64,000 bases of DNA, from the NCBI GenBank assembly GCA_017395425.1, contig JAFPUM010000038.1:1-64000 (forward strand), read 5' to 3'. The position numbers and the translations under genes are program-made. Origin of the DNA: Clostridia bacterium (lineage in GTDB: Bacteria; Bacillota; Clostridia; Oscillospirales; Acutalibacteraceae). Position 1 is the stretch's first letter, and each line of letters begins with the position of its first letter. Under the pieces are notes generated by a model that was not told the DNA's origin, did no database searches, and saw nothing but the letters and a program-made list of their open reading frames with translations. Shown here piece after piece: positions 1 to 64,000 of this stretch.

Positions 1-146
1 CCACAATTATCATATTGCTTTTCTGGAATTTTATGCTTAATAATGATTTATAACGATCATATTTTTCACATATAAATTCAGAAACTCAAGATGATTTAGA
101 TCATATTCCTGAAAAACAGGAGGGGGACTGAATAGTTACATTTTTT
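1..146. other. AT-rich edge region, no gene assigned
   Basis: AT-rich sequence at the window edge. Two short open stretches run in from position 1 on the plus strand (one stops near 75, another near 138), but neither has a start or a recognisable product. A gene tail entering from the left cannot be excluded. Confidence 0.3.
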
Positions 147-150
147 CAAG

Positions 151-189
151 AAAAGGGAGAGAGTTATCTGATAGGATAGTCTCTCTCCC
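151..189 (-). terminator. Rho-independent terminator of the flavodiiron gene
   Basis: The 9-bp stem GGGAGAGAG (155-163) pairs with CTCTCTCCC (181-189). On the minus strand it is followed by a T-rich run (complement of 151-154). It lies about 70 bases past the stop of the minus-strand flavodiiron gene. Confidence 0.75.
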
Positions 190-257
190 TTGATCGGCGG
201 TTTTATTTTGTTGATGGGTATGAAAACGCGGGAAATCGCAAATACTCCATTATGGCA

Positions 258-1421
258 TCACGAACGAAGCAGTGCCTCGGCAAGCTGTGTCATGCTGTCG
301 GGCGTTTCGCCTTTGAGAGAGGACTTGATACTGACCGTCGGTTCCAGAACGGTGATATTCTTCATGCCTTCCAGCTCTGCACGCATCAGTTTGGCAGCCG
401 CCGGCGCCCACGAACCGTTCTCCATCAGACCCACCGTGCGATTCTGATAGTTCTTCGCCTTGAGATGATGCAGGAATTCTTCCATACAGGGGAAAATACC
501 GGCATTGTAAGTGATGGACGCCAGCACGATACGGTCATAGCGGAAGGCATCCTCTACCGCTTCCGCCATATCGTCTCGGGTGAGATCGGCAATGGAAACC
601 TTCGGTGCGCCCTTGGTTTCCAGCAACGCTTTCAGCTGCTGCGCGGCAGCAGCCGTATGACCGTGTGCGGAAGCATAGGCGATGAAGATGCCCTTGTCCT
701 CCGGCTCATAGCTGCTCCAGACCTTATATTTATCAAAATAATAGGGCAGATTTTCCGACAGAACAGGTCCGTGCAGCGGGCAGATGATCCGAATGTCCAG
801 TGCAGCCGCTTTTTTCAGCACAGCCTGCACCTGCGCTCCGTATTTGCCGATAATATTGAAATAGTAGCGGCGCGCCTCACACGCCCAATCCTCATCCGTG
901 TCCAATGTGCCGAATTTGCCGAACGCGTCGGCTGAGAAGAAAATGCCGTCGCTTTCGTCATAGGTCATCATGACTTCCGGCCAATGAACCATCGGCGCCA
1001 TGAAGAAGCGGAGGAGATGTCCGCCGAGATCCAGCGTGTCGCCTTCCTTGACAACCAGTTTTCTATCACCCAGATCGTCAGCAAAAAACTGGCTGAAAAA
1101 CGCAAAAGTCTTGGCATTGCCGACAATCTTCATCTCCGGGTATCGCTGCGCAAGTATGACAATACCGGCGGCATGGTCAGGTTCCATGTGCTGGATCACC
1201 AGATAATCCGGGCAGCGCCCATCAAGCGCTTCGGTGACATTGGCAAGCCACTGGTCACAGACCCTCCGGTCAGCGGTATCCATCACACAGATTTTTTCAC
1301 CCTCGATAAGATAGGAATTATACGCCATACCGTTGGGTACTTCGAACTGGCTCTCAAAGAGATCAAGCTCGGCATCGTCGCAGCCGACGTAGCAGACTGT
1401 ATCAGTGATTTTTTTAATCAT
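258..1421 (-). CDS. fprA: Flavodiiron protein (A-type flavoprotein, O2/NO reductase)
   Basis: A 387-residue cytosolic flavodiiron protein. The family reduces O2 to water and/or NO to N2O in anaerobes, using electrons from rubredoxin. The N-terminal metallo-beta-lactamase-like domain carries the diiron motif H78-x-E80-x-D82-H83, with later ligands in a DAFG segment and a CPLHGP segment. The C-terminal third is a flavodoxin-like FMN domain (IAYASAHGHT). Length matches the family. The frame is open 23 codons further upstream, but this ATG has an AGGAAGG site 7 bases ahead, so it is preferred. It is transcribed divergently from thioredoxin and a flavin reductase-rubredoxin fusion, which are plausible electron donors. 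Its promoter lies at 1458-1486, with a palindromic operator candidate further upstream. Confidence 0.95.
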   Translation of the reverse strand: MIKKITDTVCYVGCDDAELDLFESQFEVPNGMAYNSYLIEGEKICVMDTADRRVCDQWLANVTEALDGRCPDYLVIQHMEPDHAAGIVILAQRYPEMKIVGNAKTFAFFSQFFADDLGDRKLVVKEGDTLDLGGHLLRFFMAPMVHWPEVMMTYDESDGIFFSADAFGKFGTLDTDEDWACEARRYYFNIIGKYGAQVQAVLKKAAALDIRIICPLHGPVLSENLPYYFDKYKVWSSYEPEDKGIFIAYASAHGHTAAAAQQLKALLETKGAPKVSIADLTRDDMAEAVEDAFRYDRIVLASITYNAGIFPCMEEFLHHLKAKNYQNRTVGLMENGSWAPAAAKLMRAELEGMKNITVLEPTVSIKSSLKGETPDSMTQLAEALLRS

Positions 1422-1457
1422 AATCGACCTTCCTTTTTTGGATTGATAGTCATTTTT

Positions 1458-1486
1458 ATCATAACAGCATTCGCACAAGAAGTCAA
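1458..1486 (-). promoter_or_regulatory. Sigma-A-type promoter of fprA
   Basis: On the minus strand TTGACT (complement of 1481-1486) and TATGAT (complement of 1458-1463) are separated by exactly 17 bp, about 40 bases upstream of the fprA start. Confidence 0.65.
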
Positions 1487-1527
1487 CCAACTTTTTTTGA
1501 ATATTTCAATAAGATGGTATTCCGATG

Positions 1528-1555
1528 CGCAAAAAAATGTGCACATTTTTTTGCG
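1528..1555. promoter_or_regulatory. Perfect 28-bp palindrome in the divergent fprA/trx promoter region
   Basis: The left half CGCAAAAAAATGTG is followed immediately by its exact reverse complement, with no loop. Such loop-free symmetry suits a DNA-binding dimer better than an RNA hairpin. It lies just upstream of the thioredoxin -35 (1563) and about 40 bp upstream of the fprA -35 (1486), so one regulator could control both directions. The cognate regulator is unknown; no redox regulator gene is adjacent. Confidence 0.6.
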
Positions 1556-1562
1556 AAAACGA

Positions 1563-1591
1563 TTGCAAATTTCAGAAAAATCCTATATGAT
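1563..1591 (+). promoter_or_regulatory. Sigma-A-type promoter of the thioredoxin gene
   Basis: TTGCAA (1563-1568) and TATGAT (1586-1591) are 17 bp apart. The -10 is identical to that of the divergent fprA promoter. Confidence 0.55.
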
Positions 1592-1629
1592 AATAGTATC
1601 TTCATTGAGTGAAAGGTGGATGATATCCT

Positions 1630-1944
1630 ATGGAAATCAATGTAACCGCGCAAAACTTTGAAAAAGTGGTTTTGCAAAGCGAACGTCCCGTACTGATCGA
1701 TTTCTGGGCGACATGGTGTCCCCCCTGCCGTATGCTGGGTCCCGTGGTAGCTGCCATCGCCGAGGAACGTGACGATATCCTGGTATGCAAAGTCAATTCG
1801 GATGAAAATCAGGCGCTTTGCATGAAGTTCGGCGTTTCCAGCATTCCGGCTCTGTTTCTGCTCAAGGACGGCAAGGTACTGGACAGTTCGGTTGGCTATC
1901 GCGACAAGAACGCTCTTTTACGCTGGATTGATTCCGTGATCTGA
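1630..1944 (+). CDS. trxA: Thioredoxin
   Basis: A 104-residue single-domain thioredoxin, a cytosolic disulfide reductase. The redox site is W29-C30-P31-P32-C33. The usual thioredoxin dipeptide is Gly-Pro, so the Pro-Pro variant may shift its redox potential. The cis-proline segment (SSIPALF) and the C-terminal helix are present. An AAAGGTGG site precedes the ATG. It is followed 50 bases on by a flavin reductase-rubredoxin gene and faces fprA across a shared regulatory region, which suggests a role in repairing oxidative damage. No thioredoxin reductase lies in the window. Confidence 0.93.
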   Translation: MEINVTAQNFEKVVLQSERPVLIDFWATWCPPCRMLGPVVAAIAEERDDILVCKVNSDENQALCMKFGVSSIPALFLLKDGKVLDSSVGYRDKNALLRWIDSVI

Positions 1945-1994
1945 ATACCGGAATTCCGTATTCTTTGACTCATATCATTTAAGGAAGTGACAGT

Positions 1995-2600
1995 ATGGAT
2001 TTGAATGCCCTTAACCGTATTTCTTACGGTCTGTATGTGCTGAGTGTCCGTTTGGGAGACAAAGACAATGGCTGCATCGTCAACACGGTTACGCAGGTGA
2101 CCTCTTCACCCACCCGCATCGCGGTGACAGTCAATAAGCAGAATCTGACTCACGACGTCCTGCTGCACACTGGCAGCTTCAATGTCAGTGTAATCAGTGA
2201 ATCCGCCAAATTCGCCCTGTTCAAGCGCTTCGGTTTCCAGAGCGGTCGGGATGCGGACAAATTCGACGGGCTGAGCGGTGCGAGGCGCGCCGCCAATCAG
2301 ATTGCCTACATCACCGAGGGCATCTGCGCCTATCTGAGCGCCAAGGTGATTTCGTCTGTTGACCTGGGTACGCATACGCTGTTTATTGCCGAAGTCACCG
2401 AATGTGAAGTGCTTTCTGAAGACGCGCCTATGACCTATGCCTATTACCATGCAAACGTCAAGCCGAAACCCGAAGAATCTCCTGCCGCCAAGGGCTTCCG
2501 CTGCAAGATCTGCGGCTATATTTATGAAGGAGAGGAACTTCCTCCGGATTTCATTTGTCCCTGGTGCAAGCACGGTGTGGAAGATTTTGAAAAAATCTGA
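1995..2600 (+). CDS. Flavin reductase-rubredoxin fusion (high-molecular-weight rubredoxin)
   Basis: A 201-residue two-domain protein. Residues 1 to about 155 are an FMN-binding flavin reductase-like domain. The last 40 residues are a short rubredoxin-like iron site with two CxxC pairs (CKICGYIYEG and CPWCKHG). The region between the pairs is much shorter than in classical rubredoxin, as in rubrerythrin tails. Known fusions of this type pass electrons from NAD(P)H to flavodiiron proteins, matching the divergent fprA partner. AAGGAAGTGAC precedes the ATG. It is probably cotranscribed with thioredoxin and ends at the terminator at 2613. Confidence 0.88.
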   Translation: MDLNALNRISYGLYVLSVRLGDKDNGCIVNTVTQVTSSPTRIAVTVNKQNLTHDVLLHTGSFNVSVISESAKFALFKRFGFQSGRDADKFDGLSGARRAANQIAYITEGICAYLSAKVISSVDLGTHTLFIAEVTECEVLSEDAPMTYAYYHANVKPKPEESPAAKGFRCKICGYIYEGEELPPDFICPWCKHGVEDFEKI

Positions 2601-2612
2601 GCGTTATTTCCT

Positions 2613-2651
2613 GCCATCGGAACGTGTATGGGTCGTTCCGATGGCTTTTTT
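2613..2651 (+). terminator. Terminator after the flavin reductase-rubredoxin gene
   Basis: A perfect 12-bp stem (GCCATCGGAACG, 2613-2624, pairing with 2634-2645), a 9-base loop, then six T (2646-2651), 12 bases past the stop codon. Confidence 0.92.
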
Positions 2652-2672
2652 CAGTTATCTCCCTCAATCGTC

Positions 2673-2707
2673 AAAAAAAGAACGGCACCGAACTTCGGTG
2701 CCGTTTT
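2673..2707. terminator. Bidirectional-type terminator hairpin
   Basis: A 10-bp stem (2682-2691 with 2695-2704) is flanked by an A run on the left and a T run on the right, so it could stop transcription from either side. It sits between the thioredoxin operon and a minus-strand small membrane protein gene. Confidence 0.7.
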
Positions 2708-2829
2708 GATTGTCTTTTATGATAACAAAATAGGAGTTTTGATTATTTTCTACTTTACATAAGGATTGACTCGCTTTTCAGAGTACTCATTCTTTATGAA
2801 AACCCCTGATCCTTTTTTGTCGTGCGGCA

Positions 2830-3015
2830 TCAGAAGATGACCAGCACGAACCCCATCACACAGGAGGCAGCCGCGAGAATGGATAACTCGTTGCTGTTCT
2901 CCTTGACAAAACGCGGGAGACTAAAGCCAAACAGCTTCTCTATGGCACTATATATCAGGTAAGGAATGCATACCGCCAAAATCATAACGGCAAGCGTAAA
3001 CTTGATGTCCTGCAT
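2830..3015 (-). CDS. Small membrane protein, unknown function
   Basis: A 61-residue protein with two hydrophobic segments (roughly residues 5-22 and 44-61) joined by a short polar loop; it is predicted to be a two-helix membrane protein. The open frame begins three codons earlier at a GTG, but the GGAGA site abuts that GTG, while this ATG is 9 bases from it, so the ATG is chosen. No family is recognised. It stands alone between the terminators of the thioredoxin operon and a direct-repeat patch. Confidence 0.6.
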   Translation of the reverse strand: MQDIKFTLAVMILAVCIPYLIYSAIEKLFGFSLPRFVKENSNELSILAAASCVMGFVLVIF

Positions 3016-3067
3016 GGTACTCACTCTCCAAATTCTTTCGCGTTTGTCTGTCCTGCAAAATGCTTTT

Positions 3068-3200
3068 GATTGTCTGTCGAAGTGGAAGGGCTTACATTGA
3101 TTGTCTGTCGAGGTGGAGTGGCTTACGTTTTGGAAGATTGATTGTCTGTCAGGTGGAAGGGCTTACGTTGATTGTCTGTCGAGGTGGAAGGGCTTACGTT
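3068..3200. repeat. Four direct copies of a 31-bp repeat
   Basis: Copies lie at 3068-3098, 3099-3129, 3140-3169 and 3170-3200. Each starts GATTGTCTGTC and ends GGCTTACGTT or a one-base variant. Copies 2 and 3 are separated by 10 bp, and copy 3 lacks one base. The copies are almost back-to-back, with no spacers as in CRISPR. No believable gene overlaps them. Confidence 0.8.
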
Positions 3201-3454
3201 TGGATTGATTGTTCTTTATGTCTTTTGTCTCTTGCTCTTTACGTGTATTATTATAAACGCCGATTATTAGGATTCAGTGATGGCGGTGCGTACATTCCAT
3301 GCAATTTTCCCTTCACTTTGTGAGCCTGATAATTCACGCTTTATGTCTTTTTAATTATTACAAAAATGCTTAATATTGCTATATTAACTGTTACATCACC
3401 GACAAAGATTGATAATCCTTTCACAAACATTTTTGACAAACACTTCGTTCTCAC
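3201..3454. other. Intergenic, AT-rich, no feature identified
   Basis: This continues the gene-free stretch 3016-3553. Short frames here have no ribosome binding site or protein-like composition. Apart from the repeat patch to its left and the terminator to its right, nothing is recognised. Confidence 0.4.
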
Positions 3455-3489
3455 AAAAATGACCTCCTCACCTGAAGATGAGAAGGTCA
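3455..3489 (-). terminator. Terminator of the met/maf/ylbJ operon
   Basis: Read on the minus strand, TGACCTTCTCAT pairs with GTGAGGAGGTCA (two mismatches) around a 6-base loop, followed by five T (complement of 3455-3459). It lies 65 bases past the metH stop. Confidence 0.6.
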
Positions 3490-3553
3490 CACGTGTGGTT
3501 TTTGAGGGGAACTTCACGTTCCTCCACAAAATCTCTCACATTTCATTCACAAA

Positions 3554-5965
3554 CTAGCAGTCGAAAATCTTCCGGCAATAGCGCACCGACGCCATCGCGT
3601 CGCGGCAATAGGCGTCTGCACCAATCTGCATGGCATATTCCTCGGTCAACACCGCACCGCCTACAAATATCCTGACTTCCGGCGCTTCCTTCCGCAGCAG
3701 CGCAATGGTTTCCGCCATCCTCACCACCGTAGTTGTCATCAGCGCACTGAGTCCCACCGCTTTAATATGATGTTTGCGTACATTTTCCAGAATGACCTCA
3801 GGCGGCACATCACGTCCCAGATCCAGCACGTCAAAGCGATAATTTTCCAGCAGTACCTTCACGATGTTCTTGCCGATATCGTGAATATCATCCTTTACGG
3901 TTGCCAGAATGACGCGCCCCAGTTTTTGCTCCGATCCGTCGCCCGCCAGCAATTCCTTTAAAACATCAAAGGCTGCCTTGGCAGCTTCGGCGCTCATGAG
4001 CAGCTGCGGCAGGAAAACCGTCCCTTTTTCAAACCCTTCTCCCACTTCATTCAGTGCCGGTATCAATTCCTCCTGAATCAGCGTCATGGGAGCCGGAGGA
4101 TTCTCTCCTGAAAGAGCCTCCCGCACCAGCGCAGCCGCCTGTTCTCCCAATCCTGCCACAATCGCGGCTTTCAGTGTCATCCCGCTGCTGACGGCTGACT
4201 TGGCAGCGGTCGCGTCGTCCATTGACGCGCTGTACCGTGCGATATAGTCGCCGCATCCCTCATCAAATCCACTCAGCGCCCGATAGGAATAATAGGCATT
4301 CATCATGGCTTCGGATTTAGGATTGATAATGCCGCAGTCCAAACCCGCGGTGAGCGCAGCGGTGTAAAAAGCGGCGTTGATCATCTCCCGCCTGGGCAGA
4401 CCGAAGGATACATTCGACACGCCCAATGTGGTACATACGCCCAATTCCTGTTTCACACGGCGAATGGTTTCCAGCGTCACCTTCGCGGCTTCCGGTTCGG
4501 CGCTGACCGTGAGGGTCAGACCGTCAATCACAATATCCTTTTTGTCGATTCCGTATTCCGCAGCCACAGAAATGATTTTAGCGGCAACCGCCACACGTTC
4601 TTCCGCGGTGGCAGGAATGCCTGTATCGTCAAGCGCGAGTCCCACGACAGTACCGCCGTATTTCTTCACCAGCGGAAAGACCGCCCGCATGGATTCCTCT
4701 TTGCCGCTGACGGAATTGATCAGCGGCTTGCCGTTATAAGCGCGGAGTGCGCGTTCCATTGCCTCTGGGTGTGACGTATCAATCTGCAAAGGAAGATCCA
4801 GAACCCCCTGGAGTTTTTTCACCGTCTGTTCCAGTACCGCCGGCTCGTCAATGCCCGGCATTCCCACGTTGACGTCAAGAATCTGCGCGCCCGCGTCCTG
4901 CTGCGCGATTCCTTCTCCTAATATATAGGAAATGTCATTGGCTTTCAGTGCTTCTTTGAAACGCTTCTTGCCGGTAGGATTGATGCGTTCGCCCACGATC
5001 AGGGGTTCCTGTCCGATGGTGACGGCGTGCGTATAGGACGAAATCATGGTAATACCCTTATCGGCTGGCAGTGCGGGCTTCACATCACCGCACCGTGCGA
5101 TCATCTCGCGTATATGTTCCGGCGTGGTACCGCAGCAGCCGCCCATCGCACACAGTCCCAGCGACGCTGCCCGCCGCATGGAACGGGCATAATCCGAAGG
5201 GGCAACGTCATAATAGGTAACGCCGTCCTTCTGCTTGGGCAGACCCGCGTTGGGACTGAACAGCAGCGGCAGTGAGGAAAGGGACGCCATCTGCCGGATC
5301 ACGGGATAAAGCTCGTCCGGACCCAGTCCGCAGTTCATACCCATCGCGTCCACCCGCAGCCCTTCCAGCAGCGCCACGACTGCCGCCACGTCCGCGCCGG
5401 TAAAGAGCTTGCCGCGCTCGTCAAAGGTACAGGTCACAAACACCGGCAGCGACGTATTTTCTTTGACCGCAAGCACCGCCGCCTTAACCTCATAAGTTGC
5501 GCCCATCGTCTCGATAATCGCCAGATCGGCGCCTGCCTTCTCGCCGGAGACTGCCATTTCGGCGAAAACGTCGTATGCTTCCTCGAATGACAGATCGCCC
5601 ATGGGTTCAATGAGCCTGCCAATGGGTCCGATATCCATTGCGATATATTTTTTCTCGGGCGTATCCGACGCTTCCCGCGCCGCCACAGCACAGTTTATCG
5701 CCGCAGTGACGATTTCCTCCACCGAGTATCCCGCCGCTTCCATCTTGCCGCGATTGGCGCCGAAGGTGTTGGTGGTCACCACATGACAGCCCGCGTCATA
5801 ATACTGCCGATGAATGTCGGTGATGATTTCAGGCTGCCGGAGGTTGAGCAGTTCCGGCAATTCTCCTGCCTTCAGCCCCGCGCTTTGCAGCATGGTTCCC
5901 ATCCCGCCGTCAAAAAAGATCATTTCCTGACCCAGAAACGCTGTGATTGGTTTTCTGTCGCTCAT
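3554..5965 (-). CDS. metH: Cobalamin-dependent methionine synthase without activation domain
   Basis: An 803-residue cytosolic enzyme that transfers a methyl group from methyltetrahydrofolate via cob(I)alamin to homocysteine. Domains in order: homocysteine methyltransferase (N-terminal third, zinc Cys in MNCG and GGCCGT), pterin-binding domain (VGERINPTGKKRF), cobalamin cap domain, and B12-binding domain with the DxHxxG motif at D693-x-H695 (DIHDIGKNIV). The protein ends straight after the B12 domain, so the AdoMet-binding reactivation domain of E. coli-type MetH is missing; it is supplied by the upstream gene. The frame is open 25 codons further, but AGGTGAG lies 7 bases before this ATG. It is last in a minus-strand operon after metF. 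Confidence 0.95.
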   Translation of the reverse strand: MSDRKPITAFLGQEMIFFDGGMGTMLQSAGLKAGELPELLNLRQPEIITDIHRQYYDAGCHVVTTNTFGANRGKMEAAGYSVEEIVTAAINCAVAAREASDTPEKKYIAMDIGPIGRLIEPMGDLSFEEAYDVFAEMAVSGEKAGADLAIIETMGATYEVKAAVLAVKENTSLPVFVTCTFDERGKLFTGADVAAVVALLEGLRVDAMGMNCGLGPDELYPVIRQMASLSSLPLLFSPNAGLPKQKDGVTYYDVAPSDYARSMRRAASLGLCAMGGCCGTTPEHIREMIARCGDVKPALPADKGITMISSYTHAVTIGQEPLIVGERINPTGKKRFKEALKANDISYILGEGIAQQDAGAQILDVNVGMPGIDEPAVLEQTVKKLQGVLDLPLQIDTSHPEAMERALRAYNGKPLINSVSGKEESMRAVFPLVKKYGGTVVGLALDDTGIPATAEERVAVAAKIISVAAEYGIDKKDIVIDGLTLTVSAEPEAAKVTLETIRRVKQELGVCTTLGVSNVSFGLPRREMINAAFYTAALTAGLDCGIINPKSEAMMNAYYSYRALSGFDEGCGDYIARYSASMDDATAAKSAVSSGMTLKAAIVAGLGEQAAALVREALSGENPPAPMTLIQEELIPALNEVGEGFEKGTVFLPQLLMSAEAAKAAFDVLKELLAGDGSEQKLGRVILATVKDDIHDIGKNIVKVLLENYRFDVLDLGRDVPPEVILENVRKHHIKAVGLSALMTTTVVRMAETIALLRKEAPEVRIFVGGAVLTEEYAMQIGADAYCRDAMASVRYCRKIFDC

Positions 5966-5996
5966 GAATTGTCTCACCTGTATTTCATTATAATGG

Positions 5997-6686
5997 TCAT
6001 GTGCGCCGGAAGGCGCAGGTTGTGTGGGAACAGTTGGCACATTTACCGCTGGCGCAGCTTCCGTTTTGTCCCCGCTGTCGCTGCCGGGTTATCCCGATCA
6101 CGGCAGAAACCGATTTCATCGGCGTCATCTGCCCTCCGCCGCTCACGGTAATGCCCGCGTATTTATAGGCGTTCAGACGGTCGAGCAGTATGGTCTGAGA
6201 TTCCAGAGAAAAATCCCCATATCCCGGACTGTAACGCGGTTTCAGCCAGCAGCCTTCTTTTTGATACGATGCTTCCAGCGTTTGGCATACGTTATCACAG
6301 TACTGTTCTGTCATGGCGGCAGCGGCAGCCTGAAGCAGTACGGCGTAGCTCATCCTGACAGCGGAATACCGGGCAATCAGCAAATCCACGCTGCTGCCCA
6401 GTGTAGCGGCGAAAAGCAGCACCTTCTCACAGCCCTGCAAATGCGCCGCCAGATCCCGGCTGACAATCGAAATCCCGTCAATCACACAGCAATTCTCTTC
6501 TGTCAGAAGCGTACACTCGCAGGCAATGTGTCTGGGCGAGGCAGTCTCGCCCACTTCCCGGATCGCACGCAACGCGCTTTGTCTGATATCCTCTCCGCAC
6601 AGATCGGCATTTTTGACACCCGCGTAACGCAGCACTTCCCTTACATCCACATCGCCGATAAAACTGTTACATTGTCTGTCAGTCAT
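5997..6686 (-). CDS. Stand-alone methionine synthase activation domain protein
   Basis: A 229-residue protein resembling the AdoMet-binding reactivation domain of MetH, which re-methylates oxidised cob(II)alamin. The family hallmark is visible as SPGYGDFSLE at about 155-164. The C-terminus is Cys-rich (SCASGKCANCSHTTC), as is common in the separate clostridial form. It sits between metF and a metH that lacks this domain, so the two proteins probably form a split enzyme. The ATG overlaps the metF stop by 8 bases, indicating translational coupling. An alternative GTG start lies 8 codons upstream. Confidence 0.85.
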   Translation of the reverse strand: MTDRQCNSFIGDVDVREVLRYAGVKNADLCGEDIRQSALRAIREVGETASPRHIACECTLLTEENCCVIDGISIVSRDLAAHLQGCEKVLLFAATLGSSVDLLIARYSAVRMSYAVLLQAAAAAMTEQYCDNVCQTLEASYQKEGCWLKPRYSPGYGDFSLESQTILLDRLNAYKYAGITVSGGGQMTPMKSVSAVIGITRQRQRGQNGSCASGKCANCSHTTCAFRRT

Positions 6687-7566
6687 GCCGCAGTCCCGCC
6701 CGATCGGCACCTACAATATAGGACAGGTTCGACATAATCGCGGCTGCGACATCCGGCTTGTTCATGGTGTAAAGATGGATTCCCTTTACGCCGTTGGCAA
6801 TCAGGTCGATAATCTGCTCGGTGGCATACGCGATGCCCGCCTGCTTCATGGCTTCCGGGTCATCGCCGAAGCGATCGGCTATGCGGCGGAACCGCGTGGG
6901 CAGCGTGGCGCCCGACAGTTCGCAGCTGCGGCGAATCTGAGCGGAATTGGTCATGGGCATGATGCCCGCGATGATGGGAACGTCTATCCCTTTTTTCAGC
7001 GCACGGAACATAAAACTGTAAAAGGCGGTGTTGTCAAAGAACATCTGTGTGGTGAGAAAATCCACACCGCATTCCACCTTGGCTTTCAGGTGATTCAAAT
7101 CCTGCTCCATACTCTCGCACTCCACATGACCTTCGGGATAACAGGCAGCGCCGATACAGAAATCCCCCTGCGCCCGAATCTCGGTGATGAGTTGCCCGGC
7201 GTATGTGTAATCTCGCGGCTTGTCCCGCAGTTCGGCAGGAATATCACCGCGGAGTGCCAGTACGTTTTGGATGCCGTAATCCCTGAGTTTGGCAATGGCT
7301 TGTTTCACTTCCTCGCGGGAAGACGAAGCGCAGGTAAGATGCGCCAGCGCTGTGCCGCCCACCTGATTGATATAGCGGGCGATTTCCACGGTCTGCTGTG
7401 AGGTACCGCCGCCGGCGCCGTAAGTGACGCTCACAAAGTCAGGTTCCAGATCGCAGATGGATTTGGCAACCGCCTTGGTTTTGTCGATGTTCATATAGCT
7501 CTTCGGCGGGAAAATTTCGCAGGAAAAGCTCGCGCCGACGGTATGTATGATATCTTTAATTTTCAT
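6679..7566 (-). CDS. metF: 5,10-methylenetetrahydrofolate reductase
   Basis: A 295-residue TIM-barrel flavoprotein that reduces methylene-THF to methyl-THF, the methyl donor used by the MetH encoded two genes downstream. Family signatures include SCEIFPPK near the N-terminus, SVTYGAGG, a central LALRGD segment and FLTTQMFFDN. Length is normal for the bacterial MetF family. The frame extends to a TTG three codons earlier, but GGGAG lies 9 bases before this ATG. It is 13 bases after maf and overlaps the activation protein gene. Confidence 0.95.
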   Translation of the reverse strand: MKIKDIIHTVGASFSCEIFPPKSYMNIDKTKAVAKSICDLEPDFVSVTYGAGGGTSQQTVEIARYINQVGGTALAHLTCASSSREEVKQAIAKLRDYGIQNVLALRGDIPAELRDKPRDYTYAGQLITEIRAQGDFCIGAACYPEGHVECESMEQDLNHLKAKVECGVDFLTTQMFFDNTAFYSFMFRALKKGIDVPIIAGIMPMTNSAQIRRSCELSGATLPTRFRRIADRFGDDPEAMKQAGIAYATEQIIDLIANGVKGIHLYTMNKPDVAAAIMSNLSYIVGADRAGLRHD

Positions 7567-7579
7567 AATAAGCAACTCC

Positions 7580-8143
7580 CTAGTGAATCTTGCGTATCTC
7601 CTGCATCAGACGTCCGATGGGCAGTCCCATAACATTGTAATAATCACCGATAATGCCGCTGATAAACACTGCTCCGCCACCCTGAATGGCATAGCCGCCC
7701 GCTTTGTCACTGTATTCGCCTGTGGCGATGTAATCGCGTATCTGCTCATGACTGAGCGGATAAAAATGAACCTCCGTGCTTTCCACAAACCGGCTGATCG
7801 TCAGATCGGTATTGACAATCGACACGCCGGTATACACCGTATGGGTACGGTCAGACAGCGCCATGAGCATCCGGTAGGCCTCCAGATCGTCTTTCGGCTT
7901 GCCGAAGGTCTGACCGTCAAGACTGACAATGGTATCCGCGCCGATGACCACACAGCCGCGGCATCGCTCCAGCCGCGCCACCGCCAGCGCTTTACGTTCA
8001 CTGAGCATCAGCGCCGCCACGGCAGGATCGGTTCCCTCCGGAACGCTCTCATCCGCGTCACTGGTCACAACGTCGAATTTCAGCCCCGTCATTTCCAGCA
8101 GTTCTTTGCGGCGGGGAGAACCCGACGCGAGTATGATTTTCAT
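7580..8143 (-). CDS. maf: Maf-family nucleoside triphosphate pyrophosphatase
   Basis: A 187-residue cytosolic house-cleaning enzyme of the Maf family, which hydrolyses dTTP/UTP or modified nucleotides to monophosphates. It begins with the family signature LASGSPRRKELL; GADTIV, KP and GYAIQGG segments are in the expected order. The open frame continues far upstream, but a strong GGGGGGA site lies 9 bases before this ATG. It lies between the small Cys-rich gene and metF on the same strand and is probably cotranscribed with them. Confidence 0.95.
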   Translation of the reverse strand: MKIILASGSPRRKELLEMTGLKFDVVTSDADESVPEGTDPAVAALMLSERKALAVARLERCRGCVVIGADTIVSLDGQTFGKPKDDLEAYRMLMALSDRTHTVYTGVSIVNTDLTISRFVESTEVHFYPLSHEQIRDYIATGEYSDKAGGYAIQGGGAVFISGIIGDYYNVMGLPIGRLMQEIRKIH

Positions 8144-8174
8144 AAGATGCAATCCCCCCTGTTTTTCCCCGCAT

Positions 8175-8396
8175 TTACAAAACAAAATCCTCCGGTCGGA
8201 AATGACCGGGTGAGGGCGGTTCTTTCGGTTCCCGCAAAGTCGGTTCATAACGGAAAGCGCCGCACCCGCCATCCGACGAAGGTTTTTTGTGCTTTTCACA
8301 GGAAATCGGTTCTCCGTTTTCCCCCTGACTCCCGCCATACAGACAATATTGACAGGAAGGAGAAATGCGCTTGCCAAAGTATCTGGAAAGGTTCAT
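8175..8396 (-). CDS. Small Cys-rich protein, unknown function
   Basis: A 73-residue soluble protein. Two CxxC-like pairs are seen near the start (PSCQYCLYG at about 14-21), then isolated Cys at about 33 and 44, a spacing that suggests a small zinc site. The C-terminus is acidic (FRPEDFVL). The ATG overlaps the ylbJ stop in an ATGA arrangement, which strongly supports translation. From memory it resembles short hypothetical proteins common in Clostridia; this is not verified. It is part of the ylbJ-maf-metF-metH operon. Confidence 0.7.
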   Translation of the reverse strand: MNLSRYFGKRISPSCQYCLYGGSQGENGEPISCEKHKKPSSDGGCGAFRYEPTLREPKEPPSPGHFRPEDFVL

Positions 8397-9544
8397 TGTC
8401 TCATTTTCCCTTCATTACATAAATCATCCGGCAGACACAGCACGCTCATCAGGCACATTACCAGAAACAGCGCGCCGAATGTCCCCGATACATCCGAAAA
8501 TTGTGCCGACAGTCCCTCCGACACCGCGGCAGCCGCCGGTACACAGTACTGAGCAAAAAACGGCAGCCGCAGTCCTGCTTCTGTCAGAGCGGCGCAAATG
8601 CACCCCTGTACCAGCCTCACCGCCAAATAGAATCCTTTACGCGGCGCAATGGTTTCGCAAATGGCAAAATTCTGAAAATGTACCGACAGTCCGCCGAATC
8701 CCACCACAAATGCGGTAAAGGGCAATCCCCACCGCACAGAGAGAACACTTCCGCCCGTCACCTCCGTGAGACAGGACAGCGGCAGTGTGACATCCGGATA
8801 ATCCCTGCCCATATATCGGAACAACAGACGGTGCAGCCACGCACCCTCTACCGTGATCATCGCATTGAAGACCTGAAACAGCACAATAAACCCGCACATT
8901 GCCAACACCGCCGACGAAGCGGACGAAACCGCTTCCACAAATGCGCCGGAACGGGACAGCGTTACGGATGACGCATGGAAGGGATGCTCTCCACGCGCTT
9001 CCTTCGTTCTTTGCCCCCGTTTTTTTGTTATACCGTTCAGCAGATGACCCGCGATTCCTATTATTATACAGGAAAAAGCCTGCGCTGTCAATATCAGAAG
9101 TCCCGTCATTTTATTATGATAAAGCTGTGCTCCTATCAGTCCGACCGTAAATCCCGGACCGCTGCAAAACGCGATTGTCATCAGCCATTCGCCTTGCCGA
9201 CGGGAAATGCGACCCTGCCGCACCAATGCTTCTGCTCCCGCTGCGCCGGCGGGAAATCCCCCCACCAGTGCTGTCAGCAGCACCGCGCCGCATATTCCCG
9301 GCAGTCCCAGCAGTGTACGGGTGGGACATTCCAGCAATTGACCCGCTTCTTCCGCTCCTCCGCTCCTGACGAAATACTGAGCAAGGAACATCATCGGAAA
9401 CAACGCGGGCAGCACGCTTTGTCCGCACAGGTGCAGTCCCTGCCGTACTGCCTCCGCCGCTGTTTCGGTATGCAGCAGCACAACCGCGAATCCCGCCGCA
9501 CACAGCACCGCCGCTGTCCGACGCTTGAATAGAGCTTTTTGCAT
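8393..9544 (-). CDS. ylbJ: Sporulation integral membrane protein YlbJ-like
   Basis: A 383-residue polytopic membrane protein with about eight hydrophobic helices. It shows the YlbJ/nucleoside-recognition pattern: an early SVLPALFPMMF segment, the GGFPAGA motif near residue 95, and a second gate-like repeat in the C-terminal half (LTEVTGGS). In Bacillus, YlbJ is a mother-cell (sigma-E) protein needed for normal spore formation. Its stop overlaps the small Cys-rich gene by 4 bases. A GGAG lies 12 bases before the ATG, a slightly long spacing. It is divergent from yqfC, another sigma-E-type sporulation gene. Confidence 0.88.
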   Translation of the reverse strand: MQKALFKRRTAAVLCAAGFAVVLLHTETAAEAVRQGLHLCGQSVLPALFPMMFLAQYFVRSGGAEEAGQLLECPTRTLLGLPGICGAVLLTALVGGFPAGAAGAEALVRQGRISRRQGEWLMTIAFCSGPGFTVGLIGAQLYHNKMTGLLILTAQAFSCIIIGIAGHLLNGITKKRGQRTKEARGEHPFHASSVTLSRSGAFVEAVSSASSAVLAMCGFIVLFQVFNAMITVEGAWLHRLLFRYMGRDYPDVTLPLSCLTEVTGGSVLSVRWGLPFTAFVVGFGGLSVHFQNFAICETIAPRKGFYLAVRLVQGCICAALTEAGLRLPFFAQYCVPAAAAVSEGLSAQFSDVSGTFGALFLVMCLMSVLCLPDDLCNEGKMRQ

Positions 9545-9603
9545 TTTATACCGTCACTCCGTTCCCGTGCGATTCTTCTCCATAATTTATGCGTTTGTCG
9601 GCA

Positions 9604-9633
9604 GGAATTATGAATTGAAGCCGTGCATATGAT
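9604..9633 (+). promoter_or_regulatory. Possible sigma-E-type sporulation promoter for yqfCD
   Basis: GGAATTAT (9604-9611), a 14-bp spacer and CATATGAT (9626-9633) resemble sigma-E elements (ATATT-like -35, CATACAAT-like -10, 14-15 bp spacing). They lie 34 bases before yqfC. The call rests on weak matches plus knowledge that yqfC/yqfD are sigma-E genes in Bacillus. Confidence 0.35.
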
Positions 9634-9666
9634 GATACCGATATCCGACAGGAGCGTGATTTTTAC

Positions 9667-9957
9667 ATGAAGTCCAGAAATCCCGGACGTCACGAAAGCG
9701 ATGCCGACCGTCTTTTGCGTCATATGCTCAATTGCAGCCCTGATTTTTCACGCGGCGAAACCCGTGTCACCTTCGAGGTCGGCAGAAGTCTTCTGATAGA
9801 GGGCGTGCGAAGCGTCTGTGAATATACCGAGGAGCGGCTAATTATTTCCACCTATTCCCGCCGTGTTGTGATCGAAGGATGCGGACTGTGTATCTGCCGC
9901 ATGATGGAGGACGCGATGGTTATATGCGGCAGAATTGATACCGTGCGTTTTGATTAA
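9667..9957 (+). CDS. yqfC: Sporulation protein YqfC (YabP family)
   Basis: A 96-residue YabP/YqfC-family protein expected to act in the mother cell during sporulation. A polar N-terminus is followed by a beta-rich core (residues 30-90) with the family pattern of a ligand-like EG.RSV..Y and a G-x-x-L/I repeat. The length is typical and its position directly before yqfD supports the call. GGAG lies upstream of the ATG at a longer than ideal spacing. Confidence 0.85.
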   Translation: MKSRNPGRHESDADRLLRHMLNCSPDFSRGETRVTFEVGRSLLIEGVRSVCEYTEERLIISTYSRRVVIEGCGLCICRMMEDAMVICGRIDTVRFD

Positions 9958-9981
9958 TTTTAGAAAAGGCGGAGGTCTGAA

Positions 9982-11172
9982 ATGATCAGCTATCTCAGAA
10001 GCATTCATCAATTTGAAATTATCGACGCCACGCAAAAAAATCCCCAGGCAGCGGCACGTTTTCTCAATCTCGCCAACCGTCGGCGACTGCGGATTTTCAA
10101 CGTATACTGCCAGGGAGATCGTATGTATGCCTTTATTCATGCGGCGGATTATGCGAAACTGGCGGACGCCGCCGATAAGGCGGGCGTCACGCTGGAGGTG
10201 CGAAAGACTTATGGTTTGCCCTACCGTCTGCGTCATTACGGCAAGCGCATGGGCTTTTGGATAGGGTTCGGACTGTTCTGTTTCCTGCTGTGGTACCTTT
10301 CGCTCTTTGTGTGGTTTATCGAACTGGAAGGAATTCCCGACGAACTCATGGTCAGCGCCTCCGACGCGGTCTATGCCGCGGGACTGCGTCCCGGCACATT
10401 GATTGCAGCCGTGGACGGTCCTCAACTGGAACTGGAACTGGAAAAGGAACTGCCGGACTTCGATCTGATTAAGGTATCCCGTATGGGATGCCGCGCGCTG
10501 GTACATTTCAGTCCGTCGGTCAAAAAGCAGCCGTCCGTGCCTGAAAGCGCTCCCTGCAATCTGATTGCTGCCCAGCCGGGCGAAATCGTGGACGTCATTG
10601 CCACAGAGGGAGCGCCGATGGTGCAGCCGGGCGACGTGGTTTATCCGGGAGATACGCTGGTAAGCGGTCTTTTTCCGGGGCAGGAGGATAAAATCCGCAT
10701 GGTTCACGCCTGCGGTGAAGTTACGGCTTTGGTAGAACAATCTTTTACTGAAAGCACAACGCTTCGTCAGGTGGTCAAGGAACCTACCGGGCGCATCGTA
10801 ACGGTCAGCCGTCTGAACGCCTTTGGTATGGATATACCGCTCTATTATAACGCGCCGAAGGGATTGTTTCGCAAAACCCATATGGAATCCCCCATCTCAC
10901 TGCTGGGATTCTCACTGCCGATCTCCCTTCGACGGGAGGAATGGCATGAACTTTGCCGCACCGAGAAAAACCTCACTGCCGATGAATGTATCGCAGCGCT
11001 GGACAACAGACTTGACAAACGTATCCGCGCAAGGGACGCGCTGGAAGTGGTGAGCGATATCCGCACTGTCAGCTCGATGGAGAACGGTGTGCGCGTCACA
11101 CGCCATGTAACCTTCCTTTGCTCAATCGCTGAAGAAAGGGAAATTCTGCTGAATGACGGCGGCGAAGAATAG
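9982..11172 (+). CDS. yqfD: Sporulation protein YqfD
   Basis: A 396-residue membrane-anchored sporulation protein. The cytosolic N-terminal domain (1-90) is followed by a transmembrane helix at about 92-113, then a large extracytoplasmic region with a GEIVDVIATEGAPMVQPGDVV-like barrel repeat, as in YqfD. GGCGGAGG precedes the ATG, 24 bases after yqfC. In Bacillus, yqfC-yqfD is followed by phoH and ybeY; here phoH-ybeY lies about 44 kb away. The gene ends only 9 bases before the end of the convergent M15 carboxypeptidase gene. Confidence 0.92.
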   Translation: MISYLRSIHQFEIIDATQKNPQAAARFLNLANRRRLRIFNVYCQGDRMYAFIHAADYAKLADAADKAGVTLEVRKTYGLPYRLRHYGKRMGFWIGFGLFCFLLWYLSLFVWFIELEGIPDELMVSASDAVYAAGLRPGTLIAAVDGPQLELELEKELPDFDLIKVSRMGCRALVHFSPSVKKQPSVPESAPCNLIAAQPGEIVDVIATEGAPMVQPGDVVYPGDTLVSGLFPGQEDKIRMVHACGEVTALVEQSFTESTTLRQVVKEPTGRIVTVSRLNAFGMDIPLYYNAPKGLFRKTHMESPISLLGFSLPISLRREEWHELCRTEKNLTADECIAALDNRLDKRIRARDALEVVSDIRTVSSMENGVRVTRHVTFLCSIAEEREILLNDGGEE

Positions 11173-11181
11173 AACGGTTCC

Positions 11182-12009
11182 TTATCCGTCCGCTTCGACC
11201 GCCGCGGTGGTTTCCGTGGAACTGTCGGATGCGGATTGGGTCGTCTCTTCTTCCAGCATGGTCACATATTCCTCGAGACACAGCTTATGCTTCATAATGT
11301 ATTTTGCCGCTTTGGTTCCGACATAGCGGTAGTGCCACGGTTCATAATTAATGCCGGTGAGAGATTCCTTATCGACGGGATAGCGAAGAATAAAACCGTA
11401 TTCCTGACAGTGCGCCATGAGCCATTTGATTTCGTCGGAATTCTCCTGATCCTGCGTGGGATACTGATTGCTTTCGGGCAGAATATCCACTGCCAGCGCC
11501 AGATGATGCTCACTGTAACCGGGGTGCTGCTGGAGCTTTTCGGCTTCCAGAATCGCGCCGTTTTCCGGATAACCCAGACGAATGTATTTACGCACTTCCG
11601 TCTGAAACAGCTCATCCTGGTAGGCAATGGTGCGAAAGCCGGAAATGACAATCGGATGATATCCCGCCGCCCGGCAGTCGTCCATCATCTGCTGGAGCGA
11701 GGGATACATGCGCTCGTCCACCCAGACGTCGCCGCGCAGTTTGACAAAATCGATCTTTCGGGTATAGCCGGTGGGAATCTTATGGTCTTTATTTACCAGC
11801 AGAATCATCCACGGTTCGGTTTCCTCTTCGGGTTCGCTCTCTATGGCGGACGAAACGACGGCAGTCTTAGCGGTTTCCGCCGCTTTGCGTGCCTGCCATG
11901 AGGACACCGCACTGCGTGTAACCGACACTGTGCCCCATAACGCAAAAGCTCCTGCCGCAACCGCGCCGATCAGATAATAAATGGTTGGATTCGGTCTGTG
12001 ATAACGCAT
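11182..12009 (-). CDS. Membrane-anchored D-alanyl-D-alanine carboxypeptidase, M15B (VanY/DacY-like)
   Basis: A 275-residue protein with an N-terminal transmembrane anchor (about 9-30), a linker, an extracytoplasmic zinc peptidase domain (about 65-245) and a Thr/Ser/Glu-rich tail. Zinc-site motifs are visible: SEHHLALAVD (consensus SxHxxGxAxD, with Ala for Gly) and EPWHYR. The family trims the terminal D-Ala from peptidoglycan stem peptides. A strong GGAGG lies 7 bases before the ATG. It is cotranscribed downstream of the sensor kinase (20-base gap). No van resistance genes are nearby, so a housekeeping or sporulation cell-wall role is more likely. Confidence 0.88.
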   Translation of the reverse strand: MRYHRPNPTIYYLIGAVAAGAFALWGTVSVTRSAVSSWQARKAAETAKTAVVSSAIESEPEEETEPWMILLVNKDHKIPTGYTRKIDFVKLRGDVWVDERMYPSLQQMMDDCRAAGYHPIVISGFRTIAYQDELFQTEVRKYIRLGYPENGAILEAEKLQQHPGYSEHHLALAVDILPESNQYPTQDQENSDEIKWLMAHCQEYGFILRYPVDKESLTGINYEPWHYRYVGTKAAKYIMKHKLCLEEYVTMLEEETTQSASDSSTETTAAVEADG

Positions 12010-12029
12010 TCTCTTTCCTCCGGATTTTT

Positions 12030-12941
12030 TTATAAAGACTGCTGTATTTGCCTTGGAAGGGTGAAGCCGATGGTGATAATATTCCCCTCCAGCAAAGCAA
12101 ACACGCGTCCGCCCATACGCTCCGTCAGCAGCTTGACAATGGAAAGCCCCAATCCTGTGGATTTCCGTCGGCTCTGGTCGGACGTGTAAAAGCGGTCAAA
12201 CAGACTGCCCACGTCGATCTGTTCGGGCTGTCTGACAGGGTTGGAAAAACAGACACGCACATCTGACGCTTCGTTCCTCACACTGACAATGATATTCCCA
12301 TCGGCGTGCTGAATCCCGTTGCGGATCAGGTTTTGAAGGATACGCACGGTTTTTTCTCTGTCGGCAGTGATTCGGATGGGGTCACACTGCGCCAGACATA
12401 CTTGCAGCCCTTTTTCTTCAAATTGCGGTACCGCAGCGGCAAGACATTCCATCACTTCATCGGTAAGACTGAACATTTCCGGATACAGATCGGTTTCATC
12501 GCTCAGCAGGAAAGAATATTCAAAGAAATGCTCAATCAGGGCGCCCAGCTCCGCAATGTGCCGCTCGATAATATCCAGGCGGCTGCGCTGCACTTCGTTG
12601 AGCGACGTGCCGGACAAAAGCTGCAGGTACCCCTTGACAGCCGTGAGCGGCGTGCGAAGATCATGGGAAATATTGGCGATGGTGGCGCGAAACTCTTTTT
12701 CCTGCCGCTCGAGCGTCAAACGGGTTTGCTCTTCTTCTTCGAGACAGCGGTTCACGGCAGCCGCCATGCGCTCCGTGTCGGGATCCATGAGCGTGACGCT
12801 GATCGCGTTATGCGTGTGCCTGCTCAGACGCTTCTCCAATTGTCGGCTGACCGAGCGAAGCTGACCCTTGAGATGAATGACCCATGCCAGCAGTACAGCG
12901 CAAAACAGGCTCAGAATAACAATTACATACATCACAACCAA
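12030..12941 (-). CDS. Sensor histidine kinase, orphan
   Basis: A 303-residue membrane histidine kinase. A single N-terminal helix (about 4-22) is followed by a HAMP/coiled-coil-like linker, a HisKA box (SHDLRTPLTAVKGYLQLL, phospho-His in SHD) and a HATPase domain with N-box (NLIRNGIQHA) and G-box (STGLGLSIVK). There is no sizeable extracellular sensor domain. The TTG start is chosen because AAAGGAG lies 7 bases before it; the next ATG is three codons on. No response regulator is adjacent. It precedes the M15 carboxypeptidase, so a cell-wall link is possible. Confidence 0.85.
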   Translation of the reverse strand: MVVMYVIVILSLFCAVLLAWVIHLKGQLRSVSRQLEKRLSRHTHNAISVTLMDPDTERMAAAVNRCLEEEEQTRLTLERQEKEFRATIANISHDLRTPLTAVKGYLQLLSGTSLNEVQRSRLDIIERHIAELGALIEHFFEYSFLLSDETDLYPEMFSLTDEVMECLAAAVPQFEEKGLQVCLAQCDPIRITADREKTVRILQNLIRNGIQHADGNIIVSVRNEASDVRVCFSNPVRQPEQIDVGSLFDRFYTSDQSRRKSTGLGLSIVKLLTERMGGRVFALLEGNIITIGFTLPRQIQQSL

Positions 12942-13027
12942 AGCACGGCTCCTTTCCGTATGAAGCAATGGACTTATTATACATATATTTTCTGGATTTG
13001 TACAGTATTTTTTATGAAAAACAGCGA

Positions 13028-13056
13028 TTGTCAAAGCAATCGGAATGTGAGATAAT
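13028..13056 (+). promoter_or_regulatory. Sigma-A-type promoter for the lipoprotein pair
   Basis: TTGTCA (13028-13033), 17 bp, GATAAT (13051-13056), about 50 bases before the first lipoprotein gene. Confidence 0.5.
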
Positions 13057-13105
13057 GAAAACGGTAAGATTTACCGACCATTCCATGATTGAAAGGTGAT
13101 TCCGT

Positions 13106-14029
13106 ATGAAGAAAAACGCCCGCCAATGGTTCTGCCTGCTTTTGGCTTTTTGTCTGACGCTGTCCGCTTCCGCTTGCAAGCATTCCAAACAACCAACCAA
13201 TGACGTCAGTTCTCAGGACGAGCCCTCGCTGACCCTCACCCGTGAGGAACTGCCCATCATTGACGGCGCATTGGCGCTGGCACCCTATTATGAGGCAATG
13301 ACCGCCCGGCTTCTCGGCGTAGACATCGAGGAAGCCCGTACACTGGTACTTTGCAGCAACACCCCGTCCGCCTATCAGAATCTCACCGACGGCAAAGTGG
13401 ATATGATTTTCTGTGCCATGCCCTCCGACGAACAGGTAAAAACCGCGAAAAAGGCGGGCGTGACCTTTGAATATCACACCATTCTCAATGGTGGATTTGT
13501 GTTTTTTGTCAACAAGGACAACCCCGTGAAAAGCCTGACCAAAGAGCAGCTTCAGGGCATTTACAGAGGGGAAATCACCAACTGGAAACAGGTCGGCGGT
13601 GAAGACCTCGACATTATCCCCTACCAGCGCAATGAAGGCTCCGGCAGTCAGACCGGTCTGTACCGCTTCCTGCTTCCCAAGGATGAAGTCATGAAGGCTC
13701 CCACCGAGCTTGCTATCGGCGATATGGGCGCCATTATCGACGCTGTGGCGCATTATGATAACGCCAAGGGTGCCATCGGCTATTCCTATTACTACTATGT
13801 ATCCAGTATGCACTACACCGATCAGATCAAGCTGCTGGGCATTGAGGGTGTGGTACCCTCAGATGAAACCATCTCCGACGGCAGCTATCCCATGATTAAC
13901 CAGTCGCAGATCGTCATCCGGGACGACACACCCGAAGACAGCGTGGTGCGCAAGATCATTGCGTGGGTACAGAGTGAGGAAGGTGCAAAGCTAGCGGAGG
14001 AAAACGGGTATGTGGCAAATCGTATGTAA
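13106..14029 (+). CDS. PstS-like substrate-binding lipoprotein
   Basis: A 307-residue lipoprotein (signal peptide with lipobox LSASAC near residue 24) with a phosphate-binding-protein-like fold. It has the KSLTKEQLQGIYRGEITNWKQ-type region and a NEGSGSQTG anion-binding loop typical of PstS. GAAAGGTGATT precedes the ATG. No pst permease or ATPase genes are nearby. The stop overlaps the next gene by 20 bases. It could be a phosphate binder serving a transporter elsewhere, or a sensor. Confidence 0.8.
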   Translation: MKKNARQWFCLLLAFCLTLSASACKHSKQPTNDVSSQDEPSLTLTREELPIIDGALALAPYYEAMTARLLGVDIEEARTLVLCSNTPSAYQNLTDGKVDMIFCAMPSDEQVKTAKKAGVTFEYHTILNGGFVFFVNKDNPVKSLTKEQLQGIYRGEITNWKQVGGEDLDIIPYQRNEGSGSQTGLYRFLLPKDEVMKAPTELAIGDMGAIIDAVAHYDNAKGAIGYSYYYYVSSMHYTDQIKLLGIEGVVPSDETISDGSYPMINQSQIVIRDDTPEDSVVRKIIAWVQSEEGAKLAEENGYVANRM

Positions 14030-15605
14030 ATGGGTCAGTCTGCTCACGGCGTGCGGTCTGCTGCTGAGCGCGGCGGCAGGCTGCTCCAACCATACAGAAA
14101 GCCTTGCCAAAAAGCTGTTTGACAGCGGTATTGTCATCGACAACAGTCTTGATGTTGAAACGGTACCAATCAGCGAGAACGATGATACGGACTATTACAT
14201 ACAGATTTCCGGGCTGCGCGATTCCGCTGCGGAAAACAAAATCAACCGCCGCCTTAAAGAAGTGGCGGACGAAATGTACGCGGGAACATTTATCCCTCCC
14301 TATCGCGGTATTTCCGTTAAACTGAAACAGACCGAATCTTTGCCGAAATCCCAGAACATCTATATGTACACCGAGTGCAATTGGAACCATATTCTCAGCG
14401 TCTGCGCCTATTACTACGCGTCATATTATGATCAGGAAACGCCTGAACAGTCGCTGTCCTACGGCTATGAGATTCCGCTGACCTTTGATCTGACCACCGG
14501 CGACGAGATGGCGCTCAAAGACCTCTTCACACCCGGCACCGATTATATCGATCAGGTCAACCGCGCGGTGGATCAATATCTGATGCACAACGGATTTGAC
14601 GGCGGCGTAGAGGAATACGACGATGCCGGTGTCAACGCCTCCGAAGAAATAGCGCTGACCGCGCCGTTCCGGAGCATCGAGCCGGATCAGAAATTTCTGC
14701 TGGCGGGCAACGGCAATCTCTACCTTGTGATGGACTACGACACGCCGGTTTTTTACAATGGCTATTATCCCATTACCATCGATATTCCGTCCGATGACCT
14801 TGGGGAAGTATTCACGCCGTTCCGCAGCACCGACAAACCGCTCTATCAATCCGAGCGAAAAAACTGTCATCTGCTCACCGAGATGACCGACCGGAGCGAG
14901 GCACGCCAAAAGGAACTGTCTGCCCGCGTGTCCTTTTACGGCGAGTACCGCTACTCCCATAACACGCCGGAAACTCTGCTCCCGCAACTCGAAGCCCTTA
15001 CGTTTGATGAATCTCAAAGCCCCATTGCCTATGACGAAGTCTGCCGGCAGGTGACGGACCTGTTCGGACATGAAAACTGGCAGCTGAATATCATGACCAG
15101 CACCCGGAGCAGCACCGTCAAATCGCATGATTATTATTCCTTTACCCGAGACTGTTCTTTCTGGTCGAACGAAGATAACGCATGGAGCGAAGATAATCCC
15201 AACCCAGAAACCTATTACAGGAACTATCAGACTGCGTACTGCTTCGACAGGGACGGGCATACAGTGGCATTGCGGGATCTCTTCCGCCAGCCTGAGCAGT
15301 CAGACAAACTGATAGCGGATGCTATGGAACGCAGTCTGATCCAAGCGGTATCGGAGGAAACCGCCGTCAGCGAGGAAGACGCACATAAATATGTCAGTCT
15401 TCTTTTCCCCCATATCAACGGGGTCAGCATAGAAAGCGTATGCCTATACCTATCGTTTGATCTGTCCAACGCGCAGCTTGATGAGATTTTCAGGGAATGC
15501 TTCGGAGAAGTGGAAAACTCGAACCTATATTCTTATGGCGTTTCTTATCTGACCTATCAGGATATCGGCTGCGAGAACCTGATTCTGTTCCGCGATGCTT
15601 TTTGA
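14010..15605 (+). CDS. Lipoprotein with DUF3298-like repeats, unknown function
   Basis: A 531-residue lipoprotein with lipobox SAAAGC near residue 25. Two similar halves are visible. Each has a beta-rich stretch ending in a line such as TFDLTTGDEMALKDLF (about 155-170) and FDRDGHTVALRDLF (about 410-423), a pattern of DUF3298/RsiV-type extracellular domains. GGAGG lies before the ATG, which sits inside the end of the previous gene, so the two are translationally coupled. The function is unknown; cell-envelope sensing or lysozyme-binding-like roles are known for related folds, but this is inference. Confidence 0.7.
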   Translation: MWQIVCKWVSLLTACGLLLSAAAGCSNHTESLAKKLFDSGIVIDNSLDVETVPISENDDTDYYIQISGLRDSAAENKINRRLKEVADEMYAGTFIPPYRGISVKLKQTESLPKSQNIYMYTECNWNHILSVCAYYYASYYDQETPEQSLSYGYEIPLTFDLTTGDEMALKDLFTPGTDYIDQVNRAVDQYLMHNGFDGGVEEYDDAGVNASEEIALTAPFRSIEPDQKFLLAGNGNLYLVMDYDTPVFYNGYYPITIDIPSDDLGEVFTPFRSTDKPLYQSERKNCHLLTEMTDRSEARQKELSARVSFYGEYRYSHNTPETLLPQLEALTFDESQSPIAYDEVCRQVTDLFGHENWQLNIMTSTRSSTVKSHDYYSFTRDCSFWSNEDNAWSEDNPNPETYYRNYQTAYCFDRDGHTVALRDLFRQPEQSDKLIADAMERSLIQAVSEETAVSEEDAHKYVSLLFPHINGVSIESVCLYLSFDLSNAQLDEIFRECFGEVENSNLYSYGVSYLTYQDIGCENLILFRDAF

Positions 15606-15618
15606 GTTTACATGACAA

Positions 15619-15655
15619 GTCCCCGAAATCCTTTATGGATTCCGGGGACATTTTT
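15619..15655 (+). terminator. Terminator after the lipoprotein pair
   Basis: The 13-base arms GTCCCCGAAATCC and GGATTCCGGGGAC (one mismatch) enclose a 5-base loop, followed by ATTTTT, 13 bases past the stop. Confidence 0.88.
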
Positions 15656-15697
15656 GCTTCCGTATGGCGTTCCCTGTCCGGCTTGACCGGAATGCCG

Positions 15698-16456
15698 TTA
15701 CTGATCCAGCGTCACGTCGAAGCGTTTGAGCTTCTGATAAATTTCGTCGGCAAGATCGGTGTCGTCCGTGTGTTCGTTGTCCATCTCACGACGGATATTC
15801 TGCATCATCAGATCGGTATAGCTGATAATATCCGCGCACTGACGCAGCTTACCGGCAATCGCTTCGGGATCGGTGATCTTTTTCTTATAGCGGATCTGAT
15901 GCTCCAGACTGGCCCAGAAATCCATTGCGATCGTGCGAATCTGAATCTCAGCGGTAACGACTTGCACGGACTCCGTAAAATACACCGGCAGACGCACAAT
16001 CAGGTGCAGACTGCGGTACCCGCTGGTTTTGGGATGGGCAATGTAATCCTTTTTTTCGACCAGTTCAATATCATTTTGTCCCACAAGCGCGTCAGCAATA
16101 CGGTAGATGTCATCCACATAGCAGCAGATGACACGCACACCGGCAATATCGTGAATATTCTGTTCAATGTTCTCCTGCGTCACGGCAAGCCCCTTGCGGT
16201 TGAGCTTTTCCATGATACTGACCTGACTTTTCAGACGGCTCTGAATACTGCTGATGGGGTTGCGCTGGTATTTTACCTGAAACTCCGTGTTGAGAATCTC
16301 CAGCTTGGTGCGCAGCTGCCGTATTGCGGCAGAATAAGCCAGCATCATTGCCTTAAAATCCAGTAGTGTATCCAATATTTCGCTCGCCTGTGCCATCAGC
16401 GCGTTCTGCATGGCTTCATTCCCGCCCAGCGGTGTAATCTGATTGTTGGCTTCCAT
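15698..16456 (-). CDS. Small alarmone synthetase (RelA/SpoT-domain GTP pyrophosphokinase)
   Basis: A 252-residue cytosolic protein with only the (p)ppGpp synthetase domain, as in RelP/RelQ (YwaC/YjbM) enzymes. Typical elements: KxRxP-like Q-x-R-NPISSIQSRLKS, the DIAGVRVICCYVDDIY motif, and the SGYRSLH and AEIQIRT segments near residues 150-180. The C-terminal region is acidic and helical. There is no hydrolase, TGS or ACT domain. AGGAGG lies about 15 bases before the ATG, a longer than usual spacing. It converts GTP/GDP plus ATP to alarmone under stress. Confidence 0.9.
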   Translation of the reverse strand: MEANNQITPLGGNEAMQNALMAQASEILDTLLDFKAMMLAYSAAIRQLRTKLEILNTEFQVKYQRNPISSIQSRLKSQVSIMEKLNRKGLAVTQENIEQNIHDIAGVRVICCYVDDIYRIADALVGQNDIELVEKKDYIAHPKTSGYRSLHLIVRLPVYFTESVQVVTAEIQIRTIAMDFWASLEHQIRYKKKITDPEAIAGKLRQCADIISYTDLMMQNIRREMDNEHTDDTDLADEIYQKLKRFDVTLDQ

Positions 16457-16511
16457 ATGATCTGCTTCGCTCCTCCTGACAAGTCAATTGCGTCTACATG
16501 TGTGAAGAAAA

Positions 16512-16808
16512 TTACTTTATACTTTCCTGCCCGCCCGTATAGGATGGAAGTGCCGGACATGCAGAAGACGGAGCCAACATTCCTTTGGCAGCATTCGGAT
16601 AGTGATACATCAGATAGGCAAGCAGCCATGCGGTGAGTTGCGGAAAAGCGGTGGCAGCCAGACGAAAAACGTCGGCAAAATCGGCGGAGGCACTCAGTGC
16701 CGTGGTACCGGCCATTCCCACGAGCGCCGCGAAGGTCATTCCCAGCGCACTGATTGGTTCTGTACGAATACCGGATTGACTGTGAGCGTATTCCATTTGA
16801 TAATCCAT
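16512..16808 (-). CDS. Small putative membrane protein, hypothetical
   Basis: A 98-residue frame with one or two hydrophobic segments (about 22-45 and 55-70) and a Pro/Ser-rich C-terminus. AAAGGA lies about 11 bases before the ATG. A competing longer frame on the same strand (16396-16818) has an Arg/Cys-rich translation unlike a real protein. No family is recognised. It lies 55 bases upstream of the alarmone synthetase gene and may be cotranscribed with it. Confidence 0.45.
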   Translation of the reverse strand: MDYQMEYAHSQSGIRTEPISALGMTFAALVGMAGTTALSASADFADVFRLAATAFPQLTAWLLAYLMYHYPNAAKGMLAPSSACPALPSYTGGQESIK

Positions 16809-17000
16809 GGCGATCCATTCCTTTCTGTTGGTAAATCGAATGTCGGCGATAATTACTGCCGTCCCTACATGATTATTCTATCCCCATGATATGGCATCAT
16901 TATTGACGGTTTATATCTTGTTTGTAAACTTATGCGTAGGATTCTGTGAGTATCGTCAGGATTTTGTGAGATTCGACGAAATCTTTGTGATGAAAAACCA

Positions 17001-17039
17001 AAAAGCCCGTCTGCTTTTCATAGAAAAAAGCAAACGGGC
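17001..17039 (-). terminator. Terminator of the first CAP-domain gene
   Basis: On the minus strand GCCCGTTTGCTTTT pairs imperfectly with AAAAGCAGACGGGC, followed by TTTTT (complement of the A run at 17000-17004). It lies 45 bases past the stop of the CAP gene. Confidence 0.75.
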
Positions 17040-17083
17040 AAAGCAATCACATGGAAGAAACCGCTGCCAGACGAAAGGAATGC

Positions 17084-17962
17084 TCAGTCTAATCCGAGCA
17101 GCATCTTAATCAGATGCCACAGCCAGGCAAAGAATCCGGGACTCCCGGTCTCCTTTTCCACCGTGCTGCCGTCGTCATCGTCAGCCGAAGGATTGGCATT
17201 GGTGGGAAGCGGCGGAATATCATCGGTATCGGTAACAGACGTGGTTCCCTGCGAAGCCGTGGTAGTGGTAGTGGTAGCAGCGGCAGAGGTTTTGAGCGTC
17301 GGCATAGTGGTAGTTTTTTGGGTAGTGGTGATAGTGGTTTTTTTCGTGGTCGTGGTGGTTTTTTTGGTAGTGGTGGTAGTGGTTTTTTTCGTCGTCGTGG
17401 TAGTCGTCGTAGTCGTGGCTTTGGTAGTGCTCTCGGTTTCGGCAGGGGGTGTATCACCGTCCGCGAGAATCACGCTGCCGGACAGGGAATTGGAACCCGC
17501 AAACAACTGTACCCAATAATAATATCCCCCTGAATACACGACGCCCACACCGATGAAATTAAAATTCCCGCTGAGAATATTGGCGCGATGCCCTGAGGAA
17601 TTCATCCAGGAATCCATGACCGATTCCGGATTGGGCTGCCCGGCTGCAATGTTTTCGCCCGCCGCATAATAACCGATGCCGTACTCGTCAAACACGGTAA
17701 AGCAGCTTGAACCGTCAGGACGGGTATGATCGAATACCGATACGATTTCCTCCGCGCGCTGACTGGCTGCCCGGCTGAGAGCGCTGGAATATTTAAGATA
17801 ACCCAGACCTCTGTCGGCACGTTCCCGGTTGACCAATCCCGCCACCTGTTTGGCATAGCTTTCATTGGCGGCATAGACCTTAACCGGATTGTGTGTCGTC
17901 CCGCAAAGGAACGAAAACACCAATAGGCATATCAAAACAAATGATACTGTTTTCTTTTTCAT
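17084..17962 (-). CDS. Secreted CAP-domain (SCP/PR1-like) protein with Thr-rich linker
   Basis: A 292-residue secreted protein. It has a signal peptide (about 1-32), a bacterial CAP domain of the YkwD type (about 35-165) with the conserved SGHRANIL segment, then a long linker of Thr runs separated by Lys pairs (about 178-245). The last 17 residues are aromatic and hydrophobic and could be a membrane or wall anchor. AAGGAGG precedes the ATG. A paralogue lies directly upstream on the same strand. Function in bacteria is unclear; some family members are spore-coat or wall-associated. Confidence 0.88.
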   Translation of the reverse strand: MKKKTVSFVLICLLVFSFLCGTTHNPVKVYAANESYAKQVAGLVNRERADRGLGYLKYSSALSRAASQRAEEIVSVFDHTRPDGSSCFTVFDEYGIGYYAAGENIAAGQPNPESVMDSWMNSSGHRANILSGNFNFIGVGVVYSGGYYYWVQLFAGSNSLSGSVILADGDTPPAETESTTKATTTTTTTTTKKTTTTTTKKTTTTTKKTTITTTQKTTTMPTLKTSAAATTTTTTASQGTTSVTDTDDIPPLPTNANPSADDDDGSTVEKETGSPGFFAWLWHLIKMLLGLD

Positions 17963-18161
17963 AAAAGAAAAACCTCCTTAACGGAAATAGATAAGAGAGC
18001 AAATGCCATTTGCTGTATTGTGATTGTGAGAAATTTTATCAAAAAAGCAAAAAACAGCAATTCTCTCAATTCTTTATAGTTATCATACCACTTTTTATTC
18101 AAAACGTCAATATTTTTTATCTGTTTTTTTATATCTTTTCATACTTTTTATTTTTATCAAT

Positions 18162-18206
18162 AAAAAAAGAACGGTCTCAACCACCGCACCGGCAGTCTGA
18201 CCGTTC
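18162..18206 (-). terminator. Terminator of the second CAP-domain gene
   Basis: The arms GAACGGTC (18169-18176) and GACCGTTC (18199-18206) form a stem. On the minus strand the stem is followed by seven T (complement of 18162-18168). Confidence 0.85.
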
Positions 18207-18243
18207 TTCTGAAATCAGATTAAGGATGATCCTTCAGGCAAAC

Positions 18244-19029
18244 TTAGTTGCAGGAATCGTTCTTACGCAACAGCTTTTCCCGGAGCAGATTCACAAGGAG
18301 CTGAATACGATCTTTCCGATCATGCCCACACCCGTCGGCATCTTCGCTGCACAGCGTTTCTCCCGTGATCCGAGAAGGGTGCGACGCAGAAGCAGTCTCC
18401 GTTTCCTCCTGTCCATCAGAACCGGGAGTGGCAGTGGAAACAGTGCTCACCGGCACAGTAGTGGTCATAGAAGGCGCCGTAGTCGACGCGTCGGCAGTGG
18501 TGGAAGCCGTAGTGACAATCTCTCCGCTCAGATCATCCGACGCCGCAAAAAACTGGGTCCAGTAATAGGTACCGTTTTGGTAAAAGACACCCACACCGAT
18601 GTACGCAAAATCCTTGCCCAGAATATTGGCGCGGTGTCCCGCCGAATTCATCCACGCTTCCATAACCTCATCTGCGGACCGCTGCCCATAGGCAATATTT
18701 TCACCTGCCGTCCGATAGGAAATCCCGGCTTGACTGATGGCTGTAAAACAACTGGTGCCGTCAGGACGGGTGTGAGAAAACAGTGAAGGAAGTTCTCTTG
18801 CCCGCACGAGCGCTGCCTCACTCAGCCGTTCGGAATAGCGCAGGGGTGAAAGACCGTTGGCGGCACGCGCCTGATTGACCAGCGCTGCCACGCGCTGCGC
18901 GCTGTCCGCCTCGGCAGTACTGCTGTAACCTGCCGCCGCGCAGGACTGCCATCCCGCGCTGATCGGTGAAGCGGCTGCTGTAATGACCAATGCTATTGCC
19001 AGAAATAAGGCACTATATTTTCGTTTCAT
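18244..19029 (-). CDS. Secreted CAP-domain protein, paralogue
   Basis: A 261-residue secreted CAP-domain protein, clearly paralogous to its downstream neighbour. The signal peptide ends near residue 25, followed by the CAP domain (about 40-180) with FSHTRPDGTSCF, AGENIAYGQ and SGHRANILGKDF. A short Thr/Ser-rich linker and a charged, Cys-containing tail rich in Lys/Arg follow. The long frame starts earlier, but AGGAGG lies 9 bases before this ATG. It has its own terminator, so it is probably transcribed separately from the neighbour. It diverges from a lipoprotein gene. Confidence 0.86.
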   Translation of the reverse strand: MKRKYSALFLAIALVITAAASPISAGWQSCAAAGYSSTAEADSAQRVAALVNQARAANGLSPLRYSERLSEAALVRARELPSLFSHTRPDGTSCFTAISQAGISYRTAGENIAYGQRSADEVMEAWMNSAGHRANILGKDFAYIGVGVFYQNGTYYWTQFFAASDDLSGEIVTTASTTADASTTAPSMTTTVPVSTVSTATPGSDGQEETETASASHPSRITGETLCSEDADGCGHDRKDRIQLLVNLLREKLLRKNDSCN

Positions 19030-19260
19030 ATGCATTAACCTCCTGCAAGAATATTTCATACGGGGTATTATCTTCCCGTGACAAAAGGATAACATATTTT
19101 TATTCATTTAGTCAACACACAATTTCTTCCAATCGACCATAAATTTCTTTTTTGATATTATCATCGCGGCTGTTTCCGTGTTTCTCACAAAACGGTTGCC
19201 GAAAAAAAAGAAAAAATAGGAAATCATCCCAAAAAAAATCAAAAAAATTTGACAATTGGA

Positions 19261-19289
19261 TTGAATTCACGATAAATATAGTGTATAAT
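19261..19289 (+). promoter_or_regulatory. Sigma-A promoter of the 19377 lipoprotein gene
   Basis: TTGAAT (19261-19266), a 17-bp spacer and a perfect TATAAT (19284-19289). An overlapping TTGACA at 19249 has no properly spaced -10. Confidence 0.75.
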
Positions 19290-19376
19290 GGCATTGATAT
19301 CGTGTGCGAAACGGCAAAGCGTCAGCCGTTGATGCAGAGTTACGATACGGGAATTTTTAGGAAGGTGTCGTGTAAA

Positions 19377-20306
19377 ATGGTTAAAATGGTAAAACTGAAA
19401 AAAATGCTGTGTATGATTCTCGCCGGAGGGCTGCTTTGTACGGTCGTGCTGGGTGCTTCCGGCTGCGGCGATAAAGGCACCGGCGGTTCAGACGATCCGA
19501 TTGTCGGCGGAGGCATCAAGTATCAGGAGATTTTCGATGCCATCAAGGATATGGATGTGTCTTCCTCCGGCTCTTCGAAAAGAATTCTTCAGACTGACTA
19601 CGTAATAAAAGACTGGCTCAAAGACAACACATCTATTGTGAGCACCAGCGACGTCACAGACGTCGGCGCGGAACTGGCACGTTACGTTGCCGAAATGACA
19701 GACGACGAAAAAGCTGCTTTTGGCGAAAAGTGTCAGGCGATTGTTGACGCGGAAGAAAAAGTCGGTTCTTATCCCGATTCGGAACGTATGAAGGCATGGG
19801 GTATAGAAGATAAACAATATGAAGATAAAGATATCGGCATTTGCTTTGCCTTTACGAATGCGCTGGCGGAAGGTTTGGAAAGCGAAAATATCAAACCCGC
19901 CGTCAATTTCCCCTTTATTGAAGCGGAAGAGCCGTCTGCCACCGTCTTTGACCGCGCTACCTTCCTGGATCTGATTTTCAGTATGTCCCGCATTGAGTTC
20001 GCCGCTGCCGGCTCGACTTACAGCATGGATCTGGATACGGCAGATTTTATGCAGTTCGTGATTGACAACAAGGGCGCCAAAGATACCAAAGAGGGTGTGG
20101 AAGCCTGCTATGCTATGCTCAGTCCCAGCAATAAGCTGACGTTTGACTGGTATTTCCCGACCATCATTGAGAATGTGGATACTCTTGCCGCTGATCCGGA
20201 TATCATTACCGCTATGGGAAAAAGCGTGACGGTTGATAAATTCAAGAAAAAGGATCTCAACAAACTGGTGAAGATCATCAGTGAGGTTTCCGGCGTAAGC
20301 TATTGA
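19377..20306 (+). CDS. Lipoprotein, unknown function
   Basis: A 309-residue lipoprotein with lipobox LGASGC near residue 26, followed by a Gly/Asp spacer and a helical, acidic soluble domain. No family is recognised. The frame is open 75 codons further upstream, but that part lies over the promoter and has no signal peptide. AGGAAGG lies 11 bases before this ATG. It has its own promoter and terminator, so it is a single-gene unit. Confidence 0.75.
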   Translation: MVKMVKLKKMLCMILAGGLLCTVVLGASGCGDKGTGGSDDPIVGGGIKYQEIFDAIKDMDVSSSGSSKRILQTDYVIKDWLKDNTSIVSTSDVTDVGAELARYVAEMTDDEKAAFGEKCQAIVDAEEKVGSYPDSERMKAWGIEDKQYEDKDIGICFAFTNALAEGLESENIKPAVNFPFIEAEEPSATVFDRATFLDLIFSMSRIEFAAAGSTYSMDLDTADFMQFVIDNKGAKDTKEGVEACYAMLSPSNKLTFDWYFPTIIENVDTLAADPDIITAMGKSVTVDKFKKKDLNKLVKIISEVSGVSY

Positions 20307-20355
20307 ACCATTACTATGAATATTTTGCGACGGAATCGGTCGTAACGCATTGCAC

Positions 20356-20404
20356 TGACCCCAAAGGACTCGGACTGATGAACCCGGCTCCTTGGGGTCA
20401 TTTT
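20356..20404 (+). terminator. Terminator after the 19377 lipoprotein gene
   Basis: TGACCCCAAAGGA (20356-20368) pairs with TCCTTGGGGTCA (20389-20400), followed by TTTT. A nested CGG/CCG pair closes the loop further. Confidence 0.85.
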
Positions 20405-20422
20405 AACAGGAGGTTGTTTTAG

Positions 20423-21433
20423 ATGAAAGAAAAATGGGCTGCATTCAAAACATTTTTGGGACGTCTTCTGCTTTGCCTGCTGATTCTGGCAGCGGTGGTG
20501 GTAATCGGCGCAAGATGCTATTTCCGTTTCCCTGTACAGGAATACTATCAGCTCTCGGAAAAAGCATTTAAAATTCCCGACTGCAACGAGGAATTTGTGG
20601 CGCAGGGTATCGCTTATGACGACAAGACTGACTGCTTTTTTGTCACCGGCTATATGACCGACGGTTCGGCTTCCCCGATCTATGTGGTAAGCCGCCGCAG
20701 CGGAGAGGCAAAACGCACCCGTATGCTGGGCACCGACGGTCAGCCCTTTGCCTGCCATGCGGGCGGACTGAGCGTAACGGAGCAGTATGTCTACATCGCG
20801 GGAGGCGCTGACGGATGTCTGTATGTCTATGACCGTGCCGCTGTTCTTTCGGCAGAGACGGATGAGACCATTCCCTGCCTCGGAACGTTCCGCACTGCCT
20901 TGGGTGACGGCACCGATATTGGAGTTGCCTTTACCACCATTCACGACGGCAAACTGTATGTCGGCGAATTTTACCGCGAGCAGAATTATCCTACGGCAAA
21001 AAGCCATAAACTGACGACATCCGCCGGTGATTATAATCAGGCACTGGCAGTCGCTTACGAATTCTCCGACGCGGAAGACGCGGTTTTTGGCCTGTCGCCG
21101 CAGCCGGTTGTCGCTTATTCGCTGCCGGACTTGGTACAGGGAATGTGTTTTGCCAACCGGAGTATTTATCTTTCCACCTCCTACGGTCTGGCGTTTTCGC
21201 AGATTCTCATCTATGACGAAGGCAAGCTCACCCCCAACGGGGAAATCGCTGGTCTGCCGCTGTATGAACTGGATTCCGCCACGCTTACGAAAAGTCAGAA
21301 GCTGCCGCCCATGTCGGAGGAAATCGAGTTTCTGCCAAGTGAAGGAAAACTATTTACGATGTGTGAATCCGCTTCCAATAAGTACATCTTCGGCAAGCTG
21401 ACCGGCGGTGAATGGTGTTACGCAACAAAATAG
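20423..21433 (+). CDS. Membrane-anchored beta-propeller-like protein, unknown function
   Basis: A 336-residue protein with one N-terminal transmembrane helix (about 12-33) and a large extracytoplasmic domain of repeated beta-strand blades (for example QGIAYDDKTDCFFVTGY, GGLSVTEQYVYIAGG and QGMCFANRSIYLSTSYG). The pattern suggests a six- or seven-bladed propeller. AGGAGG lies 9 bases before the ATG. There are no catalytic motifs. It may be cotranscribed with the YigZ gene 33 bases downstream. Confidence 0.7.
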   Translation: MKEKWAAFKTFLGRLLLCLLILAAVVVIGARCYFRFPVQEYYQLSEKAFKIPDCNEEFVAQGIAYDDKTDCFFVTGYMTDGSASPIYVVSRRSGEAKRTRMLGTDGQPFACHAGGLSVTEQYVYIAGGADGCLYVYDRAAVLSAETDETIPCLGTFRTALGDGTDIGVAFTTIHDGKLYVGEFYREQNYPTAKSHKLTTSAGDYNQALAVAYEFSDAEDAVFGLSPQPVVAYSLPDLVQGMCFANRSIYLSTSYGLAFSQILIYDEGKLTPNGEIAGLPLYELDSATLTKSQKLPPMSEEIEFLPSEGKLFTMCESASNKYIFGKLTGGEWCYATK

Positions 21434-21466
21434 TACATCAAGTTTCAATCGAAGGGTGGTAAACCT

Positions 21467-22123
21467 TTGCAGGAATACAAAACGCCCGCATCCGCCGGGC
21501 AGGATGAATTCACGGAAAAACGGTCGCGCTTCATCGGGTATGTATGTCCGGTCAGCAGCGAACAGGAAGCGCTGGACTTTATCGCGTCTATCAAGTCGCG
21601 CCATTGGGACGCCAGACACAACGTCTACGCCTATCGGCTGCGGGACGGCGGCATTACCCGCTATTCCGATGACGGTGAACCGTCCGGCACAGCGGGAATG
21701 CCGGTACTCAATGTCATTCAGAAAAATGATCTTACCGACTGCGCGATCGTTGTCACCCGTTATTTCGGCGGTATTCTGCTGGGCGGCGGCGGATTGGTGC
21801 GTGCTTACAGCCATGCCGCCGCCATCGGCATTACTGCCGCCGGTATCGCCGTAATGCGGCTCTGTATCGATTGCTCGCTGCTCTGCGATTACAATCAGTA
21901 CGGTAAACTGCAATCGCTGATTCCCGCTTGCGGCGGAAAAGTGATCCGATCCGATTTCGGCGCGGCAGTAACAATGGATTTTGTAATCACGCAGGAGGCG
22001 CTGGATAGTTTCACCGTCAAACTGGCAGATGCCACGGGAGGCAGTGTCACTGTCTCCATCGGCGGCAAACGATTTATCAGGATGAATGAGGATGACGTCG
22101 GAATCGTTCCGCATTCACAGTAA
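21467..22123 (+). CDS. yigZ: YigZ/IMPACT family protein
   Basis: A 218-residue cytosolic protein of the UPF0029/IMPACT family. The N-terminal domain has the signature KRSRFIGYVCPV, ASIKSRHWDARHNVYAYRL, DDGEPSGTAG and TRYFGGILLGGGGLVRAY. The C-terminal domain is ferredoxin-like. The exact role is unresolved; YigZ is linked to translation or proline peptide handling. The start is a TTG with GAAGGGTGG 6 bases ahead, following the propeller gene closely. Confidence 0.92.
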   Translation: MQEYKTPASAGQDEFTEKRSRFIGYVCPVSSEQEALDFIASIKSRHWDARHNVYAYRLRDGGITRYSDDGEPSGTAGMPVLNVIQKNDLTDCAIVVTRYFGGILLGGGGLVRAYSHAAAIGITAAGIAVMRLCIDCSLLCDYNQYGKLQSLIPACGGKVIRSDFGAAVTMDFVITQEALDSFTVKLADATGGSVTVSIGGKRFIRMNEDDVGIVPHSQ

Positions 22124-22150
22124 TTTCAAACATTCCTTTGCCATATTCTC

Positions 22151-22179
22151 TTGAACTTTTGGGAAATTCGGAGTAAAAT
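22151..22179 (+). promoter_or_regulatory. Sigma-A-type promoter before the 22264 gene
   Basis: TTGAAC (22151-22156), 17 bp, TAAAAT (22174-22179). The leader downstream contains a hairpin. Confidence 0.5.
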
Positions 22180-22197
22180 AGAGGGAAATGACGATGA

Positions 22198-22241
22198 CTT
22201 CGTGATACTGCCTTTGCTCCGAATGCGGGTACATCACGAAG
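22198..22241 (+). promoter_or_regulatory. Leader hairpin just upstream of a ribosome binding site
   Basis: CTTCGTGAT (22198-22206) pairs perfectly with ATCACGAAG (22233-22241), enclosing a 26-base loop. The GGAGGAG ribosome site of the next gene begins about 7 bases after the stem. There is no T run, so this is a leader structure rather than a terminator. Confidence 0.45.
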
Positions 22242-22263
22242 CAACCCGGAGGAGCGAGAAAAT

Positions 22264-22788
22264 TTGTCGGAACAAGTGACCATTAACGAGGAATACAGCC
22301 GGATATCGGAACTGTTTTTTGCTGTGTGGAACGGCAATCCTCCTATCAACTATGTCTGGGTGGATTTTGAAAACGGACAGGTTTTATGCGGACAGCATGA
22401 CACCGTGTGCGATCTGGCAGGCGAACGACGCAGTATTCGGACGCAAGGGGGCAGATTTGTCGAATTGATCTCCTATGATGAGAATGGAGAAGCCATTCGC
22501 AATTTTGACAATTGCTGTTTTGAGGAAAATCCCCCGTTTCAGAAGGTCAGCCGCGCCGATCTGATCAGATTTCTCGGCGTACTTCAGACGATCGAGATAC
22601 TGAGCTGGCGCAACAACATGCCTTCCAAACGCGAGGGCATCAGCTGGCGCGTGGATATCTATTCCAAAAACAACAGCGAAAAACACTCCAAAGGACAGGC
22701 GCGTTTCCCGAAAGAATGGACAGATTTCGGCAAGGCGGTCAGTGAGCTGCTGCAAGCTGTGGATAATCCTTCGTCCATGACATCCTAA
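22264..22788 (+). CDS. Conserved-looking hypothetical protein
   Basis: A 174-residue cytosolic protein without signal peptide or membrane helix. It starts at a TTG with GGAGGAG about 11 bases upstream. Composition is balanced, with an aromatic N-terminal half and a basic segment near residues 120-150. No family or catalytic motif is recognised. It has its own promoter and a leader hairpin and is followed 32 bases later by the L,D-transpeptidase gene, with which it may share a transcript. Confidence 0.65.
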   Translation: MSEQVTINEEYSRISELFFAVWNGNPPINYVWVDFENGQVLCGQHDTVCDLAGERRSIRTQGGRFVELISYDENGEAIRNFDNCCFEENPPFQKVSRADLIRFLGVLQTIEILSWRNNMPSKREGISWRVDIYSKNNSEKHSKGQARFPKEWTDFGKAVSELLQAVDNPSSMTS

Positions 22789-22820
22789 AAGGCGCCATTT
22801 CACTGAGAGGGGACGATCAG

Positions 22821-23993
22821 ATGACCCGAAAAAACAAGAGCGTCGTCAATCCGTTTGACATCATCAATGAAGAACTGAACGGCAAAACCACTGTCGTCAC
22901 CGCACCGTCCGTAAAATCAACCAGTCCTCCGTCTGCTGCATCCGAGGAATCCGTTTCTCAGAAGGCTTCACCTGCTGCGCAGTCAGAAAAGAAGGAATCT
23001 CCACAGAAAGCTTCTGCCACAGACACCAAAAACAAAATAGACAAGCCTGCACAAACCGTTTCCGCAGCAAACCCGAACAGTACCAGCCCTTCGGAAAACA
23101 CGGGAGGCTCCTTGCCCGCCAACATTTTAAAGGGCATCCTGATTGTGCTGCTTGCGTTGGTGCTTGCCTGGATCATCTTCATGCCAAGCGGCAGTTTGTT
23201 TGAACTCAAGGATCATATGCTGCACAGCATTTCCGAGCAGGCATCTAACCTCAGATTCCATCAGAATACGGCGCCATCCACCACTTCTGCTATTGCCACA
23301 ACCGCCACAAAAACGACAACGCCCGGAACATCTCAGGCAACTTCCACTACCACCGCAACCACCGCAACCACCGCAACCACCACAACTACCACAACTACTG
23401 CCGCAACCACTACTACCATTGCTACTACAAAGCTCACTACGACTGCCGCTGCCGTTACCACAACCACCACCGCCGCGCAGGAGGATCCTGCCTTTGGCAA
23501 CGAACAGGGCGCTATTTACGTTTATCTGAAGAGCCAGACGGTAGTGGTTTATAAAACTGACGGCACAGTGCGCAAAGCCTTTACCTGTTCGTCAGGCAAA
23601 GCCGCTACCCCTACCAAGACCGGAGATTACTCGATCCGCAGCAAATATCGATGGCGGCTGATGATCGGCAATTGCTATACGCAATATGCCTCGTCTTTCA
23701 GCAGCGGTTATCTCTTCCACTCTATTCCCTACAACCGCCGCAACGCTGCCACTATGTCCGACGCTTCCTATGACAAGCTCGGCACACCTGCTTCATCTGG
23801 CTGTATCCGGCTTTGCTTCCGCGATTCCAAGTGGATTTATGATAATTGCCCCATCGGAACCTTTGTGCGAGTGATAGATGAAGAAGCACCGGCGGGCATC
23901 GTTCCGCTGCCAATTCCGCCCCGCAATACCGACGCGGCTTACAGCGGCTGGGATCCTACGGATACCGCTCCCAATAATCCTTATAATCAATAA
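22821..23993 (+). CDS. Membrane-anchored L,D-transpeptidase (YkuD) with Thr-rich linker
   Basis: A 390-residue peptidoglycan cross-linking enzyme. A Ser/Pro/Lys-rich cytosolic N-terminus (1-95) is followed by a transmembrane helix (about 97-118), a stretch of Thr/Ala repeats (about 145-225) that spans the wall, and a YkuD domain (about 230-352). The catalytic motif is present: HSIPY and the Cys signature SSGCIRL. The family forms 3-3 cross-links by Cys chemistry. GAGAGGGGA precedes the ATG. The linker DNA is a run of ACC/ACT/GCA codons and is likely to vary in length. Confidence 0.92.
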
Positions 23994-24008
23994 TATTTTG
24001 TCATGATA

Positions 24009-24045
24009 AAAACGGAGCCTTGCAGTATGGCAAAGCCCCGTTTTT
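24009..24045. terminator. Bidirectional terminator between convergent genes
   Basis: The A-rich arm AAAACGGAGCCTTGC and the T-rich arm GGCAAAGCCCCGTTTTT form an imperfect hairpin. It sits between the L,D-transpeptidase gene (plus) and the anti-sigma gene (minus). Confidence 0.75.
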
Positions 24046-24054
24046 ATTGTGGGT

Positions 24055-24588
24055 TCAATCTTCATCCGGCAAAAGCATGACACACCTGCCGCCCGCCAGA
24101 ATGGTTTCGGTCAGTTCTGTCATAAATTCTTCCTCAACGTCATCCGATGGCAGGGAGGATTCTTTTTTTTCAATGCTGTCTTCTGCCATCCAATTGGATT
24201 CGTCAGCAAAATAATCGTATCCTTCGGCGGTATCGCCGTTCTCATACATCTCATAAACGGCTTCTTCCGCTTTTTCGGCTGCCGCCATGTCTGTCATCCG
24301 ACCGCTCGTCAGACTCACAACAGCTGCGCCGCCGACTGTGAGCAGCACCGTACAAGCTGCTGCCGCAAGGATTCTTTTGCCCATCGAATGACGACGTGCC
24401 TCACCGCTTGCGGCACTTTGAAAAAACACATCATAAGGCTCTGCCGGTTCCTGTTTTTGAATCGCGGCTGCCAGACGGTCAAAGGACGGCACTGCCACGG
24501 TTTGTGCCGCACACCGCATTTCATCGTAAAGCGACTGTTCAAATTGTCTGTCCTTTTTCCGCAAAATTGCGTCGCCCCCTTTTTTCAT
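24055..24588 (-). CDS. Putative anti-sigma factor of the adjacent ECF sigma factor
   Basis: A 177-residue membrane protein. The cytosolic N-terminal region (1-70) has the pattern of a sigma-binding domain and is followed by a transmembrane helix (about 74-95) and an acidic extracytoplasmic tail. The ATG overlaps the sigma-factor stop (ATGA), the usual sigma/anti-sigma layout. No zinc-type HxxxCxxC motif is seen. The assignment rests mainly on context and topology. Confidence 0.7.
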   Translation of the reverse strand: MKKGGDAILRKKDRQFEQSLYDEMRCAAQTVAVPSFDRLAAAIQKQEPAEPYDVFFQSAASGEARRHSMGKRILAAAACTVLLTVGGAAVVSLTSGRMTDMAAAEKAEEAVYEMYENGDTAEGYDYFADESNWMAEDSIEKKESSLPSDDVEEEFMTELTETILAGGRCVMLLPDED

Positions 24589-25133
24589 TGACATCCTATA
24601 TCGTCTCCCAACCATTCCCGCAGCTTTTTCAATCCCTGGGCGTGCCGCCATTTGACGGTACCGAGCGGTTTATCCAGAATATCCGCCACTTCCCGCAGCG
24701 TAAGTCCCGAAAGCGCGTGAAGCGATATAATCTGTCGTTCTTCGGCGGGAAGCCGTTCCATCGCCTGCGCGATAACCTGTGCATTCAGGGCTCGTTCCTC
24801 CGCGTCATCCGGCGCGGGCAAGTCATCTGTGAGAGCAATTTCCGTCGCGTGATTTCCGTTTTTCTGAAAATAGGTCAGAGTCAGCCGTCGCGCAATCTGA
24901 TAGACCCACGATTTGCCATATCCTGCCGGTACAAATCCGGACGCGTATTGATACGCCCGGATGAAAGTATCCTGTGCCAGATCCTCCGCGACCTGTGTAT
25001 TGCCTACGGTGGAGAGAAGAAAGACAAAGATTTCGCGGTACATGGCGTTGTATAAAATTTCCAGCGCGTGCATATCGCCGCCTGCCATCGCCACGATTAA
25101 TTTGTCTGCCGTCTGTTGATCCAACGTCCCCAT
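24585..25133 (-). CDS. ECF-type RNA polymerase sigma factor
   Basis: A 182-residue sigma-70 family factor with region 2 (about 25-95, including AEDLAQDTFIRAY) and region 4 (about 125-175, helix-turn-helix LTLREVADILDKPLGTVKWR). It lacks regions 1 and 3, as in ECF sigmas. AGGAGGGAAGG lies before the ATG. It is coupled to a membrane anti-sigma candidate. A GGAACC element upstream on the minus strand resembles an ECF -35, but no convincing -10 follows. Confidence 0.93.
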   Translation of the reverse strand: MGTLDQQTADKLIVAMAGGDMHALEILYNAMYREIFVFLLSTVGNTQVAEDLAQDTFIRAYQYASGFVPAGYGKSWVYQIARRLTLTYFQKNGNHATEIALTDDLPAPDDAEERALNAQVIAQAMERLPAEERQIISLHALSGLTLREVADILDKPLGTVKWRHAQGLKKLREWLGDDIGCQ

Positions 25134-25285
25134 GAATCCCTTCCCTCCTGTCTGTTATAACCTTTTTTATGCCGATTTGGTTGGGTTCCTTCAAAAAAAC
25201 AGATATTTTTTCATTTTCCCTGTTCTGAACCCATCATTATAGTCGTATTATACATCATACAAATGAAATTTACAACTATGATTGA

Positions 25286-25333
25286 CAAAAAATACCGCCT
25301 TTCGGCACGGTAGTTTCCGCGCCAAAGGCGGTA
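25286..25333 (-). terminator. Terminator of the DUF4179-like anti-sigma gene
   Basis: TACCGCCTTT (25293-25302) pairs perfectly with AAAGGCGGTA (25324-25333), with extra pairing inside. On the minus strand it is followed by a T-rich run (complement of 25286-25292). Confidence 0.8.
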
Positions 25334-25367
25334 TGATGGAAGGAATTACCATGATAGGATACACCGA

Positions 25368-27179
25368 TTATGCCTTAACCTGAATGTGAAAATATCGCTG
25401 CTCATTAAGCAAATCCACGTCTTCGCTGTTGAACCTCGCGTTAATCCAGACATTCGGCTCATAGGACTGTGTTTCGACCACTTTTGAAACATACAATGTA
25501 AGATTGTTTTCCGAGAGAGCGAAGTGTTTGTTCTTGTCTGTCACCTCGCATTTCACGGCAAACGGACGAGTCACGCCATCACGCACCGCACCCAGCGTTT
25601 CAATTTGCAATCCAATCGTCATCACTTCCTCCCCCGCCGCATTTACAAGATATATATTTTCCCATGTGGCATCTTTTACCATACTATCCCAACAAGAATA
25701 CGCCATGCTCGCTTCTACATCCAAAATATGGCTATACTTTCCGTTTGAAACGGTTCTGGTCTGCGTCTCGGTGATTTCCATGAGCATGATATCCAGATCA
25801 CCGTATGCCCCGGGAAGATGAATGGGCTGACCTGTAAAAGCATAATGACCTGCATCAACCTTTTGGGCGTTCAGAAAATAATTGTCCAGTCCGATATAAT
25901 GCGTCGGCATATCAGCTGCGCTTAGGTTTTCCGAATCGGAACACCAGCGAAGATATTCAATTTCCACCGTGAAATCGCTGCGGGTGATCTTCTCCATATC
26001 ATAATGACTGTTTGGTTGGTCTGCAAAATCCGAGAGTACCAGATAATAGCTGTCTCCCATCTTCATACCGCGCGGCTGATTCCACATCATGGCATCGGCA
26101 TTGACATCTTCGCTTAAATCATAAACATAACCGTGACCGTTGAGCAGATCAGAGGTGAGCCACGCATAACCAATCGGATCAGGCTGTTTTTCTTTGGCGT
26201 CACCCGATTGTTGCGACAGCTTTTTCGCATCGGCGTCATTGCGCACATAGACCGACGCATCGAAGCTATCAATCAGAGCCGCCGCTTGCTCCGAGGACAG
26301 ACGGCGGTCCGGATCAATCCTGACAATCAGATCCGCGCCCGATGGACTGAATGCCAGCGTTTGGAATGTGACGTTTGCGCCGTCCAGTGGGAACGTGCGA
26401 TTCAGCTCGCAGCGCTTGCTGCCCACGGTTTCGCTGACATTGTCAAGAGGGAAGTCAAACGCCAGATGACTGTGCATCTGATGGCTGATCGCTTCCACCG
26501 AACAGGTAAATGTCTTTTCGGCGGAATTCACTACCGCACTCATATGGGGCAGATATACCCGGTACTGCGCGTTCACCACATATTCACTGTTACGTTCATC
26601 TTCATTTTCCGCGGATTGAGTAAACACTCGGTTCTCATAACCCTTTCGATAAAACGCATGATCGCTGCCCACCGCCCATAAACACATGATCTGGCGGCTG
26701 TCAAAGGGAAGCGCGTTACCCTCATTGTCCCGAATGCGCCCCGAATAGACTATGTCGGGAAAGGAATACTGTCCGGTATCGCTGTCGCGAGTTACCAGAT
26801 CGTTTGGATAGTATTCCTTGACCGTAAAATACAGAAAATCATTCGCCAGCCGCGATTCCACGATTTCTACGGTGCAGCCATTGTCGGATTTTTTGAGGTT
26901 GACGGAAAATACGTCCTCCCGCCAATGGTGGGCAATCGCTTGATAAACCGTTCCTGCCGCATGCGCTACATAGCTGCGCAAGGGCGTGGCAACCGCGGCC
27001 AGCATCAGCGCGGCAGCTGCCGCCGCAGCACGAATGATCTTCCTGCCGCATGCGTAAGCCTTGCGCTTCCGTTCCTGCCGACGGGCAATCATACCGCGCA
27101 GCGTCGCCTCTTTCAGTTCTGCCGGCGTAGGGTCGACACGGGTGATAAACCGGTATTTTTTTCGACTTGATGTACTCAT
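25368..27179 (-). CDS. DUF4179-like membrane anti-sigma/regulatory protein
   Basis: A 603-residue membrane protein. The cytosolic N-terminus (1-45) is basic and helical, a transmembrane helix lies at about 48-66, and the remaining 530 residues are extracytoplasmic and beta-rich. An early HVYQAIAHHW-like segment and the overall layout match DUF4179 proteins, which pair with ECF-like sigma factors in Firmicutes. Its ATG overlaps the sigma-factor stop by 4 bases. It probably senses an envelope signal and restrains the sigma factor; this is inferred from context. Confidence 0.72.
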   Translation of the reverse strand: MSTSSRKKYRFITRVDPTPAELKEATLRGMIARRQERKRKAYACGRKIIRAAAAAAALMLAAVATPLRSYVAHAAGTVYQAIAHHWREDVFSVNLKKSDNGCTVEIVESRLANDFLYFTVKEYYPNDLVTRDSDTGQYSFPDIVYSGRIRDNEGNALPFDSRQIMCLWAVGSDHAFYRKGYENRVFTQSAENEDERNSEYVVNAQYRVYLPHMSAVVNSAEKTFTCSVEAISHQMHSHLAFDFPLDNVSETVGSKRCELNRTFPLDGANVTFQTLAFSPSGADLIVRIDPDRRLSSEQAAALIDSFDASVYVRNDADAKKLSQQSGDAKEKQPDPIGYAWLTSDLLNGHGYVYDLSEDVNADAMMWNQPRGMKMGDSYYLVLSDFADQPNSHYDMEKITRSDFTVEIEYLRWCSDSENLSAADMPTHYIGLDNYFLNAQKVDAGHYAFTGQPIHLPGAYGDLDIMLMEITETQTRTVSNGKYSHILDVEASMAYSCWDSMVKDATWENIYLVNAAGEEVMTIGLQIETLGAVRDGVTRPFAVKCEVTDKNKHFALSENNLTLYVSKVVETQSYEPNVWINARFNSEDVDLLNEQRYFHIQVKA

Positions 27180-27670
27180 AACATAGAATTCCTTTCCATC
27201 ATGATTTTTTTGTACTGTTGCTTTCCGTGTGCCAGAAGATTTTTCACAGCAATCTCGCTTTTTCCCAACAGTCTGGAAATTTCTTTGGCAGTATAACCGC
27301 AGTCAAAGTGAAGCATCAGCACCGCCTTGTAACGGGGATTGAGCTGATTCAACAATTCCTCAAAATCTGCCCGGCGTTCCACTTCTTCCATAAAGTCATC
27401 ATCGGACAGCATCTGTTCTATCATCTCTTCATCTACATCCGAACGTCTCGCGTTGTCAAACCGTGACTGCATATTTTTCGTTACATTCATCGTCACCCGG
27501 ATGAACCATGCTCTCGCGTGTTCTTCATCGCGGAATGTCGGCTTTTTATCAATATATCGGTAGAACACTTCCTGATACACATCGTCCGCGTCGCACGTTC
27601 TCTGCGTTCTTGCCAGCGCCAGCACGCGCACCACCGTTGAATATTGATCAATGATTTCCTGTTCGGTCAT
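27176..27670 (-). CDS. ECF-like RNA polymerase sigma factor
   Basis: A 164-residue sigma factor with region 2 (about 10-75; DDVYQEVFYRYI) and region 4 (about 105-155; GYTAKEISRLLGKSEIAVKNLLAHGK). The frame extends 28 codons upstream, but AGGAGG lies 6 bases before this ATG. The downstream gene overlaps it by 4 bases and encodes its probable anti-sigma factor. It is diverged in sequence from the sigma factor at 24585, so the two systems are not recent duplicates. Confidence 0.9.
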   Translation of the reverse strand: MTEQEIIDQYSTVVRVLALARTQRTCDADDVYQEVFYRYIDKKPTFRDEEHARAWFIRVTMNVTKNMQSRFDNARRSDVDEEMIEQMLSDDDFMEEVERRADFEELLNQLNPRYKAVLMLHFDCGYTAKEISRLLGKSEIAVKNLLAHGKQQYKKIMMERNSML

Positions 27671-27748
27671 CTTTTTACCTCCTTCACCTATAACACCGTT
27701 CAGAACCGCAAAAAGTATCAGTTCCCGCCTGGTTTTTTTGCGGAACAG

Positions 27749-27776
27749 TTGCATTTTTCAAAATCCGTGCTATAAT
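27749..27776 (+). promoter_or_regulatory. Sigma-A-type promoter of the ydjM-like gene
   Basis: TTGCAT (27749-27754), 16 bp, TATAAT (27771-27776), 32 bases before the start codon. Confidence 0.65.
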
Positions 27777-27808
27777 AGACCTATCAGACGGAAAGGAATC
27801 ACAGAACA

Positions 27809-28339
27809 ATGACTGGAAAAACCCACGCTCTGGCGGGCGCGTTTGTGGCGCTCGCGCTTCACGGGTCAGGTGCGGAGGTCGTCATGGCGACCTTCGGCGG
27901 TCTGCTGCCCGATATTGATACGGCACAATCCATCGTCGGCAAACACGCCAAAACCTTTGCCAAGCTGCTGCCCCATCGCGGACCGACACACAGCGTACTC
28001 ATGCTGGTGTTTGCTACCTTTGTCAATCCCTGGCTCGGTCTGGGCGTACTGACACATATTGTCCTCGACATGATGACCGCGAAGGGGTTAAAGCTATTCT
28101 GGCCGTGGGATAAGAAATTCCGCTTTCCCCTTGCCAAGAAAAACGTCAATCAGGGTACCTTTGAACAGGTGCTGCAACTGGCCATGCTGATCGCGTCGGT
28201 GGTAATCTGTATCCGATCCATGAGCGGGTTCTTCTCCTTTGATCTGCTCGACGAAATGGACTGGTTCACAAGCTGGTATGATACCGCACGGAATTATGTG
28301 CTTGACCGCGCCGATGATTTTATCAGAATCTTCTCTTAA
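27809..28339 (+). CDS. YdjM-like membrane-bound metal-dependent hydrolase (DUF457)
   Basis: A 176-residue membrane protein of the YdjM/DUF457 family. His/Asp motifs are spread as in the family: THALAGA near the start, GGLLPDID (about 30-37), HRGPTHS (about 56-62) and THIVLDM (about 83-89). Three or four hydrophobic helices are seen. In E. coli ydjM is SOS-induced; the enzymatic activity is not well defined. GGAAAGGA precedes the ATG. It is a single-gene unit with its own promoter and terminator. Confidence 0.85.
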   Translation: MTGKTHALAGAFVALALHGSGAEVVMATFGGLLPDIDTAQSIVGKHAKTFAKLLPHRGPTHSVLMLVFATFVNPWLGLGVLTHIVLDMMTAKGLKLFWPWDKKFRFPLAKKNVNQGTFEQVLQLAMLIASVVICIRSMSGFFSFDLLDEMDWFTSWYDTARNYVLDRADDFIRIFS

Positions 28340-28348
28340 TGTTATCTT

Positions 28349-28390
28349 ACCCGGAAGGATATTTCTTGAAAAAATTCCTTCCGGGTATTT
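28349..28390 (+). terminator. Terminator after the ydjM-like gene
   Basis: ACCCGGAAGGA (28349-28359) pairs perfectly with TCCTTCCGGGT (28376-28386), followed by ATTTCTG. The T run is short. Confidence 0.7.
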
Positions 28391-28480
28391 CTGTATTCTT
28401 TACCTTTTTTCCTCTCTCTCTTAACCTTTTCTAAACCTTCGGGACCTATACTATACACAACGAAAGGAAAGGTGAGCTTC

Positions 28481-29395
28481 ATGAGCAGCATAATTCTCAA
28501 AGCAGAACACATTATCAAAAAATACGGCGCCACCACCGTACTCAACGACGTCAGCGTTACATTGGAAAGCGGCAGAATCTACGGACTGATCGGCGTCAAC
28601 GGTGCCGGTAAAACCACCCTGATGCGCCAGATTCTGGGGCTTTCGATTCCCGATTCGGGTGAAATCGAGCTTTTCGGCAAGCGCGGCAGAGAAGCAGCCG
28701 CCGAACGCGGCAGAATGGGCTGCCTGATCGAATCGCCCGGACTGGTTCTCAACCTCACAGCCAAACAAAATCTCCGCCTTCATCGCATCATGCACGGTAT
28801 CGCCGACAAGGACGTGGAAGACAAACTGCTCGAAACCGTCGGTCTTTCCAACACCGGCAAGAAAAAAGCCAAGGATTTCTCCCTCGGCATGAAGCAGCGT
28901 CTTGGCATCGCGATTGCGCTGCTTACCAATCCGGAACTGGTCATTCTCGACGAACCCATCAACGGACTTGATCCCATCGGTGTGGTGGAAATCCGGGAAC
29001 TCATCAAAAAGCTCTGCGACGAGCGCGGCATGACCATTCTCATTTCCAGCCACAATCTCCCCGAACTCTATCAGTGCGCTACCGATTATATTATCATTGA
29101 TAAGGGAGAAGTCAAGCAGGAAATCAGCTTGGAAGAACTCGAAGAAAAGTGCCGTCACTACCTGCTCATCGAAACCGATGACACCGAAAAGCTCGCAACC
29201 GTACTCGAAACCCAGCTTGGCACGACCAATTTCAAAGTCATGCCCGACGGCACCGTGCAGCTCTATGACTTTACCGATGAACGCGACAAGGTCTCCGATG
29301 TGCTTTTTGATAACGGCATCCGCACCAAGGGCTTCTCCCTCATGGGCGAAACGCTGGAAAATTACTTTATCTCTGTCGTAGGACAGAAGGCTTGA
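28481..29395 (+). CDS. ABC transporter ATP-binding protein (ABC-2 exporter, BcrA-like)
   Basis: A 304-residue ATPase. Walker A is GVNGAGKTT (about 40-48), the signature is FSLGMKQR, Walker B is LVILDEPINGLDP and the switch His is in SSH. The C-terminal extension (about 215-304) is typical of drug/peptide exporter ATPases such as BcrA. The frame also allows a GTG three codons upstream, but AAAGGTGA precedes this ATG. It forms an operon with the permease gene 40 bases downstream. The substrate is unknown; antibiotic or peptide export is common in the family. Confidence 0.92.
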   Translation: MSSIILKAEHIIKKYGATTVLNDVSVTLESGRIYGLIGVNGAGKTTLMRQILGLSIPDSGEIELFGKRGREAAAERGRMGCLIESPGLVLNLTAKQNLRLHRIMHGIADKDVEDKLLETVGLSNTGKKKAKDFSLGMKQRLGIAIALLTNPELVILDEPINGLDPIGVVEIRELIKKLCDERGMTILISSHNLPELYQCATDYIIIDKGEVKQEISLEELEEKCRHYLLIETDDTEKLATVLETQLGTTNFKVMPDGTVQLYDFTDERDKVSDVLFDNGIRTKGFSLMGETLENYFISVVGQKA

Positions 29396-29435
29396 CGTTT
29401 TATCCGTACAGGAATGTTTTTCGGAGGTTTTTATC

Positions 29436-30230
29436 ATGATCAATCTTATCAAAGCGGATTTTTACAAAATCAACCGTTCCCTGATCTATAAAGTGCTGTT
29501 TATCATCACTTCCATCTGCGCCGTCATCACGACTGTTGTTTCCCATCGGATTCAGGCGGGCGATATGGATTTCGTCTCGGCGGCAACCGTTGCCATGCTG
29601 ACCGATGTGGTCATGCTCACGCTCGTCAACTGCGTGGTAGCCGGACAGCTGATCTGCGGCGATTTTGAAAACAAGCTCATTCAGTCCGCACTTACCGGCA
29701 CCAGCAGCCGCCTCACGGTAGTCTGCGCCAAGATGGTCAGCTATACCGGTCTGATCGGCATCATGTCGCTGCCTTTCGCGCTCTGCTCCCTCATCGGCGC
29801 TGCAACCAAAGCGGGTTTCTCTCTCCCCTATTCCGCCTCCGTCTATCTGGCGATGCTTTCCGACGCCACCCAGAACGACGTGACCGGCGGAATGCTGGTC
29901 AAATTCGCGGTGATCAGTCTGGTCATGGTGCTGGTCTACACCGCTCAGGCAGGCATTGTCTTCCTGATGGGCTTCCTCATCAAGAACAAGCCGCTGGTCG
30001 TTACGATTATCGGCTATCTCATCTGCACCGTGATCGGCATGAGCAGCTCACTGTTCGGCGATTCGATGGAAAAGATTATGTCTTACTCCCCCTTCAGCGC
30101 GGATATGTATTCTCTGAGCAGCGGGAGCGATTACGTCACCATCGCCAAAGTCGCGCTGATTTCGCTGGCATGGATCGTCGCTTTCACTGCCGCCAGCTTC
30201 GCCGCCTTCCGCAAGGCTGAAATCAAATAA
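29436..30230 (+). CDS. ABC-2 type transporter permease
   Basis: A 264-residue polytopic membrane protein with six predicted helices and the ABC-2 layout: an N-terminal helix at about 18-38, a long first loop, and a terminal helix ending AFRKAEIK. CGGAGG precedes the ATG. It partners with the ATPase upstream. A LytTR/DUF3021 pair lies convergently behind the terminator and may be the regulator. Confidence 0.87.
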   Translation: MINLIKADFYKINRSLIYKVLFIITSICAVITTVVSHRIQAGDMDFVSAATVAMLTDVVMLTLVNCVVAGQLICGDFENKLIQSALTGTSSRLTVVCAKMVSYTGLIGIMSLPFALCSLIGAATKAGFSLPYSASVYLAMLSDATQNDVTGGMLVKFAVISLVMVLVYTAQAGIVFLMGFLIKNKPLVVTIIGYLICTVIGMSSSLFGDSMEKIMSYSPFSADMYSLSSGSDYVTIAKVALISLAWIVAFTAASFAAFRKAEIK

Positions 30231-30267
30231 CATCTGGCAAATGTCAAAAACATTTCATATCACCATC

Positions 30268-30307
30268 CCAAAAAAGCCTGAGAGCAACCGCTTTCAGGCT
30301 TTTTTGG
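30268..30307. terminator. Bidirectional terminator between the ABC-2 operon and the DUF3021 gene
   Basis: AAAAAAGCCTGA and TCAGGCTTTTTT are exact inverted repeats around a 12-base loop. A runs on one side and T runs on the other allow both directions. Confidence 0.92.
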
Positions 30308-30348
30308 ATTATTTATACATCGTCAATACGGCATTCACGGATTTTTCG

Positions 30349-30801
30349 CTATTCATTAATCTTGCGGTTAATGGCTTTCACCTTTGCACGGTAGATGAAA
30401 TACATTGTCACCCAGACAGAAGCGTAAATGCCCGCGAATATGCCGATATATTGGAGAATGCCTGCCAGTGAATGTTCCATCCAATAACAGATGTAGGCAA
30501 TTGGAATCATCGTACAGACCGAAATCGCAAAATTGATCGCGCTCTGTGCGGCGAGATTGAGTTTCTCATTTTCCCAGACAACCGACATGGCGGCAAAGAC
30601 AAATCCCATCACGCCGCACAAAACAAATTGCAATATCACCGCCGCCATCTCACTCCCGCACATCTGCGCCATTTCGGGAACCACGGCACTGTACCTGCCT
30701 TCCGGCGCAAACCCCAGAGACGCGGCGATGTTAATCGCATTGCCGATGGTGACACCCACCGGAAAACCAAATAATCCTCTTACCATTGCTTTCTTTAACA
30801 T
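30349..30801 (-). CDS. DUF3021 family membrane protein (likely LytTR partner)
   Basis: A 150-residue protein with four hydrophobic helices (about 8-28, 50-72, 88-110 and 115-135), the layout of DUF3021. Such proteins are usually encoded next to a LytTR DNA-binding protein, and related membrane proteins inhibit it (LytTR regulatory systems, e.g. HdrM/BrsM in streptococci). AAGGAAGG lies 7 bases before this ATG, so it is preferred over the ATG 7 codons upstream. It lies 23 bases after the LytTR gene. Confidence 0.8.
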   Translation of the reverse strand: MLKKAMVRGLFGFPVGVTIGNAINIAASLGFAPEGRYSAVVPEMAQMCGSEMAAVILQFVLCGVMGFVFAAMSVVWENEKLNLAAQSAINFAISVCTMIPIAYICYWMEHSLAGILQYIGIFAGIYASVWVTMYFIYRAKVKAINRKINE

Positions 30802-30824
30802 TGTAATGCCTTCCTTTCTCATGG

Positions 30825-31265
30825 TTAAATTCCTAAAATTTCTTTGATTTTGGACACATACCGTCGGGAAACATAGGTGGACTGACCGTTTTTCAGCCTG
30901 ACCTGAATGGTTCCCGCGATGCTCAGATCAAATTTTGCCGTTTTCTTCAGATTGATGATTTCGGAATTGGAAATGCGCACGAATTTTCGCCCCGCGAGCT
31001 TTTCTTCCAATTGATAAAGTCTCATGCGAATCTGAAACACTCCCTTTTCCGTAACTGCCAGCACCTTCTGCTGTTCGGCATAAATACGATAGATATCGTC
31101 CGGATCAAGAATTTCCGCGTTATCCTCGCTGAATCCCGTGAGAATATCCGACGACGTATCCGTGAGTTTTTTGACGGCTGCGTTTACCTCGTCGGTAATT
31201 TCCGCGGTGTGAATGACCGCAATCGGCTCCGGATATCCGCTCTCGATCTGAATGTTGACTTGCAA
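30825..31265 (-). CDS. LytTR-domain DNA-binding regulator
   Basis: A 146-residue protein with no receiver domain. The C-terminal two-thirds is a LytTR DNA-binding domain with the typical RLYQLEEKL, FVRISNSEIINL and SRRYVSKIKEIL elements (about 80-145). It is probably part of a two-gene LytTR/DUF3021 system. AGGAGG lies 8 bases before a TTG, which is taken as the start; a GTG two codons earlier is too close to it. Genes of this type often control themselves and an exporter, and an ABC-2 exporter operon lies convergently nearby. Confidence 0.85.
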   Translation of the reverse strand: MQVNIQIESGYPEPIAVIHTAEITDEVNAAVKKLTDTSSDILTGFSEDNAEILDPDDIYRIYAEQQKVLAVTEKGVFQIRMRLYQLEEKLAGRKFVRISNSEIINLKKTAKFDLSIAGTIQVRLKNGQSTYVSRRYVSKIKEILGI

Positions 31266-31480
31266 GCTCACCGCCTCCTTTCGCCTTGTATTGTATATGA
31301 TCTGTGCCTGCTTTGCAAGCGATTTGACACGGTCGGTCGTATGGGACATATAAACGGTTATGGAACAGCATTGGCATCATTCCGCCGCTCTCCGAATATG
31401 CTTTTATGTGACGAAAATCGTGCGTTTCTATGAAAAAATTGTAAAATATCGGTTTCACAGGAAAATCACACGAAAAACAC
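31266..31480. other. Intergenic region, no feature identified
   Basis: This lies between the divergent LytTR gene and the groES promoter. It should hold the LytTR promoter on the minus strand, but no convincing -35/-10 pair or gene was seen. Confidence 0.3.
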
Positions 31481-31508
31481 TTGATTTTTTTGGGAAAGAG
31501 GTTATAAT
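31481..31508 (+). promoter_or_regulatory. Sigma-A promoter of groESL
   Basis: TTGATT (31481-31486), 16 bp, TATAAT (31503-31508), directly before the CIRCE element. Confidence 0.75.
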
Positions 31509-31513
31509 ACTAT

Positions 31514-31540
31514 TTAGCACTCGGGGAACGAGAGTGCTAA
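31514..31540. promoter_or_regulatory. CIRCE element (HrcA operator)
   Basis: A perfect CIRCE: TTAGCACTC (31514-31522), a 9-bp spacer, GAGTGCTAA (31532-31540). It lies 5 bp after the -10 of the groESL promoter, so HrcA binding should repress the operon until heat shock. The hrcA gene is not in the window. Confidence 0.97.
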
Positions 31541-31605
31541 CGTGCGAAAACAGGTTGACAATGCTGCGGGTTTATACCGCACGAATGAAAGGAAGAATCT
31601 TTATT

Positions 31606-31890
31606 ATGACAATCAGACCGCTTTCTGACAGAGTCGTGCTGAAAATGGTGGAGGCCGAGGAAACCACCGCTTCCGGCTTTATTCTCACCAGTGCTTCCAA
31701 GGAGAAGCCTCAGATCGCCGAAGTCATTTCGGTCGGTCCCGGAGGCGTCGTGGATGGCGAAAAGGTCGAAATGACTGTGAAACCCGGCGATAAGGTACTC
31801 ATGAGCAAGTATGCCGGCACCGAAGTCAAGGTGGATGGAGAAGAGTATGTCATCGTTCGTGTAGGCGACATTCTCGCCGTCTGCGAATAA
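31606..31890 (+). CDS. groES: Co-chaperonin GroES
   Basis: A 94-residue co-chaperonin that caps the GroEL folding chamber. It has the family start IRPLSDRVVLK, the mobile loop with ETTASGFILTSASKEKPQ, and VISVGPG and KVLMSKYAGTEVK segments. The true ATG has AAAGGAAG about 10 bases ahead; the frame is open further upstream through the CIRCE region. It lies 52 bases before groEL under CIRCE control. Confidence 0.97.
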   Translation: MTIRPLSDRVVLKMVEAEETTASGFILTSASKEKPQIAEVISVGPGGVVDGEKVEMTVKPGDKVLMSKYAGTEVKVDGEEYVIVRVGDILAVCE

Positions 31891-31903
31891 TGCCGCTTTG
31901 TAA

Positions 31904-33571
<1,668 letters not shown>

Positions 33572-33618
33572 TCCACAGACGGCACCATCCGCGGTTCGTC
33601 TGAACCTTTGAAACTTTT

Positions 33619-33675
33619 GTGCCGCTGTGATAGTGTGATAGTGTGATAGACAACTATGACAGCGGCACTTTTTTT
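33619..33675 (+). terminator. Terminator of groESL
   Basis: GTGCCGCTGT (33619-33628) pairs exactly with ACAGCGGCAC (33659-33668), followed by seven T. The loop contains a short GTGTGATA tandem repeat. The rest of the 300-base gap to the next gene is AT-rich. Confidence 0.9.
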
Positions 33676-33777
33676 ATGATTTCATGGTATCAATTGTGTA
33701 TATTTTACAAATATAATTTATAATTATAGCCTTTATTTATATATATAGCTAAAATTGCATATTTAATCAAATGAAAC

Positions 33778-33806
33778 TTGCACAAAAAAAAGTTTTGTGA
33801 TAGAAT
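33778..33806 (+). promoter_or_regulatory. Sigma-A promoter of the coiled-coil protein gene
   Basis: TTGCAC (33778-33783), 17 bp, TAGAAT (33801-33806). The spacer carries a palindrome (see 33781-33846). Confidence 0.65.
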
Positions 33807-33846
33807 GATTACAGACAAAACGATAGATGTACAAAACGGTTTTGTA
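33781..33846. promoter_or_regulatory. Two related palindromes around the promoter: operator pair candidate
   Basis: The first, CACAAAA (33781-33787) with TTTTGTG (33793-33799), fills the -35/-10 spacer. The second, TACAAAAC-G-GTTTTGTA (33830-33846), is exact and lies in the 5' leader, flanked by ACAGACA and TGTCTGT, which can extend it. Both share the ACAAAA half-site; centre-to-centre distance is 48 bp. They could be operators for one repressor, or the second could be an RNA hairpin near the ribosome site. Confidence 0.5.
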
Positions 33847-33877
33847 TGTCTGTCATTATTTTCAGGAGGCCATTGCT

Positions 33878-34447
33878 ATGTCTGAGTTTTTTGTAAACAC
33901 CTACGATGAAGAAGAAGATCTGCCGCCGATCGTTCTGCCTATTCCCTATGAGGAAGAGGATGAAGAAGCGATTCTGGCTGAAATGAGAGCCAGAAAATCC
34001 AAAGAGGTGGAAGTGGAAGAAGTCGAGGAGCCGATTATTCTGCCCATTCCCTATGAGGACGAGGAAGCGGAAAACGCCCGCAACAAGATCAAGGAAGCCA
34101 AGGTCGCCAAGAAAGTGGCTGACACCACTTCTCAGACCGCTGTTGCCTTTGAGCAGAAGGCTGTGGAAGCCGAAGCTGTGGCTGCCGCTAAGGTGAAGGC
34201 TGCTATTGAGGCTGCCAAACTTGCCGCTACGCAGAAGCTCCAGGAAGCCCAGCAGATGCAGGAAGCCATCCGTATGGCAGAACAGGCGGAAAGAGAAAGA
34301 TTGGCTGCTGTGGCAGAAGCGGAAAAGGCTAAGAAGGAAGCCGCAGCCAAGGAAGCTCTCGCCAAGAAGGCTGCCGCTCAGGCACAGGCTGCGGAAATGG
34401 CTGCACAGGCTGCGATCAACGCTATCAACAACGCGGCTAAGAGATAA
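33878..34447 (+). CDS. Acidic/Ala-rich coiled-coil protein, unrecognised
   Basis: A 189-residue cytosolic protein without signal or membrane segment. The N-terminal 70 residues are acidic and contain two copies of a short motif: PIVLPIPYEEEDEEA (about 14-28) and PIILPIPYEDEEAEN (about 51-65). Residues 75-189 are an unbroken Ala/Glu/Lys/Gln-rich helix, likely a coiled coil, ending in a basic AAKR. TCAGGAGG lies 8 bases before the ATG; the frame extends 17 codons upstream without support. It has its own promoter, palindromes and strong terminator, so it is deliberately expressed. No family is known to me. Confidence 0.75.
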   Translation: MSEFFVNTYDEEEDLPPIVLPIPYEEEDEEAILAEMRARKSKEVEVEEVEEPIILPIPYEDEEAENARNKIKEAKVAKKVADTTSQTAVAFEQKAVEAEAVAAAKVKAAIEAAKLAATQKLQEAQQMQEAIRMAEQAERERLAAVAEAEKAKKEAAAKEALAKKAAAQAQAAEMAAQAAINAINNAAKR

Positions 34448-34473
34448 AACCTTTTTCAGATTTTACCAATATT

Positions 34474-34516
34474 CCTCTCAGACCGTTCCTTCTGAGAAAC
34501 GGTCTGAGAGGTTTTT
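34474..34516 (+). terminator. Terminator of the coiled-coil protein gene
   Basis: CCTCTCAGACCGTT (34474-34487) pairs exactly with AACGGTCTGAGAGG (34498-34511), followed by TTTTT. Confidence 0.95.
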
Positions 34517-34554
34517 GTTTTATGTTTCATTTCAGGTGAAATGAAACATAAAAC
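34517..34554. repeat. 38-bp near-perfect palindrome between terminator and pheST promoter
   Basis: The 18-base arm GTTTTATGTTTCATTTCA (34517-34534) is followed by GG and its exact inverse (34537-34554). It starts right after the terminator T run and ends 4 bp before the pheST -35. It could be a second terminator-like structure or an operator. Confidence 0.7.
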
Positions 34555-34557
34555 TAC

Positions 34558-34586
34558 TTGATTTTCAGCTTTCAATATGATAGAAT
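34558..34586 (+). promoter_or_regulatory. Sigma-A promoter of pheST
   Basis: TTGATT (34558-34563), 17 bp, TAGAAT (34581-34586), directly before the T-box leader. Confidence 0.65.
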
Positions 34587-34589
34587 AAC

Positions 34590-34920
34590 AGTTAAGCAAT
34601 CAAATACAGGTGTAACGGCAATGATGGCATTTCAGTAACCGTCTGTGCCTCCGAAAACCCTTTTCAGAGAGAAGATGTCTTGGGCTGTGAACATCTTTCG
34701 GGTGAGGCAGCGGTGAATTTCGGTGTCGGAGCCGGTTGTTCGACCCGTCGATATTTTATGCTGCACGGCAAGGACAGTCCGCTTTTCCCTGCGTTATGGG
34801 GACACAATGGGCATTATGGATGTCATGCGTCAATATGCCAATTTGGGTGGTATAGCGAAAATTCGCAGCGATCATTCGCAACGGGATTTCGTCCCATAGG
34901 GACGGGGTCTTTATTTTTTT
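34590..34920 (+). promoter_or_regulatory. T-box riboswitch (Phe) of pheST
   Basis: The roughly 330-base leader ends with the T-box signature GGGTGGTATAGCG (34845-34857). Its bulge TGGT (34848-34851) suits a tRNA ending ACCA, as tRNA-Phe does. A terminator hairpin CGTCCC-ATA-GGGACG (34890-34904) with a T-rich run follows. A candidate Phe specifier TTC lies at 34719-34721 on the 3' side of Stem I. Uncharged tRNA-Phe should stabilise the antiterminator and allow pheST transcription. Open frames through this stretch are spurious. Confidence 0.9.
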
Positions 34921-34974
34921 GCCGCATTCTTGCGTTGCACCGGTATGCCCATCACGACAAGGAGGAAGCCAGCA

Positions 34975-36003
34975 ATGGAGAAAAAAATTGCTAAAATTAT
35001 GGAAGACTTTTCCGAGGCAGCCCGAAGCGCATCCGATTCCACATCTGTGGAAAAGCTGCGTGTCGCGTTTCTCGGAAAAAAAGGCGAGGTCGCTGAATTG
35101 ATGAAGGACCTCAAATCCGCTCCTTCCGAGCAAAAGAAGGAGTTCGGTCAGAAAATCAACCAGCTCAAAAAAGAGGTGGAGAGCAGACTTGCCGATCTGA
35201 CCGCCGCCATCGAACAAAAGGAATTGCAGGCACTGATCGACAGTGCGGAATGCTATGATGTAACCATGCCGTCCGCCGTAGAGACCGGTTCCTATCATCC
35301 CATCACGCTGATTCAGCGCGAGGTGGAGGATATCTTTGCCGCGATGGGCTTCACCATTGAGGATTACGACGAGATTGTGGACGACTACCACTGCTTTGAG
35401 GCACTGAATATCCCCAAGCACCACCCCGCCCGCGATATGCAGGATACCTACTATCTCGACAACGGACAGCTCCTCAAAACCCATACATCCGCCGCACAGA
35501 ACGCCATTATGCGCAAATACGGCGCTCCGCTGCGCGCCATCTTCCCCGGTCGCTGCTTCCGCAACGAAGCTATCGACGCCTGTCACGAGAACACCTTCTT
35601 CCAGATGGAAGGCATCATGATCGACAAGGATATCTCGATCTCCAATCTCATCTACTTCATGAAAACTATGCTTTCCGAGGTCTTCCAGCGCGACGTACAG
35701 GTACGTCTCAGACCCGGCTTCTTCCCCTTCGTGGAACCTGGCTTTGAACTGGACATCAGCTGTCAGGTCTGCGGCGGCGTCGGCTGCCCCTCCTGCAAGA
35801 ATTCCGGCTGGCTGGAATTGTGCCCCTGCGGCATGATTCACCCTAACGTCCTCACCGCCGGCGGCATCGATCCCGAAGAATACACCGGCTTTGCATTCGG
35901 TCTGGGACTGACCCGTCTGGCGATGATGAAGTACGGCGTCAAGGATATCCGCACCTTCAACAGCGGCAATCTCAAAGCGCTTTCTCAGTTTGAAAGCCTT
36001 TAA
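34975..36003 (+). CDS. pheS: Phenylalanine--tRNA ligase, alpha subunit
   Basis: A 342-residue catalytic subunit of the alpha2-beta2 synthetase, which charges tRNA-Phe. A coiled-coil arm (1-85) is followed by the class II core with motif 2 (FPGRCFRNEAIDACHENTF) and motif 3 (GFAFGLGLTRLAMMKYGV). A four-Cys cluster in CQVCGGVGCPSC (about 261-272) is an extra zinc-like site seen in some family members. AAGGAGG lies before the ATG. It is controlled by the upstream Phe T-box and cotranscribed with pheT. Confidence 0.97.
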   Translation: MEKKIAKIMEDFSEAARSASDSTSVEKLRVAFLGKKGEVAELMKDLKSAPSEQKKEFGQKINQLKKEVESRLADLTAAIEQKELQALIDSAECYDVTMPSAVETGSYHPITLIQREVEDIFAAMGFTIEDYDEIVDDYHCFEALNIPKHHPARDMQDTYYLDNGQLLKTHTSAAQNAIMRKYGAPLRAIFPGRCFRNEAIDACHENTFFQMEGIMIDKDISISNLIYFMKTMLSEVFQRDVQVRLRPGFFPFVEPGFELDISCQVCGGVGCPSCKNSGWLELCPCGMIHPNVLTAGGIDPEEYTGFAFGLGLTRLAMMKYGVKDIRTFNSGNLKALSQFESL

Positions 36004-36029
36004 TTCATACATTCAGGAGGTAGTTTACT

Positions 36030-38396
36030 TTGCTGGTTTCAATGAACTGGATACGCGATTTCGTTGACCTGGACGGGCTCGATATTGACGCGTTGATTCA
36101 TAGATTTACTCTTTCCACGGCGGAAGTCGAGGAAATTTATCATTACGGCGAAAATACGCACAATGTCGTCGTAGCGCAAATTCTTTCGGTGGAAAATCAT
36201 CCGAATTCCAAAAAACTCCATCTGCTCAAGGTGGACACCGGTGAGCAGGTGGTTGACTGTGTCTGCGGCGCCCCCAACGTCCGCGAAGGCATGAAAGTCG
36301 CCTTTGCCAAGGAAGGCGGCTGTGTAAATGGCATTGCCATCACCAAGGCAACGGTCGCGGGCTTCGATTCTTACGGTATGTGCTGCTCGGAACATGAGCT
36401 GGGTATCAGTGCCGATCACTCCGGCATCATGGAAATCACCGATGACATTCCGCTCGGCACCGATCTCAAATCCGTGTATGACATCGAAGATACTGTCTTT
36501 GAAGTGGACAATAAATCGCTCACCAACCGCCCCGACCTCTGGGGACATTACGGCATCGCCCGTGAATTTGCCGCGCTGACCGGTCAGCCTCTTAAACCCA
36601 TTGAAAAAACAGACACATCTGTATATGCCGACCTCCCCCCTGTCGACATCGACATTCAGGACACGGAACATTGCTACCGTTACAGCGGTATGAAGGTTGA
36701 CAACGTGACGCAGCACGTCAGCCCGGTCAATATGCGCATCCGCCTCTTCTATTGCGGCAGCCGCGCGATCAATCTGCTTGCCGACCTGACCAACTATCTG
36801 ATGATGGAACTCGGTCAGCCCATGCACGCTTTTGACCGCCGGAAGGTAGACTGCGTGGAAATCAAACGTTTTGACGCGCCTTTCCGCTTTAAAACCCTCG
36901 ACGGCAACGAACGCGACATTGACGAAAATACGCTGATGATCTGCTCCAAAGGCGAGCCGGTCGCTATCGGCGGTATTATGGGCGGTCTGGATTCGGAAAT
37001 TGAGGATGACACCACTTCCCTGCTGCTCGAATCCGCCAATTTCGACGGCGTGTGCATCCGCAAATCCTCCCAGCGTCTGGGGCTGCGCACCGACGCCAGT
37101 ATGCGCTATGAAAAAATGATTGATCCCGAAATCACCTCCACTGCCATTCAGCGCTTCCTCAAGCTGCTCATGGATATTGATCCGGGCGTTCAGGTGGTCT
37201 CTTCCCTCTCCGATCAGTATGTGCATCATTATGACACCGTGGAGCTGACCTTTGACAAGGCATATGTCGATCGTTACACCGGTATTGAAATTTCCGATGA
37301 GCGCATTATCGACACACTGACCGCTCTCGGCTTCGATGTTAAACATGACGGCACAACATTCGATGTGAAGGTTCCCTCATGGCGTGCCACCAAGGACGTC
37401 ACTATCAAGGCGGATATCATTGAGGAAATCACCCGTATCTATGGCTACGATAATTTCAAGATCACTACTACGCTCAGTCCGCTCCGTCCGGTGCGAAAGA
37501 GTCTCAACAAGACCGATGAGTATTATGCCAAGGATTTGCTGGTGGAAAAATTCAAGCTGCACGAAATTCACTCCTACATCTGGGCGGATTCCAAGAAATT
37601 CGGCGAATTGAATATAGATGTAGAGGACAATGTAAAGCTTCTCAATTCTATCAATCCCGATCATGTGGTGCTGCGCAACTGCATGGTGCCGACGCTGCTC
37701 ACTGCCGTGAATGAAAACAAATCCTTCGGCACGGAATATGGCATCTTCGAGATTGCCCGCGTAATCGACGGTCTGCGGGAGGACGGCACCTGCAACGAAC
37801 GCAAAAAGCTCGGCATCGTTCTCTTCAGCCGCGACTGCGAGGAAAAGAAGCTCTTCTTCCGCCTGCGCGATATGATTTCACTCATGATCGGCAATCTGCG
37901 CCACAAGACGGTCACATTCACGCATGTGGAAAGCTTCCATAACTGGCAGCACCCGGTCAACACCGTAGAAATGGCGGTGGAAGGAGTCAAATTGGGCTTC
38001 CTCTCCACCCTCCATCCGCTGACTGCCATCAAAATCGACAAGAAAGCCGCCATTGTCTGCGCGGAAATCGACATGGACACCTTCATGACCGTACCCAAGG
38101 ATGAACTTGATTTTGTAGAACCCTCCAAGTTCCCCGGCATTGACATCGACCTCACCATCCTGCGCGATCCCGATGTCACCTACCGCGATATCGAAAGCAT
38201 CATTGAGGCAAACGGCGGTGAGTTCCTCCGGACACTGACTGTCACCGACGTCTACGACGGGATTATCAGCAGCATTACTCTGCGTCTGGGCTTCTCTTCC
38301 CCCGACAGAACCCTTTCTATGACCGAAATTCAGGACGTGGTGTTTGGCAGAATTGTCCCTGAACTGGAAAAAGAAAACATTCTGCTGAAAAAATAA
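36030..38396 (+). CDS. pheT: Phenylalanine--tRNA ligase, beta subunit
   Basis: A 788-residue beta subunit. Domains in order: an N-terminal tRNA-binding OB fold (about 40-150), B3/B4 editing domain (about 205-390), B5 DNA-binding-like domain (about 400-475), class II-like inactive core, and C-terminal anticodon-binding FDX-ACB domain (about 695-788). The chosen start is a TTG with AGGAGG about 9 bases ahead; an ATG four codons later is possible. It lies 26 bases after pheS and is followed by a strong terminator. Confidence 0.96.
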   Translation: MLVSMNWIRDFVDLDGLDIDALIHRFTLSTAEVEEIYHYGENTHNVVVAQILSVENHPNSKKLHLLKVDTGEQVVDCVCGAPNVREGMKVAFAKEGGCVNGIAITKATVAGFDSYGMCCSEHELGISADHSGIMEITDDIPLGTDLKSVYDIEDTVFEVDNKSLTNRPDLWGHYGIAREFAALTGQPLKPIEKTDTSVYADLPPVDIDIQDTEHCYRYSGMKVDNVTQHVSPVNMRIRLFYCGSRAINLLADLTNYLMMELGQPMHAFDRRKVDCVEIKRFDAPFRFKTLDGNERDIDENTLMICSKGEPVAIGGIMGGLDSEIEDDTTSLLLESANFDGVCIRKSSQRLGLRTDASMRYEKMIDPEITSTAIQRFLKLLMDIDPGVQVVSSLSDQYVHHYDTVELTFDKAYVDRYTGIEISDERIIDTLTALGFDVKHDGTTFDVKVPSWRATKDVTIKADIIEEITRIYGYDNFKITTTLSPLRPVRKSLNKTDEYYAKDLLVEKFKLHEIHSYIWADSKKFGELNIDVEDNVKLLNSINPDHVVLRNCMVPTLLTAVNENKSFGTEYGIFEIARVIDGLREDGTCNERKKLGIVLFSRDCEEKKLFFRLRDMISLMIGNLRHKTVTFTHVESFHNWQHPVNTVEMAVEGVKLGFLSTLHPLTAIKIDKKAAIVCAEIDMDTFMTVPKDELDFVEPSKFPGIDIDLTILRDPDVTYRDIESIIEANGGEFLRTLTVTDVYDGIISSITLRLGFSSPDRTLSMTEIQDVVFGRIVPELEKENILLKK

Positions 38397-38428
38397 CCGC
38401 TAATTCTCTCACTTCATCGACGGCAAAA

Positions 38429-38479
38429 AGCCGCTCCGTTCAAAGACGAAAGGTCTATGAACGGAGCGGCTATATTTTT
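38429..38479 (+). terminator. Terminator of pheST
   Basis: AGCCGCTCCGTTCA (38429-38442) pairs exactly with TGAACGGAGCGGCT (38458-38471), followed by ATATTTTT. Confidence 0.93.
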
Positions 38480-38511
38480 ATGCACGGATATATCGCAGGC
38501 ATGACGCCCTA

Positions 38512-39513
38512 TCAGAGCAAAATTAACCAAGCAGCTTTTTTATACATTGGAATATCATCGTCATCGTTATTGTTATCATACGTCACTACAACAATATAAT
38601 CGTTTGGGTGGAGATATCCGCCATCCCGATTTGTCTCGATTCCGTCAGAATTCATGTACGTTACACTGTCTGACCGAAGCTGCGCCAGTTGTTCGGCTGT
38701 GGTAAGATGATTTACCAGGGTATATTCATCCGCCACTTCAAAGCGAGCCCTCGCCGCATCCTTCCTGGGATAATAATCTTCATCGTAAAGATAAGTCATC
38801 CCCCACGATTTATGGACAAAAAACGCATTACATGCAATCATGCGGTCAGCCCATTCTCCCCCATCATTGATAATGATATCACTGTTGACCACAGTGGCAA
38901 ACTGCATCATCAATCTTAAATCGTCGCTGGTGAGAACCGACTCCCACGGCTGGCTTGCCTTTATCGTCATCATCGGAATGCCGTCAGCATCTACCGCATA
39001 AGAAACATTTACATCAAATGTTAAATCGCCGCTCTGATAGTGATATGTATTGTATTGCAATTCGTCTGCTTGTACTATTTCATTTAACTGCTTCACCACA
39101 GTATTGAGGTCGGACGGGTCATCCATATGCTCCTGATCAATGGCATCATATTTTTCCAACAGTGCGGATACTTCCTGATATGGCAATAATTTTCCCTTCA
39201 TGCTTTCTCTGCACAAAGCTGCTTTTTCTTTGGCATCAGCCAGTGCCTCTTCTTTTTTGTAAACACTCTCTATTTTTTTCAGACATTCCTCCTTCAGCGT
39301 CTTTACTTCACTGGCTCTGGAAGCTTGATTGATTTTTTCGGTGTACTCACTCACTATTTCCTCGATCTGTGTCTTCTGCTCATCATAGTAATCATCGGCA
39401 ACATACGATTGAGGAATCTCCTCCAATGCCTGATCCCGCGCGATTTTCGTACATCCAGACAGACATATTGCAATAATAATACACGCAGATATTAAAATAA
39501 GTATTTTTTTCAT
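38512..39513 (-). CDS. Lipoprotein, unknown function
   Basis: A 333-residue lipoprotein with signal peptide and lipobox CLSGC at about 17-21, a helical charged N-terminal half (coiled-coil-like, about 40-115) and a mixed C-terminal half with an Asn/Asp run near 318-324. AAAGGTGG precedes the ATG. Codon use is more AT-rich than in the neighbouring core genes, suggesting later acquisition. It has its own consensus promoter. No family is recognised. Confidence 0.7.
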   Translation of the reverse strand: MKKILILISACIIIAICLSGCTKIARDQALEEIPQSYVADDYYDEQKTQIEEIVSEYTEKINQASRASEVKTLKEECLKKIESVYKKEEALADAKEKAALCRESMKGKLLPYQEVSALLEKYDAIDQEHMDDPSDLNTVVKQLNEIVQADELQYNTYHYQSGDLTFDVNVSYAVDADGIPMMTIKASQPWESVLTSDDLRLMMQFATVVNSDIIINDGGEWADRMIACNAFFVHKSWGMTYLYDEDYYPRKDAARARFEVADEYTLVNHLTTAEQLAQLRSDSVTYMNSDGIETNRDGGYLHPNDYIVVVTYDNNNDDDDIPMYKKAAWLILL

Positions 39514-39544
39514 TATATAACCACCTTTTCAATTTATTAGTTTC

Positions 39545-39573
39545 ATTATACCATAAAATAAGCTTATTGTCAA
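39545..39573 (-). promoter_or_regulatory. Consensus sigma-A promoter of the 38512 lipoprotein gene
   Basis: On the minus strand TTGACA (complement of 39568-39573), 17 bp, TATAAT (complement of 39545-39550): a full consensus match, so basal transcription should be strong. Confidence 0.85.
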
Positions 39574-39587
39574 TCATTATTTTATTT

Positions 39588-39721
39588 TTACGCAAACAAA
39601 GCAAAAAATTCCGTTTGCTGGTTGCTCACGGAATTTCTTGCTTTGCTATTTATTTTTGAGGAGGAGAGAAGTAGTCGATCGTTCATCCCGTTCCTCTATC
39701 CCTTTTCTGAGTATGATTATA
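39588..39721 (-). ncRNA. Possible small orphan transcript or 32-codon gene
   Basis: On the minus strand TATAAT (complement of 39716-39721) is followed by an AGAGGAACGGG site and an ATG at 39686 opening a 32-codon frame that stops at 39588. A hairpin (ACGGAATTT arms, 39606-39614 with 39628-39636) with a following T-rich stretch overlaps the end of this frame. The -35 is weak. It could be a small RNA, a micropeptide gene or a coincidence. The rest of the 39514-39895 gap holds only the neighbouring promoter and the ftsH terminator. Confidence 0.25.
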
Positions 39722-39831
39722 TACCTTGTTTGTGATATAATGGTTATATTTTTTTGAAAAAATTAAAAACTTTTGTGAAAGATTGACAAGCATTTACCAA
39801 TTCTGTCATCTCATACCAATCATGGTACACC

Positions 39832-39870
39832 AAAAATCCTCCTGCACACAGAAATGTGTGTGCAGGAGGA
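39832..39870 (-). terminator. Terminator of the dnaB-ftsH gene run
   Basis: TCCTCCTGCACACA and its inverse form a long stem with a small loop. On the minus strand it is followed by a T run (complement of 39832-39836). It lies 26 bases past the ftsH stop. Confidence 0.88.
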
Positions 39871-39895
39871 TTTGATGGGTCTGAAAAAAGAAGTA

Positions 39896-41785
39896 TTACT
39901 CCTTCATCATCTGTTCAAAAGCACTGCCGGACATTTTTTCATGTTCCATAAGATATTGAGCCACTTGATGCAGCTTATTAACGTGCTGTGACAGGATTGT
40001 GGCTGCCTGCTTGTAGCCTGCCGAAACCAGCGAACGCACTTCATTGTCAATTTCATTGGCAATCTCGTTGGAATAATCCACCGTATGACCAAAGTCGCGT
40101 CCCAAAAATACCTCTTCACTGGCGGAACCGTATTTGATGGGACCAAGCTTTTCACTCATACCGTACTTGGTAACCATTTCTCTTGCCAGTTTGGTGGCAC
40201 GCTCGATGTCGTTGGACGCACCGGTCGAAATGTCATCGAGAATCAGTGCTTCTGCCACACGTCCGCCCAGCAGCACCGCGATATCCTCCTTCATCTCACC
40301 GCGAAGCTTATAGGAGCGGTCTTCCTGCGGCAGACTCATGGTATAACCGCCTGCCATGCCGCGCGGAATGATCGAAATTTCGTGGACGGGATCCTGTGTG
40401 GGACAATAATAGGTGACAATGGCGTGACCTGTTTCATGGTAAGCAGTAAGCCGTTTCTCTTTGTCGGAAATCTTCTTGGATTTCTTTTCGGTACCTGCCA
40501 CCACCTTTATTGTGGCTTCTTCGATTTCGCGCATTGTAATGGCCTTCAGATTGCGTCTGGCAGCCAGCAGTGCCGCCTCGTTAAGCAGGTTTTCAAGATC
40601 CGCGCCGGTAAAGCCTGCCGTAGTCTTGGCAATCACCGAAAGATCCACATCGGGACCGAGCGGCTTGCTCTTGGAATGCACCTTCAGGATATCCTCGCGT
40701 CCCTTGATATCGGGATAGCCCACCATGACCTGACGGTCGAAACGTCCGGGATGGGTAAGCGCCGGATCCAGAATATCGGGGCGGTTGGTGGCGGCGATGA
40801 TAATGACACCTTCGTTGGCACCAAAACCATCCATCTCGACCAGCATCTGGTTGAGTGTCTGTTCGCGCTCGTCGTGTCCGCCGCCGAGACCGGCGCCTCT
40901 GTGACGACCTACCGCGTCAATCTCATCAATGAAAATAATGCAGGGGTGGTTCTTTTTGGCTTGATCGAAAAGGTCACGCACACGCGACGCGCCCACGCCA
41001 ACGAACATTTCCACAAAATCCGAACCCGAAATCGAGAAAAACGCCACATCCGCTTCGCCCGCAACCGCACGCGCCAGCAGGGTTTTACCGGTGCCGGGAG
41101 GTCCGACCAACAGCACGCCCTTGGGAACATGGGCGCCCAGATCATTGTATTTTTTGGGATTCTTCAGAAAATCTACAATTTCCTGAAGCTCTTCCTTTTC
41201 TTCATCGGCGCCAGCCACATCGTTAAAGGTCGTCTTGCGTTTTTCATCAGCAACATTTTTAATTTTAGCCTTGCCGAAATTCATCTGACGGCTGCCTTCT
41301 CCCATTATGCCGTTGACACGCCGGAACATGAAGTAATACAGTACTACCAGACCGCCTATCATGATGAGTGTAGGCAAAAGACTTGCCAGGAGACTGTTAT
41401 CCTGCTTTGCCTCATAATCTTCACCAATCATAATGCCGCTCTTACGCAGATCCGCCATACCTTTTTTTGCGTCATTGACAAAGAGATCAATACTCGGCAC
41501 CTTGTAAACGATATCGTCCGGCTTGTTTCCTTTGTCATCCTCCTTGAGATGGATGGTCAGCACGCTGGTATTGAATGACAAATCAAAATCTTCCACCTGC
41601 GCTGCCTTCCAGTCACTCGGACTGACATCGCTGCTGCCGGGCGTAAAATACGAAAGAATTTCGGAATATTTATACCCGTCACTCGGCTTCTTCTGACCGG
41701 AAATAATGTATAGCGCCAAAATAATCAGAATCGGTATACCGAGCCAGACCACATATCCGCCAATCTTGTTTTTTTTACTATTCAA
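39896..41785 (-). CDS. ftsH: ATP-dependent zinc metalloprotease FtsH
   Basis: A 629-residue membrane AAA+ protease for quality control of membrane and regulatory proteins. Two transmembrane helices (about 9-29 and 137-154) flank an extracytoplasmic domain; Walker A is GPPGTGKT (228-235), Walker B FIDEID, SRH-type NRPD, and the zinc site HETGH begins at about 450. The annotated TTG start has GGAG 8 bases ahead; a GTG three codons upstream touches the ribosome site and is less likely. It is downstream of hpt, an order conserved in Firmicutes (tilS-hpt-ftsH). Confidence 0.97.
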
Positions 41786-41847
41786 ATACGCCACTCCTTA
41801 CTAATTGAAAACTGAGCCTTATCTGAATATTATATCACACAATTATG

Positions 41848-42399
41848 TCATTTGTGTGAATAAACAGATTCTTTTAATACCCCCACAAATGGCAAATTGC
41901 GATATTTTTCATTATAATCCAGACCGTATCCGACAATGAATTCATTGCCAACCGTACCGCCCACATAATCGGCCGTAATCTCCGCCTTGCGCCCGGATGG
42001 CTTGTCCAGCAGTGTACAGATTTTCACACTGTTCGGTTCCCGTTCTTTCAGCAGTTTCTTCAGACTGAAAAGCGTCACGCCGGAATCAATAATATCTTCC
42101 ACGATCACAACATCCCGTCCGGCAATATCCGTGCGAAGATCCTGCACAACCTGAATTTGTCCGACCGACTGTGTGCCGACATAACTCGAAACAACCATAA
42201 AGTCCACTTCACAGTCAATCGTAAGACTGCGTATGAGATCGGCTGCGAATACTGCCGATCCTTTCAGCACTACCACCATCAGCGGACACTTTCCCGCATA
42301 ATCATGGCTTAGCTCGCTTCCTACCTTTTTGACCATGCCGGCAATACGCCGGGGAGAATAAATCACCTTTTGAATATCCTGTTGCAATTCGTGCTTCAT
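41848..42399 (-). CDS. hpt: Hypoxanthine phosphoribosyltransferase
   Basis: A 183-residue purine salvage enzyme joining hypoxanthine or guanine with PRPP. The PRPP loop is VVIVEDIIDSGVTL (about 96-109), and the N-terminal KGSAVFAADLI and C-terminal FIVGYGLDY segments match the family. The ATG overlaps the tilS stop (ATGA), so the genes are translationally coupled. It is followed by ftsH. Confidence 0.96.
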   Translation of the reverse strand: MKHELQQDIQKVIYSPRRIAGMVKKVGSELSHDYAGKCPLMVVVLKGSAVFAADLIRSLTIDCEVDFMVVSSYVGTQSVGQIQVVQDLRTDIAGRDVVIVEDIIDSGVTLFSLKKLLKEREPNSVKICTLLDKPSGRKAEITADYVGGTVGNEFIVGYGLDYNEKYRNLPFVGVLKESVYSHK

Positions 42400-43799
42400 C
42401 TTATGTCTGTTCCTCCTTCCGACCCGATCGGACAGACCGGTTCGGTTTGAATATACACAATATACCGCGTTTCACGCGTGACCTGAAAGCCCTCCGCCAC
42501 ACCGAATCCACCCATCCACGCAATTTTGCCGGCACTTACCAGCAGCGGAATACTGGCGCGCTGATCGACGGGAATCCGGTATTCATTAAAGAGTTTTTTC
42601 AGACTTTTGGTGCAGCCCCTTTTGACAGGGGCAAAGCGATCTCCCTCCCGGCGAAATCGAAATATCGCATCTTGTAGTATATCATAGTCCAGTGAATTTT
42701 GAAATACATTTTGATGATTTTTGCGAATAATATCATATTTAGTTTGATCAATCGCCTGCAGGATTATTTTCTGTGAAGCGGGGGTAATTATTTCCCCCCA
42801 CGAAAAATCACACTGCCACAACCTAAATTTGTCTTTTTCAGTCGTTTCTGACATATTTTGACACGGTTTCAACCAGATTTTTCCCTGTGTCACACGAAAT
42901 ACATGATCACCGGGCAATTGAAGACTGCCACTGCCTCTCTGTATGATGGACAGCATCACTTCTATATGACGGTATTCGGGGACAATTCCCAGTTCTCTGC
43001 CGCAAAGCATTATCAACGCACGGCTGACAACCGGAAGCTCCGCCGTAAGAAATATTTCCACGCTATCCCCTTGTCGGAATCCGTCTGCCAACGAAGCAGC
43101 GAGCGTGTCCAGATAATCATCGTCATCTGCAGCGCTTTTTGCCAGCCGTTCCAGCGCCCGGGTAACGGAGGGATTGATCTCCCGCATCAGCGGCAACAGC
43201 TTCAGGCGAATCTTGTTCCGGGTATAATCCGCCGAAAGATTCGTGGAATCGGTCATATACGTCAAACCGTATACAGCGCAGTATGCCTCAATATCCTGCC
43301 GCTCGCACAGAATCAAAGGACGGATCAGCCGTCCTCTCATGGGCGGAATACCCCGCAGACCGTTGACCGTGCAGCCGCGGATCATATGAAACAGCATCGT
43401 TTCCACGGAATCGGAAAGCGTATGCGCCGTGGCGATCTTTGCGTTGCAAAGCCTCGCCTCGCGTTCAAAGCACTCATAACGCAGTGTTCTGCCGCATTCC
43501 TCCACTCCCATCCCTTTCTCGGCAGCTATACGGGGAACATCATATTCATACAGACGAAACGCTACGTCCCATTCCCGGCAAAGTGCTTGGGCAAAGGCAG
43601 CGTCCCGCGACGCTTCTTCCCCGCGTATCCCGTGGTTGACATGTACCGCCAGGAGCGACAGGTTCATCTCCTCCCGCAGGCTGCACAGACAGTGCAGAAG
43701 CGCACAGGAATCCGCTCCGCCTGACAGTCCCACTACCACACTCTCGCCCGGCTGAAGCATTTTATACGCCGCAATGGCTTTCCGACATTTAGCTTGCAC
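42396..43799 (-). CDS. tilS: tRNA(Ile)-lysidine synthetase
   Basis: A 467-residue enzyme that converts the wobble C of tRNA-Ile(CAU) to lysidine so it reads AUA. It has the PP-loop GLSGGADS (about 24-31), VNHGIRGEEASRD and ATAHTLSDSVET segments, and a C-terminal TilS domain. The start is a GTG with GGAGG 9 bases ahead, inside the end of dnaB (11-base overlap). The open frame continues 66 codons upstream over dnaB, but without support. It is coupled to hpt downstream. Confidence 0.94.
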   Translation of the reverse strand: MQAKCRKAIAAYKMLQPGESVVVGLSGGADSCALLHCLCSLREEMNLSLLAVHVNHGIRGEEASRDAAFAQALCREWDVAFRLYEYDVPRIAAEKGMGVEECGRTLRYECFEREARLCNAKIATAHTLSDSVETMLFHMIRGCTVNGLRGIPPMRGRLIRPLILCERQDIEAYCAVYGLTYMTDSTNLSADYTRNKIRLKLLPLMREINPSVTRALERLAKSAADDDDYLDTLAASLADGFRQGDSVEIFLTAELPVVSRALIMLCGRELGIVPEYRHIEVMLSIIQRGSGSLQLPGDHVFRVTQGKIWLKPCQNMSETTEKDKFRLWQCDFSWGEIITPASQKIILQAIDQTKYDIIRKNHQNVFQNSLDYDILQDAIFRFRREGDRFAPVKRGCTKSLKKLFNEYRIPVDQRASIPLLVSAGKIAWMGGFGVAEGFQVTRETRYIVYIQTEPVCPIGSEGGTDIR

Positions 43800-45156
43800 T
43801 GTATGTATCCTCCGCTGCGGTAAAGCGTGTGGTCGCGCCCGACCAGTGAAGCGGTATCTCACAGGTGGTACCGTGACGGTTTTTGGCGACCATGCAGATC
43901 GCGCGGCTCTGATCCACTTCTTCATCCGGCTTGGCTTCGGACTGCTGATAATAGCCTTCCCGGTATAAGAACAGGATGATATCCGCGTCCTGCTCAATGG
44001 AACCCGAATCTCTCAGATCGGATAGCATCGGTTTATGACCGGTTCTCGATTCCGTCGCACGGTTGAGCTGCGACAGACACAGCACCGGCACCATCAGTTC
44101 CTTGGCAAGTATCTTGAGACCACGCGTAATTTCCGAAACCTCCTGCACGCGGTTGGCAATCTTACCGTTGCCCATCAGCTGCAGGTAGTCAATGACGACC
44201 AGCCCTACATCCCCCAGACGACGAAGCTTGGCTTTCATTTCGGTAACGGTAATGTTGCCCGCCTCGTCAATAAAAATCGGTGCGCCGTGCAATTCTGCCG
44301 CAGCCTGCGAAAGCTTCACCCATTCCTCCGCGTTCATACGACCGTCGCGCAGCTTATATCCTTCTACGCCCGATTCGGTGGAAAGCATTCGCAGTGCCAG
44401 CTGCTCCCGCGTCATTTCAAGGGAAAAAAAGGCAACTTTTTTCCGATGCACCAAGGCTACGCTGCGGGCAATATTCAGCGCAAAGCTGGTTTTTCCCATA
44501 CCGGGGCGTGCTGCCAGCAGAATCAGGTCGGATTTATTCAGACCGGAAATCGTATTATCCAGCGTTTTAATGCCGGTAGGCGTTCCGATAAACTCGTCAC
44601 GGCGATCGGAATTGATCAGCATCAGATGATCATAGGCGTTAATCAGCACCTCGGAAATCGGCTTTAATCCCTGGCTGCCCCGCGCGTTGGCAATTTCATA
44701 AATACGCTGCTCCGAACGATCCAGCACTATGCGAGCGTCGTTGGTTTCGTCCGAGGCATCATTGATAATCTCCCGTGCCGCCAGAATCAGCGCGCGCATT
44801 TCGTATTTCTCGCGAATAATGGCAGCATATGTTTCCACGTTGGACACCGATGGCACCAGATCCGCCAGTGTAAACAAATACTGTTTTCCGGTCTCCTCCG
44901 TAAATACGCCGATACCTACCAGTTCGTTGAGTACGGTGATGATATCGACGGGGGAACCTGCGCGGAATAACCGGTGCATCGCCGAAAAGATTTCGCGGTG
45001 ATTTTCGTTATAAAAATACTCCGGGCGCACGATGTCCAGAATACGATTGAGACATTCGGCGTCCAGCAGCACCGCTCCCAGCACCGACTGCTCTGCCTCG
45101 TTGTTGAAGGGCAGTACGGTCGTGCGTTCCGCGACGCTGCCGGTGATATTTTCCAT
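43789..45156 (-). CDS. dnaB: Replicative DNA helicase DnaB
   Basis: A 455-residue hexameric helicase that unwinds the replication fork. The N-terminal DnaB domain (about 14-115) starts with PFNNEAEQSVLGA; the C-terminal RecA-like domain has Walker A ARPGMGKTS (216-224), Walker B VVIDYLQLM, and LSQLNRA. In Gram-positive nomenclature it is sometimes called dnaC. It follows rplI by 45 bases, the conserved gdpP-rplI-dnaB order of Firmicutes, and overlaps tilS. Confidence 0.97.
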   Translation of the reverse strand: MENITGSVAERTTVLPFNNEAEQSVLGAVLLDAECLNRILDIVRPEYFYNENHREIFSAMHRLFRAGSPVDIITVLNELVGIGVFTEETGKQYLFTLADLVPSVSNVETYAAIIREKYEMRALILAAREIINDASDETNDARIVLDRSEQRIYEIANARGSQGLKPISEVLINAYDHLMLINSDRRDEFIGTPTGIKTLDNTISGLNKSDLILLAARPGMGKTSFALNIARSVALVHRKKVAFFSLEMTREQLALRMLSTESGVEGYKLRDGRMNAEEWVKLSQAAAELHGAPIFIDEAGNITVTEMKAKLRRLGDVGLVVIDYLQLMGNGKIANRVQEVSEITRGLKILAKELMVPVLCLSQLNRATESRTGHKPMLSDLRDSGSIEQDADIILFLYREGYYQQSEAKPDEEVDQSRAICMVAKNRHGTTCEIPLHWSGATTRFTAAEDTYSAS

Positions 45157-45201
45157 GCCTCTATCATTCCTTTCTGCCGTTTTGCTCCCGGAGAGAATCC
45201 T

Positions 45202-45648
45202 TTATTCTTTGACAACCTCGATATTCATGCTCGCCGAAATCCCGGTGTAAAGCTTGACCTCGCACTCAAAGGTACCGAAGGTTTTGATGTCGGAACGAAG
45301 CGTAATTTTTTTCTTATCGATTTCCAGACCATATGCCTCGTTCAGTGCCTCGGCTATCTCTTTAGGCGTGATGGAGCCGAAGAGTTTTCCGCTCTGTCCC
45401 GCCTTACCGATCATTTTGAGCGTTTTGCCGTGGATTTTGGCTTTTTTCGCCTCGGCTGCCGCTTTCTCCTCCGCCAGACGGAAGGCTGCCGCACTGTCCT
45501 TGTTGGCTTTTTCGCTCATAGCCTGCGCATTCGCCTCGGTTGCCAGACCCCGGGGAAACAGGAAATTCCTGGCATATCCGTCCGACACATTAATCAGATC
45601 TCCCTTTTTGCCCTGTCCTTTGACATCCTGATTGAGTATTACTTTCAT
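45202..45648 (-). CDS. rplI: Large ribosomal subunit protein bL9
   Basis: A 148-residue ribosomal protein. The N-terminal domain begins [17 protein letters not shown], with the conserved [13 protein letters not shown] segment, then a long connecting helix rich in Ala/Lys/Glu (about 40-75) and the C-terminal rRNA-binding domain (GKLFGSIT). AAAGGA precedes the ATG. The frame runs further upstream only by chance. Confidence 0.97.
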
Positions 45649-45688
45649 GGTATAATTTTCCTTTCTATATTCATCCGTTTTTTCGACG

Positions 45689-47692
45689 TTACTTGACTGA
45701 CTCCCGCTGTTCCTGCGCCTGATCGTCACGGAATTCATCAATCGCCGCCTTGAGCTTTGCTTCGGCTTCATCCATTGTGACATTGGAAAGCTGCGCCGCC
45801 GCCATGGTCATATGACCGCCGCCGCCCAGTTTCTCCATAACCAGCTGCACATTAAAGCGTCCCAGCGAACGTGCCGATATATTGATCTGCGCGCCCGATA
45901 CATACAGCACAAAAGAAGCCACCACGCCATTGATATTCAGCAGTTCATCCGCTGCCTGCGAAGCGATGACGCGCACGCCTTCCACTTCCTCCGCCGCGCA
46001 GGAAATCGCACAGTCGCCGTACAGACGCGCCGACGAAACCAGCTGCGATTTTTCGATGTAGGTCTGAAGTGAGCCGGAGAAAAAGCGCTTGACTTCAATC
46101 GTATCGGCACCCCTGCGGCGCAGATAGGCTGCCGCCTCAAAGGTCCGCGCGCCGGTTTTGAGAACAAAACTCTTGGTATCCAGCATAATACCGGACAGCA
46201 GCGCTTCCGCTTCGGGGCGCGCAATCGCCGTTTCGTGCATATAGGGCGCCAGTTCCGTCACCATTTCACAGGTTGAGGACGCATAAGGCTCATGAAAAAA
46301 GATAACGGAATTCTGAATGCGTTTGACCGACAGACGATGATGATCGATGGTAACCACCGTCTGTGCCGCGTTATAAACCGCTTTGCTCTCGATAACCTCC
46401 GGTGAATGGGTATCCACGACAATCAGCAGCGAATCGTCTGTCATGGTGTCCAACGCCTCATCAGGCGGTATAAACCAATTGACCTCCCGTGTTTCACGGT
46501 AGGCATTAATCAGCGGCAGCGCCAGTGTCGCGCTTTCATCCACCACAATGCTGACCGTGTGTCCCGTATCTTTTTGTAGGGCGGAAATGAGTGACGCCAG
46601 ACCGATTCCCGCGCCGATCGCGTCAAGATCGGAAAAGCGATGTCCCATAATAAAACACTTGTCCGCCGCGTTAATCAATTCCACCATTGCCTGCGCCACC
46701 ATACGGGTACGCACCTTGCTCTGTTTCTCCACCGATTTGGAAACGCCGCCGTAGAACGAATAGCCGTCGGTATCCTTGACCGACGCCTGATCGCCGCCGC
46801 GTCCCAGCGCCATCTCCAGCGCCTGATTTGCCCAGTATTCGCATTCGCTGAAATTGGCACCGCCATATCCCACACCAATGGAAAGCGTAACGGGATTGCC
46901 TCCCTCAATGACGATTTTACGCGCCTCGGTCAGAATCGAAAAGCGGGAGGAAATGATTTTTTCCAGATATTGCTGCTCTACCATGATAAAGCTGCGGTCG
47001 CGGGCATTGATACGGGAAATACAGTTGTAATCCGCCACCCACTTGCCCAGCAGCGATTCCACAGCCGAAATCACCCGCACCCGTTCATTCTCGCGTACTT
47101 TCAGCAGTTCCTCCTCATTGTCGAACACAATCAGCATAACCGCCGGTCGGCTGAGCAAAAACTGGTTTTCCGTGCGTTTGAGATCGGTAATATCATTAAA
47201 ATACAGCACATATTGGGTAGTCTGTTCCACTTCATGCGCTCCTACCGTCACGGTGTAGACTTTTTTCTCCTTTTTGACCTCAAAACGGTTATCTTTTTCC
47301 AGCCATGATTGATCAAAGCCCTTGAAGACACGGGGCAGCATCACCCCTTGCGCATCCGCCCCCAGCAAAATGATTTCGCGAAACTGCTCATTATACCATA
47401 CGATTTCGCCCTGCGCTGAAACCGATACAGCCGGAACCGGAATACGGTTGAGCGCGTCCCGGTTGCCGATATTGAGCGAATCCGAAAGGCGGGAAATATA
47501 TGTGTGAATGTTTTCCCTTACCGTGCGGGAATACAGCAGGGAAACACCAATGGCGGCTCCCCCTGCCAGCAAACTGATTATTTTCAGTGTCAGATTTCCT
47601 GACAGCAGCAGAATCAACAGCACCAGCAGCAGAATGATTCCCGTCTGTACATACGAAAACGGAGACAGCAGCCAATATTTTCTGTTATCCAT
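45689..47692 (-). CDS. gdpP: Cyclic-di-AMP phosphodiesterase GdpP
   Basis: A 667-residue membrane protein that hydrolyses c-di-AMP. It has two N-terminal helices (about 12-52), a PAS-like domain (about 75-160), a degenerate GGDEF domain (about 175-300), then DHH and DHHA1 domains with [21 protein letters not shown] and [10 protein letters not shown]. This is the GdpP/YybT architecture. GGTGG lies just before the ATG. It precedes rplI and dnaB; c-di-AMP level links potassium, cell wall and DNA integrity control. Confidence 0.95.
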
Positions 47693-47828
47693 CTAACCAC
47701 CACCATACGACTGTGAATTTGTCAATACAACGACCGATCATCGACATATGATTCCGGTAAGTCCAATGCTGCCGAATCCGATAATGGCATTTGGGTCAAA
47801 GCCTGTGGAAACTCTTTTGACCCTGTCA

Positions 47829-49745
47829 TCAGACTTCCATGATGATGGGAAGAATCATGGGACTTCGTTTGGTACGTTCATAAATAAATTTGGACAAATC
47901 ATCCCGCACGCGGCTCTTGATCAGTCCCCACTCACGGACGCCTTCGTCGAAACAGTCTTCCAGCGCGTCAGCTGCAATCCGCCGCGCTTCGTCAAGCAGA
48001 GGTTCCGCATCGCGTACATACACAAAGCCGCGGGAAACAATATCCGGACCCGAAACCGTCAGACCTGCGTCGGAGCTGATCGCCATCACCACGATAATCA
48101 GACCGTCCTGTCCCAGATGCTTGCGGTCGCGCAGCACCACACTGCCCACATCGCCTACACCCAGACCGTCTACCAGCAGCTTGCCGCTTGGCACCACGCC
48201 GATTTTCTTGATATGGCTGTCACATACTTCTATGCAATCGCCCAGATCGGCAATACAGACATTCTGATCGGGAATCCCTACCGCGCGCGCCAGTCCCGCG
48301 TGCTTGAGCAGGTGCTTCTGTTCGCCGTGTACCGGGATGAAATACTTGGGTCGGATCAGCCCCAGCATCAATTTCAGCTCTTCCTGACAGGCGTGACCCG
48401 ACACATGGACGTCGTACATCTTTTCATACACGACTTCGCATTTATGCCTGAGCAGTTCATTAACGACATTGCCTACATTTTTCTCATTGCCCGGAATGGG
48501 GTTGGCGGAAATAATGATGAAATCGTCCGGACCGATTTCCACCTGACGGTGATCCGAGAACGCCATACGGGTCAGCGCACTCATCGGTTCGCCCTGACTG
48601 CCCGTCGTAATGAGCACGATCTTGTTTTTGGGATATCGGCTGAGCATGGAAATATCGATCATCACACCGTCCGGCACATGCAGATAGCCCAATTCCTGCG
48701 ACACGGTGACAGTGTTGATCATGCTCCGTCCGCTCACGGCAACCTTCCGCCCGAATTTATAGGCGTAGTCGATGATCTGCTGAATACGATAAATATTCGA
48801 GGCAAAAGTGGCGATGATAATACGCTTATCCTTGGCGGATTCGCTCTGAAACAGCGTATTGAAGGATTCGCCCACCTTGCGTTCACTCATCGTAAATCCC
48901 GGACGTTCCGCATTGGTGGAATCCGCCATCATGCAGAGAACACCCTCTTTGCCGAGCTGCGCAAACCGTCCAAGATCAATCATATCACCGTGAATCGGCG
49001 TGGAATCAATCTTGAAGTCGCCGGTATGAACAATCACGCCAGCCGGCGTGTGAATCGCAAAGCCCACCGCATCGGGAATGGAGTGGTTCACATTGATGAA
49101 TTCCACCTGAAAGCTGCCCGCGTTGACCGTCTGACCTGCGGACACCTCGTGCATCTCCACCGAACCGAGCAGCCGGTGTTCACGCAGCTTGCCTTCCACA
49201 AGTCCCAGTGTCAGCCGGGTGCCGTAGAGCGGCAGATTGATTTTTTTGAGCAGATACGGCAGAGATCCGATATGATCCTCATGACCGTGTGTGAGGAAAA
49301 TGCCCTTGATTTTGTCCTTGTTGTTTTCCAGATAGGTGAAATCGGGTATCACCAGATCGACGCCCAGCATGGTGTCATCAGGGAACGCCATGCCGCAATC
49401 CACCACAATCGCTTCATCGCCATATTCAAACATGGTGATATTCTTGCCGATTTCATTAAGACCGCCGATAAACGAGATACGCACCGGTAAAGCGGTCGGC
49501 TGCGTACCGCGCTGCTGACGGTGAGGCGACTTCTTGCGATAGCCCGTATAGCTGCCCGGTCTTCGCATTGCAATATCACGCCCCGACGCTGCTTCCTTTT
49601 CCGCGCCTGTCCGGACAGGGGTGCCGGGACGGAACCGCCCGTATTTCGTTCCGCCGTCCGGCTTGACCTTTCTATGACGGTTTTCCGGCGTATTAGGCAT
49701 ATAACCGGGATTTTTCCGTGTTTTTTTTCCGTTTTCCTGTTGCAC
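47829..49745 (-). CDS. rnj: Ribonuclease J
   Basis: A 638-residue metallo-beta-lactamase/beta-CASP ribonuclease with 5'-3' exo- and endonuclease activity, a key RNA-decay enzyme in Firmicutes. The zinc motif is HGHEDHIG at 153-158. The catalytic domain begins only near residue 85 (LPVRISFIGG), so there is an unusual basic, Arg/Lys/Gly/Pro-rich N-terminal extension that may bind RNA. The GTG start is chosen because GGAGG lies 7 bases ahead; a longer frame has no support. It lies upstream of gdpP. Confidence 0.95.
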   Translation of the reverse strand: MQQENGKKTRKNPGYMPNTPENRHRKVKPDGGTKYGRFRPGTPVRTGAEKEAASGRDIAMRRPGSYTGYRKKSPHRQQRGTQPTALPVRISFIGGLNEIGKNITMFEYGDEAIVVDCGMAFPDDTMLGVDLVIPDFTYLENNKDKIKGIFLTHGHEDHIGSLPYLLKKINLPLYGTRLTLGLVEGKLREHRLLGSVEMHEVSAGQTVNAGSFQVEFINVNHSIPDAVGFAIHTPAGVIVHTGDFKIDSTPIHGDMIDLGRFAQLGKEGVLCMMADSTNAERPGFTMSERKVGESFNTLFQSESAKDKRIIIATFASNIYRIQQIIDYAYKFGRKVAVSGRSMINTVTVSQELGYLHVPDGVMIDISMLSRYPKNKIVLITTGSQGEPMSALTRMAFSDHRQVEIGPDDFIIISANPIPGNEKNVGNVVNELLRHKCEVVYEKMYDVHVSGHACQEELKLMLGLIRPKYFIPVHGEQKHLLKHAGLARAVGIPDQNVCIADLGDCIEVCDSHIKKIGVVPSGKLLVDGLGVGDVGSVVLRDRKHLGQDGLIIVVMAISSDAGLTVSGPDIVSRGFVYVRDAEPLLDEARRIAADALEDCFDEGVREWGLIKSRVRDDLSKFIYERTKRSPMILPIIMEV

Positions 49746-50022
49746 AAATAATCCTCCATTATCATTTTTATTATCGGTTTTCAAAGGCGGGCGATAAAAA
49801 ACAGCTTGCACAACCGCTCACTCACACAGGGTCGGGCAAGACACTCCTCGTCTTCGATATTTTAGTTTTCCGAACACGTTGCAATCAGCATTGAACAGAT
49901 GACCGTTGACCATACAGTCCGCACGGTCTGTTAATCCGAACACATTATCTATTCTATATTACATGGTTGTGTGGCATTTGTCAACTCCGCAAATCTTAAT
50001 TTATTTTTAATTCTGCCTTTCC

Positions 50023-50775
50023 TCATCCAAACAGCGACGCGGTGACCAGCGCAGTCATCAATCCCGCCGCAAAGCCGCCTGCCGTCACATTGCTGTCGGT
50101 TTTGAGCCTTTGCACAAACACACAAATCAGCCCTGCCGTTCCCACTGTCATCAGTACCGCACCGGCAAATTCGCCCGGAAAATTCCCCGTCGCGGTTTTC
50201 CACAGCGAAAGAACCGCGCAGATTCCCCCTTTGCCGGTCAGCACCGCCGCCGTCCCACAGATCAGGGATGACGGATACACACGTCGTATTTCCTGACCGT
50301 CTGACAGTACCGCCGCACTCAGAAGAAAAGACTCTATCGCTTCTCCCAGCCAATACCGCATCATCTGTATCGTGTTGTCCGGCATCAGCCAATGCCGTCC
50401 CGCCAGAAGACACACCAATGCCAATGCTCCCCCAAGCGAAAAACTTTGTTCAGGTGATGTGTGATCCTCACGGCAGCACTCTCCGGATATCCGGAAAAAC
50501 AGAAACGCGCTCCACATCATACACAGTTGCGCCGCTAATCCGCCCGGTACGCCAAACAGTGCCGCAAAACTCCATCCGCAGTCCGTCACTATATTTTTAG
50601 CGCAGATAAAGATCATCATTCCTGAACACGCGGAAAAATAATCGTCCCTTCGCTTCCGCGTCATATGCGCTGCCGCTACCGCCAGCCAGCCTGTGAGCGA
50701 AAGCGACAGCAGTCCCGCTGTCAAAAGAAAACAGCTTTCCTGATAGAAATACATAAAATGATTACTTTTCATCAT
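50023..50775 (-). CDS. Polytopic membrane protein, unknown function
   Basis: A 250-residue integral membrane protein with seven or so hydrophobic segments, and several Cys/Met residues in the helices. GGAAGG lies about 12-15 bases before the two adjacent ATGs, so the start is slightly uncertain. No family signature is recognised. It is a single gene divergent from the aminotransferase gene, with about 280 bases of gene-free sequence to rnj. Confidence 0.65.
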   Translation of the reverse strand: MMKSNHFMYFYQESCFLLTAGLLSLSLTGWLAVAAAHMTRKRRDDYFSACSGMMIFICAKNIVTDCGWSFAALFGVPGGLAAQLCMMWSAFLFFRISGECCREDHTSPEQSFSLGGALALVCLLAGRHWLMPDNTIQMMRYWLGEAIESFLLSAAVLSDGQEIRRVYPSSLICGTAAVLTGKGGICAVLSLWKTATGNFPGEFAGAVLMTVGTAGLICVFVQRLKTDSNVTAGGFAAGLMTALVTASLFG

Positions 50776-50804
50776 TTACATGGATAACCTTCCCCGAAAA
50801 AACA

Positions 50805-50833
50805 TTGCATATTGAAATAAGTTATGCTATAAT
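50805..50833 (+). promoter_or_regulatory. Sigma-A promoter of the aminotransferase gene
   Basis: TTGCAT (50805-50810), 17 bp, TATAAT (50828-50833), 65 bases before the start. Confidence 0.75.
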
Positions 50834-50898
50834 AACCATATATGCCGCTGTCACGGCAAACATGACGATTCTATGATTTCTTCCGGAGGAACTTCACT

Positions 50899-52089
50899 AT
50901 GATTAATCCCCAGTACAAGCAAATGCTGCAGCACAAATCCATTATCCGCGAACTGAGCGAATACGCCACGGCGCGCGCCAGTGAAATCGGCAGCGAAAAT
51001 GTCTTTGATTTCAGTCTGGGCAATCCCAGCGTCCCCTGCACACAGCACTTCACCGATACCATGATCGAATTGCTTCATACCGCTGAACCCGTCGCCCTGC
51101 ACGGTTACAGCCCTTCTCTGGGTATCGAATCGGTGCGCCGCGCCGTTGCCGACAGTCTGCATTCCCGTTTCGGTGTGAATTATGAAAGCAAGCATATCTT
51201 TATGACCACCGGCGCGGCCGGCGCTGTCGCTCACGCGGTTCGCTGTGTCACCCAGCCCGGCGATGAAGTGCTGACATTTGCGCCGTTTTTTCCCGAATAT
51301 ACCCCCTATGTCAATCAGACAGGTGCCATCCTCAAGGTCGTTCCTCCCCGCACAGAGGATTTTCAGATCAACTTTGAGGCGTTTGAACAAATGCTGACTG
51401 ATAAAGTAGCGGCAGTTCTCATCAATACGCCGAACAATCCCTCTGGCGTGGTCTATTCCACCCAAACCCTCACCGCCCTTGCTGATCTGCTGCGAAAGAA
51501 ACAGGTTGAATACGGTCACGACATCTTCCTCATCAGCGACGAACCATACCGCGAAATTGTCTTTGCGAGCGTGGACGCACCGTATGTGGCTTCCTTCTAC
51601 GACAACACGCTCACCTGCTATTCCTTCTCCAAGAGTCTCAGTCTGCCGGGTGAACGGATCGGCTATGTGGCAGTCAATCCCCGTGCCACTGACGCTGATC
51701 TCATCGCCGTCATGTGCGGTCAGATCAGCCGCGGCATCGGCCACAACTGCCCGCCTTCGATCATTCAGCTCGCGGTTTCCCGCGTTATCAACGAAACCAG
51801 CGATCTGTCCGTCTACGAAACCAATATGAATCTGATCTATGACAAGCTGACGGAACTGGGCTTCACAGTGGTCAAGCCCGGCGGCACCTTCTATATCTTC
51901 CCCAAGGCGCTGGAGGAAGACGCGGGCGCCTTCTGCCGGAAAGCACTGGCGTATGATCTGGTGCTGGTGCCGGCTGATAACTTTGGCTGCCCCGGCTATT
52001 TCCGTATGGCATATTGCATTGACACCGAAAAGGTAAAGCGCAGTCTGCCCGTGCTGGAACGGTTCGTCCGGGAACAATACGGCGTCTGA
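50899..52089 (+). CDS. PLP-dependent aminotransferase, class I/II
   Basis: A 396-residue fold-type I aminotransferase, probably using aspartate or an aromatic or branched amino acid. The PLP-binding Lys is K245 in YSFSKSLSLPGERIGY; N180 in TPNNPSG and D214 in LISDEPYRE contact the cofactor. CGGAGG precedes the ATG. Substrate cannot be set from sequence by eye. It has its own promoter; a 66-base AT-rich gap separates it from the acyltransferase gene. Confidence 0.92.
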   Translation: MINPQYKQMLQHKSIIRELSEYATARASEIGSENVFDFSLGNPSVPCTQHFTDTMIELLHTAEPVALHGYSPSLGIESVRRAVADSLHSRFGVNYESKHIFMTTGAAGAVAHAVRCVTQPGDEVLTFAPFFPEYTPYVNQTGAILKVVPPRTEDFQINFEAFEQMLTDKVAAVLINTPNNPSGVVYSTQTLTALADLLRKKQVEYGHDIFLISDEPYREIVFASVDAPYVASFYDNTLTCYSFSKSLSLPGERIGYVAVNPRATDADLIAVMCGQISRGIGHNCPPSIIQLAVSRVINETSDLSVYETNMNLIYDKLTELGFTVVKPGGTFYIFPKALEEDAGAFCRKALAYDLVLVPADNFGCPGYFRMAYCIDTEKVKRSLPVLERFVREQYGV

Positions 52090-52155
52090 CGGTGTGCGCA
52101 GGTCTTTATAATTTTAATAAACCAAATTTTTTTCATTATAAATCAATCCAAGGAT

Positions 52156-53271
52156 ATGTTTGAGATAGATATCAAATCTTTACAGACGGACAGACAAAGG
52201 ATCGTATGGATTGATTCGTTAAAAGGATTTGCGATTATTTTTGTTGTTTTAGGACACGCACTTTTCGACTTTGCGCATAATCATACGTATCCAACATCCA
52301 TGGATGTGCTTCAATTGGCAAGGCACTGGGTTTATTCATGGCATATGCCGATCTTTTTCATGCTGAGCGGTATCACATTTCGTCTTTCCAAACTGCAAAG
52401 TCATCGACTGTCCACGCGAAAGATCGGTCATTCCACGCTCAACCTGCTTCTCATTTATCTGATCTTTCAAGTGGTGCCAACCCTGTTAAAATTCATCTGC
52501 TCACCGTTCTTCAACAACACGATTAAGCCGTCCCGCTTGATCAAAATGATTTTTTTACCGTCCACCTTCATGTGGTATCTCTGGGTATTGATCATATATG
52601 ATTGGCTTTTTGGATGGATGTATTACATTAAGTTTGAAAATCACGATAAACGGAAAATGCCTTTGTATTTTATCACACTCATGGGCATCAGCTGTCTGGC
52701 AACCTTTTTGAGCAAATCCGTTTTTTTGCATATGCTTTGTCTCTGCAACCTGCTGAGATACGGTGTGTTTTTTGCCGCCGGTGTTTATTGCAAAGAGTGG
52801 AAACCGATACTGCGCCATAAAGCCGTTAGCATTGGCGCTGCCGTCATCGTGATGTTGAATACAGTCTATCTGACATACGCCTATCTGATTGCACATTCCC
52901 GTAATAAATGGATTTACTCTTTTTTCACAATGGCGTTAAATTCGATTGCGGTATGTGTATTGCTGATAACGCTGTTTTCCCGTTTTCCGGCAATCGGAGA
53001 AAACAAGTGGCTGACATGGCTGGGAAAACACTCGCTGATCATCTATCTGCTTCACGTCTACTTTGTCGGAGCGATGCACACAGTCACGGTAAAGCTGCAT
53101 GTCGGTAATCCGGTGGTGGCAGTGACCGCCGCTACACTGATTCCGCTGGCAATTTGCAGCGTGACAGCTTGGATCATACCCAATATTCCCATTGTCCGCC
53201 TGTTGTTCCATCCCATTGCAGCGGTTGATGCCATTAGCGATAAAATACATCAAAAGAAAAACATCCGTTGA
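52156..53271 (+). CDS. Acyltransferase 3 family membrane protein
   Basis: A 371-residue polytopic membrane acyltransferase (AT3 family), with about ten helices. The family N-terminus is visible: WIDSLKGFAIIFVVLGHALF (about 17-36), and a conserved HMPIFFMLSG segment near 62. The family O-acylates surface glycans or other extracellular molecules. The ribosome site AAGG is only 2 bases from the ATG, so the start or expression is uncertain. More AT-rich than neighbours. It ends 25 bases before the lipoprotein/radical SAM pair and could belong to that transcript. Confidence 0.87.
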   Translation: MFEIDIKSLQTDRQRIVWIDSLKGFAIIFVVLGHALFDFAHNHTYPTSMDVLQLARHWVYSWHMPIFFMLSGITFRLSKLQSHRLSTRKIGHSTLNLLLIYLIFQVVPTLLKFICSPFFNNTIKPSRLIKMIFLPSTFMWYLWVLIIYDWLFGWMYYIKFENHDKRKMPLYFITLMGISCLATFLSKSVFLHMLCLCNLLRYGVFFAAGVYCKEWKPILRHKAVSIGAAVIVMLNTVYLTYAYLIAHSRNKWIYSFFTMALNSIAVCVLLITLFSRFPAIGENKWLTWLGKHSLIIYLLHVYFVGAMHTVTVKLHVGNPVVAVTAATLIPLAICSVTAWIIPNIPIVRLLFHPIAAVDAISDKIHQKKNIR

Positions 53272-53296
53272 CTTTTAGAAAGGTGATGATCTCCCT

Positions 53297-53527
53297 ATGA
53301 AGAAAAGCAAATTACTCGCGTCGGTCATGGCGTCTCTCGCAATGACCGGATCCCTGAACGGCTGTTCGTTTGACCCCAGTGAAAATCAGGAAGAAGACGT
53401 CTACGGTCCTCCCATGCCCTACGAAGATCCGGTCGAAGATCCGGTCGAAGAACCAACGGAGGAACAGGAACCCACACCCTCCGCTGATGCTGACACCCCG
53501 CAGCCGTCGCCCGAAGGAGAGAATTGA
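53297..53527 (+). CDS. Small lipoprotein with YGPP motif, likely radical SAM substrate
   Basis: A 76-residue protein with a lipoprotein signal (Lys-rich start, hydrophobic core, lipobox SLNGC; Cys at about 23). The mature part is about 53 residues, nearly all Asp, Glu, Pro, Thr and Ser. It carries the segment DVYGPPMPYEDP (about 35-46), then repeats of (V)EDP/EEP. Tyr residues occur only in this segment. AAAGGTGATG lies before the ATG. The stop is 3 bases before a radical SAM/SPASM gene whose ribosome site lies inside this gene. This suggests a ribosomally made peptide modified on Tyr/Pro/Asp, similar in layout to the rSAM/lipoprotein systems of Bacteroidetes. The modification itself is inference. 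Confidence 0.75.
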   Translation: MKKSKLLASVMASLAMTGSLNGCSFDPSENQEEDVYGPPMPYEDPVEDPVEEPTEEQEPTPSADADTPQPSPEGEN

Positions 53528-53530
53528 CGT

Positions 53531-54634
53531 ATGGCGCTTCCTCTCACCAACGAAGCCAAAAGCACCCAGACAGCCCATCTCCGGGAACTGGCAGCCTATC
53601 GACGTTCCATTCTCCCCCATCCCCCGCTGCGCAATCTGTTTCTGGAGCTCACCCGGCGCTGCAACGAACACTGTCTGCACTGCGGCAGCCGCTGCGGAGA
53701 ATCCGATGCCTCCCGTCTGACCGATGAACTGACAACAGCACAGTATAAAGCACTCCTTGACAGCGTGAAAGCGGAATTTGCCGACCATCTGCCGGAGTTG
53801 GACGTCACCGGAGGCGAGCCGCTGCTGCGTACCGATTTTTTTGATATCATGGGGTATGCCCATGCCCTTGGTTTCCGCTGGGGCATGACCAGCAATGCCA
53901 TTCTGATTGACGGCAAAACGGCACGACGGCTGCGGGAATGCGGTATGAAGACCATCTCGGTCAGCATTGACGGTCTGCCCGCGACCCACGATGCCTTCAG
54001 AAATCGTCAAGGCGCCTATGACGCCGCTATGCGGGGGATTCAGGCATTGATAGAAGTGGGTGGTTTTCAGCATATTCAGGTGACGACTGTTGTCACCCGC
54101 CGCAGTCTTTCGGAGCTGTCGGCTCTGTTTGAGATCATGAAGGCTCTGGAAATTCAATCCTGGCGGGTCATCAGTATGGAACCCATCGGACGCGCCACAC
54201 AGCATCCCGAACTGCTCCTCTCCCCCGATGAATACCGGCGCCTGTTCGACTTTATCCGGGACAAGCGGACAGAAGGCTGGCCGCTGACCTATGGGTGCAG
54301 CCACTTTCTGGGATCGGATTATGAACGGCAGGTGCGGAAATGGTATTTTCTCTGTAACGCAGGCATTTACACCGCAAGCATCATGTCCAACGGTGATATC
54401 GGCGCGTGTCTCGATATCGAGCGTCGTCCGGAATTGATTCAGGGCAACATCCTTCGCGACAGCCTCCGCGATGTATGGGAAAACCGTTTCAGTGTGTTCC
54501 GCGCCGATCTCAGCGAACGCAACAAAACGTGTATGGCTTGTGACGCTTCCGAATTCTGTCACGGCGGCGCCCATCACAGCTGGGATTACGACCAAAACCG
54601 CCAGCAGGTCTGTTTCAAAGGCATATTATTTTAG
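53531..54634 (+). CDS. Radical SAM/SPASM peptide-modifying enzyme candidate
   Basis: A 367-residue radical SAM enzyme. The AdoMet iron-sulfur motif is C44-x3-C48-x2-C51 (RRCNEHCLHC), followed by the GGE motif in DVTGGEPLLR. The C-terminal third is a SPASM/Twitch-type domain with Cys in FLCNAG, GACLDI, CMACDASEFC and VCF; one Cys of the usual seven-Cys pattern seems absent. Enzymes of this type modify peptides (e.g. Cys, Tyr or Pro cross-links). AAGGAGAG lies 7 bases before the ATG, in the end of the lipoprotein gene, giving tight coupling. The substrate is most likely that lipoprotein. Confidence 0.85.
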   Translation: MALPLTNEAKSTQTAHLRELAAYRRSILPHPPLRNLFLELTRRCNEHCLHCGSRCGESDASRLTDELTTAQYKALLDSVKAEFADHLPELDVTGGEPLLRTDFFDIMGYAHALGFRWGMTSNAILIDGKTARRLRECGMKTISVSIDGLPATHDAFRNRQGAYDAAMRGIQALIEVGGFQHIQVTTVVTRRSLSELSALFEIMKALEIQSWRVISMEPIGRATQHPELLLSPDEYRRLFDFIRDKRTEGWPLTYGCSHFLGSDYERQVRKWYFLCNAGIYTASIMSNGDIGACLDIERRPELIQGNILRDSLRDVWENRFSVFRADLSERNKTCMACDASEFCHGGAHHSWDYDQNRQQVCFKGILF

Positions 54635-54640
54635 TTAAAC

Positions 54641-54705
54641 AAAAAGCAGAGGATTGTTTTGGACGGCATTCTTTTGACCATCCAAGTCAATCACTCTGCT
54701 TTTTC
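54641..54705. terminator. Bidirectional terminator between the radical SAM and ybeY genes
   Basis: The A-rich arm AAAAAGCAGAG (54641-54651) pairs with CTCTGCTTTTT (54694-54704), with additional GATTG/CAATC pairing inside. It serves convergent genes. Confidence 0.8.
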
Positions 54706-54724
54706 CTTTTCATTAACTATACAG

Positions 54725-55249
54725 TTAAATCTCGTCAGTAGACTGGGGGACATAACTGCTGTTGCGCGGCAGACCGAGCGAAATCATCACGGTTTCCTCT
54801 TTTTCTCTCATGCGCACAGCCTCCAGACCTCCCTGCTCATGATCGTATCCCAGCAAATGGAGCATGGAATGTACCGTAAGATAGCCGATCTCACGCTGCA
54901 GCGAATGACCGTAGCGCTTGGCTTGCTCCACCGCAATGGGGACGCACAGCACAATGTCCCCCAACTGCTTGGCGCCTGTTTCGGGATTGATGTCATAATC
55001 GCCGTTGACACCCAGCGGGAAGGAAAGGACGTCGGTGGGATAATCATTATGCCGGAATTCCGCGTTAAGACGCTGAATCTCGTCATTATCTACAAATGTC
55101 ACACTTACTTCACAGGGTCCGGCAATCTGTTCCAGCTGCAAAACAGCGTTGCAGCATCTTCTGATCAGCAGACGAATACCGGTGGGTATTCTCACCGCGC
55201 GCTGCTGATCACTGATAATCACTTTTGTTCTGCCAGTAGTATTATCCAT
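54725..55249 (-). CDS. ybeY: Endoribonuclease YbeY
   Basis: A 174-residue zinc endoribonuclease involved in 16S rRNA maturation and ribosome quality control. The zinc motif HSMLHLLGYDH (HxxxHxxxxxH, about 127-137) and DVLSFPLG are present. The frame is open 35 codons upstream, but this ATG overlaps the phoH stop by 8 bases, as in many Firmicutes, so it is chosen. The phoH-ybeY pair is conserved. Confidence 0.95.
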   Translation of the reverse strand: MDNTTGRTKVIISDQQRAVRIPTGIRLLIRRCCNAVLQLEQIAGPCEVSVTFVDNDEIQRLNAEFRHNDYPTDVLSFPLGVNGDYDINPETGAKQLGDIVLCVPIAVEQAKRYGHSLQREIGYLTVHSMLHLLGYDHEQGGLEAVRMREKEETVMISLGLPRNSSYVPQSTDEI

Positions 55250-56237
55250 GTTTCGTTTTGGCCTCCTCACTTTTCTCGTAAGCCTTGATGATATCCTGCA
55301 CGAGCTTATGACGGACGACATCCCGCCCGGTAAAACGTACAATCGCAATATCATCGGTATGATTCAATATGCGGACTGCTTCAGACAGCCCCGATTTTTT
55401 ACCGTCAGGCAGGTCAATCTGGGTGATATCACCGTTGACCACCATTTTTGAACGAAAGCCGAGACGGGTCAAGAACATTTTCATTTGCTCCCGTGAGGTA
55501 TTCTGCGCCTCATCGAGAATGATAAAGCTGTCATCCAGCGTTCTCCCGCGCATATACGCCAGCGGAGCCACTTCAATGGTGCCCCGTTCCAGACAGCGCT
55601 GGTATCCTTCCGCTCCCAGCATATCAAAAAGCGCGTCATAGAGCGGTCGCAGGTAAGGGTCGATCTTGGATTGGAGGTCACCGGGCAAAAAGCCCAGCTT
55701 TTCCCCCGCCTCGACCGCCGGGCGCGTGAGAATGATACGATCCGCCTCACCCCGCCGGAATGCCGCCACTGCCATGGCGACGGCGAGATAGGTCTTGCCG
55801 GTGCCGGCAGGACCGACACCAAACGTAATGGAGTGGGTTTGAATCGCTTCCACATATCGTCCCTGCCCCAGCGTTTTCGGTTTGATGGGTTTGCCCTTTG
55901 ACGTCACGCAAATACATTCATCGGGCATCTGCCGCACTAAGCCTTCCGCGTCGGTATCATCGCGGGTTTCCTCCACAAGAGAGATACCGTACCGTACAGC
56001 CTGTTCATCCAGAATCTCCCCCTGCTTCAGCCGGGCAATCAGAAACCGCACCGTCTTTGCCGCACGACGCACGTCGTCTTGCCGCTGACCCGACAGCTTG
56101 ATTTCTGATCCGCGGGATACAATGTCCACATGGAAGGTATTCTGAAGCAGCCGGATATTTTCATCAAAGCTGCCAAACAAACCGGCCGCAATTTCCGGGC
56201 TGTCAATAAATTCTCCGGGAACGATTTCCTCGTACAA
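55242..56237 (-). CDS. phoH: PhoH-like ATPase
   Basis: A cytosolic P-loop ATPase of the PhoH family, linked to RNA metabolism beside YbeY. Walker A is GPAGTGKT, Walker B is FIILDEAQN, and a KH-like N-terminal segment precedes them. With this TTG start (GAGAGGAG 10 bases ahead) it has 331 residues; an upstream ATG at 56276 gives 344 residues but has a weaker site. It overlaps ybeY by 8 bases. In Bacillus the neighbours are yqfC-yqfD, which lie elsewhere here. Confidence 0.93.
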   Translation of the reverse strand: MYEEIVPGEFIDSPEIAAGLFGSFDENIRLLQNTFHVDIVSRGSEIKLSGQRQDDVRRAAKTVRFLIARLKQGEILDEQAVRYGISLVEETRDDTDAEGLVRQMPDECICVTSKGKPIKPKTLGQGRYVEAIQTHSITFGVGPAGTGKTYLAVAMAVAAFRRGEADRIILTRPAVEAGEKLGFLPGDLQSKIDPYLRPLYDALFDMLGAEGYQRCLERGTIEVAPLAYMRGRTLDDSFIILDEAQNTSREQMKMFLTRLGFRSKMVVNGDITQIDLPDGKKSGLSEAVRILNHTDDIAIVRFTGRDVVRHKLVQDIIKAYEKSEEAKTKHG

Positions 56238-56436
56238 TACAGAAGGACTCCTCTCACATTCGCAGTTCATTCTCATCTTTCATGCCGCTGTGTGCCACAG
56301 TAAAGACACGCGACATACGATACAGGCAAAATCTTTCACTCCACAATCACGCAGCCGTGCGGTTTATTCCCCCGAATGAGCGAAAAAACGGCGGTAATCG
56401 CACAGCCCGCCCTGCGGCAATTGACTTTACCCTAGT

Positions 56437-56465
56437 AGTATAGCACAAGATTTTTAAATAGTCAC
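56437..56465 (-). promoter_or_regulatory. Possible sigma-A promoter for phoH-ybeY
   Basis: On the minus strand GTGACT (complement of 56460-56465), 17 bp, TATACT (complement of 56437-56442). It lies about 200 bases upstream of phoH; the leader between them holds no recognised element. Confidence 0.4.
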
Positions 56466-56559
56466 TATTTTTTCTGAAAAAACACGAATATTTTATATTT
56501 TTTTTACAAATTCTCTTTTTTATCCTTGATGTGGAAGATAAAATCAGTGCAGAATCGTA

Positions 56560-56588
56560 TTGCAATTGGCTGAAAGATATGCTATAAT
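56560..56588 (+). promoter_or_regulatory. Sigma-A promoter of the B12 riboswitch unit
   Basis: TTGCAA (56560-56565), 17 bp, TATAAT (56583-56588), immediately before the riboswitch. Confidence 0.8.
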
Positions 56589-56591
56589 ACC

Positions 56592-56800
56592 AGCGTCGTT
56601 CGGGGAAACAGGTGAAAATCCTGTACGAGCCCGTCGCCGTGAGATGAAATATATCAGGTTGTCTTCTGTCCGATGCCGCAGTCGGAGACAAGCCATTGGG
56701 ATGCTTTTCCTGAGAAGGCGAAGACAGCTGCATCAAGTCGAAATATCCGAACGGCTCACATCCCTGCTATATTGCTGCGACAGCCGGCAAAAGGGGTAAT
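56592..56800 (+). promoter_or_regulatory. Cobalamin riboswitch
   Basis: The leader holds the conserved core: GGGGAAACAGGTGAAAATCC (from about 56602), then GTACGAGCCCGTCGCCGTGA, and later the B12-box-like GCCGCAGTCGGAGACAAGCC (56675-56694). Spacing and order match the cobalamin class. It sits directly upstream of a DUF4430 lipoprotein and an ECF S-component, which should be repressed when B12 is plentiful. The 3' boundary is estimated; the regulatory hairpin near the ribosome site was not resolved. Confidence 0.9.
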
Positions 56801-56824
56801 TCATTTTTTAGGAGTTGTACAACT

Positions 56825-57304
56825 ATGAAAAAGACACTGTTTTCAAAATCGTTGTCGTTCATCGCTTGTATCGTGCTGACTGCGGCTATGGCACTGTTTA
56901 CAACCGGTTGCAATGGCAAGAAGAATGTTTCCGATTCGGATGCGCAGGACGCGGTGAGCGCTTCCGTCAGTTCGCAGAACGAGGCAACGTCCGATGTGAC
57001 GGTGCTTGGAGAGGGTCAGACCGCCTTCTCGCTCAAAGTGACCGACGCCGAAGGCAATGAATCTGCTTTTGAAATTCACACGGATCAAAAGACGGTGGGG
57101 GCAGCCTTGCTGGAGCTGGGGCTCATTGCCGGTGAAGACAGCGCTTACGGTTTATATGTCAAAACCGTCAACGGTGTAACGGTAGATTATAATGCCGACG
57201 GAAAATACTGGGCATTTTATATCAATGGCGAGTATGCCATGACGGGGGTTGATTCCACCGATATTACCGACGGCGCCGTGTATTCGTTCAAAGTAGAGAA
57301 ATAA
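56825..57304 (+). CDS. DUF4430 (transcobalamin-like) lipoprotein, predicted corrinoid binder
   Basis: A 159-residue lipoprotein (lipobox TTGC, Cys at about 29) with a Ser/Asp-rich spacer and a DUF4430 domain (about 65-158). That domain has the family pattern of LLELGLIAGEDSAYGLYVKTVNG-type strands and YWAFYINGEYA. DUF4430 resembles the C-terminal half of eukaryotic transcobalamin and intrinsic factor. It is under the cobalamin riboswitch and its stop overlaps the start of an ECF S-component (TAATG). The likely role is surface capture of B12; this is inference from context. Confidence 0.88.
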   Translation: MKKTLFSKSLSFIACIVLTAAMALFTTGCNGKKNVSDSDAQDAVSASVSSQNEATSDVTVLGEGQTAFSLKVTDAEGNESAFEIHTDQKTVGAALLELGLIAGEDSAYGLYVKTVNGVTVDYNADGKYWAFYINGEYAMTGVDSTDITDGAVYSFKVEK

Positions 57305-57816
57305 TGAAGCTCAGCGGAAAAGAAATCGCTGTGTTTGGTATGCTGGGCGCATTGATGTATGCCTCCAAATTGGCTTTGGAATTCCTGCCAAACGTCCATT
57401 TGCTTGGCGTGTTTACCATTTCAATGACGATTGTTTACAGAAAAAAAGCACTCTATCCGATTTATATTTTCGTTTTTCTGCTGGGATTGTTTTCCGGATT
57501 TGCAGTCTGGTGGATTCCCCATCTGTATCTCTGGACAATCCTTTGGGGAGCCGCTATGCTGCTGCCGAAAAACATACCGGATAAATGGAAACCCATCGTC
57601 TATATGTGCCTTTGCTCCGCTCACGGATTCCTTTATGGCACCTTATATGCGCCTTCTCAGGCATTGTTTTTCGGCTTGAACTTTCACGCAACGGTCGCGT
57701 GGATCATCGCCGGTCTGCCATGGGACGCTGTGCATGGCATTAGCAATTTCTTCTGCGGCATTTTAATCTGCCCGCTGATCATGATACTCCGGCGTTCCGA
57801 AAAACAAATTTTATAA
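57304..57816 (+). CDS. ECF transporter S-component, predicted cobalamin-specific
   Basis: A 170-residue membrane protein with about six helices and the layout of ECF substrate-binding S-components: an amphipathic start with GMLGALMYASK and a C-terminal ILICPLIMILRR. It lies behind the riboswitch and is coupled to the DUF4430 lipoprotein (1-base overlap), so cobalamin or its precursor is the likely substrate, as predicted for the CblT-type S-components. The shared EcfA/EcfT module is not in this window and must be elsewhere. Confidence 0.85.
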   Translation: MKLSGKEIAVFGMLGALMYASKLALEFLPNVHLLGVFTISMTIVYRKKALYPIYIFVFLLGLFSGFAVWWIPHLYLWTILWGAAMLLPKNIPDKWKPIVYMCLCSAHGFLYGTLYAPSQALFFGLNFHATVAWIIAGLPWDAVHGISNFFCGILICPLIMILRRSEKQIL

Positions 57817-57819
57817 AAC

Positions 57820-57870
57820 AACCGGGCTGCGTTTCGTCCTTTATAGGAAATCGAAAACAGCCCGGTTTTT
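57820..57870 (+). terminator. Terminator of the cobalamin uptake unit
   Basis: AACCGGGCTG (57820-57829) pairs with CAGCCCGGTT (57858-57867) followed by T; a further inner stem (GTTTCG with CGAAAAC) extends it. Confidence 0.9.
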
Positions 57871-57993
57871 ACCGTCACCCGTCGGCAATGCTATCCAAAA
57901 AAAACGGGCGAAACCTTTGTGAAAAAGGCTCCGCTCCGCTGAAATAACAAATGGAATGAATTGGCACTCTGCGGTCTGACGGAAAATACGTCG

Positions 57994-58650
57994 TCAGTTT
58001 CTCCGTCCCTCCACGTAACCCTGACCGCCAACAACTACAGTAACGGTCTTGATGAAGATCATCACATCAAAAAACACGGAACGATGAATGAGATATTCCT
58101 TATCTAGATAAACCTTCTCTTCCACCGAAACGCAATCTCTGCCGTTGACCTGTGCCCAACCGGTTACACCGGGACGAATATCATAAACCCCTTCACGCAT
58201 ACGCAGCTTGTGAATATCGGCTTCGCTCTGAATCAAAGGACGAGGACCCACCAGACTCATATCGCCCTTGAAGACATTGACTAACTGAGGCAGTTCATCA
58301 ATGCTGGTCTTGCGGAGAAAACGTCCCACACGGGTGATATGGGCGTAAGGATCAGCTAAGTCCGAAGTGGCCGCGTAATGCGGCGCATCGGTATGCATGG
58401 TGCGGAATTTATAGACATGAAAGGGATTGCCGTTGCGTCCCACGCGACTCTGGCTGAAAATCACCGAACCTTCGGAATCCAGCTTGATGACGATTGCCAC
58501 CACCAGAAAAAGCGGTGCAAGCAGTACCAGCAATCCCGCGGATACCATCAGGTCAAAACCACGTTTCAGACAGGAATAGACAGGCTTTGTTCTGATACGC
58601 AAATCATCAAAATACAGGCTTTCAACATAACCTTCACGTACATTTATCAT
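57994..58650 (-). CDS. Bacterial sugar transferase (undecaprenyl-phosphate glycosyl-1-phosphate transferase)
   Basis: A 218-residue monotopic membrane enzyme that starts glycan assembly on the lipid carrier. A hydrophobic helix (about 31-55) is followed by the conserved cytosolic domain: KFRTMHTDA, RKTSIDELPQLVNVFKGDMSLVGPRP and PGVTGWAQVNGR. Only the catalytic core is present, as in short PglC/WcaJ-type proteins. GGAGGGG lies 7 bases before this ATG. No polysaccharide cluster surrounds it, so its pathway partners are elsewhere. Confidence 0.93.
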   Translation of the reverse strand: MINVREGYVESLYFDDLRIRTKPVYSCLKRGFDLMVSAGLLVLLAPLFLVVAIVIKLDSEGSVIFSQSRVGRNGNPFHVYKFRTMHTDAPHYAATSDLADPYAHITRVGRFLRKTSIDELPQLVNVFKGDMSLVGPRPLIQSEADIHKLRMREGVYDIRPGVTGWAQVNGRDCVSVEEKVYLDKEYLIHRSVFFDVMIFIKTVTVVVGGQGYVEGRRN

Positions 58651-58906
58651 GAACAAACCCCTCCTTCAAATATCTTGCTTATAGTATATCACAATGATTA
58701 TCGAATTTCAATATATTTTTTTTGTTTTTTGCAATTCCAGCAAAATTCTCAAAAAATAATCACCGTCAACCGATAAATACTTATTAAATAACGATAAGTC
58801 ATTGTCTAAATGATATACGATACCGAAGGATTTGTCAATAGATTTATCGAAAAAAAATAAACCGCCATGCAATTCCTACATAACTGCAAAAGAACATCCG
58901 ATGAAT
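58651..58906. other. AT-rich intergenic region, no gene identified
   Basis: Strongly AT-rich, between the sugar transferase gene and the end of the ABC ATPase gene. It must hold the sugar transferase promoter on the minus strand, but no clear pair was found. No terminator is evident after the ABC operon. Confidence 0.35.
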
Positions 58907-59485
58907 TTAGCTATTATTACCAAATACCAACCGTGTTATACACCCCATCTCGTCACATTCGGCACTGTCATGCGTCACCAGCACCATCGCCCGTTTTCCG
59001 CGCCATGCCACAATACGTTCCATAACCCTCGTGCGAAGCTCCCTGTCCAGTCCTTTGAAGGGTTCGTCAAGCAGCAGCAAGTCCGGATCATATGCCAGTG
59101 CGCGGGCAATATTCACCCGCTGACGCATACCGCCCGACAGACTGTCGGGATAGTTGCATGCTTCTCCCGCCAGTTCCATCGCGTCGAGCCACATTTCCGC
59201 CTGTGCTGCTGTACATCCCGTCACAGCGGTGATATTGTCCCGGACATTCAGCCACGGCAGCAGACGGTCGTCCTGAAAGACATACCCCGCACGTGCAAAA
59301 TCATTCACCATCTCTCCTCCGTCGGGAGTCAACAATCCTGCCATGATGTACAACAGCGTGCTCTTCCCGCTGCCCGAAGGTCCCAGCAGCGCCAGCGAAG
59401 CGCCGTCATCCACTGTGAGCGAAAGGTCACACAGTACTTGCTTGTCCCCAAAAGACTTGCTAATCCCGTTCAGGTAAAGCGCCAT
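58907..59485 (-). CDS. ABC transporter ATP-binding protein (nitrate/sulfonate/taurine type)
   Basis: A 192-residue ATPase, short for its family. Walker A is GPSGSGKST (about 34-42), Q-loop VFQDDRLLPW, signature LSGGMRQR, Walker B LLLLDEPFKGLD and switch His in THDS. It overlaps the permease gene by 26 bases. AGGAGGGG lies before the ATG; the frame extends upstream without support. It is last in a regulator-binding protein-permease-ATPase operon. Confidence 0.93.
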   Translation of the reverse strand: MALYLNGISKSFGDKQVLCDLSLTVDDGASLALLGPSGSGKSTLLYIMAGLLTPDGGEMVNDFARAGYVFQDDRLLPWLNVRDNITAVTGCTAAQAEMWLDAMELAGEACNYPDSLSGGMRQRVNIARALAYDPDLLLLDEPFKGLDRELRTRVMERIVAWRGKRAMVLVTHDSAECDEMGCITRLVFGNNS

Positions 59486-60251
59486 GCTGTCCCCTCCTTG
59501 CAAGATGAAATGTATCCGAAAACCGCTCCACGCCCCATACAAATACTTTCTCCAGCAGCAGGCTCATGATAATCACCACTGCCGTCCAGGCGAAAAGATC
59601 GGCGGTCTCCAGATAGATTTTGGCATAATACAGTTGCCGCCCCACCGAATCCCGCGTCACACCGATCACCTCCGCCGCCACACCTGCCTTCCACGCCAAT
59701 CCCAGCGCCGTCCGGCAGGCTGCCATGAAATAGGGCAGCACCGACGGAATGTAGATATGCAGCAGTTTTTTGCGGCGGCTCATGCGATAGACCTTCGCCA
59801 TCTCAAGCAGCTTCCCATCCACTTCCGCGATGCCCTGGCTGACATTGGCATACACCACCGGCAGCACCATCAGAAACGCGATAAAAACCGGTACATACTG
59901 TCCCGTCAGCCAGACCAGCGCCAATATGATGAATGACGCAACCGGCGTGGATTTGATCACCGTGATAGCGGGCGAAAAAAATGCCCGCGCAAAACCCGAC
60001 ATCGAGCAGCCAATCGCCAGCAGCGTCCCCACAACGCTTCCCAGCGCAAATCCGGCGATAATCCGCCCCAGCGAATAAAACGCATACTGCCAGAATGACG
60101 CCGTTCGTCCGAGTTCCGTCAACCGCCGCAGCACCGTCAGGGGGGAAACCACCAGCAGTTCCATGTCCACCAAAACACAGACAAGCTGCCACAGTACCAG
60201 CCACAGTACTGCGACAGCCGTCTTGATGGCAATTTTCCGAATGTTTTTCAA
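59460..60251 (-). CDS. ABC transporter permease (nitrate/sulfonate/taurine type)
   Basis: A 263-residue permease with six predicted helices and the EAA-type loop (AEVDGKLLEMAKVYRMSRRKKL; ATPase contact near 140-165). The start is a TTG with only a weak GGCGG-type site, probably helped by coupling to the binding-protein gene 18 bases upstream. It forms an importer with the neighbouring genes; the substrate is unknown. Confidence 0.9.
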   Translation of the reverse strand: MKNIRKIAIKTAVAVLWLVLWQLVCVLVDMELLVVSPLTVLRRLTELGRTASFWQYAFYSLGRIIAGFALGSVVGTLLAIGCSMSGFARAFFSPAITVIKSTPVASFIILALVWLTGQYVPVFIAFLMVLPVVYANVSQGIAEVDGKLLEMAKVYRMSRRKKLLHIYIPSVLPYFMAACRTALGLAWKAGVAAEVIGVTRDSVGRQLYYAKIYLETADLFAWTAVVIIMSLLLEKVFVWGVERFSDTFHLARRGQHGALPERD

Positions 60252-60269
60252 TCGCCGATACCGCCCTGA

Positions 60270-61319
60270 TCAGCCGAGATAATAGAAAGCATCATCCGGC
60301 ACCGCGCCGCCGACAGACTGGGGATCCGCCGCAAGCAGCACGTCAAGGAAGTTGGATACCGACTGCTTCATTTCGTCACCGGTCTTGCACACCAGGTTGC
60401 AGCCCGGCATGGCGGTTTTGGCGAGCGCTTCGTTGGGAATGATGCCCAGCGAAACCACATCCGCGGCAACCGCTTCGGTATCGTTCACTGCCGCGTCGGT
60501 GGAAGCGGCAAAGTCATTGAGGAAGGTCTTGAAAGCGCCTTCATTGTCCTTGAGCCAGTCGGCGCGCACCACCACCACGCCCTGCGCGATGGTGGTATCA
60601 CAAACCTTGTTCCACTCTTCCTGCACATTGGTGACGGTAAAGGTCTTTTCGTTCTTCTTGAGCTGACCTTTGATGGCGGTTGCCTTCGGTTCCGGCACCA
60701 TAATGGTCTGCACGTCGCCCTTGACAATCTTCGCCGTCAGTTCGTCCACCGTGAAATCAAAGTTTACCTTGGCATTCACACCGTTCTTTTCGATGAGATA
60801 GTTGAGGATATATTCGGGATTGGAACCCTGTACGGTGGAAGGCGCATAGATCGTCTTGCCTTCGAGATCGGCAACAGAGCTGACTTCTCCGGAGGTATCA
60901 ATGAAATACAGCACGCCCAGTGTGCTGACCGCGGCGACCTTCACATTGCCGGTGGTAACCTTGTAGAGCTTTGCCGCAAGATTGGTGGGAACACAGACTA
61001 CATCCGCTTCTCCCGAAGAGAGCATGGCAACCATCTGGGTTGGCTCCTCGGCAAACACCGTTTTATAGGTGTTGACATACTCGCTGCTGTCGTCGGAATA
61101 AGCCTCGGCAAAGGTCTTCTCCTGCGCCGCGAGCTTTGCCATAGACACGCCGGTGGGTCCGATCAGCGCGCCGACATTGACGGTGGTCGTTACCTGCGTT
61201 TTGGGTGCATCGGCATCGCTGCCCGATACCTTGTCGTTCTTGCCCGCGCAGGAAGCCAGCGCGGCGATCATGGCCAGCGACACAATCGTCGCCAGTACTT
61301 TGGAAATGGTTTGCTTCAT
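60270..61319 (-). CDS. ABC transporter substrate-binding lipoprotein
   Basis: A 349-residue lipoprotein with lipobox LASC (Cys near residue 24) and a periplasmic-binding fold of the NMT1/SsuA-like type. Conserved-looking stretches include GALIGPTGVSMAKL, GEADVVCVPTNLA and DLEGKTIYAPSTVQG. AAAGGAAAC lies before the ATG. In this family, ligands include sulfonates, nitrate and thiamine precursors; none can be fixed here. It follows the Crp-family regulator gene by 75 bases and likely forms one operon with it. Confidence 0.9.
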   Translation of the reverse strand: MKQTISKVLATIVSLAMIAALASCAGKNDKVSGSDADAPKTQVTTTVNVGALIGPTGVSMAKLAAQEKTFAEAYSDDSSEYVNTYKTVFAEEPTQMVAMLSSGEADVVCVPTNLAAKLYKVTTGNVKVAAVSTLGVLYFIDTSGEVSSVADLEGKTIYAPSTVQGSNPEYILNYLIEKNGVNAKVNFDFTVDELTAKIVKGDVQTIMVPEPKATAIKGQLKKNEKTFTVTNVQEEWNKVCDTTIAQGVVVVRADWLKDNEGAFKTFLNDFAASTDAAVNDTEAVAADVVSLGIIPNEALAKTAMPGCNLVCKTGDEMKQSVSNFLDVLLAADPQSVGGAVPDDAFYYLG

Positions 61320-61394
61320 ACAGTTGTTTCCTTTCTGTGATTGTATGATTCAAAAGCCGCCGACGAAGCCGCCGACCGCGTTTTTGACAATTTT

Positions 61395-62090
61395 TTATGC
61401 TTCGTAGGACTGCTGCCGTTCTGTCCGGAAAACGGTAATCATCTTACCATCCCGCCGGATCAACGCCGCCTCTTCCAGCGCACTCAGCGCCCGATAGAGG
61501 GACGCTCGGGAGATACTCAGCCGATCCGCCAGTTCCACATAGCTCTTGAGCTTCACAAGTCCCCCGCTCTCCGATCCCATGGATTCCGTCGTAAGATAGT
61601 CCAGCAGCCTCTCTTCGGCACTGCCGCAGGAAAGCGTGTGAATGCGTCGGTTGAGAAACACCACCCGTCCGGTGAGAAACGCCAGACTGTTGGCAACGAT
61701 AGCGGGATACACCCGCATGAGCTGCGTCACGTTGCCTGCCGGTACAAATGCCACACGACTCTTTCCGCCCGTTATGAGCGTCGTATAGGGCATTTGTCCG
61801 CCCCGTCCGGTCAGCGCGGCGATATCGAATCCATTACCCACGCCGGCGACGTTGAGCAACACAGTATCCTCTTCCCGGCGTCCGGAAAAAATGCGCACCG
61901 AGCCGCTCAGAACCACGCCCCAGCAGTTCTGCCGCAGGTCACGGGAAATCTCTTCCCCCGACAGAAAATCAAACACCTGCACGTTCCGGGAAAGCAGAAA
62001 ACCGCTCACCTCGTCGGCGGTGCAGCCCGCAAAGATCGGACAGCGCATGGCAGCGGCAAGATCCGAGGCAACCCATTGACTCGCGGTCAC
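61395..62090 (-). CDS. Crp/Fnr family transcriptional regulator
   Basis: A 231-residue regulator. The N-terminal cyclic-nucleotide-binding-like effector domain (about 15-140) is followed by a long dimer helix and a C-terminal winged helix-turn-helix (ELADRLSISRASLYRALSALE, about 187-207). There are no Fnr-type N-terminal Cys clusters; a Cys at about 17 and another at 23 are isolated. The start is a GTG with GGAAGGAG 9 bases ahead. It is first in the ABC importer operon, and a perfect palindrome lies about 20 bp upstream of the start, suggesting autoregulation. Confidence 0.9.
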   Translation of the reverse strand: MTASQWVASDLAAAMRCPIFAGCTADEVSGFLLSRNVQVFDFLSGEEISRDLRQNCWGVVLSGSVRIFSGRREEDTVLLNVAGVGNGFDIAALTGRGGQMPYTTLITGGKSRVAFVPAGNVTQLMRVYPAIVANSLAFLTGRVVFLNRRIHTLSCGSAEERLLDYLTTESMGSESGGLVKLKSYVELADRLSISRASLYRALSALEEAALIRRDGKMITVFRTERQQSYEA

Positions 62091-62110
62091 GGTAATCGGC
62101 TCCTTCCTCG

Positions 62111-62138
62111 AAAAAGTGTATCATTTGCTACACTTTTT
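62111..62138. promoter_or_regulatory. Perfect palindrome upstream of the Crp/Fnr gene: probable operator
   Basis: AAAAAGTGTA (62111-62120), 8-bp spacer, TACACTTTTT (62129-62138). The arms are exact inverse copies. It lies 20 bp before the regulator's GTG, so binding would block its transcription. The half-site GTGTA is close to Crp/Fnr half-sites (TGTGA or TTGAT) but not identical. Confidence 0.7.
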
Positions 62139-62363
62139 GATTGCTACGGAGATTATACGCCTTTGTTACCGGTTTGTCAAGCGTTTTTTCCGCTTTTTGG
62201 AAAAATGTTTTGACGTGTATTCCCAATTCATTCATATCTTTTTTGAACTGCTGTTACACCTTTCCGAACGAGCCGTGCTACAATAGGTTTACCGAATGCA
62301 ACGGATTTATCAAATGCCCAATGGAGCATCATGTTTCATTGTCAGAAAGGAGCTATTATACTG

Positions 62364-63143
62364 ATGAATCAACCGTCTCATCGTCCGACCTATCCGCCTT
62401 TCGGTCTGATTCTTACCGCCGTCGTACTGATCTGTGCGCTCATGTCGGGGCTGAAAACCATCGGCGGATGGGGTACCTATATAACGGAAAGCAAGCTGGA
62501 ACGCTTCATGCGGGTACATGAACTCACCCTCGACGCTTACCCGCCGGAATTGCTTGACCTGATGGCACGCAATCCTGAAACCGAAGATTTTGTGGTAAAC
62601 TATCCCATAAACAAAGAAAAAAACTTTGAGATTGATCTTTCTGCATACCGCAGCGCTTCCTCGGTGCCGCTGCTGATGCAATGGGACGAGCGCTGGGGCT
62701 ATGAAACATACGGCAGCGGGCTTCTTGCCATGACCGGCTGCGGTCCCACCTGTCTCTCCATGGTCACCATTTACCTCACACACGACACGTCTTTTCATCC
62801 CGGCGCCGCCGCCGCGTTCAGCACTGCCCACGGTTACGCGGTCAAGGGCAACGGCACTTCCTGGACGCTGATGTCCGAAGGCGGTCCGCTTCTCGGTATG
62901 AACGTCAAAGAAATTCCCCTCGACCGCGACCGTCTGACCGAACAGCTTCGTCAAGGGCATCCGGTGGTCTGTATCATGGGACCGGGCGATTTTACCGACA
63001 CAGGGCATTACATCGTCATGACCGGCATAGAGAAAGGAAAAATCCGCATCAATGACCCTAACAGCCGTTCCAATTCCCGGAAGCTCTGGGAGTTTGATGA
63101 CATCAAGGGACAAATCCGCAATCTGTGGGCTTTCTCCGTATAA
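62364..63143 (+). CDS. Membrane-anchored C39-like cysteine peptidase family protein
   Basis: A 259-residue protein with one N-terminal transmembrane helix (about 13-33) and a C39_2-type papain-like domain (about 95-255). Catalytic-site segments are visible: TGCGPTCLSMV (Cys near 130), GHYIVMTG (His) and NDPNS (Asp/Asn). The role is likely extracytoplasmic peptide or wall-peptide cleavage; substrate unknown. AGAAAGGAG lies about 12 bases before the ATG. It is divergent from the Crp-family regulator. Confidence 0.82.
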   Translation: MNQPSHRPTYPPFGLILTAVVLICALMSGLKTIGGWGTYITESKLERFMRVHELTLDAYPPELLDLMARNPETEDFVVNYPINKEKNFEIDLSAYRSASSVPLLMQWDERWGYETYGSGLLAMTGCGPTCLSMVTIYLTHDTSFHPGAAAAFSTAHGYAVKGNGTSWTLMSEGGPLLGMNVKEIPLDRDRLTEQLRQGHPVVCIMGPGDFTDTGHYIVMTGIEKGKIRINDPNSRSNSRKLWEFDDIKGQIRNLWAFSV

Positions 63144-63225
63144 CAGTGTGCCGCTGCCATAATCCGCTATCCGATATTCACAAAAAAAATCCCGAAAGGC
63201 TTGTTCTTTTCTTCATGCGGCATGG

Positions 63226-63254
63226 TTCCCAACCGCCAAAAACTGTGGTATAAT
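63226..63254 (+). promoter_or_regulatory. Possible promoter of typA
   Basis: A perfect TATAAT (63249-63254) has a poor -35 (TTCCCA, 63226-63231) 17 bp upstream. It is 37 bases before the start codon. Confidence 0.4.
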
Positions 63255-63291
63255 CTGACGTATAGATTTCAGAAATATCGAGGTTGAAACC

Positions 63292-64000
63292 ATGAGTATC
63301 TCATCACAAGAAAGACTTCGCAATATCGCCATTGTCGCCCACGTCGATCACGGCAAAACCACGCTGGTGGATCAACTATTGCGTCAGAGCGGCATTTTCC
63401 GTGAAAATGAAGCCGTTGCCGACCGCGTGATGGATTCGGGCGATCTGGAACGTGAACGCGGCATTACCATTCTCTCCAAGCAGACCGCCGTCATGTACAA
63501 GGGCGTCAAAATTAACATCATCGACACGCCCGGTCACGCGGACTTCGGCGGCGAGGTGGAGCGTATCCTCATGATGGTGGACGGCATTCTTCTGCTGGTG
63601 GACGCCTTTGAGGGCTGTATGCCTCAGACGCGTTTCGTACTCAAAAAAGCGCTGGGACTGGGCAAAAAGCCGATTGTCGTGATCAACAAAATCGACCGTC
63701 CCGGTGCGCGTCCCGCCGAGGTGATCGACGAAATTCTGGATTTGTTCATCGATCTGGGCGCCGACGAGGATCAGCTCGAGTTCCCGGTGGTGTATGCTTC
63801 GGGACGCGATGGCTATTCCTCGCTCGATCCGTCGAACATGGGACGGGATATGACCGATCTGTTTGAAACTATTCTCAAGGAAGTGCCCGCGCCTGTCGGC
63901 GACCCTGACGGCGCCGCTCAGGTGCTGTTTTCCAATATCGACTATGACGACTATGTGGGACGTATCGGCATCGGTCGTGTGGAACGCGGCAGCGTCAGAA
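63292..64000 (+). CDS. typA: GTP-binding protein TypA/BipA, N-terminal part (cut by window end)
   Basis: The first 236 codons of a translational GTPase of the BipA/TypA type, which acts on the ribosome under stress and cold. The G domain is clear: G1 AHVDHGKTT (about 16-24), G2 region with RERGIT, G3 [14 protein letters not shown] and G4 NKID. The wording around G3 is TypA-like rather than EF-G or LepA. GAGGT lies about 7 bases before the ATG. The frame is open to the last base; the rest lies beyond the window. Confidence 0.93.

Follow-up and report, generated by a model that had tools for sequence, protein, structure and literature searches.

A clostridial VYGPP lipoprotein and its radical SAM/SPASM neighbor as a candidate peptide-modification system, with a zinc-ribbon counterpart

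In the 64,000-nucleotide stretch of DNA analyzed here (the window), a small lipoprotein is encoded directly upstream of a radical SAM (rSAM)/SPASM enzyme. The two genes are paired and co-inherited among relatives, a Tyr-Gly site in the lipoprotein is conserved, and the enzyme falls in one clade with the PlpX spliceases. With slightly more confidence than doubt, we interpret lipoprotein and enzyme as a two-gene post-translational modification system, which the enzyme's placement links to a clade whose known reaction is distinctive. A preliminary description of the locus had already proposed the coupling and the candidate site; the features beyond it are an [FY][DE]PxxN element at positions −11 to −6 from the site tyrosine, tandem copies of the site, a zinc-ribbon partner beside a paralogous enzyme, and a link to X-Tyr-Gly spliceases.

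The lipoprotein (Table 1) begins with MKKSKLLASVMASLAMTGSLNGC followed by SFDPSENQEEDVYGPPMPYEDP. Its signal peptide and Leu-Asn-Gly-Cys lipobox were called by inspection, with the Cys at residue 23; this Cys is invariant in an alignment of 21 lipoproteins of the genus, so that the window protein qualifies as a bacterial lipoprotein. As first described, it precedes the rSAM gene by three bases (next ATG at 53531, same strand), Pfam confirms the downstream product as a SPASM rSAM enzyme, and the only two tyrosines of the lipoprotein, Tyr36 and Tyr42, both lie inside the motif then put forward. The wording that the mature protein is almost only Asp, Glu, Pro, Thr, and Ser was a little strong, these making up 37 of its 53 residues. 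Pfam recognized no folded domain in it, and neither it nor nine diverse relatives matched any NCBIfam or Pfam family above cut-off. An acyltransferase-3 gene (52156-53271) lies upstream of the pair and ybeY (54725-55354) downstream on the opposite strand; promoter and terminator scans of 52000-54900 returned about as many sites as scans of shuffled sequence. Farther along the window (56825-57816), there is a 159-aa lipoprotein, which served as control in the comparison of signal-peptide identity below; immediately after it comes a 170-aa membrane protein, by eye similar to an ECF-transporter S component.

Table 1. Features of the lipoprotein/rSAM locus, in window coordinates.
Feature	Position	Strand	Evidence
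Lipoprotein ORF, 76 aa, predicted substrate	53297..53527	+	ORF translation, alignment
Signal peptide through lipobox Cys23 (LNG-C)	53297..53365	+	Conserved in genus lipoproteins
Extended target site (predicted), F25-D-P-S-E-N30-Q-E-E-D-V35-Y36-G37-P38-P39	53369..53413	+	Alignment (n = 21), 201 distinct site windows
Radical SAM/SPASM enzyme, 367 aa, type A	53531..54634	+	NCBIfam, Pfam, alignment, tree
Radical SAM [4Fe-4S] motif C44-x3-C48-x2-C51, then clade residues G52-S53	53660..53683	+	Alignment
SPASM region (auxiliary clusters), Cys 256, 275, 293, 334, 337, 343, 361	54296..54613	+	Alignment (n = 38), Pfam

Pfam matches in the enzyme were to PF04055 (1.4e-19) and PF13186 (2.3e-7), and the three rSAM cysteines (44, 48, and 51) and the seven of the SPASM region show no variation across 38 aligned relatives, the window enzyme being one of them. 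A phmmer search of the PDB returned distant rSAM enzymes only, with cytosylglucuronate decarboxylase at the top (3.6e-17).

We compared 60 genomes, the window's own and 59 relatives, of which 18 (its own counted) belong to the same genus. Close homologs of the window enzyme (68–91% identity), here called type A, were confined to the genus in this sample, occurring in 13 of the 18 genomes and in none outside. Immediately upstream of the enzyme, every one of the 13 loci encodes either a single small lipoprotein or a pair of them, and VYGPP is present in all 21. A profile search of the 18 genomes found the lipoprotein in the same 13 (13 with both, 5 with neither); an extra match in G017 spans profile positions 2–19 only, which is part of the signal peptide. 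Enzyme and lipoprotein are both absent from G004, G007, G009, G016, and G017, although absence is less certain here than presence elsewhere because these genomes are 78–98% complete. The pairing of lipoprotein and type-A enzyme is thus strongly supported as real. Aligning the small upstream ORFs of homologs, as had been suggested, showed that the 21 lipoproteins keep the signal peptide, N30, V35, Y36, G37, P38, and P39, whereas most else past the lipobox varies; the 29 VYGPP copies in them draw on four Val, two Tyr, four Gly, and four Pro codons. Their signal peptides are 79% identical vs. 38% for the mature part. We rejected this conservation as proof of a leader role, since the unrelated control lipoprotein of the same genus is likewise 84% identical in its signal peptide (vs. 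72% in its mature part). Only the contrast between two tandem lipoprotein types (signal peptide 78% vs. 23% identity) is suggestive of a possible function as recognition leader.

A scan of 84,980 species genomes gave 92 type-A relatives, and the 80 listed of these 92 were analyzed (51–91% identity); this wider set shares species with several genomes of the genus set, and the two are not independent. Record titles among the 80 name Oscillospiraceae/Ruminococcus, Lachnospiraceae (Butyrivibrio), Erysipelotrichaceae, Coriobacteriia, one Alistipes, and one Spirochaetales, and many mention rumen, caecum, ileum, or faeces. The enzymes labeled Alistipes (L049) and Spirochaetales (L099) were placed among clostridial type A in trees, and their labels may reflect misbinned contigs. 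To be scored as a YGxP ORF, a reading frame had to share the enzyme's strand, lie no more than 3 kb away, and contain a YGPP preceded by a lipobox, two YGPP, or a YGxP that closely follows a lipobox. Such an ORF is found near the enzyme in 78 of the 80 listed relatives (of 92), in 74 with a lipobox recognized by pattern, and the two remaining loci carry variants, a downstream lipoprotein with CAYGPG (L091) and a lipoprotein with HYASPP (L096). The preliminary description had advised looking for homologs without a YGPP lipoprotein nearby; that search turned up these two variants and the type-B enzymes described below, whose zinc-ribbon partner has the same site. A YGPP lipoprotein-like ORF was present at 0 of 22 control loci, of which 19 surround other rSAM genes and three, L138–L140, are not known to adjoin any, and in 2 of 1600 codon-block shuffles of the DNA upstream of the 80 relatives. 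The YGxP ORF stops no more than 120 bases ahead of, or 60 bases past, the point where the enzyme match begins in 69 loci. The 94 YGxP ORFs comprise 63 with two to seven YGPP copies, 27 with one, and four with none (YGSP and similar); ORFs with two to seven copies of the site occur in 59 of the 80 listed relatives (of 92).

Two further kinds of ORF were noted at these loci. At L039:2683-3123, upstream of two lipoproteins, an ORF with four YGPP copies and no lipobox evident at its listed start is possibly a third substrate. Larger lipoproteins of about 205–257 residues, with YGxP (YASP in L096), lie downstream of the rSAM gene in L044, L045, L046, L095, and L096; some form tandem paralogs, and the region after the site is possibly folded.

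An alternative explanation of the pairing is that the enzyme has another target and the lipoprotein simply shares its transcript, with YGPP acting as a protein-interaction or surface motif, a use that a Pro-rich YGPP could serve. However, the two genes remain together although the YGxP ORF changes sides, being upstream of the enzyme in 71 of the 78 loci and downstream only in the other 7. The site itself extends to [FY][DE]PxxNxxxxVYGPP. In 201 distinct site windows, F or Y occupies −11 in 69%, D or E −10 in 50%, P −9 in 58%, and N −6 in 61%, and in the core V occupies −1 in 79% and P +2 in 97% (the windows were gathered by YGxP, and Y, G, and the last P are thus fixed by construction). For the element [FYW][DE]P, 73 of the 201 have the start at −11, and no other register between −14 and −6 accounts for more than two. 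Variable positions include −2 (D 30%, C 19%, T 11%, P 8%) and +4 to +8.

The same address recurs beside a paralogous enzyme. The window's own genome encodes a second rSAM, type B, 48% identical to the window enzyme (G000:C46:10839-11903), with no lipoprotein upstream. A zinc-ribbon protein (Pfam Zn_Ribbon_1, DZR) follows type B in 14 of 15 fetched loci (L156, which is G000:C46:7000-16000, and L157–L170), its ORF overlapping the type-B stop or starting at most 17 bases on in 13 of them and 339 bases on in L161; in the fifteenth, L160, the contig ends 24 bases after the rSAM stop. All 14 proteins carry the segment GEGAFEPYQNLMQCIYGPMP or similar, with the pattern FEPYQxxMQCIYGP or PYQxxMxCIYGP. 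The paralog's zinc-ribbon site, FEPYQNLMQCIYGP, has the same spacing as the lipoprotein site, the common arrangement being [FY](−11) x P(−9) x x [NQE](−6) x x x x I Y G P, and PYQ and CIYGP are invariant in the zinc-ribbon proteins of 16 genomes. Type B and the zinc-ribbon protein (E <= 3e-40) occur together in 16 of the 18 genus genomes, and neither was found in the other two, G009 (83% complete) and G014 (76% complete). Two weak matches in other genera are generic zinc ribbons without the YG segment. The type-B match of G005 (C62:6841-7849) is in separate pieces, one of which contains an in-frame TGA, and the zinc-ribbon partner is still adjacent. A scan of viral contigs returned one relative, a type-A-like rSAM (L141, 60%; locus L141:2970-5047), on a 27.7-kb contig of a viral collection that could be viral or host DNA; upstream of it, a tandem zinc-ribbon-like ORF (YGSP) contains FEPYENIANPIYGSP and FEPYENIVYCLYGSP, with all its Pfam zinc-ribbon matches below cut-off.

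Two unrelated host proteins with one address at the same spacing, each beside one of two paralogous enzymes, provide the best support for the YG site as target. Together with the co-inheritance of each pair, without exception across the 18 genus genomes, they argue against co-transcription only, which we consider very unlikely. That the YG site is modified, as the preliminary description had supposed for the lipoprotein, appears highly probable.

As to family, the subfamily-model search proposed earlier placed the window enzyme closest to TIGR04133, at 265.5 bits and 110 bits ahead of the next model but under the cut-off of 425; AhbD (TIGR04545, 155 bits), TIGR04053 (135), TIGR04103 (134.2), and MftC (128) followed. 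On TIGR04133, the relatives L109 and L052 and the type-B enzyme L002 score 262–271 bits, vs. 608 for the Parabacteroides and 451 for the Treponema enzyme. The companion lipoprotein model, TIGR04134 (cut-off 39.8 bits), matched neither the window lipoprotein nor nine diverse relatives, nothing in the window's own genome, where the search controls also matched nowhere, and nothing in four locus genomes; three matches in 79 genomes around G060 were all below cut-off and in ORFs of 825–2400 residues.

In a tree, types A and B, TIGR04133, and the PlpX/GDL group lie on one side of a branch with support of 100/97. The outgroup comprised eight rows (four AhbD-like, NirJ, TIGR04347, a Paenibacillus rSAM, and MftC) and type A 20 (the window, 18 of the 80 relatives, and L141); 11 rows with long branches or a far position had been left out (L019–L026, L030, PqqE, and TIGR04053). 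Types A, B, and TIGR04133 form one group (99/98), with the PlpX group beside rather than around that of the window, and a quick tree with more outgroups and 41 type-A rows (the window and 40 of the 80) gave the same grouping (SH-aLRT 88). HC-G52-S53 (HCGS at the third Cys) and W211 are present in 33 of 33 clade rows, each being found in at most one of the eight outgroup rows. AhbD, despite its second-ranked score, was rejected as closest kin, as it falls outside the clade; L171 alone of the four AhbD-like rows passes the AhbD cut-off.

The window pair may thus be a clostridial branch of the Bacteroidetes TIGR04133/TIGR04134 system with the same function, a reading that does not exclude our main explanation and for which the case is evenly balanced. 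The lead of TIGR04133 over other models and the common group in the tree speak for it, as does the layout. An rSAM/SPASM enzyme next to a small lipoprotein with YG-x-P near the lipidated Cys is seen in the window and in three loci that were fetched, those in Parabacteroides (CEYGSP) and Treponema (CYGMP) plasmids, both annotated, and in Phocaeicola (CEYGTP), unannotated. However, the window enzyme is 160 bits under the cut-off and its lipoprotein matches no model. The window branch has VYGPP, tandem in many relatives, on an acidic stalk with the upstream [FY][DE]PxxN element, whereas the Parabacteroides and Treponema lipoproteins have a single YG-x-P site, no acidic repeats, and a carboxypeptidase-regulatory-like match (below the Pfam cut-off in Treponema). 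The kinship with this system suggested earlier stands in the tree, but not as membership of either protein in the established models.

The clade also includes enzymes paired with other peptides, and X-Y-G recurs in partner proteins across it. TIGR04103 (nif11-class peptide radical SAM maturase 3), which we take to be the InterPro entry of PlpX, has a cut-off of 725 bits; the Nostoc reference reaches 853, and the score of the window enzyme, well short of this, is no better than that on TIGR04053 and below that on AhbD. PMC10533398, PMC11002830, and PMC10373908 describe PlpXY as acting at X-Tyr-Gly, and the latter two report excision of tyramine (C8H9NO), with resulting residues that can inhibit proteases. 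PlpXY and the window enzyme share the clade, HCGS, and W211, and the window partner offers D-V-Y-G-P-P; the Nostoc enzyme adjoins a Nif11 precursor ending IALYGLPPELF, whose core LYGLPPELF resembles VYGPPEDF of the present system. Whereas PlpXY is described in PMC11002830 with a Nif11 or nitrile-hydratase-like leader and a PlpY partner, the substrate here bears a signal peptide and no PlpY-like gene was found. No PlpY/RRE-like partner is conserved among the neighbors of the 80 loci (ORFs of at least 60 codons compared), where, ORFs overlapping the rSAM gene aside, the lipoprotein is the sole neighbor family in more than 9 loci. On an Agathobacter rectalis plasmid (L145:2719-3016), an unannotated mini-ORF ending FGPVMYGTGVRM (VMYGTG) sits just before a PlpX-like rSAM and is a candidate splicease precursor in a human gut species. 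The GDL-motif peptide maturases (TIGR03913), paired with DUF1843 peptides, belong to the same clade, and one Azospirillum DUF1843 peptide has RPYGPA; unlike the lipoproteins, these substrates lack a signal peptide (by eye) and do not all keep YG. Two of three DUF1843 peptides beside one GDL-type relative have YA for YG, and one of two beside another is without an N-terminal YG. Given YA in these peptides and YASPP in L096, the glycine is not absolute across the clade.

Since the characterized clade member PlpXY excises tyramine and VYGPP fits X-Tyr-Gly, tyramine excision is the favored reaction. By analogy with PlpXY, we hold it to be about an even chance; the low model scores, the lack of an evident PlpY-like partner, and YA in the DUF1843 peptides and L096 make splicease chemistry less certain. 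SPASM enzymes are chemically diverse, and another rSAM reaction at the same YG site, such as a Tyr-centered crosslink or cyclophane, a thioether from Cys(−2), epimerization at Val or Tyr, or MftC-like bonding of the two residues with no excision, is a serious though rather less probable alternative. All 16 zinc ribbons have Cys at −2, as do 19% of the site windows and the lipoproteins of Parabacteroides and Phocaeicola. The mycofactocin enzyme MftC, also rSAM/SPASM, acts on Val-Tyr and joins the two residues after decarboxylation (PMC8326336), and its precursor ends in Val-Tyr; its model gives 128 bits on the window enzyme, and in a midpoint-rooted tree it is the outgroup row nearest the clade. 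Against this, MftC falls outside the clade (100/97), and with −2 and +4 to +8 variable, few candidates are left beyond V-Y-G-P-P and N(−6) for a residue to which a crosslink would be obligatory.

In the mechanism that we propose, with tyramine excision as its chemistry, the enzyme would recognize the cytosolic pre-lipoprotein at [FY]-[DE]-P-x-x-N-x4-V-Y-G-P-P and modify it at Val-Tyr-Gly before export. The product would then be exported, lipidated at Cys23, and displayed on the acidic stalk, which is probably disordered. A twin-arginine-type signal peptide (TRRxF), present in 14 of the 16 loci counted as coriobacterial by title (one titled only Actinomycetes), would suit a protein whose modification in the cytosol precedes its export, if the motif indeed denotes Tat dependence. 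A surface α-ketoamide could serve as an electrophile, e.g., in an anchored protease inhibitor. That role is a guess, and an unlikely one, though the most concrete on offer for type A; it is ill-suited to type B, whose zinc-ribbon substrate is without an evident signal peptide.

The pairing of an rSAM enzyme with a YG lipoprotein is of a kind already known as annotation. Among the titles and abstract beginnings listed in a literature search, none showed a YGPP lipoprotein or its repeat-bearing branch, a splicease acting on a lipoprotein, the extended address, the pair with the zinc ribbon, or the splicease link, the splicease survey of Scott et al. 2022 being outside the reach of that search. 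The earlier view that a clostridial version with an acidic Pro-rich tail is less explored is borne out. That survey (Chem) is said to report wide use of ribosomal β-amino acids, and it may already include these proteins.

We tentatively suggest, while leaning somewhat toward doubt, a broader view in which a widespread gut-bacterial splicease clade rewrites the backbones of ordinary cell proteins rather than of a secreted natural product. Type A would place one to seven tandem α-keto-β-amino acids on surface lipoproteins and its sister enzyme one between zinc-ribbon knuckles, through the shared address [FY]xPxx(N/Q)xxxx(V/I)YGP. Tyramine excision would show as a loss of ∼135.07 Da per VYG. If the view is true, surface lipoproteins and a zinc-ribbon protein would routinely contain non-standard backbones in many bacteria of the rumen and gut, and reactive ketoamides could be installed with the 15-residue address as a portable tag.
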